The notes beneath the pieces were generated by a model, which did not search any database, was not told where the DNA came from, and worked only from the letters and a program-made list of their open reading frames with translations. From Centipeda flueggei ATCC 43531 (GTDB taxonomy: Bacteria > Bacillota > Negativicutes > Selenomonadales > Selenomonadaceae), in NCBI RefSeq assembly GCF_000160695.1, contig NZ_GG694010.1:1-59233 (forward strand): a DNA stretch of 59,233 bases, read 5' to 3'. Position 1 is the stretch's first letter. The number at the start of each line of letters is the position of its first letter. This document shows, piece after piece, positions 1 through 59,233 of this stretch. The translations under genes and the position numbers were made by a program.

Positions 1-39
1 CTCCCACGTGCCCGCCGCCCGCATCGGCGCGACTGTCAT

Positions 40-68
40 AATATAACACGTCCCCTTTCGTTCGTCAA
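40..68 (-). promoter_or_regulatory. Divergent sigma-A type promoter firing out of the window
   Basis: On the minus strand TTGACG (63-68) and TATATT (40-45) are separated by exactly 17 bases, a near-consensus housekeeping promoter. It points left, away from thiN, so a leftward gene should begin just outside the window. Position and spacing are seen; activity is inferred. Confidence 0.6.
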
Positions 69-89
69 CCCCTTTTTTGCCTTTTTCGC

Positions 90-118
90 TTTTCGACGAA
101 AAAAACGTGTGATATAAT
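90..118 (+). promoter_or_regulatory. Promoter for the thiN transcript
   Basis: A perfect -10 hexamer TATAAT lies at 113-118, about 40 bases before the thiN start. The -35 is poor (TTTTCG at 90-95 gives a 17-base spacer). It is back to back with the leftward promoter at 40-68. Confidence 0.45.
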
Positions 119-156
119 CATATTCTAGCATAAAGTTCGACAAAGGAACTGTTGTC

Positions 157-894
157 ATGCATGAATACAAACACTATCTCATTCTTCCAACGCTTTACGC
201 TGTACTGCCCTGCCCGTCATCACAAGAGATCGTCTGTATCGGCGGGGGGCGGACACCGGCAAAAAGTTGGCTGACGCAGATCGTGCAGAAATCCGAAAAG
301 GGTGGTACTGACCGCCCCATCTGGGCAATTGATCGCGGAGTGAACATCTGCCAGGTTCTTTCGCTCCCCCCCGCACATCTGATTGGAGACGGGGACAGTG
401 CTGACCGCACGGCATGGACATGGGCAGAGGAACATGGCGCACGCGTACATGCCTTCCCGCCCGCAAAGGATTTTACCGATACGGAGCTTGCACTCAAGAT
501 TGCCGCAGAGCTCATGCCCTGTGCGCTCGTTATCCTGACTGGTGCATTCGGCGGCAGGTTCGACCATCTCACGAGTGTTGCCTCAGTCGCGGCACACGCC
601 GCTCTCCCCTGTATCCTCGCCGATGAGCGTGAGGCACTGTTCTTCCTGCACGGCGACGAATCCTTAACCATCACATGTGACAGTCCTCCGCAGGCGATTT
701 CCCTTCTCCCCTTCACTGAGGAGTGCACCGGCATCACGACAAATGGACTGCGATGGGAGCTGAACGGTTCACAGATACATTCGCACTCATCTACGGCAAT
801 CAGCAACGTCCTCGCCGAGGGCAACATAGAGCATCGCTTCTCCGTCGCCCTCAGACGCGGCATTCTCGGCGTCTATCTCTGTCATAAGGAATAA
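157..894 (+). CDS. thiN: Thiamine pyrophosphokinase (thiamine diphosphokinase)
   Basis: Transfers pyrophosphate from ATP to thiamine to give thiamine diphosphate, the active cofactor, in the cytoplasm. The 245-residue protein shows the family motifs in order: IGDGDS (76-81), KDFTDTELAL (104-113) with its metal and substrate-binding acidic residues, and GAFGGRFDH (129-137), followed by the C-terminal thiamine-binding beta domain ending in an S-AISN segment. Length is a little above the usual 210-230. The ATG has an AAAGGA site nine bases upstream. The TtcA-like gene starts 18 bases downstream, so the two are probably co-transcribed. Confidence 0.9.
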   Translation: MHEYKHYLILPTLYAVLPCPSSQEIVCIGGGRTPAKSWLTQIVQKSEKGGTDRPIWAIDRGVNICQVLSLPPAHLIGDGDSADRTAWTWAEEHGARVHAFPPAKDFTDTELALKIAAELMPCALVILTGAFGGRFDHLTSVASVAAHAALPCILADEREALFFLHGDESLTITCDSPPQAISLLPFTEECTGITTNGLRWELNGSQIHSHSSTAISNVLAEGNIEHRFSVALRRGILGVYLCHKE

Positions 895-912
895 AGGAAG
901 CAACTCAATTCT

Positions 913-1695
913 ATGAACATCAACATCCCGCAGACCTATTTCAGCAAACTCATGCGTGCCGTCGTCGAGTTTGAGCTCATCGAAAACGGTGACCACATCC
1001 TCATCGGCGTCTCGGGCGGCAAGGACAGCATCTTTCTCACCTACGCACTCGCCATTCTGCGCGAACGGCTGAAGAAAGACTTCACCATCGCCGCATTCAC
1101 CGTCAACCCACAGTTCGACGATCCCTTTGACACCGATGTGATTGCGGCGTTCTGCAAGAGCCTCGACGTTCCGTACGAGGTCGTTGACGTTGACATTGCC
1201 GGAGCAATCGCAGAGCAGGAGGAAAAAAGCCCCTGCTTTACCTGCGCCTTCTTCCGCCGCGGTGTGGTCAACCGCTACGCAAAGGAACATCACATGAACA
1301 AGGTCGCCTACGCGCACCATCATGATGATGCAGTGGAGACCTTTCTCATGAGCCTGTTCTACTCAGGACAGCTCAACACCTTCCGTCCCAAGACCTACCT
1401 CGACAAGACGGGCATCACCGTCATCCGTCCGCTCGTCTACTTCCGTGAGCAGGAGATCATCGACGCTATTCCCCTGCACGGCTTCACTCCCATCCCGTCG
1501 CCATGTCCGCACAACGGAAACACCACACGGCAAACCGTCAAAGAGCTTATCGCACGCCTCAGTGCGGAGAATCCAAGCCTCTACAGTCACCTCGCCGCCG
1601 GGATGCGCGAAGGCGCCCTCGGCGAACTCTGGCCTGCGAGCAAAACCCGCAAGGAGATGGAGCATACCTACCGCGCCTTTATGGCGAATATATAA
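913..1695 (+). CDS. ttcA: TtcA/TilS-family PP-loop tRNA thiolase-like ATPase
   Basis: Predicted to activate a tRNA cytidine by adenylation and pass sulfur to it (2-thiocytidine formation). The 260-residue protein carries the PP-loop SGGKDS (34-39), a CxxC pair (C108, C111 in SPCFTC) and a third cysteine in PSPCPH (C198). That is the three-cysteine arrangement known to hold an Fe-S cluster in TtcA. The ATG follows AAAGGAAG. The family also contains ATPases of other substrate specificity, so the tRNA-32 target is an inference from the cysteines and length. It sits between thiN and an AT-rich orphan. Confidence 0.75.
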   Translation: MNINIPQTYFSKLMRAVVEFELIENGDHILIGVSGGKDSIFLTYALAILRERLKKDFTIAAFTVNPQFDDPFDTDVIAAFCKSLDVPYEVVDVDIAGAIAEQEEKSPCFTCAFFRRGVVNRYAKEHHMNKVAYAHHHDDAVETFLMSLFYSGQLNTFRPKTYLDKTGITVIRPLVYFREQEIIDAIPLHGFTPIPSPCPHNGNTTRQTVKELIARLSAENPSLYSHLAAGMREGALGELWPASKTRKEMEHTYRAFMANI

Positions 1696-1716
1696 GAAGA
1701 ATTCCTGGAGAGTAAA

Positions 1717-2268
1717 ATGAATATCGACAACATGTTTTCCTGCCAATCATTTTTATATCTGTCCAAGAAAGCAACCAGAGCCTTGGACAATATTCCCGCC
1801 AGCGGATTCATCTCCATTCACGACACAGAAGCGCTGCGTAAAATTGCAAAATACATTGGATATGAGGAAATCGAAGGAGCGATCCTGTTAGATTATTATG
1901 ATCAGCACATATTGACGTTACAGGAGTGGGATTACATCGACGTGTTATGGAATAACATGGCTGAATCAGTAAATGAATGCCTGCGCACAGGTAAAGCGAT
2001 ATGCAGATTTTGGGGATGTCCGTGCGAAATGTACTTCACCGCTCATGAGAATAATTTCCTTAAGGTTTATACGAATTGGAACAAGAAAAATTATTGGCTG
2101 CCGAAAAAGGAGTTCTTCACAACAATTCTCTGCGGTGCCAATGAATTCTTTCGTTGTTTAAGCTCTCCTCCGTGGCAGCACAGAACGTACGAACCAACAA
2201 TTTCTCGTAATTTTGACATCATGGGCAAAGTCGCAAAATACGGTGACAGTCGGTGGCGTGATGGTTAG
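1717..2268 (+). CDS. Hypothetical protein, AT-rich orphan
   Basis: I do not recognise this 183-residue protein. It is soluble, with no signal peptide or membrane segment, rich in Trp, Tyr, Phe and Asn, and has scattered cysteines (a WGCPC segment near residue 95 and another near 150). The start has a GGAGAG site, and the frame runs uninterrupted to a terminator, so it is likely a real gene. Its composition is clearly more AT-rich than both neighbours, and its codon use (ATA, TTA, AAT frequent) differs from the GC-rich norm here. This suggests later acquisition. It could be a small immunity or orphan phage-type protein, but no motif supports that. Confidence 0.6.
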   Translation: MNIDNMFSCQSFLYLSKKATRALDNIPASGFISIHDTEALRKIAKYIGYEEIEGAILLDYYDQHILTLQEWDYIDVLWNNMAESVNECLRTGKAICRFWGCPCEMYFTAHENNFLKVYTNWNKKNYWLPKKEFFTTILCGANEFFRCLSSPPWQHRTYEPTISRNFDIMGKVAKYGDSRWRDG

Positions 2269-2340
2269 GATAATCTGTAACATCTGTGCAAAATTTGATG
2301 GATAGCTTCCCCCCGCTCCGCACTTTTCTCAATAAACAAG

Positions 2341-2384
2341 AGCTCCGCAGGTCGGTTTCTGTTGCCGATATGCGGAGCTTTTAT
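2341..2384. terminator. Bidirectional terminator between the orphan gene and rel
   Basis: The nine-base arms AGCTCCGCA (2341-2349) and TGCGGAGCT (2371-2379) are followed on the plus strand by TTTATTCTGTT. The minus strand continues CTTGTTT. It lies in the gap between two convergent genes and can stop both. Confidence 0.75.
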
Positions 2385-2388
2385 TCTG

Positions 2389-4608
2389 TTATCCCTCTCC
2401 GCTGCCTGCGCCTAGGGTGCGTGTGACGCGGTAGACGTCCTTGAGCTGGCGGACGCGGGTCATGACCCGCTCGATCTGGTCGATGTTGCTGACGCTGAGT
2501 CCAAGCTGGACGGTGGAGGTTTTATTGCGGCGGTTCGGCGTGGCGTTGATGGTCTGGATGTTGATCTTCATCTCAGACGGCACGGCGAGGATCTCGGCGA
2601 GCATCCCGTTGCGGTCGTTGCAGATGATCTCGATGCCGACGGTGTACTCCTTGTCCAGGCCGATATCCCAGCTCACCTCGATCATGCGCGTAAACTCGGT
2701 ATCATTGAGGACGTTCGGGCAGTCGGAGCGGTGCACGGAGACGCCGCGTCCGCGTGTGATGTAGCCCGTGATCGGGTCCCCCGGGACGGGGTTGCAGCAG
2801 CGTGCGAGGCGCACGAGGTAGCCGCCCTCCCCTTCGACGAGGACGCCATGACTTGCCTTTTTCCGCTTGCCGCGCCGTGGCGTCTTGAGCTCCGAGAGCA
2901 TCTGTGATACCTCGGGCGGAGTACTGTCCTTGATCGCCTGCTGATAGAGCTCAATCAGCTTGGTCATCGCACCGCGCAGGCTGACACCGCCGTAGCCGAG
3001 TGCGGCGAGCAGATCTTCCTCCCCCTGCACATTGAGTTTTTCCGCGACCTTGGCAAGTCGCCCATCCGTCATGAGATCCTTTGCCGCATAGCCAAGACGC
3101 TTTGCCTCATCGCGGATGAGGGTCATGCCGCGCTCGATGTTCGCCTCGCGGTTCTCCCGTTTGAACCATGCGCGTATCTTCCCGCGCGTCGCCGAGGAGG
3201 CAACGGTGTTCAGCCAGTCAGGGCTCGGTCCGCTGCTCGCCTTGTTTGTGACGATGGAGACGATATCGCCGTTCTTCAGCTTGTATTCGAGCGGCACGAT
3301 CTTCCCGTTGACCTTGGCGCCGACGCAGTGATGCCCGATCTCCGTGTGGATGTGATAGGCAAAGTCAATGGGGTTCGAGCCTTTCGGCAGATCAATGACA
3401 TCACCGCGCGGCGTAAAGACAAAGACCTCGTCGGAGAACACGTCGAGCTTCAGCGCCTCAAAGAATTCCTTCGGATCGTCGTATTCCTTCTGGAGGCTGA
3501 CCATCTGACGCAGCCACGACATCTTTTGATCGTTCTCATCGCCCGCGCCGACGCTCCGCCCCGCCTCCTTGTACTTCCAGTGCGCCGCAATACCGAACTC
3601 GGAGATCTGGTGCATCGCCTTGGTGCGGATCTGGATCTCGAGCGGATCCCCCTCCGTCATGACGGTCGTATGCAGGGACTGATAGCCGTTGGACTTCGGC
3701 ATGGCAATATAGTCCTTGAACCGCCCCGGGATCGGCTTCCACATCGCGTGGATGACGCCGAGCACACCGTAGCAGTCCTTGACCGTCGAGACGAGGACGC
3801 GCACCGCTGAGAGGTCGTAGATCTCATTGATGCTCTTGTTGTCCCGCTTCATCTTGCGATAGATGCTGTAAAAATGCTTCGCGCGGCCCTTGATCTCTGC
3901 CTCGATTCCCGCCGCCTCAAGCTGGGCACGGATTTTTTGAACGGCATCCTGAATAAATTCCTGCCGCTCACGCCGCTTCTGCTTAACCTCTTCCACGAGC
4001 GTATAGTATGCCTCGGGTTCCAAATACCGCAGGCAGAGATCCTCGAGCTCCGCCTTGATGCCGGAGATGCCGAGGCGATTCGCGAGCGGCGCATAGACTT
4101 CGAGTGTCTCCCGTGCGATGCGCTGGCGTTTGTCCTCACGCATATACTTCAGCGTGCGCATGTTGTGCAAACGGTCGGCAAGCTTAATCATGATGACGCG
4201 GATGTCCTTCGCCATGGCGAGAAACATCTTGCGGTAGTTCTCGAGTTTGACATCCTCCTTGGACATTGACTCAATGCGCCCGAGTTTCGTCACGCCGTCA
4301 ATGAGCGTCATGACGTTCTTTCCGAATACCGCCTCGATCTCCTCGAGGGTAGTCTGCGTGTCCTCCACCACGTCGTGCAGAAATGCGGCGCATATCGTCT
4401 CATCGTCAAGATGGAGCGTTGTAAGGATATAGGCGACGTGCATGGGATGGACGATATATGGCTCACCCGAGACACGTTCCTGTCCCCGATGAGCGTTTGC
4501 CGCAAATTCGTAGGCGCGTACAATTTTGTTGATATCCGCGTTTGGCTGATATGCGGCAATTTCCTCCAGGATCATATCGAGTGTCACAGGTTTCAGTTCA
4601 TCCGACAT
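2389..4608 (-). CDS. rel: Bifunctional (p)ppGpp synthetase/hydrolase (Rel)
   Basis: Makes and degrades the stringent-response alarmone (p)ppGpp. Domains in order in the 739 residues are: HD hydrolase (~40-150, with HPMHVA and HDVVEDT), synthetase (~225-350, with GRFKDYIAMPKSNGYQS), TGS (~385-450), a helical/conserved-cysteine region, and a C-terminal ACT domain. The RFKD motif and intact HD residues are those of bifunctional Rel enzymes, not RelA-only proteins. I start at the ATG at 4608 (protein begins MSDELKPV), because AGGAGG lies nine bases upstream. The longer frame has no such site. The start overlaps the recJ stop by 11 bases, so recJ and rel are translationally linked. Confidence 0.93.
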   Translation of the reverse strand: MSDELKPVTLDMILEEIAAYQPNADINKIVRAYEFAANAHRGQERVSGEPYIVHPMHVAYILTTLHLDDETICAAFLHDVVEDTQTTLEEIEAVFGKNVMTLIDGVTKLGRIESMSKEDVKLENYRKMFLAMAKDIRVIMIKLADRLHNMRTLKYMREDKRQRIARETLEVYAPLANRLGISGIKAELEDLCLRYLEPEAYYTLVEEVKQKRRERQEFIQDAVQKIRAQLEAAGIEAEIKGRAKHFYSIYRKMKRDNKSINEIYDLSAVRVLVSTVKDCYGVLGVIHAMWKPIPGRFKDYIAMPKSNGYQSLHTTVMTEGDPLEIQIRTKAMHQISEFGIAAHWKYKEAGRSVGAGDENDQKMSWLRQMVSLQKEYDDPKEFFEALKLDVFSDEVFVFTPRGDVIDLPKGSNPIDFAYHIHTEIGHHCVGAKVNGKIVPLEYKLKNGDIVSIVTNKASSGPSPDWLNTVASSATRGKIRAWFKRENREANIERGMTLIRDEAKRLGYAAKDLMTDGRLAKVAEKLNVQGEEDLLAALGYGGVSLRGAMTKLIELYQQAIKDSTPPEVSQMLSELKTPRRGKRKKASHGVLVEGEGGYLVRLARCCNPVPGDPITGYITRGRGVSVHRSDCPNVLNDTEFTRMIEVSWDIGLDKEYTVGIEIICNDRNGMLAEILAVPSEMKINIQTINATPNRRNKTSTVQLGLSVSNIDQIERVMTRVRQLKDVYRVTRTLGAGSGEG

Positions 4609-6586
4609 TTTTTGTCGCCTCCTTTCTCTCCTGATGCTGACGATAGGTCGGCGCATCCATCAGCTCCATTGTACCCTGCGGCGGAACAAAATTCCACCCC
4701 TCAGACGATACATTCAGCACGCCGAGCTCCAAAAAGATCTGCAGGGCGCAGTCCATCGTGTAATGTGAGATATGTTCCATCGTATATGAAAAGCGGTGGG
4801 TAAGCACAGGTGCACTCCCCCGTATCGCCCCATCCTCCGCCGCAAGAGAACGCAGGAAGGCATAGATCCTGCGAAGCAGTTCCCGCTCCGGAAAGATGCG
4901 TTCGTGTGCGGCGGGCGTGACCGTATCCACCATGCACTGCACGGAGCGTTCGCCCTGCCACTCGTTGATGCTCGGCGTATAGGCGAGGTCGCTGTCCTCC
5001 TCCGTCAGCACTGTCGCGAGATCGCCCGCATTCCAGTAAAGTGCCGTGATGTGATGCTCCCGCGTGCCGATGTCCATGCGCAGATGCTTTCCCTCCGCAC
5101 CGATAGACGATGCCTTCTGCGGACGGACGTTCCGCACGCCGAAGATCGGGCGCGGATTTCCCATCCCATACGGCTCCAGCAGAGCCAGCTCCTCCACTGT
5201 CTCGACGGTCCAGTCCGCAGGAGCGGCAAGAGCAGAAACGGCGACCTTCGGGATAAAGTCCTGCGCGGTCAGTCTGGTGCGCACCGCCTCCGAAAAGGCA
5301 CGGCGAAAGTCCGAGAGACGTTCACAGGAGAGTGTCAGTCCTGCCGCCATAGCATGTCCGCCGAACTGGATGAGGGTGTCACGACAGGCGGAAAGTGCCT
5401 CGTAGAGATGCAGTCCCGCGATGCTGCGGCATGAGCCCTTATAGACATCGTCCCGACGCGTGAGGACAATGCTCGGTCGATAATATTTTTCGACCAGGCG
5501 AGATGCCACGATGCCGATTACGCCTGCGTTCCATTCCTCTCCTGCCACGACGATGGCAGGAACATCGGGAGTGAAATCCGCCAGCTGCCGCTCCGCCTCC
5601 GCCAAGATGTCCTGCTCCAGATCACGCCGCTCCGTATTGAGTGCATTCAGCTCCCCTGCCATGCGGGAGGCACACGCCGTATCCTCGGTCAGAAGGAGCT
5701 CTGCCCCATGACGTGCTGTCTCAAGACGGCCTGCCGCATTGAGACGCGGGGCAAGCTGGAATCCGACCTGTCCCGTGTTGATGCTCTTGTCCGCAAGCCC
5801 CGCGACCTCGATGAGGGCGCGGATGCCGACACAGGGGTGCTCTGCCATCTGCCGCAGTCCCATCTGCACAATTTTTCGGTTCTCGCCGACGAGCGGCACA
5901 AGATCGGCGACCGTGCCGAGTGCCGCGATGTCCAGATACTCTGCAAAGGACTCCTCTCTCTCCATCTGCCAAAGTGCCTGAACGAGCTTAAACGCGACAC
6001 CAACACCTGCGAGATTCTTCTCCGGATAGGCGCAGTCTGCACGATGCGGGTTCATCACGGCATAGGCAGACGGGAGCATCTGCCCCGGCAGATGATGATC
6101 CGTGATGACGATGTCCATGCCGCCCGTCGCTTCTGCCACAGTATCCACCGAGGCAATGCCGCAGTCCACCGTCACAAGAAGGCGGCAGCCCTCCCCCGCG
6201 ATCTGCTGCAGGGCATCGGCGTTCAGCCCATAGCCCTCCGTGAAACGGTTCGGGATATAGTAGGAGACATTGCCGCCAAGCGTGCGGATGCTCCGCATCA
6301 GGAGGGCGGTTGCCGTCATGCCGTCCACGTCGTAGTCCCCGTAGATCACGATCGGCTCGTCACGGCGGACGGCACACAGGACGCGCTCTGCCCCGCGCTC
6401 CATATCCGCCATGAGAAAGGGATCATGAAACGGCGTATCCGCGGGGTGGAGAAAAGCTCGCGCTTCCTCTGCCGTGCGGATGCCGCGTTGCCAGAGGAGC
6501 TGTCCGATGATGGGCGTGACGCCGATCTCTGCGGCGAGCGCGTCCCCCTCGTCCGTATGCTGTGCGACGATCCATTCTTTCAGCAC
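4598..6586 (-). CDS. recJ: Single-stranded-DNA exonuclease RecJ
   Basis: 5'-3' exonuclease acting on single-stranded DNA in recombination and mismatch/base-excision repair. The 662-residue protein has the DHH-family motifs YGDYDVDGM (~82-90) and TDHHLPG (~160), the DHHA1 signature GGHAMAAGL in the middle, and a C-terminal extension of the Firmicutes type. I place the start at GTG 6586 because AGAGGAGGAG lies just before it and the protein then begins VLKEWIV, like relatives. Upstream ATG/TTG codons in the same frame have no ribosome site. It follows secF after a 12-bp hairpin and overlaps rel. Confidence 0.9.
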   Translation of the reverse strand: MLKEWIVAQHTDEGDALAAEIGVTPIIGQLLWQRGIRTAEEARAFLHPADTPFHDPFLMADMERGAERVLCAVRRDEPIVIYGDYDVDGMTATALLMRSIRTLGGNVSYYIPNRFTEGYGLNADALQQIAGEGCRLLVTVDCGIASVDTVAEATGGMDIVITDHHLPGQMLPSAYAVMNPHRADCAYPEKNLAGVGVAFKLVQALWQMEREESFAEYLDIAALGTVADLVPLVGENRKIVQMGLRQMAEHPCVGIRALIEVAGLADKSINTGQVGFQLAPRLNAAGRLETARHGAELLLTEDTACASRMAGELNALNTERRDLEQDILAEAERQLADFTPDVPAIVVAGEEWNAGVIGIVASRLVEKYYRPSIVLTRRDDVYKGSCRSIAGLHLYEALSACRDTLIQFGGHAMAAGLTLSCERLSDFRRAFSEAVRTRLTAQDFIPKVAVSALAAPADWTVETVEELALLEPYGMGNPRPIFGVRNVRPQKASSIGAEGKHLRMDIGTREHHITALYWNAGDLATVLTEEDSDLAYTPSINEWQGERSVQCMVDTVTPAAHERIFPERELLRRIYAFLRSLAAEDGAIRGSAPVLTHRFSYTMEHISHYTMDCALQIFLELGVLNVSSEGWNFVPPQGTMELMDAPTYRQHQERKEATKNVG

Positions 6587-6615
6587 GTTTTTCTCCTCCT
6601 CTTCCCACCTCATCA

Positions 6616-6649
6616 AAAGAGCCTGCTCAGCGACCCAAGCAGGCTCTTT
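6616..6649 (-). terminator. Hairpin between secF and recJ
   Basis: A perfect 12-bp inverted repeat (AAAGAGCCTGCT with AGCAGGCTCTTT, ten-base loop) lies directly after secF. The minus-strand tail has only four T, so it may attenuate rather than fully stop transcription into recJ. Confidence 0.6.
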
Positions 6650-6659
6650 CCCTATGAAA

Positions 6660-7577
6660 TCACTCCGCCGCTGCAGGTTTTACCGCAGAGCGGCGATGCT
6701 CCGTCCGATTGCGCAGCTCGATCCAAAGCTGGCTCGCAATGAAGATGGAGGAATAGCAGCCAACCGCAAAGCCGATGAGCAGTGCAAAGGCAAAGTCCTT
6801 CGTCGTCTCGCCGCCGAACCAGTACAGGGCGAACGTCGTGAACAGCACGGTGAACACCGTATAGAGCGAGCGGGTCAGCGTCTGATAGATGGAGCGGTTG
6901 ACCAGCTCGTTCACATCCCCGCCGCGGCGGAAATGCAGTTTCAGATTCTCACGGATACGGTCAAAGATAACGATGGTATCGTTGATGGAGTATCCAACAA
7001 TCGTCAGCAGAGCGGCGATAAACGAAGAGTCAATCTGCCGCTGCGTGAACGAAAAGACTGCCATGACGATGATGATGTCATGGATGAGCGCGAGCACGGC
7101 CGACACCCCAAAACGCCACTCAAAGCGATACGCGACATAGAGGATAATGAGTGCCCATGAGATCACGAGAGCAAGCACGGCGTTCGTAATCAGCTCGCCG
7201 CCGATGGTCGCACCGACCTTTTCCTCGCGCAGCACTGTGTAGGGACCGACATCCTGCGTGAGTGATGCCATGACTTCCTTGCGTTGGTTCTCCTCAAGGT
7301 CGATCGTGCGGATCATCACGTTCTCAGAGGCATCAATTCCCGCCTCTGCACCTGCAAACTGGATCGTGCTGCCGTCCAGATCGTACTTTGCGAGGCTGCT
7401 GCGCACCCCCTGCAAGGTCACAGGCTGCTCAAAGCGCAGATCCATGATCGTGCCGCCCGTGAAGTCGATGCCGAAGTTGAAGCCGCGCACGCACATACAG
7501 ATAATCCCAGGGATAATGACGAGCAGGGAGATCAGAAACCATATTTTGCGATGTCCTGCGATATCGAACTTAGGCAT
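6660..7577 (-). CDS. secF: Protein-export membrane protein SecF
   Basis: Inner-membrane partner of SecD that uses the proton gradient to help preproteins complete translocation through SecYEG. The 305 residues show an N-terminal membrane helix (WFLISLLVIIPGIICMCV), the periplasmic P4-type segment with FNFGIDFTGGT, and five further helices in the C-terminal half with IVGYSINDTIVIFDRIREN, the hallmark RND-like motif. The start at 7577 (MPKFDIAG) overlaps the secD stop by eight bases, and GGGGG-type sequence precedes it. The last gene of the tgt operon before the hairpin. Confidence 0.93.
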   Translation of the reverse strand: MPKFDIAGHRKIWFLISLLVIIPGIICMCVRGFNFGIDFTGGTIMDLRFEQPVTLQGVRSSLAKYDLDGSTIQFAGAEAGIDASENVMIRTIDLEENQRKEVMASLTQDVGPYTVLREEKVGATIGGELITNAVLALVISWALIILYVAYRFEWRFGVSAVLALIHDIIIVMAVFSFTQRQIDSSFIAALLTIVGYSINDTIVIFDRIRENLKLHFRRGGDVNELVNRSIYQTLTRSLYTVFTVLFTTFALYWFGGETTKDFAFALLIGFAVGCYSSIFIASQLWIELRNRTEHRRSAVKPAAAE

Positions 7578-8826
7578 TCTTCTCAGCCCCCTTCTTTCCC
7601 TCGAGCATAAAGCCCGTCGCACCATAGAGGCGCGGATTCTCTGACAGCTTCGAGTTGATCATCAGCTTGAGCATGAACTGCGTCAGCGTGATCGCCGTAA
7701 ACATGGAGAGAATCGTGCCGACGCCAAGCGTGATGGCAAAGCCGCGTATCGTCCCCGTCCCGAGGAAGAAGAGCACACCCGCCGCGATCAGCGTCGTGAC
7801 ATTCGAGTCAAAGATCGTTGTAAATGCACGCTTGAACCCCGCGTCCATGGCAAGGCGCAGGGACTTCCCATTGATCTGATACTCCTCTTTGAAGTGCTCA
7901 AAGATGAGCACGTTCGCATCCACCGCCATGCCGATGGAGAGGATGATGCCCGCAACGCCCGGGAGAGTCAGGGTTGCATCCATCAGGTAGAGGATACCGA
8001 GCAGCATGATCGTATATGCCATCAGTGCCACGTCGGCAATGAACCCCGAGAAATGATAGAAGAAAATCATGAAGACGACGACCGCACCAAGGCCGACCGC
8101 AAAGGCGAACTGGGACTTGTCCTTCGAGTCCTGTCCGAGCGTCGGGCCGACCGTGCGCGTCTCGATGATCTCGACCTTCACGGGCAGTGCGCCGCTGCGC
8201 AGGACGACGGCGAGATTCTGTGCCTCCTCGAGCGTCTTCTGTCCCGTGATCTCCGCACGTCCGCCGAGAATCGGCTCGCGTACGTTCGGCGCAGTGAGTA
8301 CCTCACCGTCAAGCAGGATCGCAATCGTACGCCCAACGTTCTTCATCGTCAGGTCGGCGAATTTCTGTGCACCCTCATCTGAGAACTCGAGGTTGACGAC
8401 GTTCTGCCCCGTCTGCGGATTCGTCGATGCCTGTGCATCTTTCAGATCGGTACCGGTCAGGACGGTATTTCCTTCCTCATCACGGAACTCGAGCATCGCC
8501 GTCTTGCCAATGGTCTTGATCGCTGCATCGGGATCCTTGACGCCCGGCAGCTCGATGATGACGCGCCGCTCACCCTCGCGCTGGATGATCGGCTCGGTGA
8601 GGCCAAGTGCATTGACGCGCTTCTCCATGATCGCCACCACGCGGTTCATCGCATCGTCGTTGACCTGTGCCTGTTCCGTATCGACCGCCTCCAGGACGAC
8701 GTGTGTACCGCCCTGCAGGTCAAGCCCCTGTCGTATGGAGCTCGCAAGCGGCCGAACGCACACAAAAAAAGCTGCGATGATGACGGCGACCGTAATCACC
8801 AGCTTTAACAGACTATGTTGTCTCAA
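7570..8826 (-). CDS. secD: Protein-export membrane protein SecD
   Basis: Forms the SecDF translocation motor with the next gene. The 418 residues contain an N-terminal membrane helix, GLDLQGGTHVVLE (~34-46), the periplasmic P1 head, and six membrane helices in the C-terminal half with MAVDANVLIFEHFKEE. The start is TTG at 8826, with GAGGGG nine bases upstream. No ATG or GTG fits the conserved N-terminus. It begins six bases after the stop of the formyl-THF cyclo-ligase gene. Confidence 0.92.
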   Translation of the reverse strand: MRQHSLLKLVITVAVIIAAFFVCVRPLASSIRQGLDLQGGTHVVLEAVDTEQAQVNDDAMNRVVAIMEKRVNALGLTEPIIQREGERRVIIELPGVKDPDAAIKTIGKTAMLEFRDEEGNTVLTGTDLKDAQASTNPQTGQNVVNLEFSDEGAQKFADLTMKNVGRTIAILLDGEVLTAPNVREPILGGRAEITGQKTLEEAQNLAVVLRSGALPVKVEIIETRTVGPTLGQDSKDKSQFAFAVGLGAVVVFMIFFYHFSGFIADVALMAYTIMLLGILYLMDATLTLPGVAGIILSIGMAVDANVLIFEHFKEEYQINGKSLRLAMDAGFKRAFTTIFDSNVTTLIAAGVLFFLGTGTIRGFAITLGVGTILSMFTAITLTQFMLKLMINSKLSENPRLYGATGFMLEGKKGAEKNA

Positions 8827-8832
8827 CAGCCT

Positions 8833-9429
8833 TTACCCCTCTTTCACTCTGCCGTTTCGGCAGTCCATGCTGCGCCGCTCGGTCAGAATCCGATCAACGC
8901 GTGCATCCCACGCCGCCATGGGAACGGCAGGAACGATCTGAAAATCAAATGCCAGAACGAGACGTTCCGCATGCACTGCACGCGGCAGGAAGCGGTCATA
9001 ATATCCGCCGCCCAGTCCCAGCCGTCCGCCGTCTGCATCAAACGCCGCACCGGGGACGATGACGACATCGATCTCCTCGGGCGGAATCTGCGCCCCACGT
9101 GCAGGATCAGGTGTCGGTATATCAAATGCACCATCGATCAGAGCATCCATGGCAGCCAGTTCCCGTGCCTCCATTGTGCCGCGCCCTGTGATCTCGGGCA
9201 AAGCGATGCGTTTCCCCGCAGAGATCAGCTTCTCCATCAGCGGAAAGAGATCAATCTCCTCCGGCATGGATGCATAGAGCATGACTGTTCCTGCCCGCTT
9301 CAGCTCCGGCAGGACCTGCGCCGTAATGATGCCGCCCGCGTGCGTCCGCTGCTCCGGTGAAACTGCACGGCGGCGGCTCAGCATCTCCCGCCGCAGAGCC
9401 TTTTTCTCAGCACGTATATCCTCTGCCAT
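8833..9429 (-). CDS. 5-formyltetrahydrofolate cyclo-ligase
   Basis: ATP-dependent conversion of 5-formyl-THF to 5,10-methenyl-THF, recycling a dead-end folate. The ~198-residue protein begins with the basic KKALRREMLSRR segment and ends with the family signature PGAAFDADGGRLGLGGGYYDRFL, which holds the ATP-binding glycines. Start choice is not certain: ATG 9429 and GTG 9432 are adjacent, and AGGAG in the end of yajC (13 or 10 bases away) could serve either. It sits inside the Sec/Tgt operon, where it has no obvious mechanistic tie. Confidence 0.88.
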   Translation of the reverse strand: MAEDIRAEKKALRREMLSRRRAVSPEQRTHAGGIITAQVLPELKRAGTVMLYASMPEEIDLFPLMEKLISAGKRIALPEITGRGTMEARELAAMDALIDGAFDIPTPDPARGAQIPPEEIDVVIVPGAAFDADGGRLGLGGGYYDRFLPRAVHAERLVLAFDFQIVPAVPMAAWDARVDRILTERRSMDCRNGRVKEG

Positions 9430-9439
9430 CACAGCGGAT

Positions 9440-9721
9440 TTACTCCTGTCCCTCACTCACGCCGCTGATCGCAGAGCGCTCAAAGACGATGCTGACGTTC
9501 TCGGCAGCACTGAGGGTAACGGTTTTCTCATCAATCGCAGTAATCCTGCCATGCATCCCGCCGAGCGTAATGACCGCATCGCCGACCTTCAGACGGCTGA
9601 GCATTTCCTCACGCTTCTTCTGTGCCTGCTTCTGCGGGCGGTAGAGGAGGAAGTAAAAGAAGAGCACCAGTATAACAATCGGGCCCCACGAACTCAGCTG
9701 TGCCATCATTTCTGCATCCAT
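9440..9721 (-). CDS. yajC: Preprotein translocase accessory subunit YajC
   Basis: Small membrane protein associated with SecDF. The 93 residues have one N-terminal transmembrane helix (~13-27), then YRPQKQAQKKREEML and the conserved LKVGDAVITLGGMHGRI core. AAGGAG precedes the ATG by eight bases. It lies between tgt and the cyclo-ligase, close to the common tgt-yajC-secD-secF order, and its start overlaps the tgt 3' flank by only 13 bases of spacing. Confidence 0.93.
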   Translation of the reverse strand: MDAEMMAQLSSWGPIVILVLFFYFLLYRPQKQAQKKREEMLSRLKVGDAVITLGGMHGRITAIDEKTVTLSAAENVSIVFERSAISGVSEGQE

Positions 9722-9734
9722 AAAGACAACTCCT

Positions 9735-10859
<1,125 letters not shown>

Positions 10860-10925
10860 TCATCCACCTCCACGCCTGCCAAATTCTCTCTATTGGCGCA
10901 AACTCTTCCCACTCACAACACTACT

Positions 10926-10954
10926 ATATTATGTATCACGCCCGACATTGTCAA
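10926..10954 (-). promoter_or_regulatory. Strong promoter for the tgt-yajC-secDF operon
   Basis: On the minus strand a perfect TTGACA (10949-10954) and TAATAT (10926-10931) are 17 bases apart, about 65 bases before the tgt start. The 240-base gap between tgt and trkA also holds the trkA promoter region; I see no gene in it. Confidence 0.75.
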
Positions 10955-11036
10955 GCCGATTCGCGACAATTCAATGAGCAAATCTCCAAATTTTACCGAC
11001 CATAGCATTTATCATAGCGCCGAAATCGGTCAAAGT

Positions 11037-11066
11037 ATGGCATCATGCCATGCGGTGTGGTATACT
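11037..11066 (+). promoter_or_regulatory. trkA promoter region with palindrome
   Basis: TATACT at 11061-11066 is a likely -10, 33 bases before the trkA start, without a good -35. A 15-base palindrome ATGGCATCATGCCAT (11037-11051) covers the place of the -35 and could be an operator for an activator or repressor. Confidence 0.4.
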
Positions 11067-11099
11067 TACCATGATTTATCGTGTGCAGGAGGTAGGAAT

Positions 11100-12449
11100 G
11101 TGCGAATTGTAGTAGCAGGCGCGGGACAGCTCGGATACAGTATTGCCTCGCTGCTCTCGGAGGAGGGCATCGACGTCGTCGTGGTGGACGGCGTGTCAAA
11201 GCAGCTGGAGGCGGCGAAGACGACGCTCGATGTGCTCACGGTCGAGGCAAACATCGCGAGCCCCATAACGATGAACGATCCCGACATCAACAGTGCGGAC
11301 ATTCTCATCGCGGTGACGGAGAGCGATGAGGTGAACATCGTCGCCTGTGTCCTCGCGAAGAAACACGGCATTCGTCATACGATTGCCCGTATCCGCGATA
11401 TGAAGGTCACGGTGGAGGCAGGCAAGTATCTCAAGGAAAATTTTGACATTGATCTCGTGCTGAATCCCGAGCTCATCACGGCGAACGAAATCAACCGCAT
11501 CCTCATGACCCCTGCCGCACTCAATGTGGAGGATTTTGCACAGGGCAAAGTGCAGCTCTTCGAGACGCGCATCCGCCGCCATGCACCGATCGCCCGCATT
11601 CCGCTCAAGGACTTAACCCTGCCGCAAGGTGTCTTGGCAGGGCTGATCTTTCGTGACCATCGAATGATTATCCCCCATGGCGATGATATGTTTCTCCCGG
11701 GCGACAATGCCTACTTCATCGGTCTGCAGGAACGGATCGAGGAGTTCAGCCAGAGCCTCGTGCCCAGCGACACGAAGAAGCTCGCACGTGTCGCCATCAT
11801 CGGCGCGGGGCGGACGGGACGCGCACTCGCGCTCATGCTCGAGCGCCAAGGGGTACAGGTAAAGGTGATCGACCGCAGCCGTGAGCGCTGTGAGCTGCTC
11901 GCGGGGATGATGTCGACAGGGCTTGCGATCTGCGGCGACGGTACGGATATGGATCTCCTGATACAGGAGGGGATCGCCGAGGCGGATGCCATCGTCTGTC
12001 TGACGGAGGACGATAAGCTGAATCTGATGCTTGCCCTCCTCGCACGCCATCTCTCAAACAGCAGCATCAAGTCATTGGTGCGCGTCAACCGCAACGAGTA
12101 TATTGATCTCATGGAGAAGGTCGGCGTAACCATCGCGCTCTCGGCGCGTCTGCTCTCCGCAAGCGAGGTGCTCGCCTTTGCGCGAGGCGGCGATGTGGCG
12201 CGTGTCACCCTGCTCGAGGGCGCACGTGCAGAGGCGCTCGAGGTGATCGTCCGCCCCGGTGCTCCCGTCGCAGGAAAAAAACTGATGGACGCACGGCTCC
12301 CGCGCGAATGTCTCGTCTGCGCCTATGTGCGCGGAGAAAAAGCGGCGATCCCGAACGGCATGACAGAGCTGCAGCCGGGCGACCGTGTCATTCTCTTCGT
12401 TCTGAAGAGTTTTGCCAATAAGGCTCTCACCTACTTTGGAGACGACTGA
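11100..12449 (+). CDS. trkA: Trk potassium uptake regulatory subunit TrkA
   Basis: Cytoplasmic NAD(H)/ATP-binding gating ring of the Trk potassium transporter. The 449 residues contain two repeats, each an RCK-N Rossmann domain (GAGQLGYSIA at ~8, GAGRTGRALAL at ~235) followed by an RCK-C domain. This is the double-RCK form. I start at GTG 11100 (VRIVVAGAG) behind AGGAGG. An in-frame extension reaching upstream would add 106 residues unlike the family and covers the promoter. The stop overlaps the first trkH start (TGATG), indicating coupling. Confidence 0.93.
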   Translation: MRIVVAGAGQLGYSIASLLSEEGIDVVVVDGVSKQLEAAKTTLDVLTVEANIASPITMNDPDINSADILIAVTESDEVNIVACVLAKKHGIRHTIARIRDMKVTVEAGKYLKENFDIDLVLNPELITANEINRILMTPAALNVEDFAQGKVQLFETRIRRHAPIARIPLKDLTLPQGVLAGLIFRDHRMIIPHGDDMFLPGDNAYFIGLQERIEEFSQSLVPSDTKKLARVAIIGAGRTGRALALMLERQGVQVKVIDRSRERCELLAGMMSTGLAICGDGTDMDLLIQEGIAEADAIVCLTEDDKLNLMLALLARHLSNSSIKSLVRVNRNEYIDLMEKVGVTIALSARLLSASEVLAFARGGDVARVTLLEGARAEALEVIVRPGAPVAGKKLMDARLPRECLVCAYVRGEKAAIPNGMTELQPGDRVILFVLKSFANKALTYFGDD

Positions 12450-13888
12450 TGCGCTTTGATCTCTTTTGGGTGCTCATGGGGCGCACGGCGTATGTCTTCG
12501 CTCCGCTCTATCTCATTCCCTTTGCCTATGGGATAATCGTCGGAGATGCCTCGACCGGATTTTTTCCCGTTCTCAGTGTACTGACCTTTATCCTCGGCAT
12601 GGTGTTCGGCAATATGGGGCGCAGCCACATGCGCCAGTTATCTGTGCAGGAAGGGACGCTCTTTCTGCTCGTCGTGTGGTTTTTCCTCGCGCTACTCGGC
12701 ATGCTGCCCTTTCATCTGGCGGGGCTACATCTCTCGCCGATCAATACCTTCTTTGAATCTATCTCAGCGCTTACGACGACGGGGCTGACGGCTCTGCCCG
12801 AGGATCTGCCGCCCGCACTCCTCCTCTGGCGCGGACTCATGAGCTGGTTCGGCGGACTGCTCTTTGTCGTCATTCTTGTGACGGTGCAGCCCGTCGTCGG
12901 CGGCTGCTTCGGCGTGGATTTTTCGGTGCGGCAGGAGCGACTCTTCAGCCCTCTCTGGAACCGTATGACGCGCCCCATGCACGAGATGACGCTGCTCTAT
13001 ATCGCCATCACAATTGCTGCGGCTCTCCTCTATCTCGCGGGGGGCGACACGGTCTTCTCTGCACTGCTGCTCGCCCTCTATACGATTGCCTCGGGGGCTG
13101 GGCCGATGGTGGGCGACCTCCCGCCGACACCATCCTTGATGCTCGCGGGCGGTCTCAGCGCACTGCTCTCAGCACTTCCGCTCCTCACGATCCGACAGCT
13201 CCTGCGCCGACGCGGTGAGGTGGACGTGCTGCGCCACACGGAGCTGCACGCCTTTTGCCTGCTCTTTCTCGCCGCTGGATTGGCGCTCACCATGCCGCCC
13301 CTGCTGCGCGGTACATCCTCCCCCATCGATGCCATTGCCCACGGATTTTTCTACGCCATTTCCTTTCTCTCCACGAATGGGCTGCTGCTCGCGGGAGCGA
13401 TCCCCGTCCACGGCGGTGCCGTGCTGCTCCTGACGCTCCTCGCCATCATCGGCGGCTGCATGGGCTCGGCAGCAGGCGGTTTCCGCATTTCGCGCCTGCT
13501 CGTACTGCTCTCGCTTTCATGGACGGAACTACGGCGCACCCTTCACCCGCGCATTGTATTCGCCGTGCGGCAGGGGGGAATGCCGATCCCCATCCACTCG
13601 GTCGGACGGGTGCTCGTCCTCTCTTTTTTCTTCGCCGCAGTCTTTTCGGTCAGCAGCCTCCTCATCTCTCTGGCGAACCTTGCCCCCATCGAGACGATTG
13701 CCCTGACGGTCTCCTGTCTCACAACGACGGGCGGTGTCGCGGGGCTGGTACACATGGACACAGCAGCGGCACTTCCGGCATGGACAAAGATCATCTGTGC
13801 CTTTCTCATGATCCTTGGGCGCATCGAGATTTTTGCCTTTTTCCTTTTCATCGGTGCGCTGTTCAAGGACACCGGGCATAACTGGTAG
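12449..13888 (+). CDS. trkH: TrkH-family potassium channel subunit, divergent paralogue 1
   Basis: Membrane subunit of a Trk/Ktr-type K+ (or Na+) uptake system. The 479 residues are strongly hydrophobic with the four membrane-pore-membrane repeats of the family. The filter loops read SISALTTTGLTAL (~107), TIASGAGPMVGDL (~211), SFLSTNGLLLAG (~308) and TVSCLTTTGGVAG (~426). The second loop lacks the usual T-x-G-x-x-G-F form, so ion selectivity may be altered. Coupled to trkA by a one-base overlap and followed six bases later by a second trkH. Confidence 0.88.
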   Translation: MRFDLFWVLMGRTAYVFAPLYLIPFAYGIIVGDASTGFFPVLSVLTFILGMVFGNMGRSHMRQLSVQEGTLFLLVVWFFLALLGMLPFHLAGLHLSPINTFFESISALTTTGLTALPEDLPPALLLWRGLMSWFGGLLFVVILVTVQPVVGGCFGVDFSVRQERLFSPLWNRMTRPMHEMTLLYIAITIAAALLYLAGGDTVFSALLLALYTIASGAGPMVGDLPPTPSLMLAGGLSALLSALPLLTIRQLLRRRGEVDVLRHTELHAFCLLFLAAGLALTMPPLLRGTSSPIDAIAHGFFYAISFLSTNGLLLAGAIPVHGGAVLLLTLLAIIGGCMGSAAGGFRISRLLVLLSLSWTELRRTLHPRIVFAVRQGGMPIPIHSVGRVLVLSFFFAAVFSVSSLLISLANLAPIETIALTVSCLTTTGGVAGLVHMDTAAALPAWTKIICAFLMILGRIEIFAFFLFIGALFKDTGHNW

Positions 13889-13894
13889 GACACT

Positions 13895-15343
13895 ATGAAT
13901 ATCTATGCGGTCAACTATATCCTGTCACGCCTTTCTTTTGCGATGGCGGCGGCACTCGCGATCCCCCTCGTCCTCGCCATCGTCGGCAAGGAGGCAAGCC
14001 GCGAGGCGTTCATGCTGTCCGTCTTCGTCAGCATCTTTTTCGGCATCGCCTTTCGCCGTTACGGGGAACGCTCCGATGATCTGACCCCGCGCGAGGGGAT
14101 CGCCATTACAGCGTTCGGCTGGTTCACGGGGACTTTTCTCGGGATGCTTCCCTACCTCCTCGGCCACTACCTCGGTTTTCTCGACGCACTCTTTGAGAGT
14201 ATCTCGGGCTTTACCGGTACGGGCGCGACGGTCTTTGGCACACTCGATGGAGTGCCGTACAGCATCCTCTTCTGGCGGATGATGACGGCGTGGATCGGCG
14301 GCCTCGGCATCATCGTGATCTTTATCGCGCTGCTCCCGCAGTCCGGGGCAAGCACGATCTATATGTACAGTGCCGAGGGCAGCGGTCCGACGCTCGACCG
14401 TGTCATGCCGCGCCTGCATGAGATGACCGTCGCGCTCTTTAAGATCTATCTGATCTTCACCGTCATAACAACGGCTATTTTTATGGTGTGCGGTGTCGAT
14501 TTCAGTATTGCTCTTGCCCATGCAATGTCCACCATCGGAACCTGTGGATTCTCCACCTACGACGACAGCACGATGCACTTTCACAATCTCCCATTCGAGC
14601 TGTGGACGGCCCTCTTCATGTTCCTCGCAGGCGGCAGCTTCTCACTCTACTACCGTGCCTATGTCAAGGGACCTGCGGTCATTCTGCACAACACGGAGTT
14701 TCGCACCTATCTCGGCATCGTTCTTGCGGCGACGCTCCTCATCGCGCTCAACCTCATCCTCTCGATGGGGATGGACGGCAGTATGGCGGCACGCGTCGCA
14801 ATCTTTCAGGTGACCTCGCTGTCGACGACGGGATTCGTGTCGGCGGACTTTGAAACGTGGCCGACCTTCTCCAAGATGGTACTGCTCCTCCTCATGGTGA
14901 TCGGCGGCTGCGCAGGCTCGACAGCAAGCGGCATCAAGGTGGCACGCCTCATCCTCCTCGTGCGCAACGCACGTGCCGTCGTCCTCCAAAAGCTGAATCC
15001 GAACCGCGTGGTGGATATCACGCTCACGGGCGCACATGTCGACGGCGCAATGCTGCTGCGCGTCGGGACATTTTTCTTTCTCTACCTCGCCGTCATCTTT
15101 GTCACGGCGTTCCTGCTCGCCATGGACGGTCTTCTCCCGTTCGATGCTGTCGCCGTCGCCATCACGACCATCGGCAACATCGGCCCCGCATTTGGGATCG
15201 TGAGCGCGACCTCCACCTACGCACCGCTCTCCGACTTCTCAAAGGCGATACTCTGCCTCACGATGCTCCTCGGCCGCCTTGAGATCTTCACCCTGCTCAT
15301 TCTCCTGCAGCCGTCGTTCTGGCGCAGGACGCATCGGTGGTAA
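13895..15343 (+). CDS. trkH: TrkH-family potassium channel subunit, paralogue 2
   Basis: Second TrkH-type subunit of the operon (482 residues). The filter loops are closer to the family norm: SISGFTGTGATVF (~109), STIGTCGFSTYDD (~212), TSLSTTGFVSAD (~310) and TTIGNIGPAFGIV (~425), with a conserved GGCAGSTASGIK segment. Identity to the preceding paralogue is limited to the fold and scattered motifs, so the pair is not a recent duplication. One TrkA may serve both, or they may form a mixed assembly. The operon ends at the terminator just downstream. Confidence 0.9.
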   Translation: MNIYAVNYILSRLSFAMAAALAIPLVLAIVGKEASREAFMLSVFVSIFFGIAFRRYGERSDDLTPREGIAITAFGWFTGTFLGMLPYLLGHYLGFLDALFESISGFTGTGATVFGTLDGVPYSILFWRMMTAWIGGLGIIVIFIALLPQSGASTIYMYSAEGSGPTLDRVMPRLHEMTVALFKIYLIFTVITTAIFMVCGVDFSIALAHAMSTIGTCGFSTYDDSTMHFHNLPFELWTALFMFLAGGSFSLYYRAYVKGPAVILHNTEFRTYLGIVLAATLLIALNLILSMGMDGSMAARVAIFQVTSLSTTGFVSADFETWPTFSKMVLLLLMVIGGCAGSTASGIKVARLILLVRNARAVVLQKLNPNRVVDITLTGAHVDGAMLLRVGTFFFLYLAVIFVTAFLLAMDGLLPFDAVAVAITTIGNIGPAFGIVSATSTYAPLSDFSKAILCLTMLLGRLEIFTLLILLQPSFWRRTHRW

Positions 15344-15392
15344 AAAATAGAGACTGTCCGGCGAAACAGCTTCGCCGACAGCCCCTATTTTT
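15344..15392. terminator. Bidirectional terminator between trkH and yacP
   Basis: An interrupted inverted repeat with the core GGCGAA-acagc-TTCGCC is extended by CTGTC/GACAG and flanked by A-rich and T-rich ends (AAAAATAG, CTATTTTTT). It serves both converging transcripts; the yacP stop codon lies in its right arm. Confidence 0.75.
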
Positions 15393-15918
15393 TACGCCGC
15401 AGTTCTTCGAGCCGCGCCAGTGTCGCTCGGTCGATCCGTTCGTGCACCTCGATGCGCCCGAGCGGTTTTGTATGCGTGCCGATGTACTCCGTACGCATCA
15501 ATTTTTTTGCCTTTTTTACCGAACGGCGCAGCTCGGGCGAGGTAATGCGATAGGCGCCTGCACCGAGGATGAGACTCTGCTCTGCTCCGTCCGACGTGAC
15601 GACGTGCACCTCACGCCCCATTCGCACTGCTGTGTAGGCAAGCCGCTCGATGCAGCTGTCCGCCGTCTCGCCCGTCGCCGTATAGATGACGCGCATGCGG
15701 CTGCTGATCTCCACGGCATGCTCCTCTTCGTCCGTAGCAAATGCATCAAAGACGACGGTCATCTCGTAGTTCTCAAATGCACCGTACTCCGTCAAAATAC
15801 GAACGAGGACATCACGCGCCTCGTCGAGGTTGCTGCGCAGGCGGATGAGCTCCGGCCACGCGTTGATGACATTGTAGCCGTCGATGAGGTAGTACGCGGG
15901 CTCCCGCTGCATTGTCAT
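15385..15918 (-). CDS. yacP: NYN-domain RNA-binding/nuclease-like protein YacP
   Basis: Member of the YacP/Rae1 family; B. subtilis Rae1 is a ribosome-associated endoribonuclease. The 177 residues show the PIN-like NYN fold with YYLIDGYNVINAWPEL near the N-terminus, VVFDAF in the centre and VHVVTSDGAEQSL later, giving the acidic metal-binding residues. The ATG at 15918 begins two bases after the rlmB stop; a second ATG follows at 15912. The rlmB-yacP order is common in Firmicutes and supports the assignment. Nuclease activity is an inference. Confidence 0.8.
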   Translation of the reverse strand: MTMQREPAYYLIDGYNVINAWPELIRLRSNLDEARDVLVRILTEYGAFENYEMTVVFDAFATDEEEHAVEISSRMRVIYTATGETADSCIERLAYTAVRMGREVHVVTSDGAEQSLILGAGAYRITSPELRRSVKKAKKLMRTEYIGTHTKPLGRIEVHERIDRATLARLEELRRKK

Positions 15919-15919
15919 G

Positions 15920-16717
15920 TCACACCGCAGCCTTTGCCCTGCGCTGCCGCTGTGCCTCGTACATGAGGATCGCCCCCGCAACAGAGGCATTGAGGGAGTT
16001 GATCTTCCCCATCATGGGCAGGCGTACGGTAAAGTCACAGAGGTCACGCGTGAGACGGCTCATGCCGCGTCCCTCGCTGCCGATGACAAGGACAAGAGCC
16101 CCCGTGAGATTGGCACGGTCATAGATCTCCTCGCCGCCCATATCCGCCCCCGCAATCCAAAAGCCCTGCTCTTTCAGCGCGCGTATGGTCTGTGCAATGT
16201 TGCCGATACGCGCGACGGGTACGTATTCGAGTGCTCCTGCTGAGACACGCGCAACGGTCTCCGTCAGGGGCACGCTGTGACGGCGCGGGAGCAGAATCCC
16301 GTGGACGCCGGCCGCATCTGCCGTGCGGAGCAGGGCGCCGAGATTCTGCGGATCCTCGATGCCGTCGAGGAGCAGGAGAAGCGGATCTTCCCCGCGCGCC
16401 CGCGCCCCTGCGATGACCTCCTCCACAGCGACGTAGGCGACGGGTGCGACATAGGCGACTGCCCCCTGATGCCGTACATCCTGCGACACGAGAGCATCGA
16501 GTTTGCTGCGGCCGACCGTGTCCACCATGATGCCGTGCTCGCGTGCGAGATCCCGCAGTTCGTTGACGCCGCTGCCGCGCACGCCGTCGGCGAGCAGAAT
16601 GCGGTTGATGCCGCGCCCCGCCTTGATCGCCTCGATGATGGCATGCCGTCCCGCCAAGATGGGTGGGGTCTTTTCTTCCTGCGGCACAGCGGTGCGCTGT
16701 ACATGCTTTTCTTTCAT
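15920..16717 (-). CDS. rlmB: SpoU-type 2'-O-ribose RNA methyltransferase (RlmB-like)
   Basis: S-adenosylmethionine-dependent 2'-O-methylation of 23S rRNA or tRNA. The 265 residues have an N-terminal substrate-binding domain (PPILAGRHAIIEAI) and the trefoil-knot motifs: DGIEDPQNLGALLRTADAAG, LVLVIGSEGRGMSRL and LPMMGKINSLNASVAGAI. The start at ATG 16717 (MKEKHVQRTA) has AAGGTGG upstream. Two ATGs seven codons earlier, overlapping the thyX stop, lack a site. The exact RNA target (G2251 in E. coli) is not shown by sequence. Confidence 0.88.
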   Translation of the reverse strand: MKEKHVQRTAVPQEEKTPPILAGRHAIIEAIKAGRGINRILLADGVRGSGVNELRDLAREHGIMVDTVGRSKLDALVSQDVRHQGAVAYVAPVAYVAVEEVIAGARARGEDPLLLLLDGIEDPQNLGALLRTADAAGVHGILLPRRHSVPLTETVARVSAGALEYVPVARIGNIAQTIRALKEQGFWIAGADMGGEEIYDRANLTGALVLVIGSEGRGMSRLTRDLCDFTVRLPMMGKINSLNASVAGAILMYEAQRQRRAKAAV

Positions 16718-16737
16718 CGGATCCACCTTCTGCATCA

Positions 16738-17376
16738 TCAGCTGCGCGGGATAAACTCTTCAAGCCACGGCTCCTCTGCGACGATGAGATCGCGCATCCG
16801 CAGCATCATCTCTTTGATTTCCCACTGCGCCCCAGGAGTTGTGACGCGCTTTTCATAGACGTCCATAAAAGAGCGCAGATTGAGCGTCGTGACGAAATTC
16901 GTGCACGCTCCGCCCGGCAGAACAAAGCGCGCATCCTGCTTCGCGACACCGAGCGCGAGAAGCTCGTCGTATGTCTTTTGGATCTCCTTCATACAAGCCA
17001 TATAACGTGCATACGCCTCCGCGTTTTCCGCCACGGTCTGCGGGACGACATGCCCAAAGAGCCCGTCCGTCTGCTTCGCGGACTGCTCCGAGACATAGCG
17101 CTGACTCTGCACGCTCAGTGAAACGCCGATGCGATGACGGCTGTATTGGGCGAGGAGCGTGCGCGACACATCCTTAACGGCAAACGTCATGGAGCAGTGC
17201 TCGACGACAGAGAGGTGCTTGCTCGTCATAATGCGCGTGAGAAGGCGCAGCATCTCCTCCTCCGTCTTTTCCTCGGTGAGCAGTTCGATGGGCGAGTCTG
17301 CGCTGTAGCAGGTGCGTGCCGCTGTCCAGCAGGTTTTAAGGTAATTGGGCGTCTTCGATATCAGTTTGATTTCCAT
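16738..17376 (-). CDS. thyX: Flavin-dependent thymidylate synthase ThyX
   Basis: Converts dUMP to dTMP with FAD, NADPH and methylene-THF. The 212 residues carry the ThyX signature RHRIGVSLSVQSQRY (~80-94; RHR-x7-8-S-x-R), which replaces any ThyA-type active site. AGGGAG precedes the ATG by nine bases. Its first 41 bases overlap the 3' end of mrnC in another frame, a strong hint of coupled expression in the cysE-cysS-mrnC-thyX-rlmB-yacP run. Confidence 0.93.
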   Translation of the reverse strand: MEIKLISKTPNYLKTCWTAARTCYSADSPIELLTEEKTEEEMLRLLTRIMTSKHLSVVEHCSMTFAVKDVSRTLLAQYSRHRIGVSLSVQSQRYVSEQSAKQTDGLFGHVVPQTVAENAEAYARYMACMKEIQKTYDELLALGVAKQDARFVLPGGACTNFVTTLNLRSFMDVYEKRVTTPGAQWEIKEMMLRMRDLIVAEEPWLEEFIPRS

Positions 17377-17866
17377 GCTTTTTTTCTCCCTGCATCTGTT
17401 CCATCATCGCCTTGGCAATGATCTGAAATGCCGTTTCCGTAATCTCCTTGAGTCGCTCTGTCTCATGGCGGATGTATAGGCTGCCGAGGAGCGCCTCAAA
17501 TCCCGTACTGGCATGATAATCTGCCACAGAAGCACTGCGCGGCGCATGGCTCTTCGTATTCCGTGCACGGCGGTAGATCGTCTGCTCCTCCTCGGTCAGC
17601 ATATCGGCAATACCGCGGTAGGCGCGTGCCTGCCAGACCGCCGAGACGATCTGAGCGCTGAATGCATGCAGCCCCTGCACCTGCGTCTGTTCGTACGAAA
17701 GGAGGCGCATGCGCACATAGAGATGAAAATATGCGTCGCCAATGTAGGCAAGCACGAGCGGGTGCACCTGTGCGGCATCCACATGATCATAGCGCGCGGC
17801 TGGATTCCCGTTGTCATCCGGCAGGAACATCGTATGGACAAGCTGCTGAAAGCGTTCAAACTTCAT
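17336..17866 (-). CDS. mrnC: Mini-ribonuclease III
   Basis: Double-strand-specific RNase III catalytic domain without a dsRNA-binding domain; in B. subtilis it matures 23S rRNA. The 176 residues include VHPLVLAYIGDAYFHLYVR, the RNase III signature with catalytic acidic residues, and the second acidic motif region TGFEALLGSLYI. I use ATG 17866 (MKFERFQQL), seven bases after the cysS stop. A GTG ten codons earlier overlaps cysS. Position directly after cysS is the usual Firmicutes arrangement. Confidence 0.9.
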   Translation of the reverse strand: MKFERFQQLVHTMFLPDDNGNPAARYDHVDAAQVHPLVLAYIGDAYFHLYVRMRLLSYEQTQVQGLHAFSAQIVSAVWQARAYRGIADMLTEEEQTIYRRARNTKSHAPRSASVADYHASTGFEALLGSLYIRHETERLKEITETAFQIIAKAMMEQMQGEKKHGNQTDIEDAQLP

Positions 17867-17873
17867 GCGCTTG

Positions 17874-19304
17874 TTACGCCCGCTTCCAGCGCACACCGGT
17901 CGGCGTGTCCTCGATCAGAACGCCCGCCTCCTTCAGCCCGTCGCGAATCTTATCCGCAAGCACCCAGTTCTTCTCCGCGCGTGCTTCCTGCCGCAGGGAG
18001 ATAACAAAGTCCATGACGGCATTGGTCAGTCCATCGTCTGCGGGAGCCGCATCATCCTGCTCGAAGATGCCGATGATCCCCGCCATTTTGCGATATGCCT
18101 CGGCCGCCGTGCGGAAATGTGCCGCATCAAACACTGCGCCGCGTTCAACCTCCTGATGATAGCGATTGATCTCCTTCGCGAGCCCGAACATCTGGCTGAT
18201 CGCCAGTGCCGTGTTGAAATCGTCGTCCATCGCTGCATCAAAGTCGCGCAAAAATGCCTCCGACTGCGCGGCAAGATCCGCCGCAGTGTCCGCCGTCCCC
18301 TCACGTTTCAGGAGTTCGTCGATCACCTCATTCGCGCCTTTCAGACGCGCGAGAGCTGTCTGCGCCTCCTGCAGACGCTCGTCGCTGAAATCGAGCGGGC
18401 TGCGATAGTGGGTCTGGAGGATGAAGAAGCGAATCACCTCGCCCGGATATTCCTTCAGAATGTCCTTGACTGTGAAGAAATTATTCTTTGACTTCGACAT
18501 TTTCTCATTGTCGATGGTGATAAAGCCATTGTGCAGCCAATAGCGTGCAAATTTCACGTCAGCGTCGATGCACGGATCTGCCTGTGCGATCTCATTCTCG
18601 TGATGGGGGAAGATCAGATCGCTGCCGCCGCCGTGGAAGTCAAACGCCTCACCGAGATACTTCACGGACATTGCCGAGCACTCGATGTGCCAGCCCGGGC
18701 GTCCTTTCCCCCATGGGCTGTCCCACGAGGGCTCGCCCGGCTTTGCCGCCTTCCATAGAGCAAAGTCCATCGGATGATGCTTCGTCGCGTTGACCTCAAC
18801 GCGCGCGCCTGCCTCCATGTCGTCAAGACTGCGTCCGCTGAGGCATCCGTACGGAGCAAATGCCTCGACGCTGTAGTAGACATCGCCCGTCTCTGTAACA
18901 TAGGCATAGCCGCGCTCAATCAGCGTCTCGATCATGCGGATGATATCGTCCATCGTCTCAGAGACACGCGGGAATACATCGGCACGACGCACATTCAGCG
19001 CATCCATCGCTGTGAAGTAGGCAGCGATATAGCGGTCAGAGATCTCCTTCCACGTCACGTCCTCACGGTTCGCCGCATTGATGATCTTATCGTCCACATC
19101 GGTGAAGTTCTGGATGTAGCGAACGCGATAGCCCTTGTGTGCGAGATAGCGCCGAATGACATCCCATGTCACAAAAGGACGTGCATTTCCTATGTGCGGG
19201 TCATTATAGGGCGTTACCCCGCAGCAGTAAATACTGACCTCGCCCTCACGCAGCGGATGAAATTCTTCCTTTTTACGTGTCATTGTATTGTAAACAGTAA
19301 TCAT
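17874..19304 (-). CDS. cysS: Cysteinyl-tRNA synthetase
   Basis: Class I aminoacyl-tRNA synthetase charging tRNA-Cys. The 476 residues have the HIGH-type motif PHIGNARPF (~36), [11 protein letters not shown] (~268) and the zinc ligands in YCCGVTPYN (C28), GWHIECSAM and HHENEIAQ. No T-box leader is visible; the gene is second in an operon, with its ATG overlapping the cysE stop by four bases. Coupling to cysE ties cysteine supply to cysteine charging. Confidence 0.95.
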
Positions 19305-20035
19305 CGTATCTCCTTATTCGCATTTTCAAGGGCATCCAACCGCTCCTTCAGTGCGGCGATCTCCTGACGCATCTGTTCGATCATCTCGGCCTCCGGATCC
19401 GGCAGCATATCATGATCGAGATCAACATCCAGTTCACTCGCGATCTCCTCAGCACTCTCCTCACACTCCATGGAGTAAGCGCGTGCCTTCAGCAGCTCTG
19501 CCTCTGTACGGACACGCTGCCCCTTCATCACGACAATACGCCCGGGGATGCCGACCACGGTGGCATGCGCGGGAACAGGGCGCAGGACAACGGATCCCGC
19601 GCCGATCTTCGCGTGATCGCCCACCGTAAAGGAGCCGAGCACCTTTGCCCCCGATGCCACGACGACGTTATTGCCGAGCGTCGGATGACGCTTTCCCTTT
19701 TCTTTGCCCGTTCCGCCGAGGGTCACACCCTGATAGAGGGTAACATTCCGCCCGATCTCTGCCGTCTCACCAATGACGATGCCCGTTCCATGATCGATGA
19801 AAAGCCCTTCTCCGATGGTCGCTCCCGGATGGATCTCAATCCCCGTCAGGAAGCGCCCAAAGTTCGAGATCAGGCGCGGGATCAGCACCCAGCCGCGCAC
19901 AAAAAGTGCGTGGGCCATACGGTGCAGCCAGATGGCATGCAGCCCGCCGTAGCAGAGCACCACCTCGGCCACGCTCTGCGCTGCAGGGTCGCGCTCAAAA
20001 ACGACACGAATATCGCGCCTGATCTGTGCAAACAT
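19301..20035 (-). CDS. cysE: Serine O-acetyltransferase CysE
   Basis: First step of cysteine synthesis: serine plus acetyl-CoA to O-acetylserine. The 244 residues show an N-terminal helical part and the hexapeptide-repeat left-handed beta-helix ([37 protein letters not shown]). They end with a glutamate-rich coiled-coil tail (~185-244, [10 protein letters not shown]), longer than the minimal enzyme. GAGAGG precedes the ATG. First gene of the cysE-to-yacP run, with a palindromic repeat element just upstream. Confidence 0.93.
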
Positions 20036-20059
20036 GACAGATTCCTCTCTTCGGTGAAC

Positions 20060-20088
20060 AATATAGGATGCACTGATAAATTCAGTAA
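20060..20088 (-). promoter_or_regulatory. Possible cysE promoter overlapping a palindromic element
   Basis: TATATT (20060-20065, minus strand) is a plausible -10 with a 17-base spacer to a poor TTACTG that falls in the loop of the palindrome at 20070-20099. If real, any structure or protein at the palindrome would affect cysE. Confidence 0.3.
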
Positions 20089-20099
20089 TTTATCAGTGC
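20070..20099. repeat. Palindromic intergenic element, copy 1 (dimeric form)
   Basis: A perfect 13-bp inverted repeat: GCACTGATAAATT, loop CAGT, then its complement. The sequence CACTGATAAATTCAGT is shared with copies at 44358-44382 and, in part, at 28290, 49286, 54440 and 59202. It lies in the 167-base gap between comFB and cysE. Confidence 0.8.
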
Positions 20100-20141
20100 G
20101 CTTTTATTTTATCAAAAAAGACAGGGCCGTGCAACCACAAG

Positions 20142-20177
20142 AAAACACCCGCGGGGAGAATCTCCGCGAGTGTTTTT
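20142..20177 (-). terminator. comFB terminator
   Basis: A GC-rich interrupted hairpin (AACACTCGCGGAGA paired with TCTCCCCGCGGGTGTT, small mismatches) lies 25 bases after the comFB stop, followed on the minus strand by TTTTCTTG. Confidence 0.7.
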
Positions 20178-20202
20178 CCACGCATCAGCACCATCAATAT
20201 GA

Positions 20203-20496
20203 TCAGATGCCCTCCTCATTCCGTTCATGATGCGGCTGTCCATTGACAATCTGCATCGCACGCAGCGTCTCAGCGAGTATCTCCACCTCACATTGAGGCT
20301 CCATTCCCTCAACACGCTTCAGAACATTGCCCTTATGTGTTGATACATAGCACGGCGGCAGATTATTCAGTGCAATCATCATCATATCCGTACGACAGCG
20401 GTCACACATGCAGACGTCCGGATACTGCGCTGCGAGCCGCGTCAGCATATCCCCGACAACATCCTCCATATAGTTCTTAAATGGCAGGTGGTTCAT
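20203..20496 (-). CDS. comFB: ComFB-family late competence protein
   Basis: Small cytoplasmic protein of the ComFB family, whose members are linked to competence operons and, in cyanobacteria, to second-messenger binding. The 97 residues show the family core NYMEDVVGDML and a cysteine cluster DVCMCDRCRTDMMMIALNNLPPCYV (possible zinc site). I start at ATG 20496 with GGGGAGGG upstream. The gene begins 23 bases after the Hsp70-like gene and is almost certainly co-transcribed with it. No comF helicase or comFC is adjacent, so a competence role is not supported by context. Confidence 0.85.
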   Translation of the reverse strand: MNHLPFKNYMEDVVGDMLTRLAAQYPDVCMCDRCRTDMMMIALNNLPPCYVSTHKGNVLKRVEGMEPQCEVEILAETLRAMQIVNGQPHHERNEEGI

Positions 20497-20519
20497 CGCA
20501 TCGCCCTCCCCGAAGGCCA

Positions 20520-23183
20520 TCATCCAAGACGAACAGTATAGATCGTTCCCTTGTAATTCTTTGCAGCGAGTGTATGCTCCGAGGCTACCGTATATTCAAT
20601 GGTATTCGGCGACTTCTTGCGAATGTATACACCGACCTCATCACCATCATTCACATCATCGTCGTCAATCATGCAGCGCACCATGCGTACCTCCGCAGCC
20701 TTCATATGCCCTTTAAGTGCACGCGGTTCCTGCGTATAGTAGAGCTCAAATTCGTCTTCATCCGCATAGGTAAAATACGTCCATGTGCCGTAGTCGACGC
20801 GTGCATCGATATCCACATGGAAACAGCCATGTTCGTTCAGGCTGCCGAGGAAATAGGGGAACAGCAGTTCATCGTGCTCATCGACGTTCTTATTGATAAT
20901 CTTGACGTCCTTCCCGCCCTTCCGGCAGCGAAGGAGTCCGAACGCCACGCCCGTTTTTCCCGTGCGAAGACGATCAAAACCATCCAGCATTCTTTTGCCG
21001 CTGTCTTTCTCTTCGTCTTCCATTCCGAGCGGAAGATAGAGAAGGAATGGCGCATCTTTGCTCTGTGCCGATGTACTCTTGGACACGTCCTGCTTCTTCC
21101 CATCCTGTTTCTCATGCGATGCAGGCTTTGACATCTGCTGCAGGGAACTGATCTGACGGGCAATGTACTCATCGAACAGCTTGCGCACCATCGGTGCCTT
21201 GCAGGAATTTCCGGCGAGGAAAATGTGCACCTGACGCACATCACGCCCCTTAAATGCCGCAGCCATCGCCTGGAAGAAGTTATCTACGCCGCGGCGAATG
21301 CGGTTCTCTAGTGTCCGCTCCAGTTTCTTTACATCAATATGCAGACGGACGTCTGCACGATTGCCCGCATTGCCTGTCTTCTCCGAGGAAAAGAGTGTGA
21401 GCTCCGTATCGAACGCATCTCCTGCTGCAAACTCCTCATAGCCCGCTCCGCGCTCCCAGAAGGGACGCAGCCGTTCTGCCAGAATCTTGTTGTTGAGATG
21501 TGATGCCGCATCTCTGGTCTCGCGCACGAGTGCCTCCGCCCCTGCAAAGGTTTCGCTCTCCGGAGGAAGTGCAAACGTGATCTTGTGCTGACGCATCTCG
21601 GGCAAATTGTCCTTGAACACCTCATAGGCGAGCAGTTCGAGGATATTCTCACCGCCGAGATACATATCACTGCCAAAGCCAAACTGCTCAATAATGAATT
21701 TACGCCGTCCGTTCTCCGGCACAGACTCCACACCAAAGTCAAAATCCGTCGTGCCGCCGCCAAAGTCGAATACACCGTAGGCGACCTCCTCACCCACGCG
21801 CTTTGGCTCGAGCCCATACGCCTCAAGGGCACTGATCGCGTATGCAGCAGGTTCATTTGCCCCGTCGTACACGCGGAAACGGCGCATCATCTCCGGATCA
21901 TCGAGAAGAGCCTTCGGCAATGTCTTTCTGAGACCGCGCTCAAAACTCAAGCGAATGTGCTCGCGCACACTTTTTTCGTACCCAACGGGAAAGGAGAGAA
22001 TGTAATCGAGATAGATATTGCGGTGCATATTGTTGATATAAAGACCAAGATAGTACGCGTAAATCTCGATGGGATCGAAGCCGCCTGCATCGAGCGGCTG
22101 TGTCTCCGCGTAGGGTTTGACCTCTTGGATATAGCCGTGCCGATCCTTCAGAATCGGCGAATTCGCCGTATCGCGCGTCCAGCGTTTCAGCTCGCTGAAC
22201 ACAGAGTAATAAACAGCAATCCCCTCCGTTGACTGACGCTCAAAGATCGCATCCGCAGCCTGATGGGATGCTGTCACCTGCGACCACTCCGTATAGGGGC
22301 GTCCCTCACGGGCGCGATAAAGCTGTTTGAACTTTTCGATATCGATCAGCTCGATCGCCGTTGGATTCTCGTAATCCTGAATCGTCGGCGCATTGGAGTA
22401 GTCGCCTTTGCCAATACGCAGGAGGCGCGCCTCGCGGTCACGGCAGACGACGACCGTACTGCGCGTACCGAAGTCGATCGCACAGGTTCCGTTCATGATA
22501 ACATCCATCTGCGGCGGACGTGCTACGAGGAAATCCGTCGGCGGCAGGCGCAGACATACACTATCCTCACGTCCCTCGTCCGTCAATTCCTCATAGAGAT
22601 CCCAATGTCCAAGGCTCATATCTGTCAGTATGCGCTCCGCGTAAGGCTGGATATTTGCACGGACATAGTCAGTATAGAGAAGGGATTTCTTAAATGGTTC
22701 AATGGGAAAATCAAGCGCCACCGACCCCGTATTGATTGCCGTCTCAATAACACTCTGAATATCGAAGGTAATTCCAAAGATCGTCTCCTTGAAACGCCCT
22801 GCCACAACATCTTCAGCAAACCGTTCATGATCAAAGATGAGCTGGTCTTCCTCAATGCGGATATAGGCACGGATCTTCGGATATTCCGCCACTAAACGGC
22901 GCAGACGCTCTTCCTGCTCATGCGAGACGTCCTCCGCGTTAAACTCGTCTGAAATCCATTTCAGGAAACTGTGTGCGCCGCTCGTTTCCATCCCAAGCGA
23001 AAACATGTACTTCTTGTTGACAATCGACGCTGTCTCATCTTTGAGTTCAGCGATATCATTGCCAATCTGTCTGCCAAAACGAAGCGAACTCTCATAAAAG
23101 AACTGTCGGAAGGTGTCCTTTTTTAAATGTAAACTGCGCATGAGCACCGGACGCACCGTCACCTGCACCTCTTTTCGCGCCAT
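20520..23183 (-). CDS. Hsp70-like actin-fold ATPase with a private N-terminal domain
   Basis: An 887-residue protein. The nucleotide-binding motifs of the Hsp70/actin fold are clear: phosphate-1 CAIDFGTRST (234-243), phosphate-2 FDFGGGTTDF (472-481), and adenosine motif IFLAGNSCKAP (654-664). Residues 1-230 precede the ATPase and match no domain I recognise. After the adenosine motif comes a low-complexity K/Q/S linker (686-711) and a ~175-residue C-terminal region ending in beta-rich sequence, not a canonical Hsp70 substrate-binding domain with lid. No signal peptide. AGGAG precedes the ATG. The downstream partner is comFB. It is probably an ATP-driven scaffold or chaperone-like machine; its client is unknown. 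Confidence 0.8.
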   Translation of the reverse strand: MARKEVQVTVRPVLMRSLHLKKDTFRQFFYESSLRFGRQIGNDIAELKDETASIVNKKYMFSLGMETSGAHSFLKWISDEFNAEDVSHEQEERLRRLVAEYPKIRAYIRIEEDQLIFDHERFAEDVVAGRFKETIFGITFDIQSVIETAINTGSVALDFPIEPFKKSLLYTDYVRANIQPYAERILTDMSLGHWDLYEELTDEGREDSVCLRLPPTDFLVARPPQMDVIMNGTCAIDFGTRSTVVVCRDREARLLRIGKGDYSNAPTIQDYENPTAIELIDIEKFKQLYRAREGRPYTEWSQVTASHQAADAIFERQSTEGIAVYYSVFSELKRWTRDTANSPILKDRHGYIQEVKPYAETQPLDAGGFDPIEIYAYYLGLYINNMHRNIYLDYILSFPVGYEKSVREHIRLSFERGLRKTLPKALLDDPEMMRRFRVYDGANEPAAYAISALEAYGLEPKRVGEEVAYGVFDFGGGTTDFDFGVESVPENGRRKFIIEQFGFGSDMYLGGENILELLAYEVFKDNLPEMRQHKITFALPPESETFAGAEALVRETRDAASHLNNKILAERLRPFWERGAGYEEFAAGDAFDTELTLFSSEKTGNAGNRADVRLHIDVKKLERTLENRIRRGVDNFFQAMAAAFKGRDVRQVHIFLAGNSCKAPMVRKLFDEYIARQISSLQQMSKPASHEKQDGKKQDVSKSTSAQSKDAPFLLYLPLGMEDEEKDSGKRMLDGFDRLRTGKTGVAFGLLRCRKGGKDVKIINKNVDEHDELLFPYFLGSLNEHGCFHVDIDARVDYGTWTYFTYADEDEFELYYTQEPRALKGHMKAAEVRMVRCMIDDDDVNDGDEVGVYIRKKSPNTIEYTVASEHTLAAKNYKGTIYTVRLG

Positions 23184-23268
23184 TGATTCATCTCCTAACG
23201 AAAAAGCAAAAATCTTCTTCTTGTAAATATTCTTCGTATTTCAGAAAAATCCTTTTCTGTGGTGTATG

Positions 23269-23295
23269 AAAAAAGCCCCGCACATCCTGCAGGGC
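23269..23295 (-). terminator. tRNA-Arg terminator
   Basis: On the minus strand GCCCTGCA-ggat-GTGCGGGGC (one G-T pair) is followed by TTTTTTC, 14 bases after the tRNA CCA end. It separates the tRNA from the Hsp70-like gene. Confidence 0.85.
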
Positions 23296-23308
23296 AATTC
23301 ATTCATCA

Positions 23309-23383
23309 TGGTGCGCTCGGCGGGAGTCGAACCCACGCTTTCAGCTCCGGAGGCTAACGTCCTATCCACTGGACTACGAGCGC
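23309..23383 (-). tRNA. tRNA-Arg (anticodon CCG)
   Basis: Reads CGG codons. The cloverleaf is complete: acceptor GCGCTCG/CGAGCGC, D-stem GTCC/GGAC, anticodon stem TTAGC/GCTGA with loop CTCCGGA (CCG at 34-36), T-arm GTGGG-TTCGACT-CCCGC, discriminator A, and an encoded CCA (23309-23311). It is a single tRNA with its own promoter and terminator. Confidence 0.95.
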
Positions 23384-23397
23384 ACAATACATAGCGC

Positions 23398-23426
23398 ATT
23401 ATAGCGCAAAAGGATCTATTTGTCGA
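23398..23426 (-). promoter_or_regulatory. tRNA-Arg promoter
   Basis: TCGACA (23421-23426) and a perfect TATAAT (23398-23403) are 17 bases apart on the minus strand, 14 bases before the tRNA 5' end. The -35 sits inside the last codons of the upstream membrane-protein gene. Confidence 0.8.
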
Positions 23427-24117
23427 TATTTTTTTCGCCGGCCTCGGCATTATCGTCCGTATCATCGGCATGGTGTGCCGACGAAATCGGTGCAAAGTAG
23501 TCGCGAACCGCTGAAATGTCATCCTCTACAAAGAGCGCCACAGGAGACTCGCGCAGCATAACAAGTTCCAAGAGGCGTCCCTGCGCAGCAGGATTCTTCT
23601 CCTTCATTCCGGTAGGATCAGCAGCTGCACGGGTCAGTGTTATTGCCTTTTGCTGCGCCGCGGCATAGTCGTCCGTTCTGCTGAGAATAACAGCCAGATG
23701 GTCATAGACGCCATCGGAAAGTTCGATCGGCGGTGCATTTTGCTCAATACGGCCGCGCAGATTCTGCATTTCTTTCTCGAGTGCTGAAAGACGCTCATAG
23801 GTTACCGAAAGGCGGGTATTCCCTTCCTTGGCATCGGCTATAATCTGATGATAGCGCGTCCAATTACGGTCAAGTTCCGCAATTTGCTTCTGATATGTCC
23901 CCCACCATGGCATGAAGTAATCCTGATCGCGTGCAATCGCTGTACGCTGCTCCTGAGTCAAGGGAGGAGGTGCATGATCGGCGCTCTGCATCTGAACAAT
24001 GATGCCGCCGGCTGCCGCAAGAAGCACCACAAAAACAAAGAAAATGCGATGCGGCAGATAACGAAACAACAGAATAAGTAAAAGAAGGACGAGAACAATA
24101 AGGGCATAAATCAACAT
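23416..24117 (-). CDS. Hypothetical membrane-anchored coiled-coil protein
   Basis: I do not recognise this 233-residue protein. It starts with two hydrophobic helices (~2-19 and ~24-41) separated by RYLPHR. Then comes a charged soluble part with a predicted coiled coil (~75-125, RLSALEKEMQNLRGRIEQN) and an acidic C-terminus (HHADDTDDNAEAGE). The soluble part would face the cytoplasm if the hairpin inserts normally. The start overlaps the stop of the Crp/Fnr gene by one base, so the two are translationally coupled and may act together. The tRNA promoter overlaps its stop codon. Confidence 0.65.
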   Translation of the reverse strand: MLIYALIVLVLLLLILLFRYLPHRIFFVFVVLLAAAGGIIVQMQSADHAPPPLTQEQRTAIARDQDYFMPWWGTYQKQIAELDRNWTRYHQIIADAKEGNTRLSVTYERLSALEKEMQNLRGRIEQNAPPIELSDGVYDHLAVILSRTDDYAAAQQKAITLTRAAADPTGMKEKNPAAQGRLLELVMLRESPVALFVEDDISAVRDYFAPISSAHHADDTDDNAEAGEKNIDK

Positions 24118-24827
24118 TATTTACGATCTCCCACACCTTCATCTGCACGACGACGAAGGGCAGCACGGTCCATAATATGAATGCAGCCGCGTGAAGCGCG
24201 TACCATTCCTTCTTGTGAAAACTCGCCAATGAGACGGCTGACGACCTCGCGTGCCGTGCCTAGTGCCTGCGCCGTTTGCTCATGGGTCAGACGAATCTCA
24301 CTGCCCGCTGTGCGTTCTGATTCCGCAAGAAGAAACTTCGCCAGGCGTTGGTCGGCGGGTGTAAAGAGCATTTGCTGAAAGCGCCATAACATCTCTGAGA
24401 GACGGTGGACGGCACTTTCATACGCCAACAGACGTACATGAATATTTGCATCAATAATTCTATGACAGATTCCCGTCTCTGAGCAGAACAGTTCTGTATT
24501 TTCTGCCGCCTCGATCGCAGCTTCACAGGAGACACTGCCAAGGAATGCGGCGCTCGAAAGGAGGGCGACCTCGCCGGCACGCATGAAGCAGAGGTTCACC
24601 TCACGCCCCTCATCGGTGACGACATAGACGCGCAGCGTGCCGGATACAATGTGCAGCGTACCAAGATGTCCAAGTGCACCGCGATGGAGTGTCTCCCCCT
24701 TTGCACAGAACCGATAATATGTGTGTGCTGTCAGAAGGACGCGCTGTTCCTCTGTCAGAGGCCTCCACAGATCAAATCGGTCAATATAATCCCGAAAATG
24801 ATATTCTTTCCGTTCTCTGGCCGGCAT
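24117..24827 (-). CDS. Crp/Fnr-family transcription regulator
   Basis: Predicted cyclic-nucleotide-fold sensor with a winged helix. The 236 residues have an N-terminal cNMP-type barrel (LGTLHIVSGTLRVYVVTDEGREV, ~53-75), a dimerisation helix (~125-150) and an HTH (EIRLTHEQTAQALGTAREVVSRLIGEFSQEG, ~175-205). It has cysteines near 80-120, but not the N-terminal four-cysteine cluster of FNR, so oxygen sensing by Fe-S is not evident. A run of nine G forms its ribosome-binding region (24831-24839). Targets are unknown; the coupled downstream membrane gene is one candidate. Confidence 0.85.
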   Translation of the reverse strand: MPARERKEYHFRDYIDRFDLWRPLTEEQRVLLTAHTYYRFCAKGETLHRGALGHLGTLHIVSGTLRVYVVTDEGREVNLCFMRAGEVALLSSAAFLGSVSCEAAIEAAENTELFCSETGICHRIIDANIHVRLLAYESAVHRLSEMLWRFQQMLFTPADQRLAKFLLAESERTAGSEIRLTHEQTAQALGTAREVVSRLIGEFSQEGMVRASRGCIHIMDRAALRRRADEGVGDRK

Positions 24828-24872
24828 ATTCCCCCCCCCTTCTTTCCTCTTTCATGTGCTCTGCCCGATTCC

Positions 24873-25733
24873 CTAACGGGTTTTCCTCTGCACAAGAGAG
24901 AGTCCCGCCTGTGCTCCCTCATATGCAGCCTTGACAACTTGAAGCAGCCCTCCCGTGCAGTCTCCTGCGGCATAAACCCCCGGGATGTTCGTTTCCATGT
25001 GTGCATCGACCACAATATTGTCGTGGTCGAGCAAAACACCCAACTTGCGCGCCAGCTCCGTACTCCCTGCCACACCGACGGCAAGGAAGACACCATCCAC
25101 GTCCATCTGCGCTCCTTCAGTAAAGATGATCTGCTGCGCACGCCCTTCCCCTGCGATGGAGTGTATCTTCCGTGTGTCCAAGACAGTGCGGTCGGGAAAA
25201 TCCGCCTTTAGTTCCGCTCCATTGGTCAGGAGTGTTATCTCTGCAGCGTGCGGCAGAAGAATCTGTACTTCATGCAGTGCATACGCTCCCGCACCAATGA
25301 CGGCGATCCTTTTGCCGCGATAGAAGAAGGCATCACAGACCGCACAATAACTGACTCCATGCCCTTCAAATTCCTTAATCCCGGGCACAGTGAATGAAGA
25401 ATGTCGTGCGCCTGTTGCCAGGACAATAGTATCGGCAGTATAAGTGCGACTGACTCCTTCGACGATAAAACCGCCGTCCTCAAATTGAGGCTGAATATCG
25501 ACCACTTCATCCGCATGAAACGCCACGCCAAGGCGGCGTGCACCGGCGGCACCTCGACGCAGAAGTTCTGCTCCGGAGATGGGCGAGCCCACGCCATAGT
25601 AGTTCTCAATTTTCTCAGCACAAGCAAGTGAACCGCCGTCCTTGGCAACAACAGTCACTTCGGCGCCGCTGCGCCGTGCATAGAGGGCGGCAGACACACC
25701 GGCTGGTCCTCCCCCAATGATGACAACATGCAT
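24873..25733 (-). CDS. Thioredoxin-reductase-like flavoprotein
   Basis: FAD/NADPH pyridine-nucleotide disulfide oxidoreductase. The 286 residues show the FAD site IIGGGPAGVSAALYARRSG (~5-23), the redox pair CAVCDAFFY (CxxC), the second dinucleotide site AVIGAGAYALHEV and the C-terminal FAD motif VYAAGDCTGG. It is slightly shorter than canonical TrxB (~310), and the NADPH motif is GAGAYA, so it may reduce a partner other than thioredoxin. Start at 25733 behind GGAGGAG. No thioredoxin gene is adjacent. Confidence 0.82.
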   Translation of the reverse strand: MHVVIIGGGPAGVSAALYARRSGAEVTVVAKDGGSLACAEKIENYYGVGSPISGAELLRRGAAGARRLGVAFHADEVVDIQPQFEDGGFIVEGVSRTYTADTIVLATGARHSSFTVPGIKEFEGHGVSYCAVCDAFFYRGKRIAVIGAGAYALHEVQILLPHAAEITLLTNGAELKADFPDRTVLDTRKIHSIAGEGRAQQIIFTEGAQMDVDGVFLAVGVAGSTELARKLGVLLDHDNIVVDAHMETNIPGVYAAGDCTGGLLQVVKAAYEGAQAGLSLVQRKTR

Positions 25734-25751
25734 ATCTCCTCCATGGATATG

Positions 25752-25781
25752 AAAAAAGGGGCGTCCCATCTGACACCCCTT
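25752..25781 (-). terminator. prs terminator
   Basis: On the minus strand AAGGGGTGTC-agatgg-GACGCCCCTT (one mismatch) runs into TTTTTC, about 20 bases after the prs stop. A second small hairpin (CCGCCT/AGGCGG) lies between. Confidence 0.75.
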
Positions 25782-25802
25782 CCTCCGCCTGTGGGAGGCG
25801 GC

Positions 25803-26756
25803 TCAGTGATGATTAAAGAGCAGGCTCACTGAACGATGGCTTTGAATACGTACAATGACATCAGCGAGCGATTGTGCAAGTGAGAGTACAACCAGTTTCT
25901 CTGATTCTTTCTCTGGCGCAAGCGGAACCGAGTCCGTGATGACAAGCTGATCGATTACAGAAGCATTGATGCGCTCCATCGCAGGATCCGTCAAAATTGC
26001 ATGCGAGCATGCTGCCAGCACGCGCTTTGCTCCGCGTGCGGAAAGAGCCTTTGCGCCCTCGCAGAGTGACCCCGCCGTATCGACAATATCGTCAATAAGA
26101 AGTGCCGCCTTGCCTTCCACGTCTCCGATGAGATTCATGACCTCAGCGCAGCCGGGACATGGCCGGCGCTTCTCGATGATAGCAATCGGTGCATGGAGGA
26201 AATCCGCCATAATGCGCGCACGTGTCACACCACCCAGATCGGGCGAGACAACGACAAGATCCTCAATCGCCTGCTCACGAAAGTAATTCGCAAGTACCGG
26301 CGCTGCAGCAAGATGATCCACAGGAATATCAAAAAATCCCTGAATTTGTCCAGCATGGAGATCGACAGTAACGACACGTGTCACGCCTGCCGTTGTCATG
26401 AGATCAGCGACGAGTTTCGCTGAGATCGGCTCACGCCCGCGCGTCTTGCGATCCTGCCGCGCATATGCATAGTATGGGACAACAGCTGTAATACTATGTG
26501 CAGATGCCCGTTTGCACGCATCTGTCATAATCAGCAGCTCCATGAGATTGTCATTCACAGGATAGCTGGTCGGCTGGATGATGAAAATATCTTTCCCACG
26601 GATACTCTCTTCGATCATCACCTGGATCTCACCGTTATTGAAATGTCCGACAAACGCCTCGCAGAGCGGGATCCCGATGCGGTCTGCAATAGCCTTTGCC
26701 AACTGTGGATTCGCATTTCCCGTCAGGATGCATACATTATCGGCCGGAAAACTCAT
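25803..26756 (-). CDS. prs: Ribose-phosphate pyrophosphokinase
   Basis: Makes PRPP from ribose-5-phosphate and ATP for nucleotide, His and Trp synthesis. The 317 residues show the PRPP synthase features RQDRKTRGREPISAKLVADL, the PRPP-binding loop ALLIDDIVDTAGSLC (~220) and the VVSPDLGGVTRAR segment. I start at ATG 26756 (MSFPADNVCI) behind GGGAGG; the longer frame crosses the promoter. It follows glmU, the common order in Firmicutes, but here has its own promoter in the 134-base gap. Confidence 0.94.
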   Translation of the reverse strand: MSFPADNVCILTGNANPQLAKAIADRIGIPLCEAFVGHFNNGEIQVMIEESIRGKDIFIIQPTSYPVNDNLMELLIMTDACKRASAHSITAVVPYYAYARQDRKTRGREPISAKLVADLMTTAGVTRVVTVDLHAGQIQGFFDIPVDHLAAAPVLANYFREQAIEDLVVVSPDLGGVTRARIMADFLHAPIAIIEKRRPCPGCAEVMNLIGDVEGKAALLIDDIVDTAGSLCEGAKALSARGAKRVLAACSHAILTDPAMERINASVIDQLVITDSVPLAPEKESEKLVVLSLAQSLADVIVRIQSHRSVSLLFNHH

Positions 26757-26815
26757 TTCTCTGTTCCTCCCAAATGCCGGACATGCGGCTGCTTTTGAAT
26801 ACACAATTCGTATAT

Positions 26816-26844
26816 AGTATAGCACGCACACTATCGTTTGGGAA
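26816..26844 (-). promoter_or_regulatory. prs promoter
   Basis: TTCCCA (26839-26844) and TATACT (26816-26821) are 17 bases apart on the minus strand, about 60 bases before the prs ATG. Confidence 0.5.
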
Positions 26845-26890
26845 GAGTTACAGGAGGTCTTTTTCACCGCCGACTATGAGAAAAACCCTC

Positions 26891-28255
26891 TCACTTCCGT
26901 TTGTCGTGCCAGCCCTCAATTTCCTTCTGACGCGCGCGTGCAACGGAAAGCATACCAGAGGGGACGTCATGGGTAATGGTCGATCCCGCCGCAACGTAGG
27001 CATTCTCTCCTACCGCGACAGGAGCAACAAGATTTGAGTTGCACCCGATAAAGGCATCATCGCCGATGGAGGTGCGATATTTCTTCTTTCCATCATAATT
27101 CACCGTGATCGTACCGCAGCCCATATTGACGTGCGCCCCCATATCGCAGTCCCCGATGTAGGAAAGGTGCGGAAGCTTTGATCCTTCGCCGATATTGGAA
27201 TTCTTGACCTCCACAAAATTGCCAAGTTTTGCCTCCGCATAGATATGACTGCCAGGGCGAATGTGGTTGAACTGCCCGAGCTCCACATTGCTTTCGATCT
27301 CTGCATCATGCGCATAGACATAGTGTGCCTTGACACCGTTGCCGACCGCCATGTTCTGAAAGCGTACATTGGGACCGATGCAGCAGTCCTCTCCGATCAT
27401 CGTATCGCCCTCAAGAAAGGTAAATGGGTAGATGACTGTATCCATCCCGACACGCACATCGGCATCCACGAACGTTGTGTGCGGATCGATGATCGTCACG
27501 CCCTCCGCCATCAGCTCTTCTGTCTTGCGCCGCCGCAAGATGCGCTCGGCGACAGCAAGCTGACTGCGCGAGTTAATCCCCAGCGTACTCTCATAGTCAT
27601 CCGATGTGACCGCCCAGATCTTCTCCCCCGCATCGCGCAGAATACTGAGTACATCAGGCAGGTAGTACTCTCCCTGCGCGTTATCGTTCGTCACCTTGGC
27701 CAGTGCCGAAAAGAGTGCCTGTGCGTCAAAGCAGTAAATCCCCGCATTGACCTCATGAATCTGACGCTCCTCCTCCGTCGCATCCTTGTGCTCGACGATT
27801 TTCAGCACCTCTCCGCTCTCGCGCCGTACAATGCGCCCATAGCCCTTGGCATTCGGCATGATGGCGGTGAGGACACTTGCCTTTGCCCCCGCATGAACGT
27901 GCTCTTCGTGGAATCGTGCCAGGAGCTCCGCTGTAAGGAGCGGTGTATCGCCGCAAAGCACCATGATCGTTCCACGTTCATTTCCAAGAAACTCTTTCGT
28001 CTGCAGGACGGCATGTCCTGTCCCGAGCTGCTCTTTCTGTTCTACATACTCCACACTGTCCCCGATCGTCTCACGCACTGTCTCACCGCCAAAGCCCGTG
28101 ACAACAATATTGCGGCGTGCTCCCGCTGCATTCGCCGCATCAATGACATGCTGCAGCATTGCCTTTCCGGCGGCAGGGTGCAGCACCTTTGGCAGTTTGG
28201 ACTTCATACGTGTTCCTTTGCCTGCTGCCAATATCACCGTTACAAAATCCAACAT
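26891..28255 (-). CDS. glmU: Bifunctional UDP-GlcNAc pyrophosphorylase / GlcN-1-P acetyltransferase
   Basis: Makes UDP-N-acetylglucosamine for peptidoglycan and lipid A. The 454 residues have an N-terminal nucleotidyltransferase domain (ILAAGKGTRMKSKLPKVLHP, ~9-28) and a C-terminal left-handed beta-helix acetyltransferase domain (from ~255, hexapeptide repeats; YIGDCDMGAHVNMG, catalytic region). I start at ATG 28255 (MLDFVTVI) behind GGGAGGAG. The longer frame is rejected because it crosses the palindromic element between the GntR gene and glmU. Confidence 0.95.
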   Translation of the reverse strand: MLDFVTVILAAGKGTRMKSKLPKVLHPAAGKAMLQHVIDAANAAGARRNIVVTGFGGETVRETIGDSVEYVEQKEQLGTGHAVLQTKEFLGNERGTIMVLCGDTPLLTAELLARFHEEHVHAGAKASVLTAIMPNAKGYGRIVRRESGEVLKIVEHKDATEEERQIHEVNAGIYCFDAQALFSALAKVTNDNAQGEYYLPDVLSILRDAGEKIWAVTSDDYESTLGINSRSQLAVAERILRRRKTEELMAEGVTIIDPHTTFVDADVRVGMDTVIYPFTFLEGDTMIGEDCCIGPNVRFQNMAVGNGVKAHYVYAHDAEIESNVELGQFNHIRPGSHIYAEAKLGNFVEVKNSNIGEGSKLPHLSYIGDCDMGAHVNMGCGTITVNYDGKKKYRTSIGDDAFIGCNSNLVAPVAVGENAYVAAGSTITHDVPSGMLSVARARQKEIEGWHDKRK

Positions 28256-28289
28256 AATTCTCCTCCCGTTTCTCCGCCTTCTTCGACAA

Positions 28290-28312
28290 GAGCACTGATA
28301 ATTCAGCTGCTC
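28290..28312. repeat. Palindromic intergenic element, copy 2
   Basis: An imperfect palindrome GAGCACTGATAATTCAG followed by CTGCTC lies in the 71-base gap between the GntR gene and glmU. It shares the CACTGATAA-TTCAG core with the other copies. Confidence 0.65.
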
Positions 28313-28326
28313 CCTTGGGGCAGACT

Positions 28327-29079
28327 TCATTGGGTCAGCGACTCCCCAGCATTATCCTTAAACTGCTGAGAGCGCCGATTCACCAAGGACGTTCCCGTTT
28401 TCTTTTCCTGTTCCTCAATCGCATTAAGCAGTGTTTTCTCTGAGTTCTCCATGTGCCGCACCGCCACCCTGCGCGCATGGCGGGCATCGCCTGAACCGAT
28501 GGCATCAACAATGGAGCGGTGTTCATCCAGCGTTGCCTTGAGGCGTCCGGGATATGACATGGAAATCGTACGGAATCGCGTCAGCTGCTCGCGCAGATTT
28601 CCGATGATCGTGAGCAGACGCTCATTGCGTGCCGCCTGATAGAGCAATTCATGAAACTCAATATCTGTCCGCACAATGCGATCCATATCATGCTCCTCAA
28701 TTGCACGGCCGATGGCGACCAGCAGCCGTTCCAATCGCTCCTGCTCCTCCTCCGTAATCCGCTCTGCCGCAAGTTCACACGCAAGTGCCTCAAGTGCCGC
28801 ACGAATCTCGAAGATCTCGTTGATATCACGAATCGAAACACTTGCCACGTATGCACCGCGCCGCGGTACAGTAACGACATAGCCCTCCTGTTCCAGTTTG
28901 CGGATCGCCTCGCGCACAGGAGTGCGGCTGACCAGTAGCTCATCGGCAAGATCATTTTCCTTCAGCCACTCACCCGGTTTTAGAATACCTCCGCGAATTG
29001 CATCGCGCAGCACCTCACAGACAATCTCACGCAGCGGCTGATAACTGTTGACCACAACGGGCGATAACTTTCCTTGCAT
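28327..29079 (-). CDS. GntR-family regulator with FCD domain
   Basis: Predicted DNA-binding repressor of the FadR subfamily. The 250 residues have a winged helix at ~12-80 (ENDLADELLVSRTPVREAIRKLEQEG) and an all-helical FCD ligand domain at ~95-225, with the metal-binding pattern D-x3-H (IEFHELLY), H in LDEHRSIV and H in AVRHMENSE. The C-terminal tail is polar. Start at ATG 29079 with GAGGG upstream. It lies between ispE and glmU, without an obvious catabolic operon next to it, so the ligand is unknown. A 13-bp perfect inverted repeat lies 26 bases before its start. Confidence 0.88.
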   Translation of the reverse strand: MQGKLSPVVVNSYQPLREIVCEVLRDAIRGGILKPGEWLKENDLADELLVSRTPVREAIRKLEQEGYVVTVPRRGAYVASVSIRDINEIFEIRAALEALACELAAERITEEEQERLERLLVAIGRAIEEHDMDRIVRTDIEFHELLYQAARNERLLTIIGNLREQLTRFRTISMSYPGRLKATLDEHRSIVDAIGSGDARHARRVAVRHMENSEKTLLNAIEEQEKKTGTSLVNRRSQQFKDNAGESLTQ

Positions 29080-29102
29080 ATACGTATCCCTCTGCTTATC
29101 CT

Positions 29103-29960
29103 TCACATCTGACGCATCGTATGCGTCAGATGTACTTCAGCATCCGTCTCCCGGCGCATCTTCTCTGCCGCACGCGCAGCAGCCTCATCTACTGCGAAAA
29201 TACCGAATACAGTAGGCCCGCTGCCCGACATCATCGCACAGACTGCCCCTGCCGAACGCAGACGAGCACGATAGTCACCAACGACGGGGTGTGCCGCCTC
29301 CGTCACAGGCTCGAGCACATTTGCTGCCATACACAGGCACGCCGCCGTATCTCCTGCATGGAGCGCACGCAGAAACGCTGCACAATCCGGATGCTGCACG
29401 GGAGGATTGGCATCATAGGCACGATATGCCCATGGCGTTGAGACTTCCACAGGCGGCTTCGCGAGCACGACCGGCAGATCAAATGCGGCGGGCAGATGCT
29501 CCAGCACCTCTCCGCGCCCCGTGGCAAGAGCCGTTCCACCCATCAGGGAGAACGGTACGTCCGAGCCGATCTGCGCCCCGATACGGCAAAGCTCCGCATC
29601 GGACAGTCCAAGTCCATAGAGTTCGTTCACACCGCGCAGTGCCGCCGCCGCATCTGCACTCCCGCCGGCCAGTCCCGCTGCGATGGGAATCCGCTTTTCG
29701 ATGCGAATGTGAACACCGCCATTCACACGACACTCCTTCAGGAGAAGTGCCGCCGCGCGGTGGGCGAGATTTCGCTCGTCCGCCTCGAGTCCCGGCAGAT
29801 CAACCGTCAGCGTGATCCCCGCCTCCTGCTTGGTGAGCGTCAGCGTATCGGCGAGTGCAAGAGACTGCATCACCGTCGCGATTTCGTGGTAGCCGTCCGC
29901 TCGCAGCCCTAGGATATCGAGCAGCAGATTGATCTTCGCATACCCGTGTACCGTCACCAT
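29103..29960 (-). CDS. ispE: 4-diphosphocytidyl-2-C-methyl-D-erythritol kinase
   Basis: Fourth step of the MEP isoprenoid pathway, phosphorylating CDP-ME. The 285 residues are a GHMP kinase: HGYAKINLLLDILGLRADGYHEI at the N-terminus, the ATP loop IPIAAGLAGGSADAAAALRG (~90-108), and the C-terminal glycine motif CAMMSGSGPTVFGIF. I choose ATG 29960 because AGAAGGA lies six bases upstream; an ATG two codons earlier touches that site. The last codons are formed by a 13-bp inverted repeat. Confidence 0.93.
   Translation of the reverse strand: MVTVHGYAKINLLLDILGLRADGYHEIATVMQSLALADTLTLTKQEAGITLTVDLPGLEADERNLAHRAAALLLKECRVNGGVHIRIEKRIPIAAGLAGGSADAAAALRGVNELYGLGLSDAELCRIGAQIGSDVPFSLMGGTALATGRGEVLEHLPAAFDLPVVLAKPPVEVSTPWAYRAYDANPPVQHPDCAAFLRALHAGDTAACLCMAANVLEPVTEAAHPVVGDYRARLRSAGAVCAMMSGSGPTVFGIFAVDEAAARAAEKMRRETDAEVHLTHTMRQM
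29105..29133 (-). promoter_or_regulatory. 13-bp inverted repeat at the ispE stop, before the GntR gene
   Basis: ACATCTGACGCAT (29105-29117) and its exact complement (29121-29133) are separated by three bases. It covers the ispE stop codon and lies 26 bases upstream of the GntR start. No T-run follows, so an operator for the GntR protein or an mRNA structure is more likely than a terminator. Function is inferred. Confidence 0.45.
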
Positions 29961-30039
29961 AGGCATTCCTTCTTCCATTGTGCAGGAAAACATCGCCGCA
30001 TTGCCAAAGATCTCCTTCTACCCCAAGATTAGCAGGGTT

Positions 30040-30054
30040 TTGAATTATATTCAA
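30040..30054 (-). promoter_or_regulatory. Palindrome over the probable ispE -10
   Basis: TTGAATATAATTCAA is a perfect 6-3-6 palindrome containing TATAAT (30044-30049, minus strand), 80 bases before ispE. The -35 is only TTTTTT at 17 bases. A binding protein here would block the promoter. The rest of the ~100-base priA-ispE gap is AT-rich with nothing else seen. Confidence 0.4.
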
Positions 30055-30064
30055 TAGTTTCCAA

Positions 30065-32479
30065 TTAAAAAATTGTGATTGGATCGATATCGATGGCGAT
30101 ATCATTGCGCAGGTGCAGTCCCTGTGCCCGCAAAAATTTCTGTATGTCGGTAAGAACCAATGTCTTGATAAGTACGACAAAACGATACTCCCCACGCTCC
30201 TTTGCGATGAGTGCCGGGGACGGACCAATCACCATATATCCCTGTCGCCCATGAAACGCCTTCTGAAACACGTCCACGAACGCAGCTGCTGCATCCCATG
30301 CACGCTGGCGATCCATGTGGTGAAAGAGGAGCTTGACGAGACGGCTCAGCGGCGGATAGAACAGCTCCCGCCGCAGCACGATCTCCTGTGCATAAAATGC
30401 CTCGTAGTCCTGCCGCAGAGCAGATTGCACCGCATAGTGCTCCGGATTGTACGTCTGGACGATGACCTCGCCGCGCGCACCATGGCGCCCTGCGCGTCCC
30501 GCCGTCTGGGTGATGAGCATAAAACACCGCTCCGCCGCGCGAAAATCCGGAAGATTGAGGCTCGCATCCGCACTGATGATGCCGACCGTCTGAACGCCGG
30601 GCAGATCATGCCCCTTTGCCACCATCTGCGTGCCGAGGAGAATGTCGTAGTCACGCCGACGAAAACGCGCGAGGATCTCCTCATGGGCGTGTTTGCGGCC
30701 CGTCGTATCACGATCCATGCGGATCACGCGAGCCTGTGGGAGCAGCTGCTCCAGCTCTGCCTCAAGCTTTTCCGTGCCCGCCCCGAAGTATTTGATGCAG
30801 CGGCTGCCGCATTTGGGGCAGACCACAGGCACATCGGCGCGCAGATCGCAGTGATGGCAGACAAGGGTACCGTCGGCATGGTAGACCATCGGCTGCCCGC
30901 ACGCATGGCAGGAGAGTACGAAGCCACAGGCACGGCAAAGGACAAATGTCGAATAACCGCGCCGATTCAGCATGATGATCGCCTGCTCGCCGCGTGCCAG
31001 CGTCTCCGTCAGGAGGTCACGCAGATCGTTGGAGAGGATCGTGCGCCGCCCGAGGCGCAGCTCCGCACGCATATCGACAGCACGCACGCGCGGCAGGGAC
31101 TGCGCACCGATGCGCTCCGGCATTCGGAGGAGTGTCAGTTCCCCGGAGAGTGCTCTCGCATACGTCTCAAGTGAGGGCGTTGCGCTCCCCATAACGAGAA
31201 TCGCCCCATGCCGACGTGCAAGGATCTCTGCGACAACGCGCGCATGATAGCGCGGTGACTCATCCTGCTTGTAGGACATATCCTGTTCCTCATCGAGGAT
31301 GATGCAGCCGACATTTCCCGCCGGTGTAAAGAGCGCGGACCGTGCGCCGATGATGACCCCCGCTTCGCCGCGCCGCACGCGGAAGATGGCATCGTTCCGC
31401 TCGGCGAGCGAAAGGCGGCTGTGCAGGACGACAATATCTCCGGCAAAGCCCTCCTGAAACGCCGTGATGAGCTGACCCGTGAGCGCGATCTCCGGCACGA
31501 GTACGATGACCTGCCGCCCTGCGCGCCGAACGGCTCGAGCCGTCTCCATGTAGACACGCGTCTTGCCGCTCCCTGTCACCCCATGAAGGAGATAGCCGTG
31601 AAACGTCTCCGCGGCAGCGCCCGCCTGCAGCGCGGCGACGGCACGCTGCTGCGCCTCCGTCAGCGTCTCTCCGCACGTCTCACGCTGCCCTGCCGCATAG
31701 CTGTCACGCACCTGACGGCGCAGGTGCTCCGTGAGGATATGCGCATCGGTCAGATGTCGGATGGTCGCGGTCGTAATCCCTGCCTGCTTCAGTTCTGCGA
31801 GCGTGTGCTCGCGCTCCATGCGAAAGAGCTCCAATGCACGCCGCTGCGCTGGTCTCCGCGTGAATGCACGGAGCAGTTCCTCCGTAATCTCACCCGCCGT
31901 ATAGTACTTCTCATACTTTGCCTTGTCACGCCGGTCGGCACGGTATTCCTTGCGTATGAGGCCATAGCGCAGGAGCTTTTCCAATGCCCCATCCACATCG
32001 CACGCCGGCAGAGCCGTCCGCAGCTGTGCCCCGCGCTGCTCGCCATACTCGCAGAGGCAGTCGTAAACGGCGCGTGCTGCCGCATCCATGAGGATGGGAT
32101 GCGTTTCATCCACATTCTTTGCCGGCACATAGGCGGAAAAAATACGCAGCCCACTCTTGCCCGGCATAAAGAGCCGCATCATCTCCGCCGCAGAGCAGAG
32201 ATAAAATGCCGCCAGCTCCTGTGCCGCTGCAAGCAGCTGCGGCGTAAACCACGCCTCCTCGTCCACAGGCTCGAGAATCGCGCGCAGACGATGACCACCG
32301 TCGCGGGCCGCATCGTAGGGGCGTACGGCGACGACGAATCCCTCGACACGCACCTTGCCAAACGGAACGAAGACACGCCATCCTACATCGATCTGCGGCA
32401 GCGCATCCGGCACGACATAGGTAAACGCCGTGGCAATACTCTTGACGGGAATGTTGACATAGACATCGGCAACCGTCAT
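30065..32479 (-). CDS. priA: Primosomal replication-restart helicase PriA
   Basis: Recognises stalled forks and loads the replisome. The 804 residues have the N-terminal 3'-DNA-binding domain, a helicase core with Walker A GVTGSGKT (~303) and ILDEEQDMSYKQ (DEEQ box), and the two zinc-binding clusters CRACGFVLSCHACG and CHHCDLRADVPVVCPKCG. They continue with motif V/VI ITQTAGRAGRHGARGEV. Start at ATG 32479 with AAAAGGGGAAGG upstream. It follows the small CPAC-protein gene. Confidence 0.95.
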   Translation of the reverse strand: MTVADVYVNIPVKSIATAFTYVVPDALPQIDVGWRVFVPFGKVRVEGFVVAVRPYDAARDGGHRLRAILEPVDEEAWFTPQLLAAAQELAAFYLCSAAEMMRLFMPGKSGLRIFSAYVPAKNVDETHPILMDAAARAVYDCLCEYGEQRGAQLRTALPACDVDGALEKLLRYGLIRKEYRADRRDKAKYEKYYTAGEITEELLRAFTRRPAQRRALELFRMEREHTLAELKQAGITTATIRHLTDAHILTEHLRRQVRDSYAAGQRETCGETLTEAQQRAVAALQAGAAAETFHGYLLHGVTGSGKTRVYMETARAVRRAGRQVIVLVPEIALTGQLITAFQEGFAGDIVVLHSRLSLAERNDAIFRVRRGEAGVIIGARSALFTPAGNVGCIILDEEQDMSYKQDESPRYHARVVAEILARRHGAILVMGSATPSLETYARALSGELTLLRMPERIGAQSLPRVRAVDMRAELRLGRRTILSNDLRDLLTETLARGEQAIIMLNRRGYSTFVLCRACGFVLSCHACGQPMVYHADGTLVCHHCDLRADVPVVCPKCGSRCIKYFGAGTEKLEAELEQLLPQARVIRMDRDTTGRKHAHEEILARFRRRDYDILLGTQMVAKGHDLPGVQTVGIISADASLNLPDFRAAERCFMLITQTAGRAGRHGARGEVIVQTYNPEHYAVQSALRQDYEAFYAQEIVLRRELFYPPLSRLVKLLFHHMDRQRAWDAAAAFVDVFQKAFHGRQGYMVIGPSPALIAKERGEYRFVVLIKTLVLTDIQKFLRAQGLHLRNDIAIDIDPITIF

Positions 32480-32557
32480 GCCTTCCCCTTTTCCGCAAAA
32501 AAGAAGCCGTCACACGAACACATCCGTGCAGCAGCTCCTTCCCTCCCGTTCGTCTGA

Positions 32558-32911
32558 TTATCCAATGACCGCCTGGTTGGCGAGAATCGCCTTGCCAGCC
32601 TGACAGGCAGGGCAGATGCAGGTATCCTCGCCCTGCTCCTTCGCCTTCTTCGCTGCAGTGGTCAGTTCCTGCGCCTTCTTTTCACCAAAGGCCTTGACTC
32701 CGTCCGGTGAATTCGTGAACCCAATGAGCTGATCAATCGTCAGCACATCGCCCTTCAATTCCTCGACCAGCGTGTGGAAGGAAGCGTGCTCCTCTGCAGT
32801 TCCCGCTGCGCGGAGAAAATGCTCTGCCTTCTCCTTCAGTCCCGCATAGACCGACGGTGCTTCTGCCAATTTCTTTACTAGAGCAATCACCTCTTCACGA
32901 CTGAGTGCCAC
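32558..32911 (-). CDS. Conserved small protein with C-terminal CxCPAC motif
   Basis: A 117-residue helical protein without membrane segments. It ends in CICPACQAGKAILAN; the C-x-C-x2-C cluster could bind zinc or be redox active. Similar short Clostridia/Negativicutes proteins are sometimes labelled Hsp90-like in databases; I see no Hsp90 motif and do not adopt that. I start at GTG 32911 because AAGGGAG lies eight bases upstream. An ATG eight codons earlier has no ribosome site. A near-consensus promoter directs it and it is divergent from the cupin gene. Confidence 0.75.
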   Translation of the reverse strand: MALSREEVIALVKKLAEAPSVYAGLKEKAEHFLRAAGTAEEHASFHTLVEELKGDVLTIDQLIGFTNSPDGVKAFGEKKAQELTTAAKKAKEQGEDTCICPACQAGKAILANQAVIG

Positions 32912-32961
32912 AACAACATCTCCCTTCGAAGTCATTGATACGATAACATAATCTATTTGTT

Positions 32962-32990
32962 ATTATAGGGCATGACACAGTGTTTGACAA
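32962..32990 (-). promoter_or_regulatory. Promoter of the CPAC small protein gene
   Basis: TTGTCA (32985-32990) and perfect TATAAT (32962-32967) are 17 bases apart on the minus strand, 51 bases before the GTG start. The ~200-base divergent gap toward the cupin is very AT-rich between 32991 and 33060. Confidence 0.75.
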
Positions 32991-33062
32991 CAGAAAACAG
33001 CCAAATAAACATAACTATTATAAATCTTTATTTGAGAATAAATATTATTTTTTCTGCATGTC

Positions 33063-33093
33063 TTTGACTTTTTGACAAACCAGATGTTATACT
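33063..33093 (+). promoter_or_regulatory. Cupin promoter with TTTGAC direct repeat
   Basis: TTGACT (33064-33069) and TATACT (33088-33093) are 18 bases apart. The -35 lies in TTTGACTTTTTGAC (33063-33076), two TTTGAC units eight bases apart. The identical 14-mer occurs in the clpB promoter. Confidence 0.6.
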
Positions 33094-33116
33094 ATCATCA
33101 TAAAGGAGGGATTACC

Positions 33117-33461
33117 ATGTCAATCTTAAACAATATCGAGCACGCACAGGTGCTGTCACTCAAGGACCAGGTTGCCTATGCAGACGGACAGGTCGTCAGC
33201 AAGACGCTCGTCCAAAATAAAGGTCTCGGCATCACGCTCTTCGCCTTCGCCAAGGGCGAAGGCATCAGCACGCATGAATCCAAGGGAGACGCGTTCGTCA
33301 CAGCGCTCGACGGCACGGGCATCATCACCATCGACGGTGAGAAATACGAACTCCACGCAGGTGAGAGCATCGTCATGCCCGCCAACCACCCGCATTCCGT
33401 CTATGCGGCAAAGGATGTGCCGTTCAAGATGCTCCTCGTCGTCGCATTCCCGGAAGTGTAA
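33117..33461 (+). CDS. Small single-domain cupin protein
   Basis: A 114-residue protein that is one cupin beta barrel. Motif 1 is degenerate (GEGISTHESKGDAFVTALDG, one clear His at ~55), and motif 2 is GESIVMPANHPHSV (two His). Metal binding through three His is plausible. Homologous small cupins are common stand-alone proteins of unknown substrate. AAAGGAGG precedes ATG 33117; the frame extends 15 codons upstream but over the promoter. It is monocistronic, ending at a terminator shared with nrfA. Confidence 0.85.
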   Translation: MSILNNIEHAQVLSLKDQVAYADGQVVSKTLVQNKGLGITLFAFAKGEGISTHESKGDAFVTALDGTGIITIDGEKYELHAGESIVMPANHPHSVYAAKDVPFKMLLVVAFPEV

Positions 33462-33488
33462 AACAGGACAAACGCGATTTGACAACAT

Positions 33489-33533
33489 AAAAAGGCAGCC
33501 GTACGAAGGCAATACCTTCATACGGCTGTCTTT
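33489..33533. terminator. Bidirectional terminator between cupin and nrfA
   Basis: GGCAGCCGTACGAAGG and CCTTCATACGGCTGTC pair with one mismatch around AATA. T-runs follow on both strands (TCTTTACTG, and CCTTTTTATG on the minus strand). It ends the cupin mRNA and the ccm-nrf operon. Confidence 0.85.
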
Positions 33534-33553
33534 ACTGTTTTCAGAAATCAAAC

Positions 33554-34858
33554 TTAAATTGGCTTGATCCCATACTGTGCAGCCTGTGCGGACTCGACCG
33601 CCTGATGTGCCAGGTCAATCGAGAGCCCGAGGGTGCGCATGATCTTATCGGGGTTGTGGAAACCCATGCCGTTCTCGGCAGCGACCCAATCCCAATACCA
33701 CTGTGCTTCGCGGAGCTTCGCACGTGCATCTTCGAGCGATGCGTCGGGCACGCCCGCATCCATCGCAGCCTTGACCGCGAGATGTGCCTTTGCGACCGAC
33801 TGTCCCGCGATGCGCTGAACCTTAAAGGTATTGTCATGGATGGTCTTGACGCGGGCGACGAGGGTCTCCTCGCTCTCATCATGACACTTCAGACATGCTT
33901 CCTTCGTGTACTTCAGCGGACTCGACATCCAGTGCGATGTGTACTTCTTGCCTCCGTCACGCATATAGGGCATGTGGCAGTCCACGCAGGTAACACCGGC
34001 GTCGGCATGAACGCTCGTCGCCCACGTCTCGAATTCCGGATGCTGCGCCTTGAGCATCATCGTCTTGGAGTCGGGATGCATCCAGTCACCCTTGAATCCG
34101 CCTGCCTGTCCGGTCTGATAGAACTTGTACTCGGACTCGGCATCAAGGCCGTTGTCGTACGGGTGGTTCACACGTCCGTCCTCAGCGGTGAAGTAGTACT
34201 CCGTATGGCACTGCGCACAGACATAGGCGCGCATATCATTATGTGATGCGGCATTGACGTCAACACCACGGCGTGCCATTGCCTCGACGAAGCCCTGCTG
34301 ATAGACGCGCAGCTGCATCGTATCGGGATCGTGGCAGGTGGAGCAGCCAAACCACTCATCGTCGGTGATGGGAGCCGCAACTTCATCAAACGGCTTCGAT
34401 GCATACGCCCATCCACCTTCTTTGAAGTACACATCATAAACATACGAACCCTTGCACTGTAGACAACTCCCCTTCTGTCCCGGAAGCCTCTTCGTATGCA
34501 GGAGATCGTAGCCCGCATACGTATGCCCGCGGTCATCGTCATACTGAAGGGCAAATTTGTAGCCCTTGAAGTTCTCGAGCATCTCGGGCTGGTGCTCCAG
34601 ATGACTGTTGCCCTCCATGCTGCCGCCGTAGCCCGTGGGCGACGGGGTTTCCTCATTGTTTTTCATGAAGGAATTGTACTGGAGCGGATAGGCATCCTTA
34701 TACGCCTCTTTGCCGATCTTGGCTTCCGTTCCGCCTTGGATGGCGACCAGCTTTACGCTGTCGTCATTCGGCTGCGCACCGATACGAACGGCAACGAATC
34801 CAAAGAACAGGGCACAGACGCCGGCAACACCCGCAATGATTTTCTTTCTGTTACTCAA
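33554..34858 (-). CDS. nrfA: Cytochrome c nitrite reductase (ammonia-forming), NrfA
   Basis: Exported pentahaem enzyme reducing nitrite to ammonia with six electrons. The 434 residues begin with an uncleaved-type signal anchor (~7-25). The catalytic haem site is CLQCK (132-136, the NrfA-specific lysine ligand), and four CxxCH sites follow at 172, 214, 291 and 322. The ATG overlaps the nrfH stop by eight bases. Last gene of the ccmABCEF-nrfHA operon, whose earlier genes attach its haems. Confidence 0.96.
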   Translation of the reverse strand: MSNRKKIIAGVAGVCALFFGFVAVRIGAQPNDDSVKLVAIQGGTEAKIGKEAYKDAYPLQYNSFMKNNEETPSPTGYGGSMEGNSHLEHQPEMLENFKGYKFALQYDDDRGHTYAGYDLLHTKRLPGQKGSCLQCKGSYVYDVYFKEGGWAYASKPFDEVAAPITDDEWFGCSTCHDPDTMQLRVYQQGFVEAMARRGVDVNAASHNDMRAYVCAQCHTEYYFTAEDGRVNHPYDNGLDAESEYKFYQTGQAGGFKGDWMHPDSKTMMLKAQHPEFETWATSVHADAGVTCVDCHMPYMRDGGKKYTSHWMSSPLKYTKEACLKCHDESEETLVARVKTIHDNTFKVQRIAGQSVAKAHLAVKAAMDAGVPDASLEDARAKLREAQWYWDWVAAENGMGFHNPDKIMRTLGLSIDLAHQAVESAQAAQYGIKPI

Positions 34859-35333
34859 CTCTTATCCCCCCTTCTAAAGGATTGGAACCATGTGGAATCC
34901 GGCTGTGACACTTCGTGCAGGTCGCACTTCCGTCCTTGCCCTTATCCACGCATACATTGCCCATTGTCGAGCTGTGACAGCGCAGGCAGTTGCTGTTGAC
35001 GATATCCCGCCCATGATCCGAGATCTTGATGTGCACGGGGTAGTCGTTCAGCACCTGATGCAGCGTATCGTGCATACCGGTCTGCCCTTTTTCAATGTAG
35101 TAAATGGCGACATTCTCGTGCGGCAGATGGCACTCCACACAGGCAACATTCGCATGGGTCGACATGGCATGTGTCGCCGCTTCGTGCTTCATGGCGTGAC
35201 AGGTTCCGCAGAATTTCGGTGATGCCGACGCCTTGTCCATGACCATACCGCCCGCAACGACGATGATGCCCAGAACAAATGCGCCGATGACGCAGCGGAG
35301 TGTGTTCTGCTGCACGAACTCCTTCAAATTCAT
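34851..35333 (-). CDS. nrfH: Nitrite reductase quinol-oxidising subunit NrfH
   Basis: Membrane-anchored tetrahaem cytochrome of the NapC/NirT family that passes electrons from menaquinol to NrfA. The 160 residues have one N-terminal membrane helix (~12-32) and four CxxCH sites at 42, 65, 116 and 139. I start at ATG 35333 (MNLKEFVQQN) behind GGGAGG; the longer frame adds residues unlike the family. NrfH-NrfA is the two-protein complex known from delta/epsilon-proteobacteria. Confidence 0.95.
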   Translation of the reverse strand: MNLKEFVQQNTLRCVIGAFVLGIIVVAGGMVMDKASASPKFCGTCHAMKHEAATHAMSTHANVACVECHLPHENVAIYYIEKGQTGMHDTLHQVLNDYPVHIKISDHGRDIVNSNCLRCHSSTMGNVCVDKGKDGSATCTKCHSRIPHGSNPLEGGIRVE

Positions 35334-35349
35334 GTGTCCTTCCTCCCTT

Positions 35350-37491
35350 CTATGATTTCTTACCGAGCGGATCTTCCGCGTCACCCCCTTTGGCAGGACT
35401 TACCGTCTGCCGTGCCGCAACGAGACCGCCGATTGTCACGAGCACACAGGCGAGCCACAGGAGCGATATACCGGGCTTCGTGCTGATGGAAGCCGTCACC
35501 GGCATCGCCATCTCCTCCGCCAAGGAGGGCAGAATCTCCAGCCGTATATCACGCTCATCCGCAGATACACCTGTGAGGCGTATGCGGAATTTTCCATCCA
35601 TCACATCGATCGGGCGGGATGTCCCTCCCGTATCGGTGGCAAGTATCGTTGGTTCGACCGTATCCACTGCCTCTCCGTCCGTCAGCTCGATCTGCGCTGT
35701 GACGAGGGTCTTTCCGCCGCCCTGCGGTTCAAAGGATACCCCCTCATAGCGGTAGGCATAGTCGTTGATGCCCATAACCGTCCTGCCGCGCCGCAGGATC
35801 ATCTCGTCATGCTCTGCCGTCGTCGGCGTTGGAGCGATGTAGATATCTCCGGCGAGACTTCTGGCAATCGCGGGCTCACGTGCTGCATCCTCGCCGCTCC
35901 CGCGCAGTTTCGTGACTGCTTCGGTGGGCGTTCCGTCCACCTCGTAGCGATAGGACTTTTCCTTGCCATTTTCGGCAAAATCCTGTCCGCGATAGACCAC
36001 CGTGTGTCCGTAGACCTCCTGCGGAACATCCGGCGTCAGATCAACGGAGGTCGTCTGACTGCCACTGCCCGAGAGGATAAAGGCGAGAAGCGCCATGCCT
36101 GTACCGACGTGAGCCAGCAGTCCGCCAACACCGATCTGATGCCGACGATAGGTCTCAGCAGCCGCTGCTGCCGCAAAGAGCGCAAAGGATGCCAGAAGGA
36201 CGGAGGGGATGTCCGTGACGCCGACCGCCCCCGCTGCAACACCGCCAAGAACGGTGAGAGCGAAGATCCAGTAGGGACGCTTCCCCATCGTTCCGTTCCA
36301 CGACATGAGCGAGCCGAGCCCCATCAAAAGGGCAAGCACAATGGCAATCGGCAGGGTCGTCCGCACGTAGTAGCTCGTATCCACCGCCGCACTCTCACCC
36401 ATGAGCCCCGAGATCAGCGGCATCGACATACCGAAGAAGACAAGAACCGTGATGAAGACGAGGAGCAGCATGCCGAGCAGAATGAGGAAGCTGCGGCTGC
36501 GGTGCTCGCTGTAGACTGCCCCCTGTGGAAGACGATCCATCTGACGCACAAGGACGATGAGTCCAAAGAGCAGGATGATGCCATTCGCAAGGGCAATGTA
36601 AAAGCCGATGTCCGATCCCGCAAAGGAGTGTACGGAGAAGTCTCCGAGGATACCGCTGCGGGTCAGGAACGTCCCATAGAGAACGAACGCATAGGAGAAG
36701 ACCGCCGCGAGATGGACGAGATAGAATGCGCCGCGCCGCGTACGTGCAACGGCGATCAGATGGAGCAGAATACAGGAGAGCAGCCACGGTACGAGCGAGG
36801 AGTTCTCCACGGGATCCCAGCCCCAGTAGCCACCCCAGCCGAGCACCTTGTATGCCCAGTAGCCGCCGATAAAGATGCCTGCGCCGAGAAACGACCACGC
36901 GATGAGCGTCCAGCGGCGCATCGGTGCGAGAAAGTTTCCGTCTGCGGGGCTGCGCATCATACTCTCAAGCGAGTATACAAAGGGAACGGCGAGGAGCGCA
37001 TAGCCGATAAAGATGATCGGCGGATGCACGGCCATCCACGGATCCTGCAGCAGCGGGTTCATCCCGTACCCGTCGGGCATGATATGCTCGGCGGGGGTAA
37101 AGGGACTCTTGATGAATACGAGAATGACGAGCATCGCCGTCAGGAGATGATAGATGATCCGCCCCGTCGCCGTCAGACGGTTGGTGCAGACCATATACGT
37201 ACCAACAAGTGCGTGAATGAGGAGCCAGAGGAGGAACGAGCCCTGCTGCCCTGCCCAGAATGCCGAGATCTTGTAGATCAGCGGGAGATCGATGGAGGAG
37301 TAGCTCGCCACATACGAGTAGCTGAAATCATTGGACAGGATAACGGCAAAGAGAACAGCTGACGCACCGACGGCAGCAAGTCCTGCGAGGATGGCAGAGA
37401 TGCGGCTGCCGCAATCACTGCCCTTGGCATCAAAGAACACTGCACTGAGTGCAAAGAGAAGAACAAAACCTAAGAGTACCGTACCGATCAT
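35350..37491 (-). CDS. ccmF: CcmF/NrfE-type haem lyase subunit
   Basis: Large membrane protein that joins haem from holo-CcmE to apocytochrome c. The 713 residues carry about 14 membrane helices, an early FWAGQQGSFLLW motif (~75) and the WWD haem-handling segment GWGGYWGWDPVENSSLVPW (~213-231). They also have a large C-terminal periplasmic loop before the last helix. The start overlaps the ccmE stop by four bases. No CcmG, CcmH or CcmI gene is in the operon, so this protein may have to act without the usual thiol-reducing partners. Confidence 0.93.
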   Translation of the reverse strand: MIGTVLLGFVLLFALSAVFFDAKGSDCGSRISAILAGLAAVGASAVLFAVILSNDFSYSYVASYSSIDLPLIYKISAFWAGQQGSFLLWLLIHALVGTYMVCTNRLTATGRIIYHLLTAMLVILVFIKSPFTPAEHIMPDGYGMNPLLQDPWMAVHPPIIFIGYALLAVPFVYSLESMMRSPADGNFLAPMRRWTLIAWSFLGAGIFIGGYWAYKVLGWGGYWGWDPVENSSLVPWLLSCILLHLIAVARTRRGAFYLVHLAAVFSYAFVLYGTFLTRSGILGDFSVHSFAGSDIGFYIALANGIILLFGLIVLVRQMDRLPQGAVYSEHRSRSFLILLGMLLLVFITVLVFFGMSMPLISGLMGESAAVDTSYYVRTTLPIAIVLALLMGLGSLMSWNGTMGKRPYWIFALTVLGGVAAGAVGVTDIPSVLLASFALFAAAAAAETYRRHQIGVGGLLAHVGTGMALLAFILSGSGSQTTSVDLTPDVPQEVYGHTVVYRGQDFAENGKEKSYRYEVDGTPTEAVTKLRGSGEDAAREPAIARSLAGDIYIAPTPTTAEHDEMILRRGRTVMGINDYAYRYEGVSFEPQGGGKTLVTAQIELTDGEAVDTVEPTILATDTGGTSRPIDVMDGKFRIRLTGVSADERDIRLEILPSLAEEMAMPVTASISTKPGISLLWLACVLVTIGGLVAARQTVSPAKGGDAEDPLGKKS

Positions 37492-37862
37492 GCGCGAGCC
37501 TTTCCTTTTTCTTCCTCATATTTGGACGGGCATTTGATGAGCAGCTTATCCGCTGCAAAGGCATCGCCCGTATATTTTCCGATGGCGACAACGTGATATG
37601 CGTCGTCGAACGTATCCGGCTTGGCGCCCTTATATCGTACGAGCATCGTCTCTCCCGTCTCCTCATCGGCGATGGAAAAGACAAAATGTCCGTCCTCCAT
37701 GTGCGGGGCAACCGTGTCGTCGGGGATGCCCTTGACCTGCACATTGCGCTGTGCGGCGCGCGCATCTGCTACACTGACGTACGGCGTGACCGAGTCGGCA
37801 AAGAAGTAGCCGGCATAGCCGATAAATCCCAGAATCAGAATGAGGAAAAAATATTTACGCAT
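37488..37862 (-). CDS. ccmE: Haem chaperone CcmE, CxxxY variant
   Basis: Periplasmic haem carrier between CcmC and CcmF. The 124 residues have an N-terminal membrane anchor (~4-21) and an OB-fold beta barrel. The haem-attachment motif is CPSKY (Cys111 to Tyr115) rather than the classical HxxxY. The cysteine form is known from some sulfate reducers and archaea, where haem binds Cys. The tail after Tyr is short and charged. Overlaps ccmC by eight bases, leaving no room for ccmD. Confidence 0.92.
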   Translation of the reverse strand: MRKYFFLILILGFIGYAGYFFADSVTPYVSVADARAAQRNVQVKGIPDDTVAPHMEDGHFVFSIADEETGETMLVRYKGAKPDTFDDAYHVVAIGKYTGDAFAADKLLIKCPSKYEEEKGKARA

Positions 37863-38472
37863 TGGGTTCCCCCCGTTTCATCAGCCAAATGTAGATCAGT
37901 GTCATATCAATCAATGAAAGCACGAGTGTCCCGAGCATCACTGCATCCATGTCGATGCGTCCTGTCTCATTGAGGACGGGTGATGGATGGAGAGAGAAGA
38001 ACATCCGCGGCAGGATAAAGACCAGAAAAGGAACAGCGATAAAGGAGAAGAGCGCATACACGGCAGAGGAGGATGCGCGGGCACGTTCGTCCCGCATCGT
38101 CATGCGCAGTGTCACGTATGCGGCGTAGATCAGCAGGAGGACGAAGATCGTCGTCTGCCGGGGATCCCAGTTCCAGTAGGCACCCCATGTCAGCTTAGAG
38201 AAAACCGCTCCGCTCACCGTCGCCATGAGGGTGAAGATCAGACCGAGGATAGCAGAGCGGGCGCTCTTTGCGTCATAGCGCAGCTCCCGTGTCTTCAGAT
38301 AGCGTGCGCCCCAGTAGGCAGCACCAAAAAATGCGACGACGGCGACCCATGCCGTTGGAATGTGAAAGAATGCGATGCGCACATAGTTCCCCAGCCCTTC
38401 GGCGGGCGGAACGATGAAGAACACAGCACCGAGCGATGCGAGTGTCAGCACGGCAATCACTCCGACAAGCAT
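37855..38472 (-). CDS. ccmC: Haem exporter/loader CcmC
   Basis: Membrane protein that loads haem onto CcmE. The 205 residues have six membrane helices, the WWD motif WGAYWNWDPRQT (~94-105) and the flanking histidines in FFHIPTAW (~37) and SLHPSP (~163) that ligate haem iron. It begins shortly after ccmB and overlaps ccmE. Length is near the family norm. Confidence 0.93.
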   Translation of the reverse strand: MLVGVIAVLTLASLGAVFFIVPPAEGLGNYVRIAFFHIPTAWVAVVAFFGAAYWGARYLKTRELRYDAKSARSAILGLIFTLMATVSGAVFSKLTWGAYWNWDPRQTTIFVLLLIYAAYVTLRMTMRDERARASSSAVYALFSFIAVPFLVFILPRMFFSLHPSPVLNETGRIDMDAVMLGTLVLSLIDMTLIYIWLMKRGEPNA

Positions 38473-38484
38473 TAAGACTCCTAT

Positions 38485-39141
38485 CTAACTCTCGATCCAG
38501 AGAGAATCAAACAGCATCGATGCCCCCACCGTGAGCATCATATCGTAGAGTGCGATACCGCCAAGGAGTACCGGCTCTCCTCCACCCGCCGAGAGAGAGA
38601 TCGCAGGCAGGAGAATCGGCAGCATCGACGGAAGCAGGAGCACGGGAACGAGCCCACCGCGTACGCTTGCCCCTGCGGCGACCGCCGCGAGGAGCGTATC
38701 CGCCGCCGCCATGCCCCAAAGTCCCAGAAGCAGTGTCCCGAGAAAAACGGCATTGAGGACAAGCGGTGCATCCATCAAAATGATCACAAGAGGCAAGGTA
38801 ATGACAGCAAGCACGATGAGTGTGACGAGATGCGCTGCCATCTTGCCGAAGAGCACGGCCTGTGCCGGAACATAGATCCGAAGGAAAAGCAGTGTTCCCG
38901 CGGCCTCCTCCTCGGCAAAAAGCCGTTCTCCCTGCAGCGTCGCTGCAAAGAACAGGACAATCCAGAACAGCGCTGCGGCAAGACGGACATCCATCGTCCC
39001 CCACGCAAGCGACATACTCATGAACGCGATCACCGTGAGTGCGAACATCCCCATCGTGACATAGCCCGCACGGTGGCGTACGCCGTCACGCAGTTCCTTA
39101 GCAGCAACGTGCAGAACTATCGGTAAGATCGATGCACGCAT
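38485..39141 (-). CDS. ccmB: Haem exporter membrane subunit CcmB
   Basis: Permease partner of the CcmA ATPase; the complex releases holo-CcmE from CcmC. The 218 residues have six hydrophobic helices and the typical FFAATLQGERLFAEEEAAGTL loop (~63-83). I choose ATG 39141 (MRASILPIVL) with GGAAGG upstream; the start overlaps ccmA by 44 bases. A 90-residue upstream extension of the same frame is antisense-like composition and is rejected. Confidence 0.9.
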   Translation of the reverse strand: MRASILPIVLHVAAKELRDGVRHRAGYVTMGMFALTVIAFMSMSLAWGTMDVRLAAALFWIVLFFAATLQGERLFAEEEAAGTLLFLRIYVPAQAVLFGKMAAHLVTLIVLAVITLPLVIILMDAPLVLNAVFLGTLLLGLWGMAAADTLLAAVAAGASVRGGLVPVLLLPSMLPILLPAISLSAGGGEPVLLGGIALYDMMLTVGASMLFDSLWIES

Positions 39142-39739
39142 CCGCCGCCTTCCTTTCCTCCGGTTCATTCGTCGCCCACAGGATGAGGCGTCCGCGCTCA
39201 GCTGCATGCCGCGCCTCCGCAGTGAGCAGTTCCCGTCCGTGCACATCGAGGGCAAGTCCCGGCTCGTCGAGGAGCCAGATGGGTGCGTCTGCTCCGAGGA
39301 GAACGGCGAGTCGTACACGCTGACGCATGCCCGTCGAGAGTTCCCCCGCCATGCGCGGCAGCACCTCGGACGGCAGTCCCACACGCTCCAAGAGTCCCTC
39401 CAGCAATCCATCCGCTGGGCAGATCCCGCGTGCGGAGAGAAAGAAGGTCAGATTCTCACAAACGGAAAGGCGGGTATATAGCTCCATCTCGGGTGTCGCC
39501 ATCGCGAGAATGCGGCGATAGTCCGCTCCACAGATCGACTTGCCATCCAGTGTCGTCTCAATCTTCCCTTTCGTTGGAAGGATCAGACGACCGGCGAGAC
39601 GGAGCAGCGTCGATTTGCCGCTCCCGTTCCCCCCTGCAACGGAGGTAATGACGCCGCCATGAAAGGAACATGTCAGCTGCCGCAGAATTTCATGGGATCC
39701 GAAGCTGTGACTGACTTGATTAAAGGAGATTTCAACCAT
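39098..39739 (-). CDS. ccmA: Haem exporter ATP-binding subunit CcmA
   Basis: ABC ATPase of the cytochrome c maturation machine. The 213 residues show Walker A GGNGSGKST (~36), the signature LSTGMRQRV (~133) and Walker B PIWLLDEPG (~154). I use ATG 39739 (MVEISFNQV), the third of three close in-frame ATGs, because AAGGA lies six bases before it. First gene of the operon; the ~215-base gap upstream is AT-rich, without a clear -35/-10 pair or an FNR-type box. Confidence 0.92.
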   Translation of the reverse strand: MVEISFNQVSHSFGSHEILRQLTCSFHGGVITSVAGGNGSGKSTLLRLAGRLILPTKGKIETTLDGKSICGADYRRILAMATPEMELYTRLSVCENLTFFLSARGICPADGLLEGLLERVGLPSEVLPRMAGELSTGMRQRVRLAVLLGADAPIWLLDEPGLALDVHGRELLTAEARHAAERGRLILWATNEPEERKAADACIDLTDSSARCC

Positions 39740-39880
39740 ATTCATTCCTTCCATAACTTTGATTTATTTTAACACGTATCTGAATAGAATATGAAATACT
39801 TTTTTTGTATAAAATATTTTTATGTGTGTAGACTATTTCAAAAATGAATTCACTTCATATCGCGTGATTATTGAAGAAAA

Positions 39881-39921
39881 AGAAGTATCCGAACGCTTCT
39901 CGTCACGTTCCGAATACTTCT
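39881..39921 (-). terminator. Terminator of the aldo/keto reductase gene
   Basis: AGAAGTATTCGGAACG pairs with CGTTCGGATACTTCT (one bulge), followed on the minus strand by TTTTCTTC, 35 bases after the stop codon. Confidence 0.65.
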
Positions 39922-39955
39922 CCTCATTTTTAACGATATATAATATTTATCACGC

Positions 39956-40975
39956 CTATGTGATCTTCCTTACACCTCCTTGCTTTTTCATACGAATTTC
40001 TCCAAAGACGGCAGACATTGGCATCCCGTCAAGCTCCGCATCAATGGCGGCGACCTCTCCTGTCGAAAGCAGGATATCGGCGGCTCCTGCATTCTCCGTC
40101 AGCCGCGCACGCTTGCGCGTTCCTGGGATCGGCACAATGTATGGCTTTTTACAGAGCATCCACGCGAGCGCAATCTGTCCGCTCGTCGCCTCCTTTTCCT
40201 CCGCGAGCGTACGCAGGAGAGCGAGAAGCTCTGCGTTCTCCGCCATCGCCGCTGCGCTGAACTGGGGCATACGCGCACGCATATCCCCCTCTGCAAAGGC
40301 CGACGTCCTGTCATACGCACCGGTCAGCACGCCGTTGGCAAAGGGCGAAAACGCGACAAAGCCGATTCCCAGTTCCTCGAGAACGGGGAAAATCCGCTCA
40401 TGCGTGCGCGCCATCATGGAGTAACGATTCTGCACGGCAGTCAGTGGACAAACGGCGTACGCACGGCGAATATCCTCCTCCGAGGCCTCCGAGATCCCCC
40501 AGTGAAGAATTTTTCCTTCCTTTATCAGCTCTGCCATCACACCCGCGACCTCCTCAGCAGGAATCTTTGGATCGACGCGATGCTGATAGAAGAGATCGAT
40601 GTGATCTGTCCCAAGCCGCTGCAGAGAGGCATCCACCGATGCGCGGATCACCGCAGGGCGTGCGTCGGGGACGATGGGGCTTTTGCCCTCTTTCAGCAGT
40701 CTCATATCGAAATGGATCCCGAACTTCGTCGCGAGGACGACCTTATCCCGATATGGCGCAAGGGCTGCGCCGACCAACCGCTCGTTGTCATGTGGATCAT
40801 CGGGCGTACCGTATACCTCCGCCGTGTCAAAGAACGTGATGCCCATATCCACGGCAGCGGCGATCAGCTCACGCATCTCCTTCTTGTTGGCGGGTGCACC
40901 ATAGCTCTGGCTCATCCCCATACAGCCAAGCCCAACGGATGAGACCGTGAGATTCCCTAATTTACGGTAATTCAT
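39956..40975 (-). CDS. Aldo/keto reductase
   Basis: NADPH-dependent carbonyl reductase with a TIM barrel. The 339 residues show the catalytic tetrad region: FFDTAEVYG (Asp, Tyr; ~47-55), VVLATKFG (Lys) and FYQHRVD (His), plus the C-terminal cofactor motif VPIPGTRKRARL. It resembles the AKR group that includes YakC/AKR13-type enzymes; the physiological substrate is unknown. Start at 40975 (MNYRKLGN) behind GGGAGG. Monocistronic, with its own promoter, operator-like palindrome and terminator. Confidence 0.9.
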   Translation of the reverse strand: MNYRKLGNLTVSSVGLGCMGMSQSYGAPANKKEMRELIAAAVDMGITFFDTAEVYGTPDDPHDNERLVGAALAPYRDKVVLATKFGIHFDMRLLKEGKSPIVPDARPAVIRASVDASLQRLGTDHIDLFYQHRVDPKIPAEEVAGVMAELIKEGKILHWGISEASEEDIRRAYAVCPLTAVQNRYSMMARTHERIFPVLEELGIGFVAFSPFANGVLTGAYDRTSAFAEGDMRARMPQFSAAAMAENAELLALLRTLAEEKEATSGQIALAWMLCKKPYIVPIPGTRKRARLTENAGAADILLSTGEVAAIDAELDGMPMSAVFGEIRMKKQGGVRKIT

Positions 40976-40994
40976 GTAAATCCTCCCTATCACA

Positions 40995-41017
40995 AAAGAA
41001 GTACTTCTTTCATTATA
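40995..41017 (-). promoter_or_regulatory. Aldo/keto reductase -10 and palindromic operator
   Basis: A perfect TATAAT (41012-41017, minus strand) is followed immediately by the perfect 16-base palindrome AAAGAAGTACTTCTTT (40995-41010), which covers the expected transcription start. The -35 is weak. A repressor bound here would block initiation. Confidence 0.55.
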
Positions 41018-41034
41018 ACACAGGAATCAGAATA

Positions 41035-41073
41035 TAAAAAAGGATGACGATACGTCGATTGTACCGTCATCCC
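41035..41073 (-). terminator. Second terminator downstream of mtlD
   Basis: GGATGACGGTAC and GTATCGTCATCC (one mismatch, seven-base loop) are followed on the minus strand by TTTTTTATATT. It insulates the akr promoter from readthrough. Confidence 0.7.
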
Positions 41074-41127
41074 TATGAGAAAGGGGGTGTTGCATATCCC
41101 CCCATCCTAATATGCCGTTATCCTAAG

Positions 41128-41177
41128 CCTTCCCCGTTATCACGGGGAAGGGGGACCGCGCAAGCGGTGGAAGGGGC
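41128..41177 (+). repeat. ~50-nt double-hairpin repeat, copy 1
   Basis: Two adjacent hairpins, CCTTCCCCGT/ACGGGGAAGG and ACCGC/GCGGT, are followed by GGAAGGGGC. A related sequence, in the opposite orientation, occurs at 52731-52780. It sits in the 261-base mtlD-akr gap between two terminators. Confidence 0.6.
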
Positions 41178-41184
41178 ACAAAGA

Positions 41185-41227
41185 AGGGGCTGTTGCACGA
41201 AGTTTGCAACTTCGTGCAACAGCCCCT
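41185..41227 (-). terminator. mtlD terminator
   Basis: A perfect 20-bp stem with a three-base loop (core GGGGCTGTTGCACGAAG) lies ten bases after the mtlD stop. The T-run on the minus strand is weak (TTCTTTG). The stem is unusually long for a simple terminator. Confidence 0.7.
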
Positions 41228-41236
41228 CCTTGGAAT

Positions 41237-42388
41237 TTACTTTTTCAGCGCTGCATTCTTCTCTGTAACGAACTTGAACAGCTCCGAGCCTGCCGGAATC
41301 TCCGTGAAGTGCGTGAGCGCCTTCTCGAAGCCGTGCTCCTTGAGATACGTCTGCACCTCGACCGCCTCAGGATCCTCCGCGTAGTCAAAATGGAGGGCAG
41401 CGGCAATGACCGTCGCAAGCGCCTCGGGTTTTTTCCCGCGTGCGACAAGCTGATTGGCGGGCGAGACGAGGCGATCCTTCGCGCCGAGCTTACGCTTCGG
41501 CCCGCGTGCGACGCGCGTCACAGCATCGGAGAGATGCGGATTCTTGAACCGTGACTCTGCCGTACGGATGTATTCTGCATGCGTTTCACGGTCAAAGCCG
41601 TATTTCTCGATCAGGAGTTCACTCGTCTCCGCCCAGACGCGGCGGACAAACGCGACAATCTCCTCGTCCTGCATCGCCGAGGCGATATCCTCGATGCCCT
41701 TCAAATATGCCATGTAGGCAATGGAAGCATGTCCCGTATTGACGGAGAACAGCTTGCGCTCAATGTAGGCTTCGAGGTTATCGACCCACGTCAGCCCCTC
41801 GATCTGCGGCTCTGCACCGACGACACCCGTGCGGTCGACGTCCCATTCACAGAACGGCTCAACCTTGACAAGCAGCGGATCCTCGTTGTGCTGGATCGGC
41901 ACGATGCGGTCAACCGCCGCGTCAGGGAATCCGATGCAGTGCGCGGCTTTCTCCTTGATATCGTCAGCGAGATGCTCATAGACAAAGTTCTTCAGCACCG
42001 TCGAGCCGCCGACCATATTCTCACACGCGATGATGTTCAGCGGTGCATCCGTCTTTTCAAGGCGCCGCGCAATCCCCTTGGCAATGTTCGGCGCAATGAA
42101 TTTCAGGATATTCGGCCCGATCGCCGTGGTGACAATGTCCGCCGTGACGAACGCATCGAGCAGTGCCTCAAGATCTTTGTTGCTGTTGATCGCCTTGACG
42201 TGCTCGACATGGATTTTTTTCGGCGTATCGCCGACCACCTCGATGTCGTAAGAGCGGCGCGCATTGATCTCATCCACCAGTGCATCCGCCACATCGACGA
42301 AGGTGACCTCATAGCCCGAGCGCACGAGCAGTTCCCCGATAAAGCCGCGGCCAATGTTGCCGCCGCCGAAATGGATTGCCTGTTTCAT
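41237..42388 (-). CDS. mtlD: Mannitol-1-phosphate 5-dehydrogenase
   Basis: Oxidises mannitol-1-phosphate to fructose-6-phosphate with NAD+. The 383 residues start with the dinucleotide site AIHFGGGNIGRGFIGELL and include the family segments ENMVGGS and VDRIVP. The C-terminal catalytic helical domain has GHASIAYMAYLKG and KFxNPHLSD-type sequence. I start at ATG 42388, seven bases after AAAGGA; an ATG two codons earlier is too close to the site. Twelve bases after mtlA. Confidence 0.94.
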   Translation of the reverse strand: MKQAIHFGGGNIGRGFIGELLVRSGYEVTFVDVADALVDEINARRSYDIEVVGDTPKKIHVEHVKAINSNKDLEALLDAFVTADIVTTAIGPNILKFIAPNIAKGIARRLEKTDAPLNIIACENMVGGSTVLKNFVYEHLADDIKEKAAHCIGFPDAAVDRIVPIQHNEDPLLVKVEPFCEWDVDRTGVVGAEPQIEGLTWVDNLEAYIERKLFSVNTGHASIAYMAYLKGIEDIASAMQDEEIVAFVRRVWAETSELLIEKYGFDRETHAEYIRTAESRFKNPHLSDAVTRVARGPKRKLGAKDRLVSPANQLVARGKKPEALATVIAAALHFDYAEDPEAVEVQTYLKEHGFEKALTHFTEIPAGSELFKFVTEKNAALKK

Positions 42389-42400
42389 GGTCATGTCCTT

Positions 42401-44299
42401 TCAATCCGCTTTCGTAAAGACGTGATAGAGTTCATCGGCACTCTTCGTCTTGAAGAGCTGCTCGAGCTGCTCGTCCGTGTAGTCGCCGACCATCGTTGCG
42501 ATATTGGCAAGGATCGCAAGATGATCGTTGCCGACGCCCGCGATGCCGATCACGAGATATGCCGTCTCATCGCCGAACTTCACACCGTCGGGATACTGAC
42601 AGACGACGATGCCCGTCTTCTTGATCGTATCCTTGACTGCGTTTTCTCCGTGCGGGATGGCAATGCCCTTGCCGATGTAGGTGGAAAGATCATGCTCGCG
42701 GTTGAGCATGCCCTGTACATAGCCCTCATCGACGTAGCCGCTCGCAACGAGCATCTTGCCTGCCGCCGTGATTGCTTCCTCGCGGCTGACCGACGGGAGT
42801 CCGATCTTCACGTTTTCCTGACGCAGAACATCTGCGCTCACCGTCTCTGCTGTCTCTTCCCGTGCGTCGGAGGCCGGTGCAGAGGTCTCCACTGCCGCCT
42901 CTTTCAGGCGAGCCGTAACGATCTCATAGACGTTGTTCTGCGTAAAGTCGCGCACCCAGATATGCTCTGCCTGCGGCGAATCCGCAAGGGCACGCTCTGC
43001 GAGTTTTTCATGCGAGATGACCAGCTGTGCTTCCTGCGGGATTGCACCGATGGCGCAGTTCGTCACAGAGATATCCTTATAGCCGTCCTTCTTGAGTTTC
43101 TTGCGCAGTGCTGCCGCACCGAGTGCTGACGAGCCCATGCCCGCATCGCAGGCGTAGACGATGACCTTCAGATCCTTGCCCGCAACCTTCTTCTCTGCGG
43201 GCAGCTCCTTGCCGCGATTCTTGCGCTCTGCCATATCCTCACGCGCCGACTCGAGCGATTCATCTTCGACGTCCTTCGACATCTTGATAAAGACAGAAGC
43301 AACCGCGCAGGACACCGCCGTCGCTACAGCAAATGCCGAAAGATTTGCAACGAGTGCCGAGGTGTTCGGAGTCATCGCTATAATCGCGAAGATCGATCCC
43401 GGTGAGGATGGAGCAATCAGGCCGCCGCCGAGGAGGCCAAGCGTAAAGACGCCGGACATACCACCTGCGATCGCGGCGATGATGAGGATCGGCTTCATGA
43501 GGATGTACGGGAAGTAGATCTCGTGAATACCGCCGAGTACGTGGATAATCATGGCTCCCGGCGAGGACGACTTAGCCATGCCCTTGCCGAACATCCAGTA
43601 GGCAAGCAGAATACCAAAGCCGGGCCCGGGGTTCGCCTCGAGCAGGAAGAACATGGACTTGCCGTATTCCTGTGCCTGCTGAATGCCGAGCGGGCTGAGC
43701 ACGCCATGATTCAGTGCATTGTTGAGGAAGAGCACCTTTGCGGGCTCAATGATGATGGATGCCAGCGGCAGAAGTCCTGCCGCGACAATCGCCTCCACGC
43801 CGCTGCGCAGGATGTTGTTTGCGCCGCTGACCACGGGGCCGACCACAGCAAAGGCGATCATCGCGAGGATGCCGCCGAAGATGCCGAGCGAGAAGTTGTT
43901 GACGAGCATCTCGAATCCCCCCGGGATGCTGTCACGTACGGCATTGTCAAACTTCTTGATCAGATAGCCGCCCAGAGGTCCCATTATCATGGCGCCGAGG
44001 AACATCGGAATCTCCGAGCCCGCGATGATGCCCGATGTGGCAATCGCTGCCATGACACCGCCGCGGTGTCCGTAGACTGCTGCACCGCCGCTGTAGCCGA
44101 TCAGCAGCGGGATGAGCCACTTGCTCATCGGTGCGCCGACCTGTGCCAGATACTCGTTCGGCATCCAGCCCGTCGGAATAAAGAGTGCCGTTAGGAAGCC
44201 CCATGCGATAAATGCGCCGATGTTCGGCATCACCATGCCGGACAGGAAGCGGCCAAACTTCTGCATGGCCTCCTGTGCCCCTCCGCCTTGCTGACTCAT
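42401..44299 (-). CDS. mtlA: Mannitol-specific PTS enzyme IICBA
   Basis: Transports and phosphorylates mannitol. The 632 residues have an IIC membrane domain (1-~340, with GGIHEIYFPY at ~257-266), a IIB domain with the phosphocysteine in ACDAGMGSS (Cys384), and a IIA domain with the phosphohistidine in GIAIPHGE (His550). It is a full CBA fusion as in E. coli. Start at 44299 behind AAAGGGGG. Between the activator gene mtlR and mtlD; a palindromic element lies just upstream, and no separate promoter is evident. Confidence 0.95.
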   Translation of the reverse strand: MSQQGGGAQEAMQKFGRFLSGMVMPNIGAFIAWGFLTALFIPTGWMPNEYLAQVGAPMSKWLIPLLIGYSGGAAVYGHRGGVMAAIATSGIIAGSEIPMFLGAMIMGPLGGYLIKKFDNAVRDSIPGGFEMLVNNFSLGIFGGILAMIAFAVVGPVVSGANNILRSGVEAIVAAGLLPLASIIIEPAKVLFLNNALNHGVLSPLGIQQAQEYGKSMFFLLEANPGPGFGILLAYWMFGKGMAKSSSPGAMIIHVLGGIHEIYFPYILMKPILIIAAIAGGMSGVFTLGLLGGGLIAPSSPGSIFAIIAMTPNTSALVANLSAFAVATAVSCAVASVFIKMSKDVEDESLESAREDMAERKNRGKELPAEKKVAGKDLKVIVYACDAGMGSSALGAAALRKKLKKDGYKDISVTNCAIGAIPQEAQLVISHEKLAERALADSPQAEHIWVRDFTQNNVYEIVTARLKEAAVETSAPASDAREETAETVSADVLRQENVKIGLPSVSREEAITAAGKMLVASGYVDEGYVQGMLNREHDLSTYIGKGIAIPHGENAVKDTIKKTGIVVCQYPDGVKFGDETAYLVIGIAGVGNDHLAILANIATMVGDYTDEQLEQLFKTKSADELYHVFTKAD

Positions 44300-44357
44300 A
44301 AAAATCCCCCTTTGTAAAAGCAGAACGATATGGAGCATTTCAGCCCCGTTATTTGTT

Positions 44358-44382
44358 GAATCACTGAATTTATCAGTGATTC
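44358..44382. repeat. Palindromic intergenic element, copy 3
   Basis: A perfect 10-5-10 palindrome, GAATCACTGA and its complement around ATTTA. It lies in the 84-base mtlR-mtlA gap, starting right at the mtlR stop. On the minus strand it reads CACTGATAAATTCAGTG, the same core as copy 1. Confidence 0.75.
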
Positions 44383-44383
44383 T

Positions 44384-46453
44384 TTACAAGAGTTGTTCGA
44401 GATGTTCCCGAAAATGCTCTTCCAAAACGTATTCGAGCTCGCGGCGTATCCCCGCCGCATCCCCGCGCGCGAGGATGTCGGCAAACGTCGGGCGGTCTGC
44501 AATCTGTGCTGCAACATGCCCGAGTATCTGCCGTTCCATCTCCGCCTCTCCCGCCGGCACGAGCATGACCAATGCGGTCTGTACGGCACCCCCTCCGTAA
44601 GGGAGCGGATGCGCAAGATGCATAACGCCGAAGCGCGCTCTCTCCTGCCGTGCAAAACACCCATGGAGAAGAATCATCTGCGGCGCAGCCCACGTCGGAG
44701 CGATGCGCTCCCGCCGCAGGAGTTCGTCGGCAAAATCTTTCGCCGCCGCATCCTCTGCGAGGAGAAGATGCGCCGCCGCATTGGCAAGCTGCTCAATGGA
44801 CGCCGCCGATACATTTTCCTGCAGGTGAAAGTCCGTGAGCAGATCGCAGATCAATCCGCTGCGGCGATGAATCTCTGCCATCACTGCAGGGAACGGCAGC
44901 GGCGCGGGATCCGCCGGCACATCCGCATGATGTACGCTGCAGCCGGCAAGGACGGCATCGATCTGTGCCCGATCTGCTGCCGTCAAAAATACACTGACAA
45001 CAACGACCGGAACAGGAAGCGGCGAAAGCGGCACCGTGGAGACCACGAAGTCCGCTGAACGCCGCAGGATCTCCTGCGCAGTAAGGGCAAGCGAGGAGAC
45101 GACACCGACCACACGAATCCGCTCGTAGGATCGGCGCAGACGACTCGCAAGCAGGCGGCTCGTCCCAAGCCCTGTCGGACAGGCGACCAGAACACGCGCG
45201 GCGGGGTGATCCCCGCCCGCCTCCGTCAGTGCCGCACCGATGTGAATGGCAATATAGGCAACCTCATCATTGGGTACCGGCATCCCTGCCTCCTCCTCCA
45301 TCATGGGAATCGCATGCCGTGCGATCTCCATGAGCTCCGGATGTTCTTCCTCCATCTGCGCGAGCAGAGGATTGCGGATATCCATGTGGAGTTTCAGACG
45401 ATGCAATGCCGGAGCAAGGTGATTCACGAGCCCCGTGAGCAGCGTACGGCTGCGCATGAGCGGCGCACCGCTCTTTTCAGAGGCGCGCCGCATGATCGAC
45501 TGCGCAATCTGCACCAGCCGGAAATTATCCACGCGCCCGCCCCCCGAGGGGAGCGTCATGCCGCGTGCACCGAGCAGATGCATGGTGATATAGCCGATCT
45601 CCGCTGCAGGGATGGAAATGGAGAATACCTCCCCCATCCGCGCCGCAATCGTCTCTGCCACAGAAAATTCTTCTGTCTGCCGCAGCTCCTCCAGCGTCCC
45701 CGCATCCATCGCAATCGTATCACCCTGCTGCAGCCGCCGCACGGCGAGCGCGAGATGGACGACAAGCCCGACGCGTGCGCTGTCTGGGATGTTACGATCC
45801 TGCGTCTCCGCTGCAACAGCATCATCAATGCGGCGGATCTGCGCGGGATCAACGAGACCGAGCAGGGCACGATCCGCCGCGTACGCCGGCCCCTCCTCAG
45901 CCGCATCGTCCCCGATGAGGGCAAGGAGTTCCTTTTCATCCACATAGTCGTGGATGATGCGAACCAGTGCGCGGCGGATATCCCGCTCCGCCCCTTCGAC
46001 GTAGACGCCGAGTCCGGGACGGCGCACGAGCGTGATCTGCCGTGCGGCAAGCCACGGCTGCAGGCGATCGAGATCGTGACTGACGGTACTGTCGGTCACG
46101 TGCAGAAGATGCGCTAGAGTAAAAAGCTTGAGCGGCCCATCCGCCATGAGTAGACGCGCGATCAGGATGGAACGCCGCTGATCGGGCGTCAGTGTGCTGT
46201 GCACATCCGCCAAAGAGAGCTCCGTGCGCAGATGCCCAAGCGCTGCAGCATCCCCACTGAGCATGAATCCCGCACCCGTGCGGCGAAGGAGCATTACGCC
46301 ATAGGGTTCCAGCGCCGTCTCAATCCCGTGCATCTCACGCGTCACAGTGCGTGCGCTGACACCGAGCTCTGCGGCGATATGTTCAGCGGTCACATAGCCG
46401 GACGCGGCAAGAAGCAAAGACAGTATTGTCCGCATACGTGCCGTTAGTTCCAT
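44384..46453 (-). CDS. mtlR: Mannitol operon activator MtlR (PRD-type)
   Basis: Transcription activator controlled by PTS phosphorylation. The 689 residues have two N-terminal helix-turn-helix regions (~1-130), PRD1 (His233, His292), PRD2 (His345, His404), a IIB-like domain with VLVACPTGLGTS (Cys425) and a IIA-like domain with ILLHG (His597). All likely phosphorylation sites are present. I start at ATG 46453 (MELTARMR) with GAGAGGGGG upstream. It precedes and shares direction with mtlA and mtlD, so it can act on its own operon. Confidence 0.92.
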   Translation of the reverse strand: MELTARMRTILSLLLAASGYVTAEHIAAELGVSARTVTREMHGIETALEPYGVMLLRRTGAGFMLSGDAAALGHLRTELSLADVHSTLTPDQRRSILIARLLMADGPLKLFTLAHLLHVTDSTVSHDLDRLQPWLAARQITLVRRPGLGVYVEGAERDIRRALVRIIHDYVDEKELLALIGDDAAEEGPAYAADRALLGLVDPAQIRRIDDAVAAETQDRNIPDSARVGLVVHLALAVRRLQQGDTIAMDAGTLEELRQTEEFSVAETIAARMGEVFSISIPAAEIGYITMHLLGARGMTLPSGGGRVDNFRLVQIAQSIMRRASEKSGAPLMRSRTLLTGLVNHLAPALHRLKLHMDIRNPLLAQMEEEHPELMEIARHAIPMMEEEAGMPVPNDEVAYIAIHIGAALTEAGGDHPAARVLVACPTGLGTSRLLASRLRRSYERIRVVGVVSSLALTAQEILRRSADFVVSTVPLSPLPVPVVVVSVFLTAADRAQIDAVLAGCSVHHADVPADPAPLPFPAVMAEIHRRSGLICDLLTDFHLQENVSAASIEQLANAAAHLLLAEDAAAKDFADELLRRERIAPTWAAPQMILLHGCFARQERARFGVMHLAHPLPYGGGAVQTALVMLVPAGEAEMERQILGHVAAQIADRPTFADILARGDAAGIRRELEYVLEEHFREHLEQLL

Positions 46454-46486
46454 GTGACCGCCCCCTCTCGCCCCCTGATAGACCTC

Positions 46487-46515
46487 ATTATAACGAATGG
46501 GATTCATCATTGCAA
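46487..46515 (-). promoter_or_regulatory. mtlR promoter
   Basis: TTGCAA (46510-46515) and perfect TATAAT (46487-46492) are 17 bases apart on the minus strand, 34 bases before the mtlR ATG. Confidence 0.65.
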
Positions 46516-46554
46516 CGAAAAGACCTTTCCCTTTGTCATGAAGGGCTATGGACA

Positions 46555-46591
46555 AACAAAAAGAGCCGATGCACCATGGCACATCAGCTCT
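46555..46591 (-). terminator. tsaD terminator
   Basis: On the minus strand AGAGCTGATGTG and GCATCGGCTCT pair imperfectly and run into TTTTTGTTTG, directly after the tsaD stop. Confidence 0.75.
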
Positions 46592-46598
46592 CACAAAT

Positions 46599-47621
46599 TC
46601 AAGTAAAATCCAGTCCCGGCACAGCGTTCAGATAGAGATCGCTGTACTTGCCTGCCGCCGCCTGATAGGCACCGCGGCAGGCAATCATGGCGGCGTTATC
46701 CGTGCAGAGGCGCAGCGAAGGATAGAGATAGCGGATGCCCTCCTGCTCCGCCCGCGCACGCAGCTGCTGCTCAAGGGCAGCATTTGCCGCAACGCCGCCG
46801 GCAAGGACAAGGGTATCCCGCCCCGCCGCATGAATCGCCTCAAACGCCTTGTGGACGAGCACCTCGGTGACGGCGGCCTGAAACGATGCCGCAATGTCTG
46901 CTGCGCGGAGTTCCCGCCCCTTCATGCGCTGGCCGTTGATGTAGTTCAACACGGCGGATTTCAGCCCGCTGAAGCTGAACTCATAGTTGCCCTCCTGCGC
47001 GAGCGCACGCGGAAAGTCAATCGCCTGCGGATCCCCCGCACGTGCGAGTCGATCGATCTCAGGACCGCCCGGATAGGGAAGGCCGAGCACGCGCGCGACC
47101 TTATCAAAGGCCTCGCCTGCCGCATCATCCCGCGTACTGCCCATCAGGCGGAACGTCTCATAGTCCGCTACATCGACGAGTGCCGTATGCCCGCCCGAGA
47201 CGACAAGCGCGATAAAGGGCGGCACAAGGTCGGGCGTCTCAAGAAAATTCGCAAAGATATGTCCCTCGAGATGATTCACACCGATGAGCGGCACGTCGAG
47301 CGAAAACGCCAATGCCTTTGCCGCCGACACACCGACAAGCAGCGCCCCCACGAGTCCAGGGCCATACGTGACAGCAATCTGATCCATCGCCGCAAGCTCC
47401 GTTCCCGCCTCGTCGAGTGCCTGCTGGACGACGGGCAGAATGCTCAGGATATGGTTGCGCGAAGCAATCTCAGGAACAACGCCGCCGTATTTCTGATGAA
47501 TCGGTATCTGCGTTGAAATTACGCAGGACAGGAGTTCACGTGTCCCACGAAGTACGGCTGCCGATGTCTCATCGCAGCTTGTCTCAATCCCGAGCGTCAG
47601 TCTCTCTTGCACATCTTTCAT
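46599..47621 (-). CDS. tsaD: tRNA N6-threonylcarbamoyladenosine transferase TsaD
   Basis: Transfers the threonylcarbamoyl group to A37 of ANN-decoding tRNAs. The 340 residues show the ASKHA fold: GIETSCDETSAAVL at the N-terminus, the iron-binding HLEGH (~113), VVSGGHTALV and VLAGGVAANAALEQ. The start at 47621 overlaps rimI by 38 bases and has AGGGA at a somewhat long distance. Completes the tsaE-tsaB-rimI-tsaD operon. Confidence 0.95.
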   Translation of the reverse strand: MKDVQERLTLGIETSCDETSAAVLRGTRELLSCVISTQIPIHQKYGGVVPEIASRNHILSILPVVQQALDEAGTELAAMDQIAVTYGPGLVGALLVGVSAAKALAFSLDVPLIGVNHLEGHIFANFLETPDLVPPFIALVVSGGHTALVDVADYETFRLMGSTRDDAAGEAFDKVARVLGLPYPGGPEIDRLARAGDPQAIDFPRALAQEGNYEFSFSGLKSAVLNYINGQRMKGRELRAADIAASFQAAVTEVLVHKAFEAIHAAGRDTLVLAGGVAANAALEQQLRARAEQEGIRYLYPSLRLCTDNAAMIACRGAYQAAAGKYSDLYLNAVPGLDFT

Positions 47622-48075
47622 CAGACAGTGTATCCCTTAATTTCGTATTCCACATGAGAATGGCATCTTCGTTGTTGTCCTGATAGTACCCCTTGCGGAT
47701 ACCGATCTCCACGAATCCCAGCCCCTCATAAAGGCGGCGGGCGGGCAGATTCGACGGGCGCACCTCGAGGGTCATACGCTCGACGCCGCGCTCCGCTGCC
47801 GCGCGCATCAACGCGCACATGAGCAGACGCCCATAGCCCCTGCCTCGCTGCATCGCTGTCAGCGCGATATTCGTGACCTGTGCTTCCTCAAAGGAGATCC
47901 AGCAGCCGGCAAAGCCGATCACTGCCGTGCCCTCAAGTGCAGCGATATAGCAGGCAAAGTCATTCAACGCCTCGCGCCAAAAATCCTCGCGTGACCACGG
48001 TGTCGGAAAGCTCTCTCGCTCAATGCACGCCACGGCGTCCGCATCCTCCGGAGCAAGCGGACGAAAGGAGATCAT
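47584..48075 (-). CDS. rimI: GNAT N-acetyltransferase RimI-like
   Basis: Acetyl-CoA-dependent N-terminal acetyltransferase; E. coli RimI modifies ribosomal protein S18. The 163 residues have the GNAT core with acetyl-CoA loop QRGRGYGRLLMCALM (~83-97) and NLPARRLYEGLGFVEIG. Start at ATG 48075 overlaps the tsaB stop by four bases; the longer frame lies inside tsaB. Its place between tsaB and tsaD is the usual one, but does not prove the S18 target. Confidence 0.88.
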   Translation of the reverse strand: MISFRPLAPEDADAVACIERESFPTPWSREDFWREALNDFACYIAALEGTAVIGFAGCWISFEEAQVTNIALTAMQRGRGYGRLLMCALMRAAAERGVERMTLEVRPSNLPARRLYEGLGFVEIGIRKGYYQDNNEDAILMWNTKLRDTLSDERCARETDARD

Positions 48076-48794
48076 GATGCCGCCGCTCCGCCATGCCGCT
48101 GCTCCCACAGCACCTCTGCCTCACTGCGGCGCAGATAGAGCGGTACCGCTGTCACGGGGTCGTCCGTCTCCCCCCGCTGCAGCCTGGCAAGTCCTGCCAG
48201 CCCCACACACGCCGCACGCGGCATGCGCAGATGCAGGGGAGCAATCCCGACATTGGCAGGAAGCGCAGGGAAATCGTTCCGCCGCGTGGCATCGCCAAGC
48301 AGAACGGCGGGCAGCTCCGTTCCCGCGAGTGCGTCGAGCACCTCGGTCAGCGGCAGGATGGAGAGTGGATGCTCCTCAGAAAGGCGCACGTCCTCCCCCT
48401 CGGGACGCCACCTGAATTCCTGCACGTAGACGTTGCCTTTCTGCGCATCCATCATCGGGAGGATGCGCAGCCCTACAGAACCCATATAGTGACAGGCGAG
48501 CGCCTCCAGTGTCGGCACGCAGATCATGGGGATGTTCAGTGCGTACGCCATCATCTTTGCCGCCGCAAGACCAATGCGCAGCCCCGTGAAGGACCCCGGC
48601 CCGATACTGACGGCAATCCCATCGAGTTCCGTTTTCTTAGCACGCGCCATCTGCAGAGCCATCTTGATATGCGGCATGAGTGTCTCGGAGTGCGTCAATG
48701 CGCCCTGCATACTCACCTCGGCGGCGACACGCTCCTCAGAGAGCACCGCCACGCTCGATACCTGCGAGGACGTATCAAGGCTCACGATCAACAA
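48072..48794 (-). CDS. tsaB: tRNA t6A biosynthesis scaffold TsaB
   Basis: Non-catalytic TsaD paralogue forming the TsaB-TsaD-TsaE complex. The 240 residues begin LIVSLDTSSQVSSVAV and contain the conserved SIGPGSFTGLRIGLAAAKMMAYA (~63-85). The C-terminal half is variable, as in the family. It overlaps tsaE by 20 bases and rimI by four. Confidence 0.94.
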   Translation of the reverse strand: MLIVSLDTSSQVSSVAVLSEERVAAEVSMQGALTHSETLMPHIKMALQMARAKKTELDGIAVSIGPGSFTGLRIGLAAAKMMAYALNIPMICVPTLEALACHYMGSVGLRILPMMDAQKGNVYVQEFRWRPEGEDVRLSEEHPLSILPLTEVLDALAGTELPAVLLGDATRRNDFPALPANVGIAPLHLRMPRAACVGLAGLARLQRGETDDPVTAVPLYLRRSEAEVLWEQRHGGAAAS

Positions 48795-49251
48795 TGCGTT
48801 TCAACTCCTCCAAGAGTGCCTCGCTCTTTTCCCCAGCGGCAATAAAGGTAAACTTCCGCTTCTCAGCATCGAGTGCATCAATCCGTACCGAGAGATGATC
48901 TGCGGGGATGGCATTGGGAAACTTCTCTGCCCACTCGATCAGCACAATTCCCTCCGTCGCCTCTGCATATTCAAAGAAGCCGATATCCTCCAACTCCTCC
49001 TCGGAAGCGATACGATAGAGATCAAAGTGCACGATCGGGCACGCCGCCTCATAGATGTTCATAAGGTTGAAGGTAGGGCTGGTCACATCGCTCTCCACGC
49101 CGAGGGTGCGGGCGAGAGCCCGCACAAAGAGGGTCTTGCCTACGCCGAGTTCTCCATCGAGGCAGATGACCGTCCCCTCACGGATGATTTTGCCGATTGT
49201 CCCCGCTAAATGCGCTGTCTCTTCCGGTGAATGCGTAACACACGTGAGCAT
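48775..49251 (-). CDS. tsaE: tRNA t6A biosynthesis ATPase TsaE
   Basis: P-loop ATPase that resets the t6A complex. The 158 residues carry Walker A LDGELGVGKTLFVR (~33-46), SPTFNLMNIY and the HFDLYR motif (~83-88), then GIVLIEWAEKFP. AAGGGG precedes the ATG. First gene of the tsa operon, with a 75-base leader holding two hairpins. Confidence 0.94.
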   Translation of the reverse strand: MLTCVTHSPEETAHLAGTIGKIIREGTVICLDGELGVGKTLFVRALARTLGVESDVTSPTFNLMNIYEAACPIVHFDLYRIASEEELEDIGFFEYAEATEGIVLIEWAEKFPNAIPADHLSVRIDALDAEKRKFTFIAAGEKSEALLEELKRIVDREP

Positions 49252-49266
49252 AGTTCGTCCCCTTAT

Positions 49267-49294
49267 GAAAAAAATAGCGACCTAGGAAATCGCT
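49267..49294 (-). promoter_or_regulatory. Attenuator-like hairpin in the tsaE leader
   Basis: AGCGA and TCGCT (nine-base loop) are followed on the minus strand by ATTTTTTTC, 16 bases before tsaE. The stem shares bases with the adjoining palindromic element, so the two structures are mutually exclusive. The attenuation role is an inference. Confidence 0.4.
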
Positions 49295-49312
49295 GAATGT
49301 ATCAGTACTCCC
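49286..49312. repeat. Palindromic intergenic element, copy 4
   Basis: Minus strand GGGAGTACTGATACATTCAG then CGATTTC: a degenerate copy of the CACTGATAAATTCAGTG element, in the leader of the tsa operon. Confidence 0.6.
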
Positions 49313-49324
49313 ATAGTTCTTACT

Positions 49325-49353
49325 ATTATAGCATGACACAGAAATTTGCGCAA
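49325..49353 (-). promoter_or_regulatory. tsa operon promoter
   Basis: Perfect TATAAT (49325-49330) with a 17-base spacer to TTGCGC (49348-49353) on the minus strand, about 75 bases before tsaE. It is directly next to the rimM terminator. Confidence 0.6.
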
Positions 49354-49384
49354 AGAAAACGCGGACAGAGATCATCTCCGTCCG
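49353..49384 (-). terminator. rimM operon terminator
   Basis: GCGGACGGAGAT and ATCTCTGTCCGC (one mismatch, tiny loop) follow the rimM stop immediately, with GTTTTCTTTG on the minus strand. Ends the ylxM-to-rimM operon. Confidence 0.75.
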
Positions 49385-49885
49385 CTATTCCGGCAGGCGC
49401 ACGGTCATACAGCCGCCCGCTGTGTCAATGTTCTGCACCACGGTACGCAGTGCGGGTACAAGGAGTTCGTGCCCCTCGGCATCCCGTACTGCATAGACAT
49501 CGTTGCTGCCCGTCCGCAGAACATCCGTCACCGTACCGAGTTCATTTCCATCCTCATCGCGCACCGTGAGGCCGACGATGTCGAACACATAATACTCGCC
49601 CTCATCAAGCGGTGCCGCTTCCGCACGCGGCACCGTCAGCACACGTCCCGTGAGGCGCTGTGCCGTTTCACGCACATCATATTCCCGAAAATGCATGAGA
49701 ATATTCCGCCCCTGCGGCTTGACAGCAGTGATATGAAGGAGCTCATCCCCTGCCATCACCTCCCGCATCTGTGCAAAGCGCTCGGGAAAATCCGTCAGGG
49801 GGATAATGCGCAGATCGCCGCGCACGCCGTGCGGTGCGCCGATGCGGCCGATGACGATGCGCTCATCAGGAACGGATTGCGACAA
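49385..49885 (-). CDS. rimM: 16S rRNA processing protein RimM
   Basis: Binds S19 and the 30S head during assembly. The ~166 residues have the N-terminal barrel IVIGRIGAPHGVRGDLRIIPLTDFPERF and the C-terminal PRC-barrel EYYVFDIVGLTVRDEDGNELGTV. An ATG at 49894 lies directly on its GGAGG, so the TTG at 49885, nine bases from that site, is the better start. Both overlap the ylqD stop. Unlike many relatives, trmD does not follow; the operon ends here. Confidence 0.9.
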   Translation of the reverse strand: MSQSVPDERIVIGRIGAPHGVRGDLRIIPLTDFPERFAQMREVMAGDELLHITAVKPQGRNILMHFREYDVRETAQRLTGRVLTVPRAEAAPLDEGEYYVFDIVGLTVRDEDGNELGTVTDVLRTGSNDVYAVRDAEGHELLVPALRTVVQNIDTAGGCMTVRLPE

Positions 49886-50276
49886 TCTTGTCATCCTCCA
49901 CCAGAATCTCGACGTTCATCAGCTCACGCATATCGTCGCCGACCTTGGCTTCGACTTGACGTTCAAGTGTCCCCTGCACAATCTCCGCTCCCTCGGCAAA
50001 CTTCTGCAATTCCTCCTGATGAGCGCGCGTCTCCTCAACGTAGTCCATGCGCCGCTGACGCTCCTGACGAATGTTATTGATGTTCTGGATTGCCTGCGGG
50101 GTGAGTTCGCCCTGCTCGGCTTCCTGCATCACACGCTTTTCCTGAATGCCAAGCTGCTGGAGTTCGAGCTCCGCACGGCTGAGTCCTTCCTCCATCTCCT
50201 TGAGCATCTTCGCACGCAATTTTTCCGTCAGCTTCGCCTTAACGGTAACGGGTACCTTGATTGAAATAGAATCCAC
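49866..50276 (-). CDS. ylqD: YlqD-family protein
   Basis: A 136-residue protein of the YlqD family, of unknown function, found in the ffh-rpsP-rimM cluster of Firmicutes. It has a basic N-terminus (VPVTVKAKLTEKL), then a long charged helical, probably coiled-coil stretch (~25-90, rich in E, Q and R), and a short beta end (VEAKVGDDM...VEILVEDDKIV). The start is GTG 50276 with AAGGAG eight bases upstream. The position suggests a link to ribosome assembly, which is only context. Confidence 0.85.
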   Translation of the reverse strand: MDSISIKVPVTVKAKLTEKLRAKMLKEMEEGLSRAELELQQLGIQEKRVMQEAEQGELTPQAIQNINNIRQERQRRMDYVEETRAHQEELQKFAEGAEIVQGTLERQVEAKVGDDMRELMNVEILVEDDKIVAIRS

Positions 50277-50293
50277 TCTAATCTCTCCTTATG

Positions 50294-50324
50294 AAAAAAC
50301 GACGGAATATATGCCGCCGTTTTA
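50294..50324 (-). terminator. Hairpin between khpA and ylqD
   Basis: AAAACGGCGG and CCGTCGTTTT (one G-T pair, eight-base loop) are followed by TTC on the minus strand, just before the ylqD ribosome site. Probably a partial terminator that lowers ylqD-rimM expression. Confidence 0.55.
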
Positions 50325-50356
50325 CAGGGGTGCACCTTATCGGCACTCCGCCCGGC

Positions 50357-50584
50357 TCAGCCGATCTCGACTGTCGCCCGCTTATTCTCCTTCGTGGCAG
50401 CGGCCTTGACAACACTGCGAAGCGCCTTTGCGATCCGCCCCTGTTTGCCGATGACCTTTCCCATGTCATCCTCCGCCACACGAAGTCTTAAAATGATCTC
50501 CTGATCATCCTGTGTTTCGTCAACGACGACAGCTTCCGGATGATCTACCAAGGATTTCGCAATAACCTCGACTATCTCTTTCAT
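50357..50584 (-). CDS. khpA: KH-domain RNA-binding protein KhpA
   Basis: Small RNA-binding protein that pairs with KhpB in Gram-positive bacteria. The 75 residues are a single KH domain with the GxxG loop in GKVIGKQGRIAKALR (~42-56). It lies between rpsP and ylqD, the standard position of this gene. Confidence 0.93.
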   Translation of the reverse strand: MKEIVEVIAKSLVDHPEAVVVDETQDDQEIILRLRVAEDDMGKVIGKQGRIAKALRSVVKAAATKENKRATVEIG

Positions 50585-50674
50585 GCGCGTCGTCTCTCCT
50601 CATCGCCGTGTGCGCACGCGACGGGAAGTCCTCTGCGGGAGAGGATATCCCCCCATCGAATCGCGCGTCACGCA

Positions 50675-50950
50675 TCAGTCCTTCTGACGCTTTGCCTCAG
50701 CGAACTTCGCCATCGTGCCATTCTTGCTCAGAATGTTCTTGACGGTGTCTGTCGGCTGTGCGCCCTTCTTCATCCAATCGATCGCCTTCTCCTCGTCGAT
50801 ATTGACGAGTGCGGGCTGCTTCGACGGATCGTAATTTCCAAGGATCTCGATGAATCGCCCGTCGCGCGGTGCACGCGAATCAGCGACTACAATGCGATAG
50901 AAGGGATTCTTCTTCGCGCCCATACGGTTCAAACGAATCTTGACTGCCAT
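50675..50950 (-). CDS. rpsP: 30S ribosomal protein S16
   Basis: Assembly protein of the 30S subunit. The 91 residues begin [34 protein letters not shown], the full family signature. Start at ATG 50950 behind AAGGTGG. It follows ffh by about 30 bases; the 90-base gap to khpA holds only short GC-rich inverted repeats. Confidence 0.97.
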
Positions 50951-50982
50951 AATTTCACCACCTTTCGTTGGACTCTGCCGCA

Positions 50983-52359
50983 CTACCTAAAGAACGGCAT
51001 CTTGGGGAGTCCCATGCCGCCCATGGACGGCATGGCGGGCATCCCGCCCTTCCCCTTCATTTTCTTCATCTTCTTCATCATCTTGCGCATTTCGCCGAAC
51101 TGCTTGAGCAGTTTGTTGACGTCCTGCACGCGCGTCCCGCTGCCGGCGGCAATGCGCTTGCGCCGACTGCCGTTGATGATCGTGATGTCTGCGCGCTCCT
51201 TCGGCGTCATCGCGCGGATGATCGCTTCAAGCCGGCGCATCTCTTTCCCATCGAGGTCAAACTCCTGATCGCCGAGTTTCTTCTTCAGGGCGCCCATTCC
51301 CGGGATCATGCCGAGGATGTTGCTGAGCGAACCAAGCTTTTTAACCTGCTGCATCTGGTCGAGGAAATCATCGAGCGTGAAGTCGTTGCGGCGGAGTTTC
51401 TCCTCCATCTTCTTCGCGTTCTCGAGATCGAAGTTCTCCTGTGCCTTCTCCACGAGGGAGAGCACGTCGCCCATGCCAAGGATACGCGACGCCATGCGGT
51501 CAGGGTGGAAGACCTCGAGCGGCTCGAGCTTTTCACCCATACCAACGAATTTCAGGGGACAGCCCGTCACCGCCTTGATGGAGAGCGCCGCGCCGCCGCG
51601 CGCATCGCCGTCCAGCTTCGTCATGATAACGCCGTCCAGGCCGAGCGAGGCGTCAAACGCCTCGGCGACGTTCACTGCTTCCTGTCCTGTCATGGCATCC
51701 ACGACGAGGAGGATTTCATGCGGCTTTACTTCCGCCTTGATGTCGCGCAGCTCCTGCATGAGCGTCTCATCAATCTGCAGGCGCCCCGCCGTATCAATGA
51801 TGACAACGTCGTTGGCGTGGGAGGAAGAATGTGCGATTGCCGCACGCGCAATGGCGACGGCATCCTCCTGCCCCTGCGAAAAGACGGGCACATCGACCTT
51901 GCCGCCAATGACCTCAAGCTGCTTGATGGCAGCGGGACGATAGATGTCGTCAGCAACGAGCAGCGGACGCTTGCCCTGTTTCTTGAGCATGAGCGCGAGC
52001 TTGCCCGCCGATGTGGTCTTACCCGAGCCTTGGAGGCCGACGAGCATAATGACAGTCGGCGGGTTCGGACTGATGTTGAGGCGGCTCTCCGTCCCGCCCA
52101 TCAGTGCGGTGAGTTCCTCGTCAACGATCTTGACAACGGCCTGTGCCGCCGTGAGTGTGTCGAGCACCTCCTGCCCGACGGCACGCTCCTTGACACGCCT
52201 CACGAAATCCTTGACGACCTTGAAGTTCACATCCGCTTCCAGCAGCGCCATGCGCACCTCGCGCATCGCATCGTTCACGTCGTCCTCGGTCAGCTTGCCG
52301 TGCCTGCGCAGCTTCTTGAAAATCCCTTGCAGGCGGTCGGACAGATTCTCAAAGATCAT
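50983..52359 (-). CDS. ffh: Signal recognition particle protein Ffh
   Basis: SRP54 GTPase that targets nascent membrane proteins to FtsY/SecYEG. The 458 residues have the N helical domain, the G domain ([15 protein letters not shown] ~109-123, [20 protein letters not shown]) and the methionine-rich M domain ([32 protein letters not shown]). They end in a very Met/Gly/Lys-rich tail ([20 protein letters not shown]). The start overlaps ylxM by four bases. Confidence 0.97.
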
Positions 52360-52721
52360 TCTCCCACCTCCTTCGTATCATCCTGTGATGTGTATTGTTC
52401 CAATTCATCCGCGATGCGGCATACATCGGTGCACGCAATCGGTTCTCTGAGTGCACGCAGCTTTGCACAGACGACAGCGATCGCCCGCTCCTGCTCCTGT
52501 TGACGAGCAAAGAGCCCCAGCGTCTCCTCCATCTCCGCCAGTGCGCGCTCTGCGCGGCGAATATTGTCATGCGCCGCCTGCCGGGTGATGCCGAGCTCCT
52601 CACCAATCTCCGCGAGCGAGAAATCCTCTGCAATATGTAAATGCAGGCACTCCCTCTGCTTCCCCGTCAGAAGGCCTCCATAGAAATCGTAGAGCTTTGC
52701 GCGATAGTAGAGCTGATCCAA
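52356..52721 (-). CDS. ylxM: SRP-associated helix-turn-helix protein YlxM
   Basis: Small DNA-binding-like protein of the ylxM-ffh operon; streptococcal YlxM binds SRP components and stimulates the GTPase. The 121 residues have the sigma-70 region-4-like HTH (LTGKQRECLHLHIAEDFSLAEIGEELGITRQAAHDNIRRAERAL, ~18-60) and a helical, Gln/Glu-rich tail that extends beyond the usual ~110 residues. The start is TTG 52721, six bases after GGAGG; the upstream extension lies in the leader hairpins. Confidence 0.88.
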   Translation of the reverse strand: MDQLYYRAKLYDFYGGLLTGKQRECLHLHIAEDFSLAEIGEELGITRQAAHDNIRRAERALAEMEETLGLFARQQEQERAIAVVCAKLRALREPIACTDVCRIADELEQYTSQDDTKEVGE

Positions 52722-52730
52722 TCCGTTCCT

Positions 52731-52780
52731 CCCCTCCCACCACGCTCTGCGTGGTCTCCCTTCCCCGCAGGCGCGGAAGG
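52731..52780 (-). repeat. ~50-nt double-hairpin repeat, copy 2
   Basis: On the minus strand CCTTCC...GGGGAAGGG is followed by GACCACGC/GCGTGGT and GGGAGGGG, closely matching copy 1 at 41128-41177. It occupies the leader of ylxM and ends against its ribosome-binding site. Confidence 0.6.
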
Positions 52781-52792
52781 CTGTTATGGGAG

Positions 52793-52832
52793 ATACTTGT
52801 GCAAGTATAACGGGAAACAAAGAACCTGTCAA
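52793..52832 (-). promoter_or_regulatory. ylxM-ffh operon promoter with operator-like palindrome
   Basis: Consensus TTGACA (52827-52832) and TATACT (52804-52809) are 17 bases apart on the minus strand. The palindrome ATACTTGCACAAGTAT (52793-52808) overlaps the -10 and start point. The -35 is also the right arm of the upstream gene's terminator. Confidence 0.75.
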
Positions 52833-52853
52833 GTATTTTTCTTGACAGGTTCT
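52821..52853 (-). terminator. Terminator of the DUF438 gene
   Basis: A perfect 13-bp stem (AGAACCTGTCAAG, seven-base A/T loop) lies 14 bases after the stop codon, followed on the minus strand by TTGTTT. It is overlapped by the ylxM promoter. Confidence 0.8.
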
Positions 52854-52866
52854 TTTATCTTATCTT

Positions 52867-54312
52867 TCAGCGGCAAAATTTCTCGAGTGCCTCGGCGTGA
52901 TCGGTCACGAACTCGACCGTGCCGAGATACTCACCGGCCGCGTCGTACATTGCCTGATACTGCACGCGGATTGGCTGCTCGCGGATGCGGCGATAGACGA
53001 CCATCTGCGTGCGCTTCTTCGCCTTGAAGTCTGCAATCAGGTTGCGCACGACGGGAATGATCTCGGGCGGGTGGCAGTTGATCACGTCACGCCCAAGCGC
53101 GGACATGGGGCGTGTGAAGACCTGCCCCTCGTTGGTAAAGAAGCGGACGACGTCGTCCTTGTCGATGAAGGTGATATCGACGGGCAGGAGCTTGAAGATC
53201 GCCGTCAGCTGCTCCATTGTGAGCGTGCCCGTTGGAAATTGAAGCGCTCCCCCAGACGGCGCATCGGCAACGCGCGCCGCCTCCTGATCGAGCCATGCCT
53301 GTGCCTCCGGCCACGCGGGAAGGTCGACGCCGAAGGACGATCCCATCGTCACGAGATCGTGGTAGGCGCGGTACCACTCCATCTGCGTAAAATACCGCAG
53401 GCTGAGCGGGAACAGGATGCGCTCCTCCTTAAAGGTCATCTCGCGCACGCGCTGCACAAGATCACGAATGCGCGACTCATAGAGCGGCAGTGTCTCTGCA
53501 TCCGCCTTGAGTGCCTTGATGATCATGCTGAGCTCGCGCTTCATCTCATCGTCAATGCCCCACATCACCTGCGACGGTCCCGTGACACCGTAGTCATAGA
53601 GCACCGGCATCAGCAGCTCTTCCTTCTTGATGTAGTGCATCCGCAGATCGCCGAGGGAAAGCATGTGCGTCAGCATGACCTCCATGCGCTTTGCGCCGTC
53701 CAGCTCCGCCGTAATCGTATCGAGCAGCTGTTCAAGGGCATGATTCTCCGCGCGCAAAATCGTCAGCGGATGTCCCTCGGGCAGTGCGTCCATATCATTC
53801 GGGTCGACCGATGCTGCCTGCGCGTGAATCTCATCATGCGAAAGCGCACCTGCGGGCGGAGCAGACGCCGTCCCATGAAAGAGTGCAGAATGCACGTCAC
53901 AGAGACGCTGCACCTCACTGACTGGCATGCCCTCCTTGATGAGGGACTGCTCGGCATCCATGATCTCATGCGCCTCGACATGGCTGAACTCCTTGACAAA
54001 ATCCTTGCGGACGGAGTCCAGTTCCTCCCCATCCGACAGGCGCTCGATAAAGCCGCGCAGACGTCCCTGCCGCGACTGTGCATCGTCACTGAGCACGGTA
54101 TAGCCGTGCTCCTCGAAGGCGGCAATCACCTTCGCAAGATCAATTCCCTTCACCGCCGCACCGCGCGGGATCGTCATGATGCGCCCCATCACGTTGAGCG
54201 CGATGGGATTGGTGATCTCCTTGAATCCGACCTCCGCCATGATCTCCCGCACCTCTGGATACTCCTCCACCAGTTCGGCAACGCTCTTCTTCAGATCCAG
54301 TGTCTTTTCCAT
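52867..54312 (-). CDS. DUF1858/DUF438/hemerythrin-like/PAS multidomain protein
   Basis: A 481-residue cytoplasmic protein of four modules: DUF1858-like (5-65, VAELVEEYPEVREIMAEVGFKE), DUF438 (~75-145, GELDSV...HEIMDAEQSLI), a hemerythrin-like four-helix region (~180-320, with H and E residues spaced as in di-iron sites: HPLTILRAENHALEQLL, HYIKKEELLMPVL, KEERILFPL), and a C-terminal PAS domain (~365-475, DITFIDKDDVVRFFTNEGQVF). Such proteins are widespread in anaerobes. An oxygen, NO or redox sensor role is inferred from hemerythrin and PAS, with no output domain. AAGGGG precedes the ATG. Confidence 0.85.
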   Translation of the reverse strand: MEKTLDLKKSVAELVEEYPEVREIMAEVGFKEITNPIALNVMGRIMTIPRGAAVKGIDLAKVIAAFEEHGYTVLSDDAQSRQGRLRGFIERLSDGEELDSVRKDFVKEFSHVEAHEIMDAEQSLIKEGMPVSEVQRLCDVHSALFHGTASAPPAGALSHDEIHAQAASVDPNDMDALPEGHPLTILRAENHALEQLLDTITAELDGAKRMEVMLTHMLSLGDLRMHYIKKEELLMPVLYDYGVTGPSQVMWGIDDEMKRELSMIIKALKADAETLPLYESRIRDLVQRVREMTFKEERILFPLSLRYFTQMEWYRAYHDLVTMGSSFGVDLPAWPEAQAWLDQEAARVADAPSGGALQFPTGTLTMEQLTAIFKLLPVDITFIDKDDVVRFFTNEGQVFTRPMSALGRDVINCHPPEIIPVVRNLIADFKAKKRTQMVVYRRIREQPIRVQYQAMYDAAGEYLGTVEFVTDHAEALEKFCR

Positions 54313-54402
54313 AATGAAAGCCCCTTTATATCAATTATAATTTTCACCTTGATGTGACAATTATAACGCAGGACGGTGAAGAAATGCTGTAACCGTTGGT
54401 AC

Positions 54403-54438
54403 GAAAAAAGGACTGTCCTTCAAAAAAGAGCAGTCCTA
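54403..54438 (-). terminator. clpB terminator
   Basis: AGGACTG and CAGTCCT enclose an A/T-rich loop; on the minus strand the second arm is followed by TTTTTTCG. It lies 40 bases after the clpB stop, beyond the palindromic element. The 165-base gap to the DUF438 gene also holds two TATAAT-like boxes upstream of that gene. Confidence 0.8.
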
Positions 54439-54439
54439 A

Positions 54440-54469
54440 GGAAGCACTGATAAATTCGTCGGTACTTCC
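54440..54469. repeat. Palindromic intergenic element, copy 5
   Basis: GGAAGCACTGATAAATTCG followed by TCGGTACTTCC: arms GGAAG/CTTCC with the shared CACTGATAAATTC core. Lies right after the clpB stop, before its terminator. Confidence 0.7.
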
Positions 54470-54477
54470 CAAATCGC

Positions 54478-57051
54478 TTACAGCGTCTTAAATGTAAACT
54501 CCGTGCCGTCGAAGCCAAGCTCGACCGTGTCACCGCCGCGCACGTCGCCTGCGATGATCTTCTTCGAGAGCGCCGTCTCGATCTTATGCGTGAGGAGACG
54601 CCGCAGCGGACGCGCACCAAAGTCAGGATCAAAGCCCTCCTTCGCTAGTGCCTCCAGAGCATCATCCGTCCACGCGAGCGCGATGTCCACCTGACGCTCA
54701 AGGCGTTTGCTGAGCGACTTCAGCATGATCGCCGCAATGCGCTTGACATCCTCCTGTGTGAGCCCTTTAAAGACGATGGTGTCGTCGACGCGGTTCAGGA
54801 ACTCGGGGCGGAAATACTCCTTGAGCAGTGCCTTCACTGCCGCCGTTGCCTCCGCATAGTCCTTGCTGAGGATCTCATGCGAGCCGAGATTGCTCGTCAT
54901 GATGATGACGGTGTTCTTGAAGTTCACCACACGCCCCTTGCCGTCCGTCAGGCGTCCGTCGTCGAGGATCTGAAGAAGCACGTTGAACACGTCGCGATGC
55001 GCCTTTTCGATCTCATCGAGCAGAATGACGCTGTACGGACGACGGCGCACTGCCTCGGTGAGCTGACCGCCCTCGTCATAGCCGACGTATCCCGGAGGCG
55101 CACCGATGAGACGTGAAACACTGTGCTTTTCCATGTATTCGCTCATGTCGATGCGGATCATGCTCCGCTCATCGTCGAAGAGCGACTCCGCAAGGGTCTT
55201 GGCGAGCTCTGTCTTGCCGACACCCGTCGGACCAAGGAAGATAAACGAGCCGATCGGACGGTTCGGATCTTTGATGCCGGCACGTGCGCGCAGAATCGCC
55301 TCGCTGACGGCGGTCACCGCCTCATCCTGTCCGACAACGCGCTCATGAAGCACATCCTCCAGACGGAGTAGCTTCTCGCGCTCGCCCGTCATCATCTTCG
55401 TGACGGGGATACCCGTCCAGCGGCTGACAACGCGGGCAATATCCTCCTCGCCGACCTCCTCCTTGAGCATCTGTTCACCATCCGCCTTTGCAGCGAGTGC
55501 CGCTTCCTCGTCGGCGAGCTTCTTCTCAAGCTCCGGCATCTTGCCGTATTTCAGCTCCGACGCACGGGCGAGATTCTGGGCACGCTCTGCCGCCTCCATC
55601 TCGCCGCGCACCTCGTCCATCTCCTTTTTGATGGCACGTACGCGCAGGATCGCCTGCTTTTCACCTTCCCACTTCTCTTGGAGCTTCTGCTCCTCCGCGT
55701 GAAGTTCTTTCTTCTCGGTGACAAGTGCCGCAAGCTTTTCCTTCGAGTCCTCGTCTGTCTCTTTCTTCAGTGCTTCTTCCTCGATGTCGAGCTGGAGGAT
55801 TTTGCGCCGAATCTCATCGAGCGGTGCGGGCATGGACTCAATCTCCGTGCGCAGCTTTGCCGCTGCCTCATCGACGAGGTCAATCGCCTTATCGGGCAGG
55901 AATCGATCGGAAATATAGCGGTCAGAGAGCGTCGCCGCTGCAACGAGTGCTGCGTCGCGGATGCGCACGCCGTGATGCACCTCATAGCGATCCTTCAGGC
56001 CGCGCAGGATGGAGATAGTGTCCTCTACCGTCGGCTCGCCGACCATGACGGGCTGGAAACGTCGCTCAAGTGCCGTATCCTTCTCGATGTACTTGCGGTA
56101 CTCGTTCAGTGTCGTAGCGCCGATGCAGCGAAGTTCGCCGCGCGCGAGGAGCGGCTTTAGGAGGTTGCCCGCATCCATTGCCCCCTCGGCAGCCCCCGCA
56201 CCGACGACCGTGTGCACCTCGTCGATGAAGAGGAGGATCTGCCCCTCGGACTTTGCGATCTCGTTGAGGACGCCCTTGAGACGCTCCTCAAACTCGCCGC
56301 GGAATTTTGCCCCCGCAACCAGTGCGCCCATATCAAGAGAGTATAGTGTCTTGTTCTTCAGTGACTCGGGAACATCGCCCGCCACAATGCGGCGTGCCAG
56401 TCCTTCGACAATCGCCGTTTTGCCGACGCCCGGCTCACCGATGAGCACAGGGTTGTTCTTGGTACGGCGCGAGAGGATCTCAATTGTGCGGCGGATCTCT
56501 TCGTCGCGGCCGATCACGGGGTCAAGTTTGTTCGCACGAGCCGCCGCCGTGAGGTCGCGCCCATATTTCTCAAGCGACTGATAGCCCTCCTCTGGGTTAT
56601 CACTCGTCACGTTTTGCTTGCGGTTCTTCTGGATGGCATCCTGCACGCTGCTCTTCGTCAGACCGAACTCGCGTGCAATCGCCTGTACCTCCTCGCTGCC
56701 GTCCGTCACGATAGCGAGCAGCAGATGCTCCGTCGATACGTAATCGTCCTTCATGGACTTTGCGAGCTCCTCGGCACGTCCGAGCACGCGCACCATATCC
56801 ATCCCCATGCCGAGGCGGTTCGAGCCGTGTACGCTCGGGATGGAGGCGAGCTCCTTCTCCAGACGAGCCTTGAGCATCGGCAGATCCACGCTGCAGGCCT
56901 CAAAGATCGTTGCGAGCAGCCCCTCGGGCTCTTTGGCAAGTGCGAGCAGCACATGTGCCGACGTGATTTCCTGGTGATAGCGCATCGCCGCAATCTGCTG
57001 TGCCGATTGGAGCGCAGCCAGCGTCCGTGCAGTATATTTATCCTGTTCCAT
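54478..57051 (-). CDS. clpB: ATP-dependent disaggregase ClpB
   Basis: Hexameric AAA+ chaperone that frees proteins from aggregates with DnaK. The 857 residues have the Clp N domain (1-150), AAA1 (GEPGVGKT ~205), the long middle coiled-coil domain (~400-530) that separates ClpB from ClpA/C, AAA2 ([16 protein letters not shown] ~605) and the C-terminal small domain. There is no ClpP-binding IGL/F loop evident. GGAGGG precedes the ATG. Monocistronic, with its own promoter and terminator; no CIRCE element is present. Confidence 0.96.
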
Positions 57052-57085
57052 AGGTATCCCTCCACTGTTCCTATTTTATGTGTCT

Positions 57086-57114
57086 ATTATAACAGATAAA
57101 GTCAAAAAGTCAAA
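57086..57114 (-). promoter_or_regulatory. clpB promoter with TTTGAC direct repeat
   Basis: TTGACT (57108-57113) and perfect TATAAT (57086-57091) are 16 bases apart on the minus strand. The -35 lies in TTTGACTTTTTGAC (57101-57114), the same 14-mer as in the cupin promoter. Read the other way it is AGTCAAA repeated at eight-base steps, reminiscent of CtsR half-sites but with non-consensus spacing. Confidence 0.65.
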
Positions 57115-57142
57115 TATAATTTTTGTTTTTTTGACTTTTATG

Positions 57143-57170
57143 CAAAAAAATCTGCCGCATACGCGGCAGA
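57143..57170 (-). terminator. glutamine synthetase terminator
   Basis: A perfect eight-bp stem TCTGCCGC/GCGGCAGA with a four-base loop is followed by seven T on the minus strand, 13 bases after the stop. Confidence 0.9.
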
Positions 57171-57182
57171 ACCTTTTTCATA

Positions 57183-59075
57183 TCAGATCATATTCTTCTT
57201 ATAGCTGTCGTAGAGTCCCTTCAATTCCTCCATCTTCGCGTACATCTCGAGCTGCAGCGCCGATGCCGTTGCATCATCGCCGTCATTCAGTGCCTTGATC
57301 AGCAGGGTAAAGAGCGCCTTGTCGTCAATCGTATCCTTCGCGAGGTAGACGCGCAGGTCACGAATCTTATTCCACATATAGGCATCCTGATCCGTCACGA
57401 AATCGCTCTTGATCTCCGTCATACGGCGAACGATATCACGGTTTTCCGGAATAATACGGCTGATCAGCTCGATCTTCCAGCGCAGAAGGGCACCGGTACG
57501 GAACGAGTCGATGATGCGCGCCGTCAGCGTCCCGCTGGCTGTGAGCACTGCGAGTTTCTTCTCGTTGTGTTCAAAGCCGAGCATGTTCTCCCATACCGTC
57601 GCAGGCGGCTTACCAAAGCGCGCATCGCGCTCCTCCGCCGTATAGTACTCAAAGACATCCTCCTCGCTCCGATAGGCGCGGTCTGTCTCGAGGTAGACCC
57701 CCTTCTCGCCCGGCTGCTTAGAGAGCTCGTCGAGCAGTTCCTCTGCCGTACGTCTCTTCGTGTGCAAAACGCCGTCGAGGATGGCGAGATAGGAAGCGGC
57801 GAGGACAAAGTACGTATTCGAGTACGGATTCGTCGCACGCAGCTCAAAGCGCGTAGCCAGCGGATTCTTGATATCGCGGATGAGGCTCACGAGCACCGTG
57901 CGGTTGCGCGCGGGGATCGCAGGCGTCGCGCCAAAGGACGTAACGATGCAGACCGGCGCCTCAAAGCCCGGCTTTAGGCGGTTAAATGCGTCATTGGTCG
58001 CCGATACGAACGGATTGATGACCTCGTAGTTGCGCAGAAGCCCCATGAGCGCACCATAGCCGACGGCGCTCATATAGTGTGCATTCTGATCATCTGCCGC
58101 AAAGAGATTGTGGCGTTTTCCGTCCTTCGTGACCGCCGCAAGGCTCAGATGGGTATGCTCTCCATTTCCCGCCAGTCCGATGAGCGGCTTTGCCTTGAAG
58201 TTCACCTCAAGCCCATAGAGACGGAAGATCTCGCGAACAAAGGTACGGATGAAGAGCTCGTTGTCCGCCGCCTGTACCGCATCGTCATATTTCCAGTCGA
58301 TCTCGATCTGCTCGCAGACATGGGTCATGCGGCCGGTATCGTCGATCTGCGCCTTCACTCCGCCGACCTCTTTATGCCCCATCTCCATGTGGAACCCATA
58401 TTTTTCGAGCTGGATAAGGCACTCCTCAAGCGCCGAGCGCACGGCCCCGTGCGTCCGCTCCCAATACTGCTCGTTCATCACCTGCGACGCCGACATCTCC
58501 TCGATCGAGGCATTGTCGTCGAGCGGCGTCTTGACCCAGAACTCAAGCTCCGTCGCGGAGGTGAATACGATATCCTCGATGTCCGCACCGTTCAGGCTCG
58601 GTGCTGCGGAGATCTTCGGATTCTCATGGAAGAACTTCAGCAGTTCCTTCTTTACATAGACAAGCGTATCCGTGAGCACCGCACGGGGATCGACACGCTT
58701 TCCCTCATGCACGACAAAGGACGGGATACGCAGCGTGCCGATCGGCAGTCCCGTCTTCTCATCCGAGCTCTCGGGGTTATAGTCCACAAACCAATTGACA
58801 GAGGGGTCGACGGGGAGATCTACCTTGGCGTTGTCGATCGTTGCGATCTTCGGCAGAACAACCGAGGAGCCGTCCGTCTGCACGGCCGTACCATTGTAGA
58901 AAGCATCGATATCGTCGAGAAAAATTTGTACCGGAATCTTCTCATCCGTATCATTTCCCGCCATATCGATGCCGACGAGTGAGACAAAGCGCACCTCTGG
59001 ATGCGCTTTCAGCTGGGCGACAATTTCCTCACGCGGTGTATGGGCAGGAATTTTGTAGAGAAGCTCATTCATCAT
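57183..59075 (-). CDS. glnA: Glutamine synthetase family protein, long form
   Basis: Predicted to make glutamine from glutamate, ammonia and ATP. The 630 residues have a type-I-like beta-grasp (~28-105) and catalytic domain: ATELEFW (Glu176, Glu178), GHKEVGG (~233-239), GNGEHTH (303-309), PARNR (388-392) and RFELRATNP (409-417). About 180 C-terminal residues beyond the catalytic core, charged and helical, are not found in the ~440-residue type I enzyme. The classical adenylylation-site tyrosine segment is not apparent. Start at ATG 59075 behind AAAGGA. It could use ammonia from NrfA, but no linkage beyond co-occurrence is shown. A related gamma-glutamyl ligase is possible. Confidence 0.85.
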   Translation of the reverse strand: MMNELLYKIPAHTPREEIVAQLKAHPEVRFVSLVGIDMAGNDTDEKIPVQIFLDDIDAFYNGTAVQTDGSSVVLPKIATIDNAKVDLPVDPSVNWFVDYNPESSDEKTGLPIGTLRIPSFVVHEGKRVDPRAVLTDTLVYVKKELLKFFHENPKISAAPSLNGADIEDIVFTSATELEFWVKTPLDDNASIEEMSASQVMNEQYWERTHGAVRSALEECLIQLEKYGFHMEMGHKEVGGVKAQIDDTGRMTHVCEQIEIDWKYDDAVQAADNELFIRTFVREIFRLYGLEVNFKAKPLIGLAGNGEHTHLSLAAVTKDGKRHNLFAADDQNAHYMSAVGYGALMGLLRNYEVINPFVSATNDAFNRLKPGFEAPVCIVTSFGATPAIPARNRTVLVSLIRDIKNPLATRFELRATNPYSNTYFVLAASYLAILDGVLHTKRRTAEELLDELSKQPGEKGVYLETDRAYRSEEDVFEYYTAEERDARFGKPPATVWENMLGFEHNEKKLAVLTASGTLTARIIDSFRTGALLRWKIELISRIIPENRDIVRRMTEIKSDFVTDQDAYMWNKIRDLRVYLAKDTIDDKALFTLLIKALNDGDDATASALQLEMYAKMEELKGLYDSYKKNMI

Positions 59076-59142
59076 GCATACCATCCTTTTCCTAGAAGAT
59101 ACCGAACGGATTCTCCCGTCCACACGGTAAAACCACGCGCCC

Positions 59143-59172
59143 ATCTTACCATTTTTCAGCGTGGATTGTAAA
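59143..59172 (-). promoter_or_regulatory. glutamine synthetase promoter
   Basis: TTTACA (59167-59172) and TAAGAT (59143-59148) are 18 bases apart on the minus strand, giving a ~65-base leader. I do not see a glutamine riboswitch in that leader. Confidence 0.5.
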
Positions 59173-59201
59173 GCGATTGAGAGATGTATTCACATGCTTA
59201 A

Positions 59202-59228
59202 GGAAGCACCAATAAATTCGGCACTACC
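59202..59228. repeat. Palindromic intergenic element, copy 6
   Basis: GGAAGCACCAATAAATTCG followed by GCACTACC: 5' half nearly identical to copy 5. Lies upstream of the glutamine synthetase promoter and close to the window end, so its right side may be incomplete. Confidence 0.6.
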
Positions 59229-59233
59229 ATCTT

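What the first reader, a model, noticed from the sequence alone, without database searches (positions are those of the whole stretch)
20203..23183. Hsp70-like ATPase with an unrecognised N-terminal domain, paired with ComFB
The nucleotide motifs are intact but begin only at residue 234. The first 230 residues and the last ~175 match nothing I know, and a K/Q/S linker splits the protein. It is 23 bases from comFB, a family with cysteine-rich fold and emerging second-messenger links. The pair may be a sensor plus ATP-driven machine.
Basis: partly seen in the sequence, partly recalled or inferred. Interest (0 to 1): 0.55.

Follow-up and report, generated by a model that had tools for sequence, protein, structure and literature searches.

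The report
Orphan Hsp70-like ATPase beside comFB
In mouth bacteria of the genus Selenomonas, an ATP-driven chaperone-like protein whose relatives mostly belong to accessory conflict or toxin-delivery gene clusters has become a fixed gene directly beside comFB, a gene whose product senses cyclic-dinucleotide signals in other bacteria.

Summary
In detail: an 887-aa Hsp70-like ATPase (20520-23183, minus) lies 23 nt upstream of comFB. Three corrections follow. (1) It belongs to a divergent Hsp70-like family that no Pfam model covers. Outside two orphan groups, relatives are mostly 930-1100 aa and sit in accessory operons: coiled-coil gene plus HerA-like pump, injection/toxin cluster, or Zorya-like genes. 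The window protein is an orphan: partner genes absent, N-terminus short. A second genus made orphans independently (one common clade rejected, p 2e-95). (2) The 'K/Q/S linker' is a fast-evolving insert inside the ATPase fold, so only the last ~130 residues lie outside it; putative catalytic residues are invariant in 23 rows. (3) The comFB pair is kept in 14 of 14 genomes of the genus and seen nowhere outside it. In the same sample of 100 relatives, 22 of 27 comFB-bearing genomes outside the window's family have comFB directly before pilM, another actin-fold ATPase gene. Best reading: a domesticated, ATP-cycling Hsp70-type machine, made with and probably controlled by ComFB as cyclic-dinucleotide sensor. 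Coupling to ComFB is inferred, not shown. Structure prediction failed: the permitted alignment was too shallow.

The parts
20520..23183 (-). Hsp70-like ATPase gene, 887 aa
   Evidence: present in 14 of 14 genus genomes, the 13 others at 86-94% identity
22977..23183 (-). residues 1-69: lineage-specific N-terminal segment, standing where longer relatives have ~150 more residues
   Evidence: alignments A1, A4; with 712-760 the least conserved part outside the insert (84% mean identity)
22491..22976 (-). residues 70-231: family N-terminal region ending in the RANxxPY...D...GHWxL block
   Evidence: 91% mean identity in the genus
20919..22490 (-). residues 232-755: actin/Hsp70-type ATPase fold (interrupted by the insert)
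   Evidence: DnaK profile match; D237, K333, E444, D473, T478 invariant in 23 rows
22455..22484 (-). phosphate-1 motif CAIDFGTRST (234-243)
21741..21767 (-). phosphate-2 motif DFGGGTTDF (473-481)
21192..21218 (-). adenosine-motif-like LAGNSCKAP (656-664)
   Evidence: motif name recalled
21051..21158 (-). residues 676-711: K/Q/S insert inside the ATPase fold, almost unconstrained
   Evidence: 36% mean identity, dN 0.70 against 0.04 in the ATPase
20931..20963 (-). TGKTGVAFGLL (741-751), last motif of the ATPase fold
   Evidence: T741, G742, K743, T744, G745, V746, G749 and L750 invariant in A6; role recalled
20523..20918 (-). residues 756-887: family-specific C-terminal region, beta-rich in low-confidence models
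   Evidence: conserved over 23 rows; no PDB match; models pLDDT 36.5 and 40.9
20497..20519 (-). 23-nt gap with the comFB Shine-Dalgarno-like GGGGAGGG; an in-frame upstream ATG at 20523 overlaps the Hsp70-like stop
20203..20496 (-). comFB, 97 aa, with CxCxxC
   Evidence: PF10719 E 3e-21; B. subtilis-type ComFB structure 4wai E 3e-5
20150..20168 (.). terminator-like hairpin after comFB
   Evidence: one search lists it on the plus strand (8 sites found in the region, 5.2 expected by chance); the minus-strand reading downstream of comFB is mine
23309..23383 (-). tRNA-Arg(CCG) just upstream
   Evidence: kept in the 6 other genus loci scanned
23275..23295 (-). terminator-like hairpin between the tRNA and the Hsp70-like gene
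   Evidence: weak evidence (8 sites found against 5.2 expected)

Best explanation
The gene encodes a stand-alone ('orphan') member of an unnamed Hsp70-like ATPase family. Most relatives are parts of accessory, conflict-type operons: a coiled-coil partner plus a HerA-like pump, an injection/toxin cluster, or Zorya-like genes. In the Selenomonas/Centipeda genus one copy, which groups with HerA-associated ones, was domesticated. It stands without partner genes, with a shorter N-terminus, at a core locus as the first gene of an Hsp70-like/comFB pair (shown by comparison). It most likely still runs an ATP-driven open/closed cycle that binds and remodels a client protein (inferred from invariant active-site residues). 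ComFB, probably made from the same message, most likely acts as the cyclic-dinucleotide-sensing regulator or adaptor of that cycle (inferred from conserved linkage, the known ligands of ComFB and CdgR, and the comFB-pilM linkage elsewhere in the class). The client is unknown; a pilus/DNA-uptake or cell-envelope assembly is the likeliest.
For: Family and catalytic residues. Operon contexts. Orphan status: own genome has no second family member, only a hit at E 0.03 in a DnaK-sized frame, and 12 of 14 genus genomes have no match to the HerA-like partner. Placement outside the injection-type clade, among HerA-associated copies; independent of the other genus's orphans, p 2e-95. Purifying selection: pN 0.04 against pS 0.60 in the ATPase; third most conserved of 12 local genes compared. 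Pair kept 14 of 14, same strand, gap 23-29 nt (13, one), including the genome that matches S. massiliensis, where cysE no longer follows comFB. c-di-AMP cyclase domain 14 of 14. ComFB as c-di-AMP/c-di-GMP receptor: PMC12313861 (parts 1-2 of 3 read).
Against: The pairing is confined to one genus, so it is one evolutionary event and could be positional. Of 69 comFB-bearing genomes, 54 have no match to the Hsp70-like protein and one more has it unlinked: 55 of 69 are unpaired. 0 of 40 fetched loci with family members outside the genus hold a comFB, and the orphan copies of genus g12 lie in scattered loci, so the ATPase does not need ComFB in general. The careful tree leaves the genus clade's sister unresolved. 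No interaction, ATPase or ligand-binding data exist, no usable structure model was obtained, and co-transcription was not shown.
Confidence: 0.45

Rival explanations
1. The orphan is an independent specialised chaperone. Its adjacency to comFB is mere co-expression or chance placement beside a tRNA gene, and ComFB does its own job elsewhere in the cell.
For: Pair limited to one genus; no comFB in 40 fetched loci with relatives; comFB in 28 of 47 other genomes of the family without the pair; the gene stands directly after a tRNA-Arg.
Against: Pair kept in 14 of 14 genomes, and in one (L069, G007) the gene order changes just after comFB while the pair stays; no tRNA-end duplication found in the window (one match, the tRNA itself).
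Confidence: 0.33
2. Domesticated defence part: the orphan still acts against phages or plasmids, as its operon relatives are suspected to do.
For: Relatives sit with WYL regulators, HerA-like ATPases, ZorA/ZorB-like proteins, HEPN and dynamin genes.
Against: None of the partner genes lies beside it; strict presence in 14 of 14 genomes and slow evolution are unusual for a defence gene; no PADLOC model matches the protein at E 0.01.
Confidence: 0.12
3. Stand-in for PilM: in the window's family (Selenomonadaceae), which keeps PilT but shows no full-length PilM match, the Hsp70-like protein took the place beside ComFB that PilM holds in other Negativicutes and serves the same pilus or DNA-uptake machine.
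For: comFB directly before pilM in 22 of 27 comFB-bearing genomes outside the family; only partial PilM matches in the family; PilT over the cut-off in 81 of 100 genomes, ComEC in 14 of 14 of the genus; in Synechocystis, comFB mutants have less PilN and less pilM transcript (PMC12313861).
Against: The protein shares only the fold with PilM, and no PilN-like partner was sought; other genera of the family also lack a full PilM match and the Hsp70-like pair yet keep comFB and PilT.
Confidence: 0.1

Closest known systems
Hsp70/DnaK superfamily (PF00012)
   Same: ATPase fold, phosphate-1, phosphate-2, adenosine-like and last motifs; putative catalytic residues kept
   Different: Below the Pfam gathering score; family N-terminal extension, insert inside the ATPase, unmatched C-terminal region; no J-domain or GrpE family recognised among the neighbours scanned
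CnuD/CnuCD Hsp70-like proteins of type III CoCoNuT systems (PMC11090510, passages seen)
   Same: Divergent Hsp70-like protein in a conflict-system setting with coiled coils
   Different: CnuD belongs to McrBC-type systems and is described with Walker A-like motifs that are degenerate and ATP hydrolysis of extremely low efficiency at best; here the motifs are intact and no McrB/McrC turned up among the neighbours scanned
GTPase-centric conflict systems with HSP70 and GrpE (PMC7159879, passages seen)
   Same: Hsp70 recruited into operons thought to act in biological conflict
   Different: No such GTPase among the Negativicutes neighbours scanned (one dynamin-family gene on the Acinetobacter plasmid); coiled-coil gene and HerA-like pump or injection genes instead
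ComFB / CdgR cyclic-dinucleotide receptors (PMC12313861, parts 1-2 of 3; PMC13075795, passages)
   Same: ComFB fold family (PF10719), CxCxxC as in chain 4wai
   Different: Neighbour is an Hsp70-like gene instead of comFA/comFC (Bacillus), hfq (cyanobacteria; both from PMC12313861) or pilM (other Negativicutes, this work); ligand untested here
PilM of type IV pili (PF11104)
   Same: Actin-fold ATPase (recalled) whose gene follows comFB in most comFB-bearing Negativicutes sampled outside the family
   Different: Different family, much smaller protein; gene order reversed (comFB then pilM; Hsp70-like then comFB)

Membership tests
Hsp70 (PF00012) | score over Pfam's gathering cut-off | tested here: not met
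   13 bits against 20.6; 3 of 23 rows match at all at E up to 1, best E 0.0046
Hsp70 (PF00012) | ATPase motifs and catalytic residues | tested here: met
   D237, K333, E444, D473, T478 invariant in 23 rows; DnaK profile match E 4e-5. Equivalence of these with DnaK's residues, K333 above all, is recalled and inferred
Hsp70 (PF00012) | C-terminal substrate-binding domain | tested here: inconclusive
   no PDB sequence match at E up to 10; models pLDDT 36.5 and 40.9
DnaK / HscA equivalogs | score over NCBIfam cut-offs | tested here: not met
   15.7 against 648 (DnaK) and 18.1 against 708.55 (HscA)
ComFB (PF10719) | score over Pfam's gathering cut-off | tested here: met
   75.7 against 25 bits
ComFB equivalog NF052654 | score over NCBIfam cut-off | tested here: not met
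   36.6 against 120 bits
ComFB as cyclic-dinucleotide receptor | binds c-di-AMP or c-di-GMP | not testable with these tools
   known for cyanobacterial homologues (PMC12313861); c-di-AMP cyclase domain present in 14 of 14 genus genomes
CnuD of CoCoNuT systems | degenerate ATPase motifs | tested here: not met
   motifs intact
CnuD of CoCoNuT systems | McrB/McrC-type genes alongside | tested here: inconclusive
   none among neighbours put through Pfam, but only part of the neighbours was scanned
PADLOC anti-phage defence proteins | match to any PADLOC model | tested here: not met
   0 families for the window protein at E 0.01

The most novel reading that the evidence does not exclude
ComFB is a general cyclic-dinucleotide switch for actin/Hsp70-fold ATPases. 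In most comFB-bearing Negativicutes it sits on PilM and gates type IV pilus assembly. In oral Selenomonas, which show no canonical PilM, it was re-wired onto a domesticated conflict-system Hsp70-like ATPase. An accessory chaperone thereby became a housekeeping machine under second-messenger control.
Probability: 0.2. Interest if true: 0.8.

Novelty: new variant of a known kind. Interest (0 to 1): 0.5.

Why it matters
How ComFB passes its signal on is largely open; in what I read, the one named partner is DevH, for the cyanobacterial homologue CdgR (PMC13075795, passages), and I saw none for Firmicutes. The comFB-pilM linkage in Negativicutes, together with the comFB/Hsp70-like pair in Selenomonas, names concrete partners to test. 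Separately, an Hsp70-like family without a Pfam model, recurring in HerA-, injection- and Zorya-like settings and orphaned at least twice, suggests that several conflict systems share a dedicated chaperone module.

Tried and rejected
Both models are unusable, so no fold search was run. Four viral-contig scans for relatives to deepen the alignment found none.

Lcl_C (PF07603) as the ancestral N-terminal domain: the two Acinetobacter relatives match it (E 2e-6 and 1e-6, both below the cut-off). The link to the Negativicutes N-termini is weak: E 0.002 in a two-sequence search, hhalign probability 0.5%, and Lcl_C is not among the chance-level Pfam matches of 15 members. Left as a hint only.

Integration-scar idea (tRNA end duplicated beyond comFB): not found. 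Gene memC5 (23416-24117; my label) as partner: it is widespread, in 42 of 60 genomes searched, and the tRNA and a terminator-like site stand between; in 11 memC5 loci of other genera neither comFB nor the Hsp70-like gene was nearby. Literature: brought no paper that I could see on this family or on a comFB/Hsp70-like pair in the held open-access library, judged from listings except for passages of PMC11090510 and PMC7159879; subscription journals are mostly not held. The six Zorya/Hsp70 hits look off-topic from the listing.
Full report
What is there. The minus strand holds an 887-aa ORF at 20520-23183 and comFB at 20203-20496, 23 nt downstream. An earlier in-frame ATG of comFB at 20523 overlaps the stop of the first gene, but only the later start has a Shine-Dalgarno-like sequence. 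Upstream are a tRNA-Arg at 23309-23383 and a terminator-like hairpin at 23275-23295; another hairpin follows comFB (a consensus scan in which 8 were found against 5.2 expected, so weak). Beyond lie genes whose order is kept in five of six other genus loci scanned. Their housekeeping names (cysE, cysS, thyX, glmU, prs, ispE, priA and so on) are mine, from reading the sequences; no family search was run on them.

The protein. Pfam gives PF00012 at 13 bits, below its cut-off; NCBIfam gives DnaK and HscA far below theirs. A profile of 23 rows reaches DnaK chains in the PDB set at E 4e-5; the three aligned stretches are collinear, but the best of them alone has only E 0.012. D237, K333, E444, D473 and T478 are invariant in those 23 rows; their match to the Hsp70 active site rests on the motifs plus recall. 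The conserved TGKTGVAFGLL at 741-751 indicates that the ATPase fold runs to about residue 755. The K/Q/S stretch at 676-711 is therefore an insert in the fold. Over ten genus sequences it has dN 0.70, against 0.04 for the ATPase and 0.05-0.11 for the other parts; dS is 1.1-1.6 with up to 9 of 45 pairs saturated, so ratios are only indicative. Residues 70-231 align with the N-terminal part of longer relatives and end in a block kept across the family. The first ~69 residues are lineage-specific, where longer relatives have about 150 further residues.

Who has it. In 100 related genomes, 19 have a match to the protein: 14 of 14 of the genus and 5 of 86 outside. The nine named genomes are Selenomonas and Centipeda. 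A profile search of 252 class genomes gave 46 with a match, of which 39 are below E 1e-100; the other seven are weak or partial matches, several in DnaK-sized frames. In 398 phylum genomes 9 matched, 6 below 1e-100, of which one (G311) is outside the class. Among plasmids 2 of 72,556 records matched, from Acinetobacter piscicola and a Helicobacter sp.; among phage records 0 of 50,697. The own genome has no second family member, only a hit at E 0.03 in a 627-aa frame, the size of DnaK.

What relatives sit with. In 48 family rows from fetched loci, genus copies included (single-linkage clusters and neighbours up to 9 kb away, so groupings are rough): 16 lie by a HerA-like ATPase gene, usually with a coiled-coil gene upstream and a Gly/Ala-rich gene after it; 7 lie in clusters with DUF4280/toxin, Hcp-like and VgrG-like genes and mostly an immunity gene; 5 were labelled Zorya-like, of which L066, L117 and L118 have ZorA- or ZorB-like genes, L116 only the AAA and coiled-coil genes, and L127 only distant neighbours while grouping with the injection-type copies in the tree; 7 are the genus copies beside comFB (the script labelled 4; in the other 3 an opposite-strand ORF hid comFB, which searches show); 9 are solo; 4 have only the coiled-coil gene. 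The Acinetobacter plasmid has WYL, HerA-like, coiled-coil, two family copies, HEPN and dynamin genes and an integrase; the Helicobacter plasmid has a WHH nuclease, an SMI1/KNR4 gene and an FtsK gene. Such company suggests conflict or toxin-delivery islands; that function is inferred.

Two domestications. In the careful tree of 44 rows and 425 ATPase columns (four fragmentary or divergent rows dropped beforehand), the solo copies of genus g12 nest in the injection-type clade (support 95/100), while the window's genus forms its own clade outside it, among rows that are mostly HerA-associated, with its exact sister unresolved. A quicker tree joined it (SH-aLRT 100) with five g12 copies, three beside a HerA-like gene and two with only the coiled-coil gene; the careful tree does not confirm that fork. 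One clade of all orphans (7 genus and 8 solo rows) is rejected (log-likelihood loss 241, p 2e-95; the groups were named after a first tree had been seen). Of the 14 genus genomes, 12 have no match to the HerA-like partner. The orphan is the third most conserved of 12 local genes compared (mean identity 88.8% over six genomes, after ThyX and GntR, each 90%), so it is under strong selection in the genus.

The comFB side. comFB is in 69 of 100 relatives: 14 of 14 in the genus, 28 of 47 in the rest of the family, 27 of 39 outside the family. The pair is adjacent, on one strand, in 14 of 14 genus genomes (coordinates), with gaps of 23-29 nt (13, the fourteenth, L135, 24 nt). In G007, whose contig matches S. 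massiliensis in length and match position, cysE no longer follows comFB, yet the pair is intact. Outside the genus no pair was seen: of the five such genomes, four have no comFB and one has it on another contig, and a comFB search of 40 fetched loci with family members outside the genus, 688,556 bases, found none, while 6 of 6 genus loci rang. In 21 other comFB loci of the family none of the other window genes searched (16 in all) lay near. Outside the family, 22 of 27 comFB-bearing genomes have comFB 70-163 nt before a PilM match on the same strand; in G087 that match is below the family's cut-off, and a few others are partial. Two more (G078, G079) have both on one contig, 12 and 8 kb apart; the other three (G061, G070, G096) are not adjacent in the tables. 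In L215 the order is pilin-like genes, comFB, pilM, pilN-like, pilO-like (names by position and recall). In the window's family PilM matches are partial and lie mostly in frames of 640-985 aa, the rest in ~350-aa frames at E over 1e-4; I take these for FtsA-like and MreB-like proteins. PilT is widespread (97 of 100 with a match, 81 over the cut-off). ComEC and a c-di-AMP cyclase domain are in 14 of 14 genus genomes. The comFB tree is too weakly resolved to say whether the genus copy was inherited or acquired.

Literature. PMC12313861 (parts 1 and 2 of 3 read) reports ComFB as a c-di-AMP receptor that also binds c-di-GMP, with PilN and pilM transcript lowered in the mutant. PMC13075795 (passages) reports the homologue CdgR acting partly through DevH, a CRP-family factor. 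A CRP/FNR-like gene lies at 24117-24827, two protein genes upstream of the Hsp70-like gene; this may be coincidence. PMC11090510 and PMC7159879 (passages) describe other Hsp70-like proteins in conflict systems.

Verdict. Shown: a conserved orphan Hsp70-like ATPase with intact motifs, whose relatives mostly sit in accessory operons, fixed beside comFB in one genus. Inferred: ATP-driven client remodelling, control by ComFB, and a pilus or envelope client.

Noticed in passing
L214-L221 and the coordinates: In 22 of 27 comFB-bearing Negativicutes genomes outside the window's family (of 39 such genomes searched), comFB sits directly before pilM in the type IV pilus operon; this may be the more general clue to ComFB function.
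   Followed up: partly
L066:1243-14523 (genome G007), L117, L118: Zorya-like clusters: ZorA-like and/or ZorB-like genes, a divergent family Hsp70-like gene, a coiled-coil gene, and in L066 a radical SAM gene and an AAA ATPase; a possible Hsp70-bearing Zorya relative.
   Followed up: partly
L064, L065, L104, L105, L110: Small injection-type clusters with Hsp70-like, DUF4280/toxin-like, immunity-like, Hcp-like and VgrG-like genes (families tested by Pfam in L064; the others by similarity) and, in L105 and L110, a second ~530-aa Hsp70-like gene.
   Followed up: partly
window 10782-15343 (+): A TrkA-like and two TrkH-like potassium-uptake genes (named by eye) about 5 kb from comFB; potassium channels are classic c-di-AMP targets (recalled).
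   Followed up: no
window 24117-24827 (-): CRP/FNR-family regulator two protein genes upstream of the pair; the comFB homologue CdgR works partly through the CRP-family factor DevH in Anabaena (PMC13075795).
   Followed up: no
L115, L119-L125, L129: Nine solo Hsp70-like copies in genus g12, mostly in different housekeeping-looking settings, as if the single gene moved on its own.
   Followed up: partly
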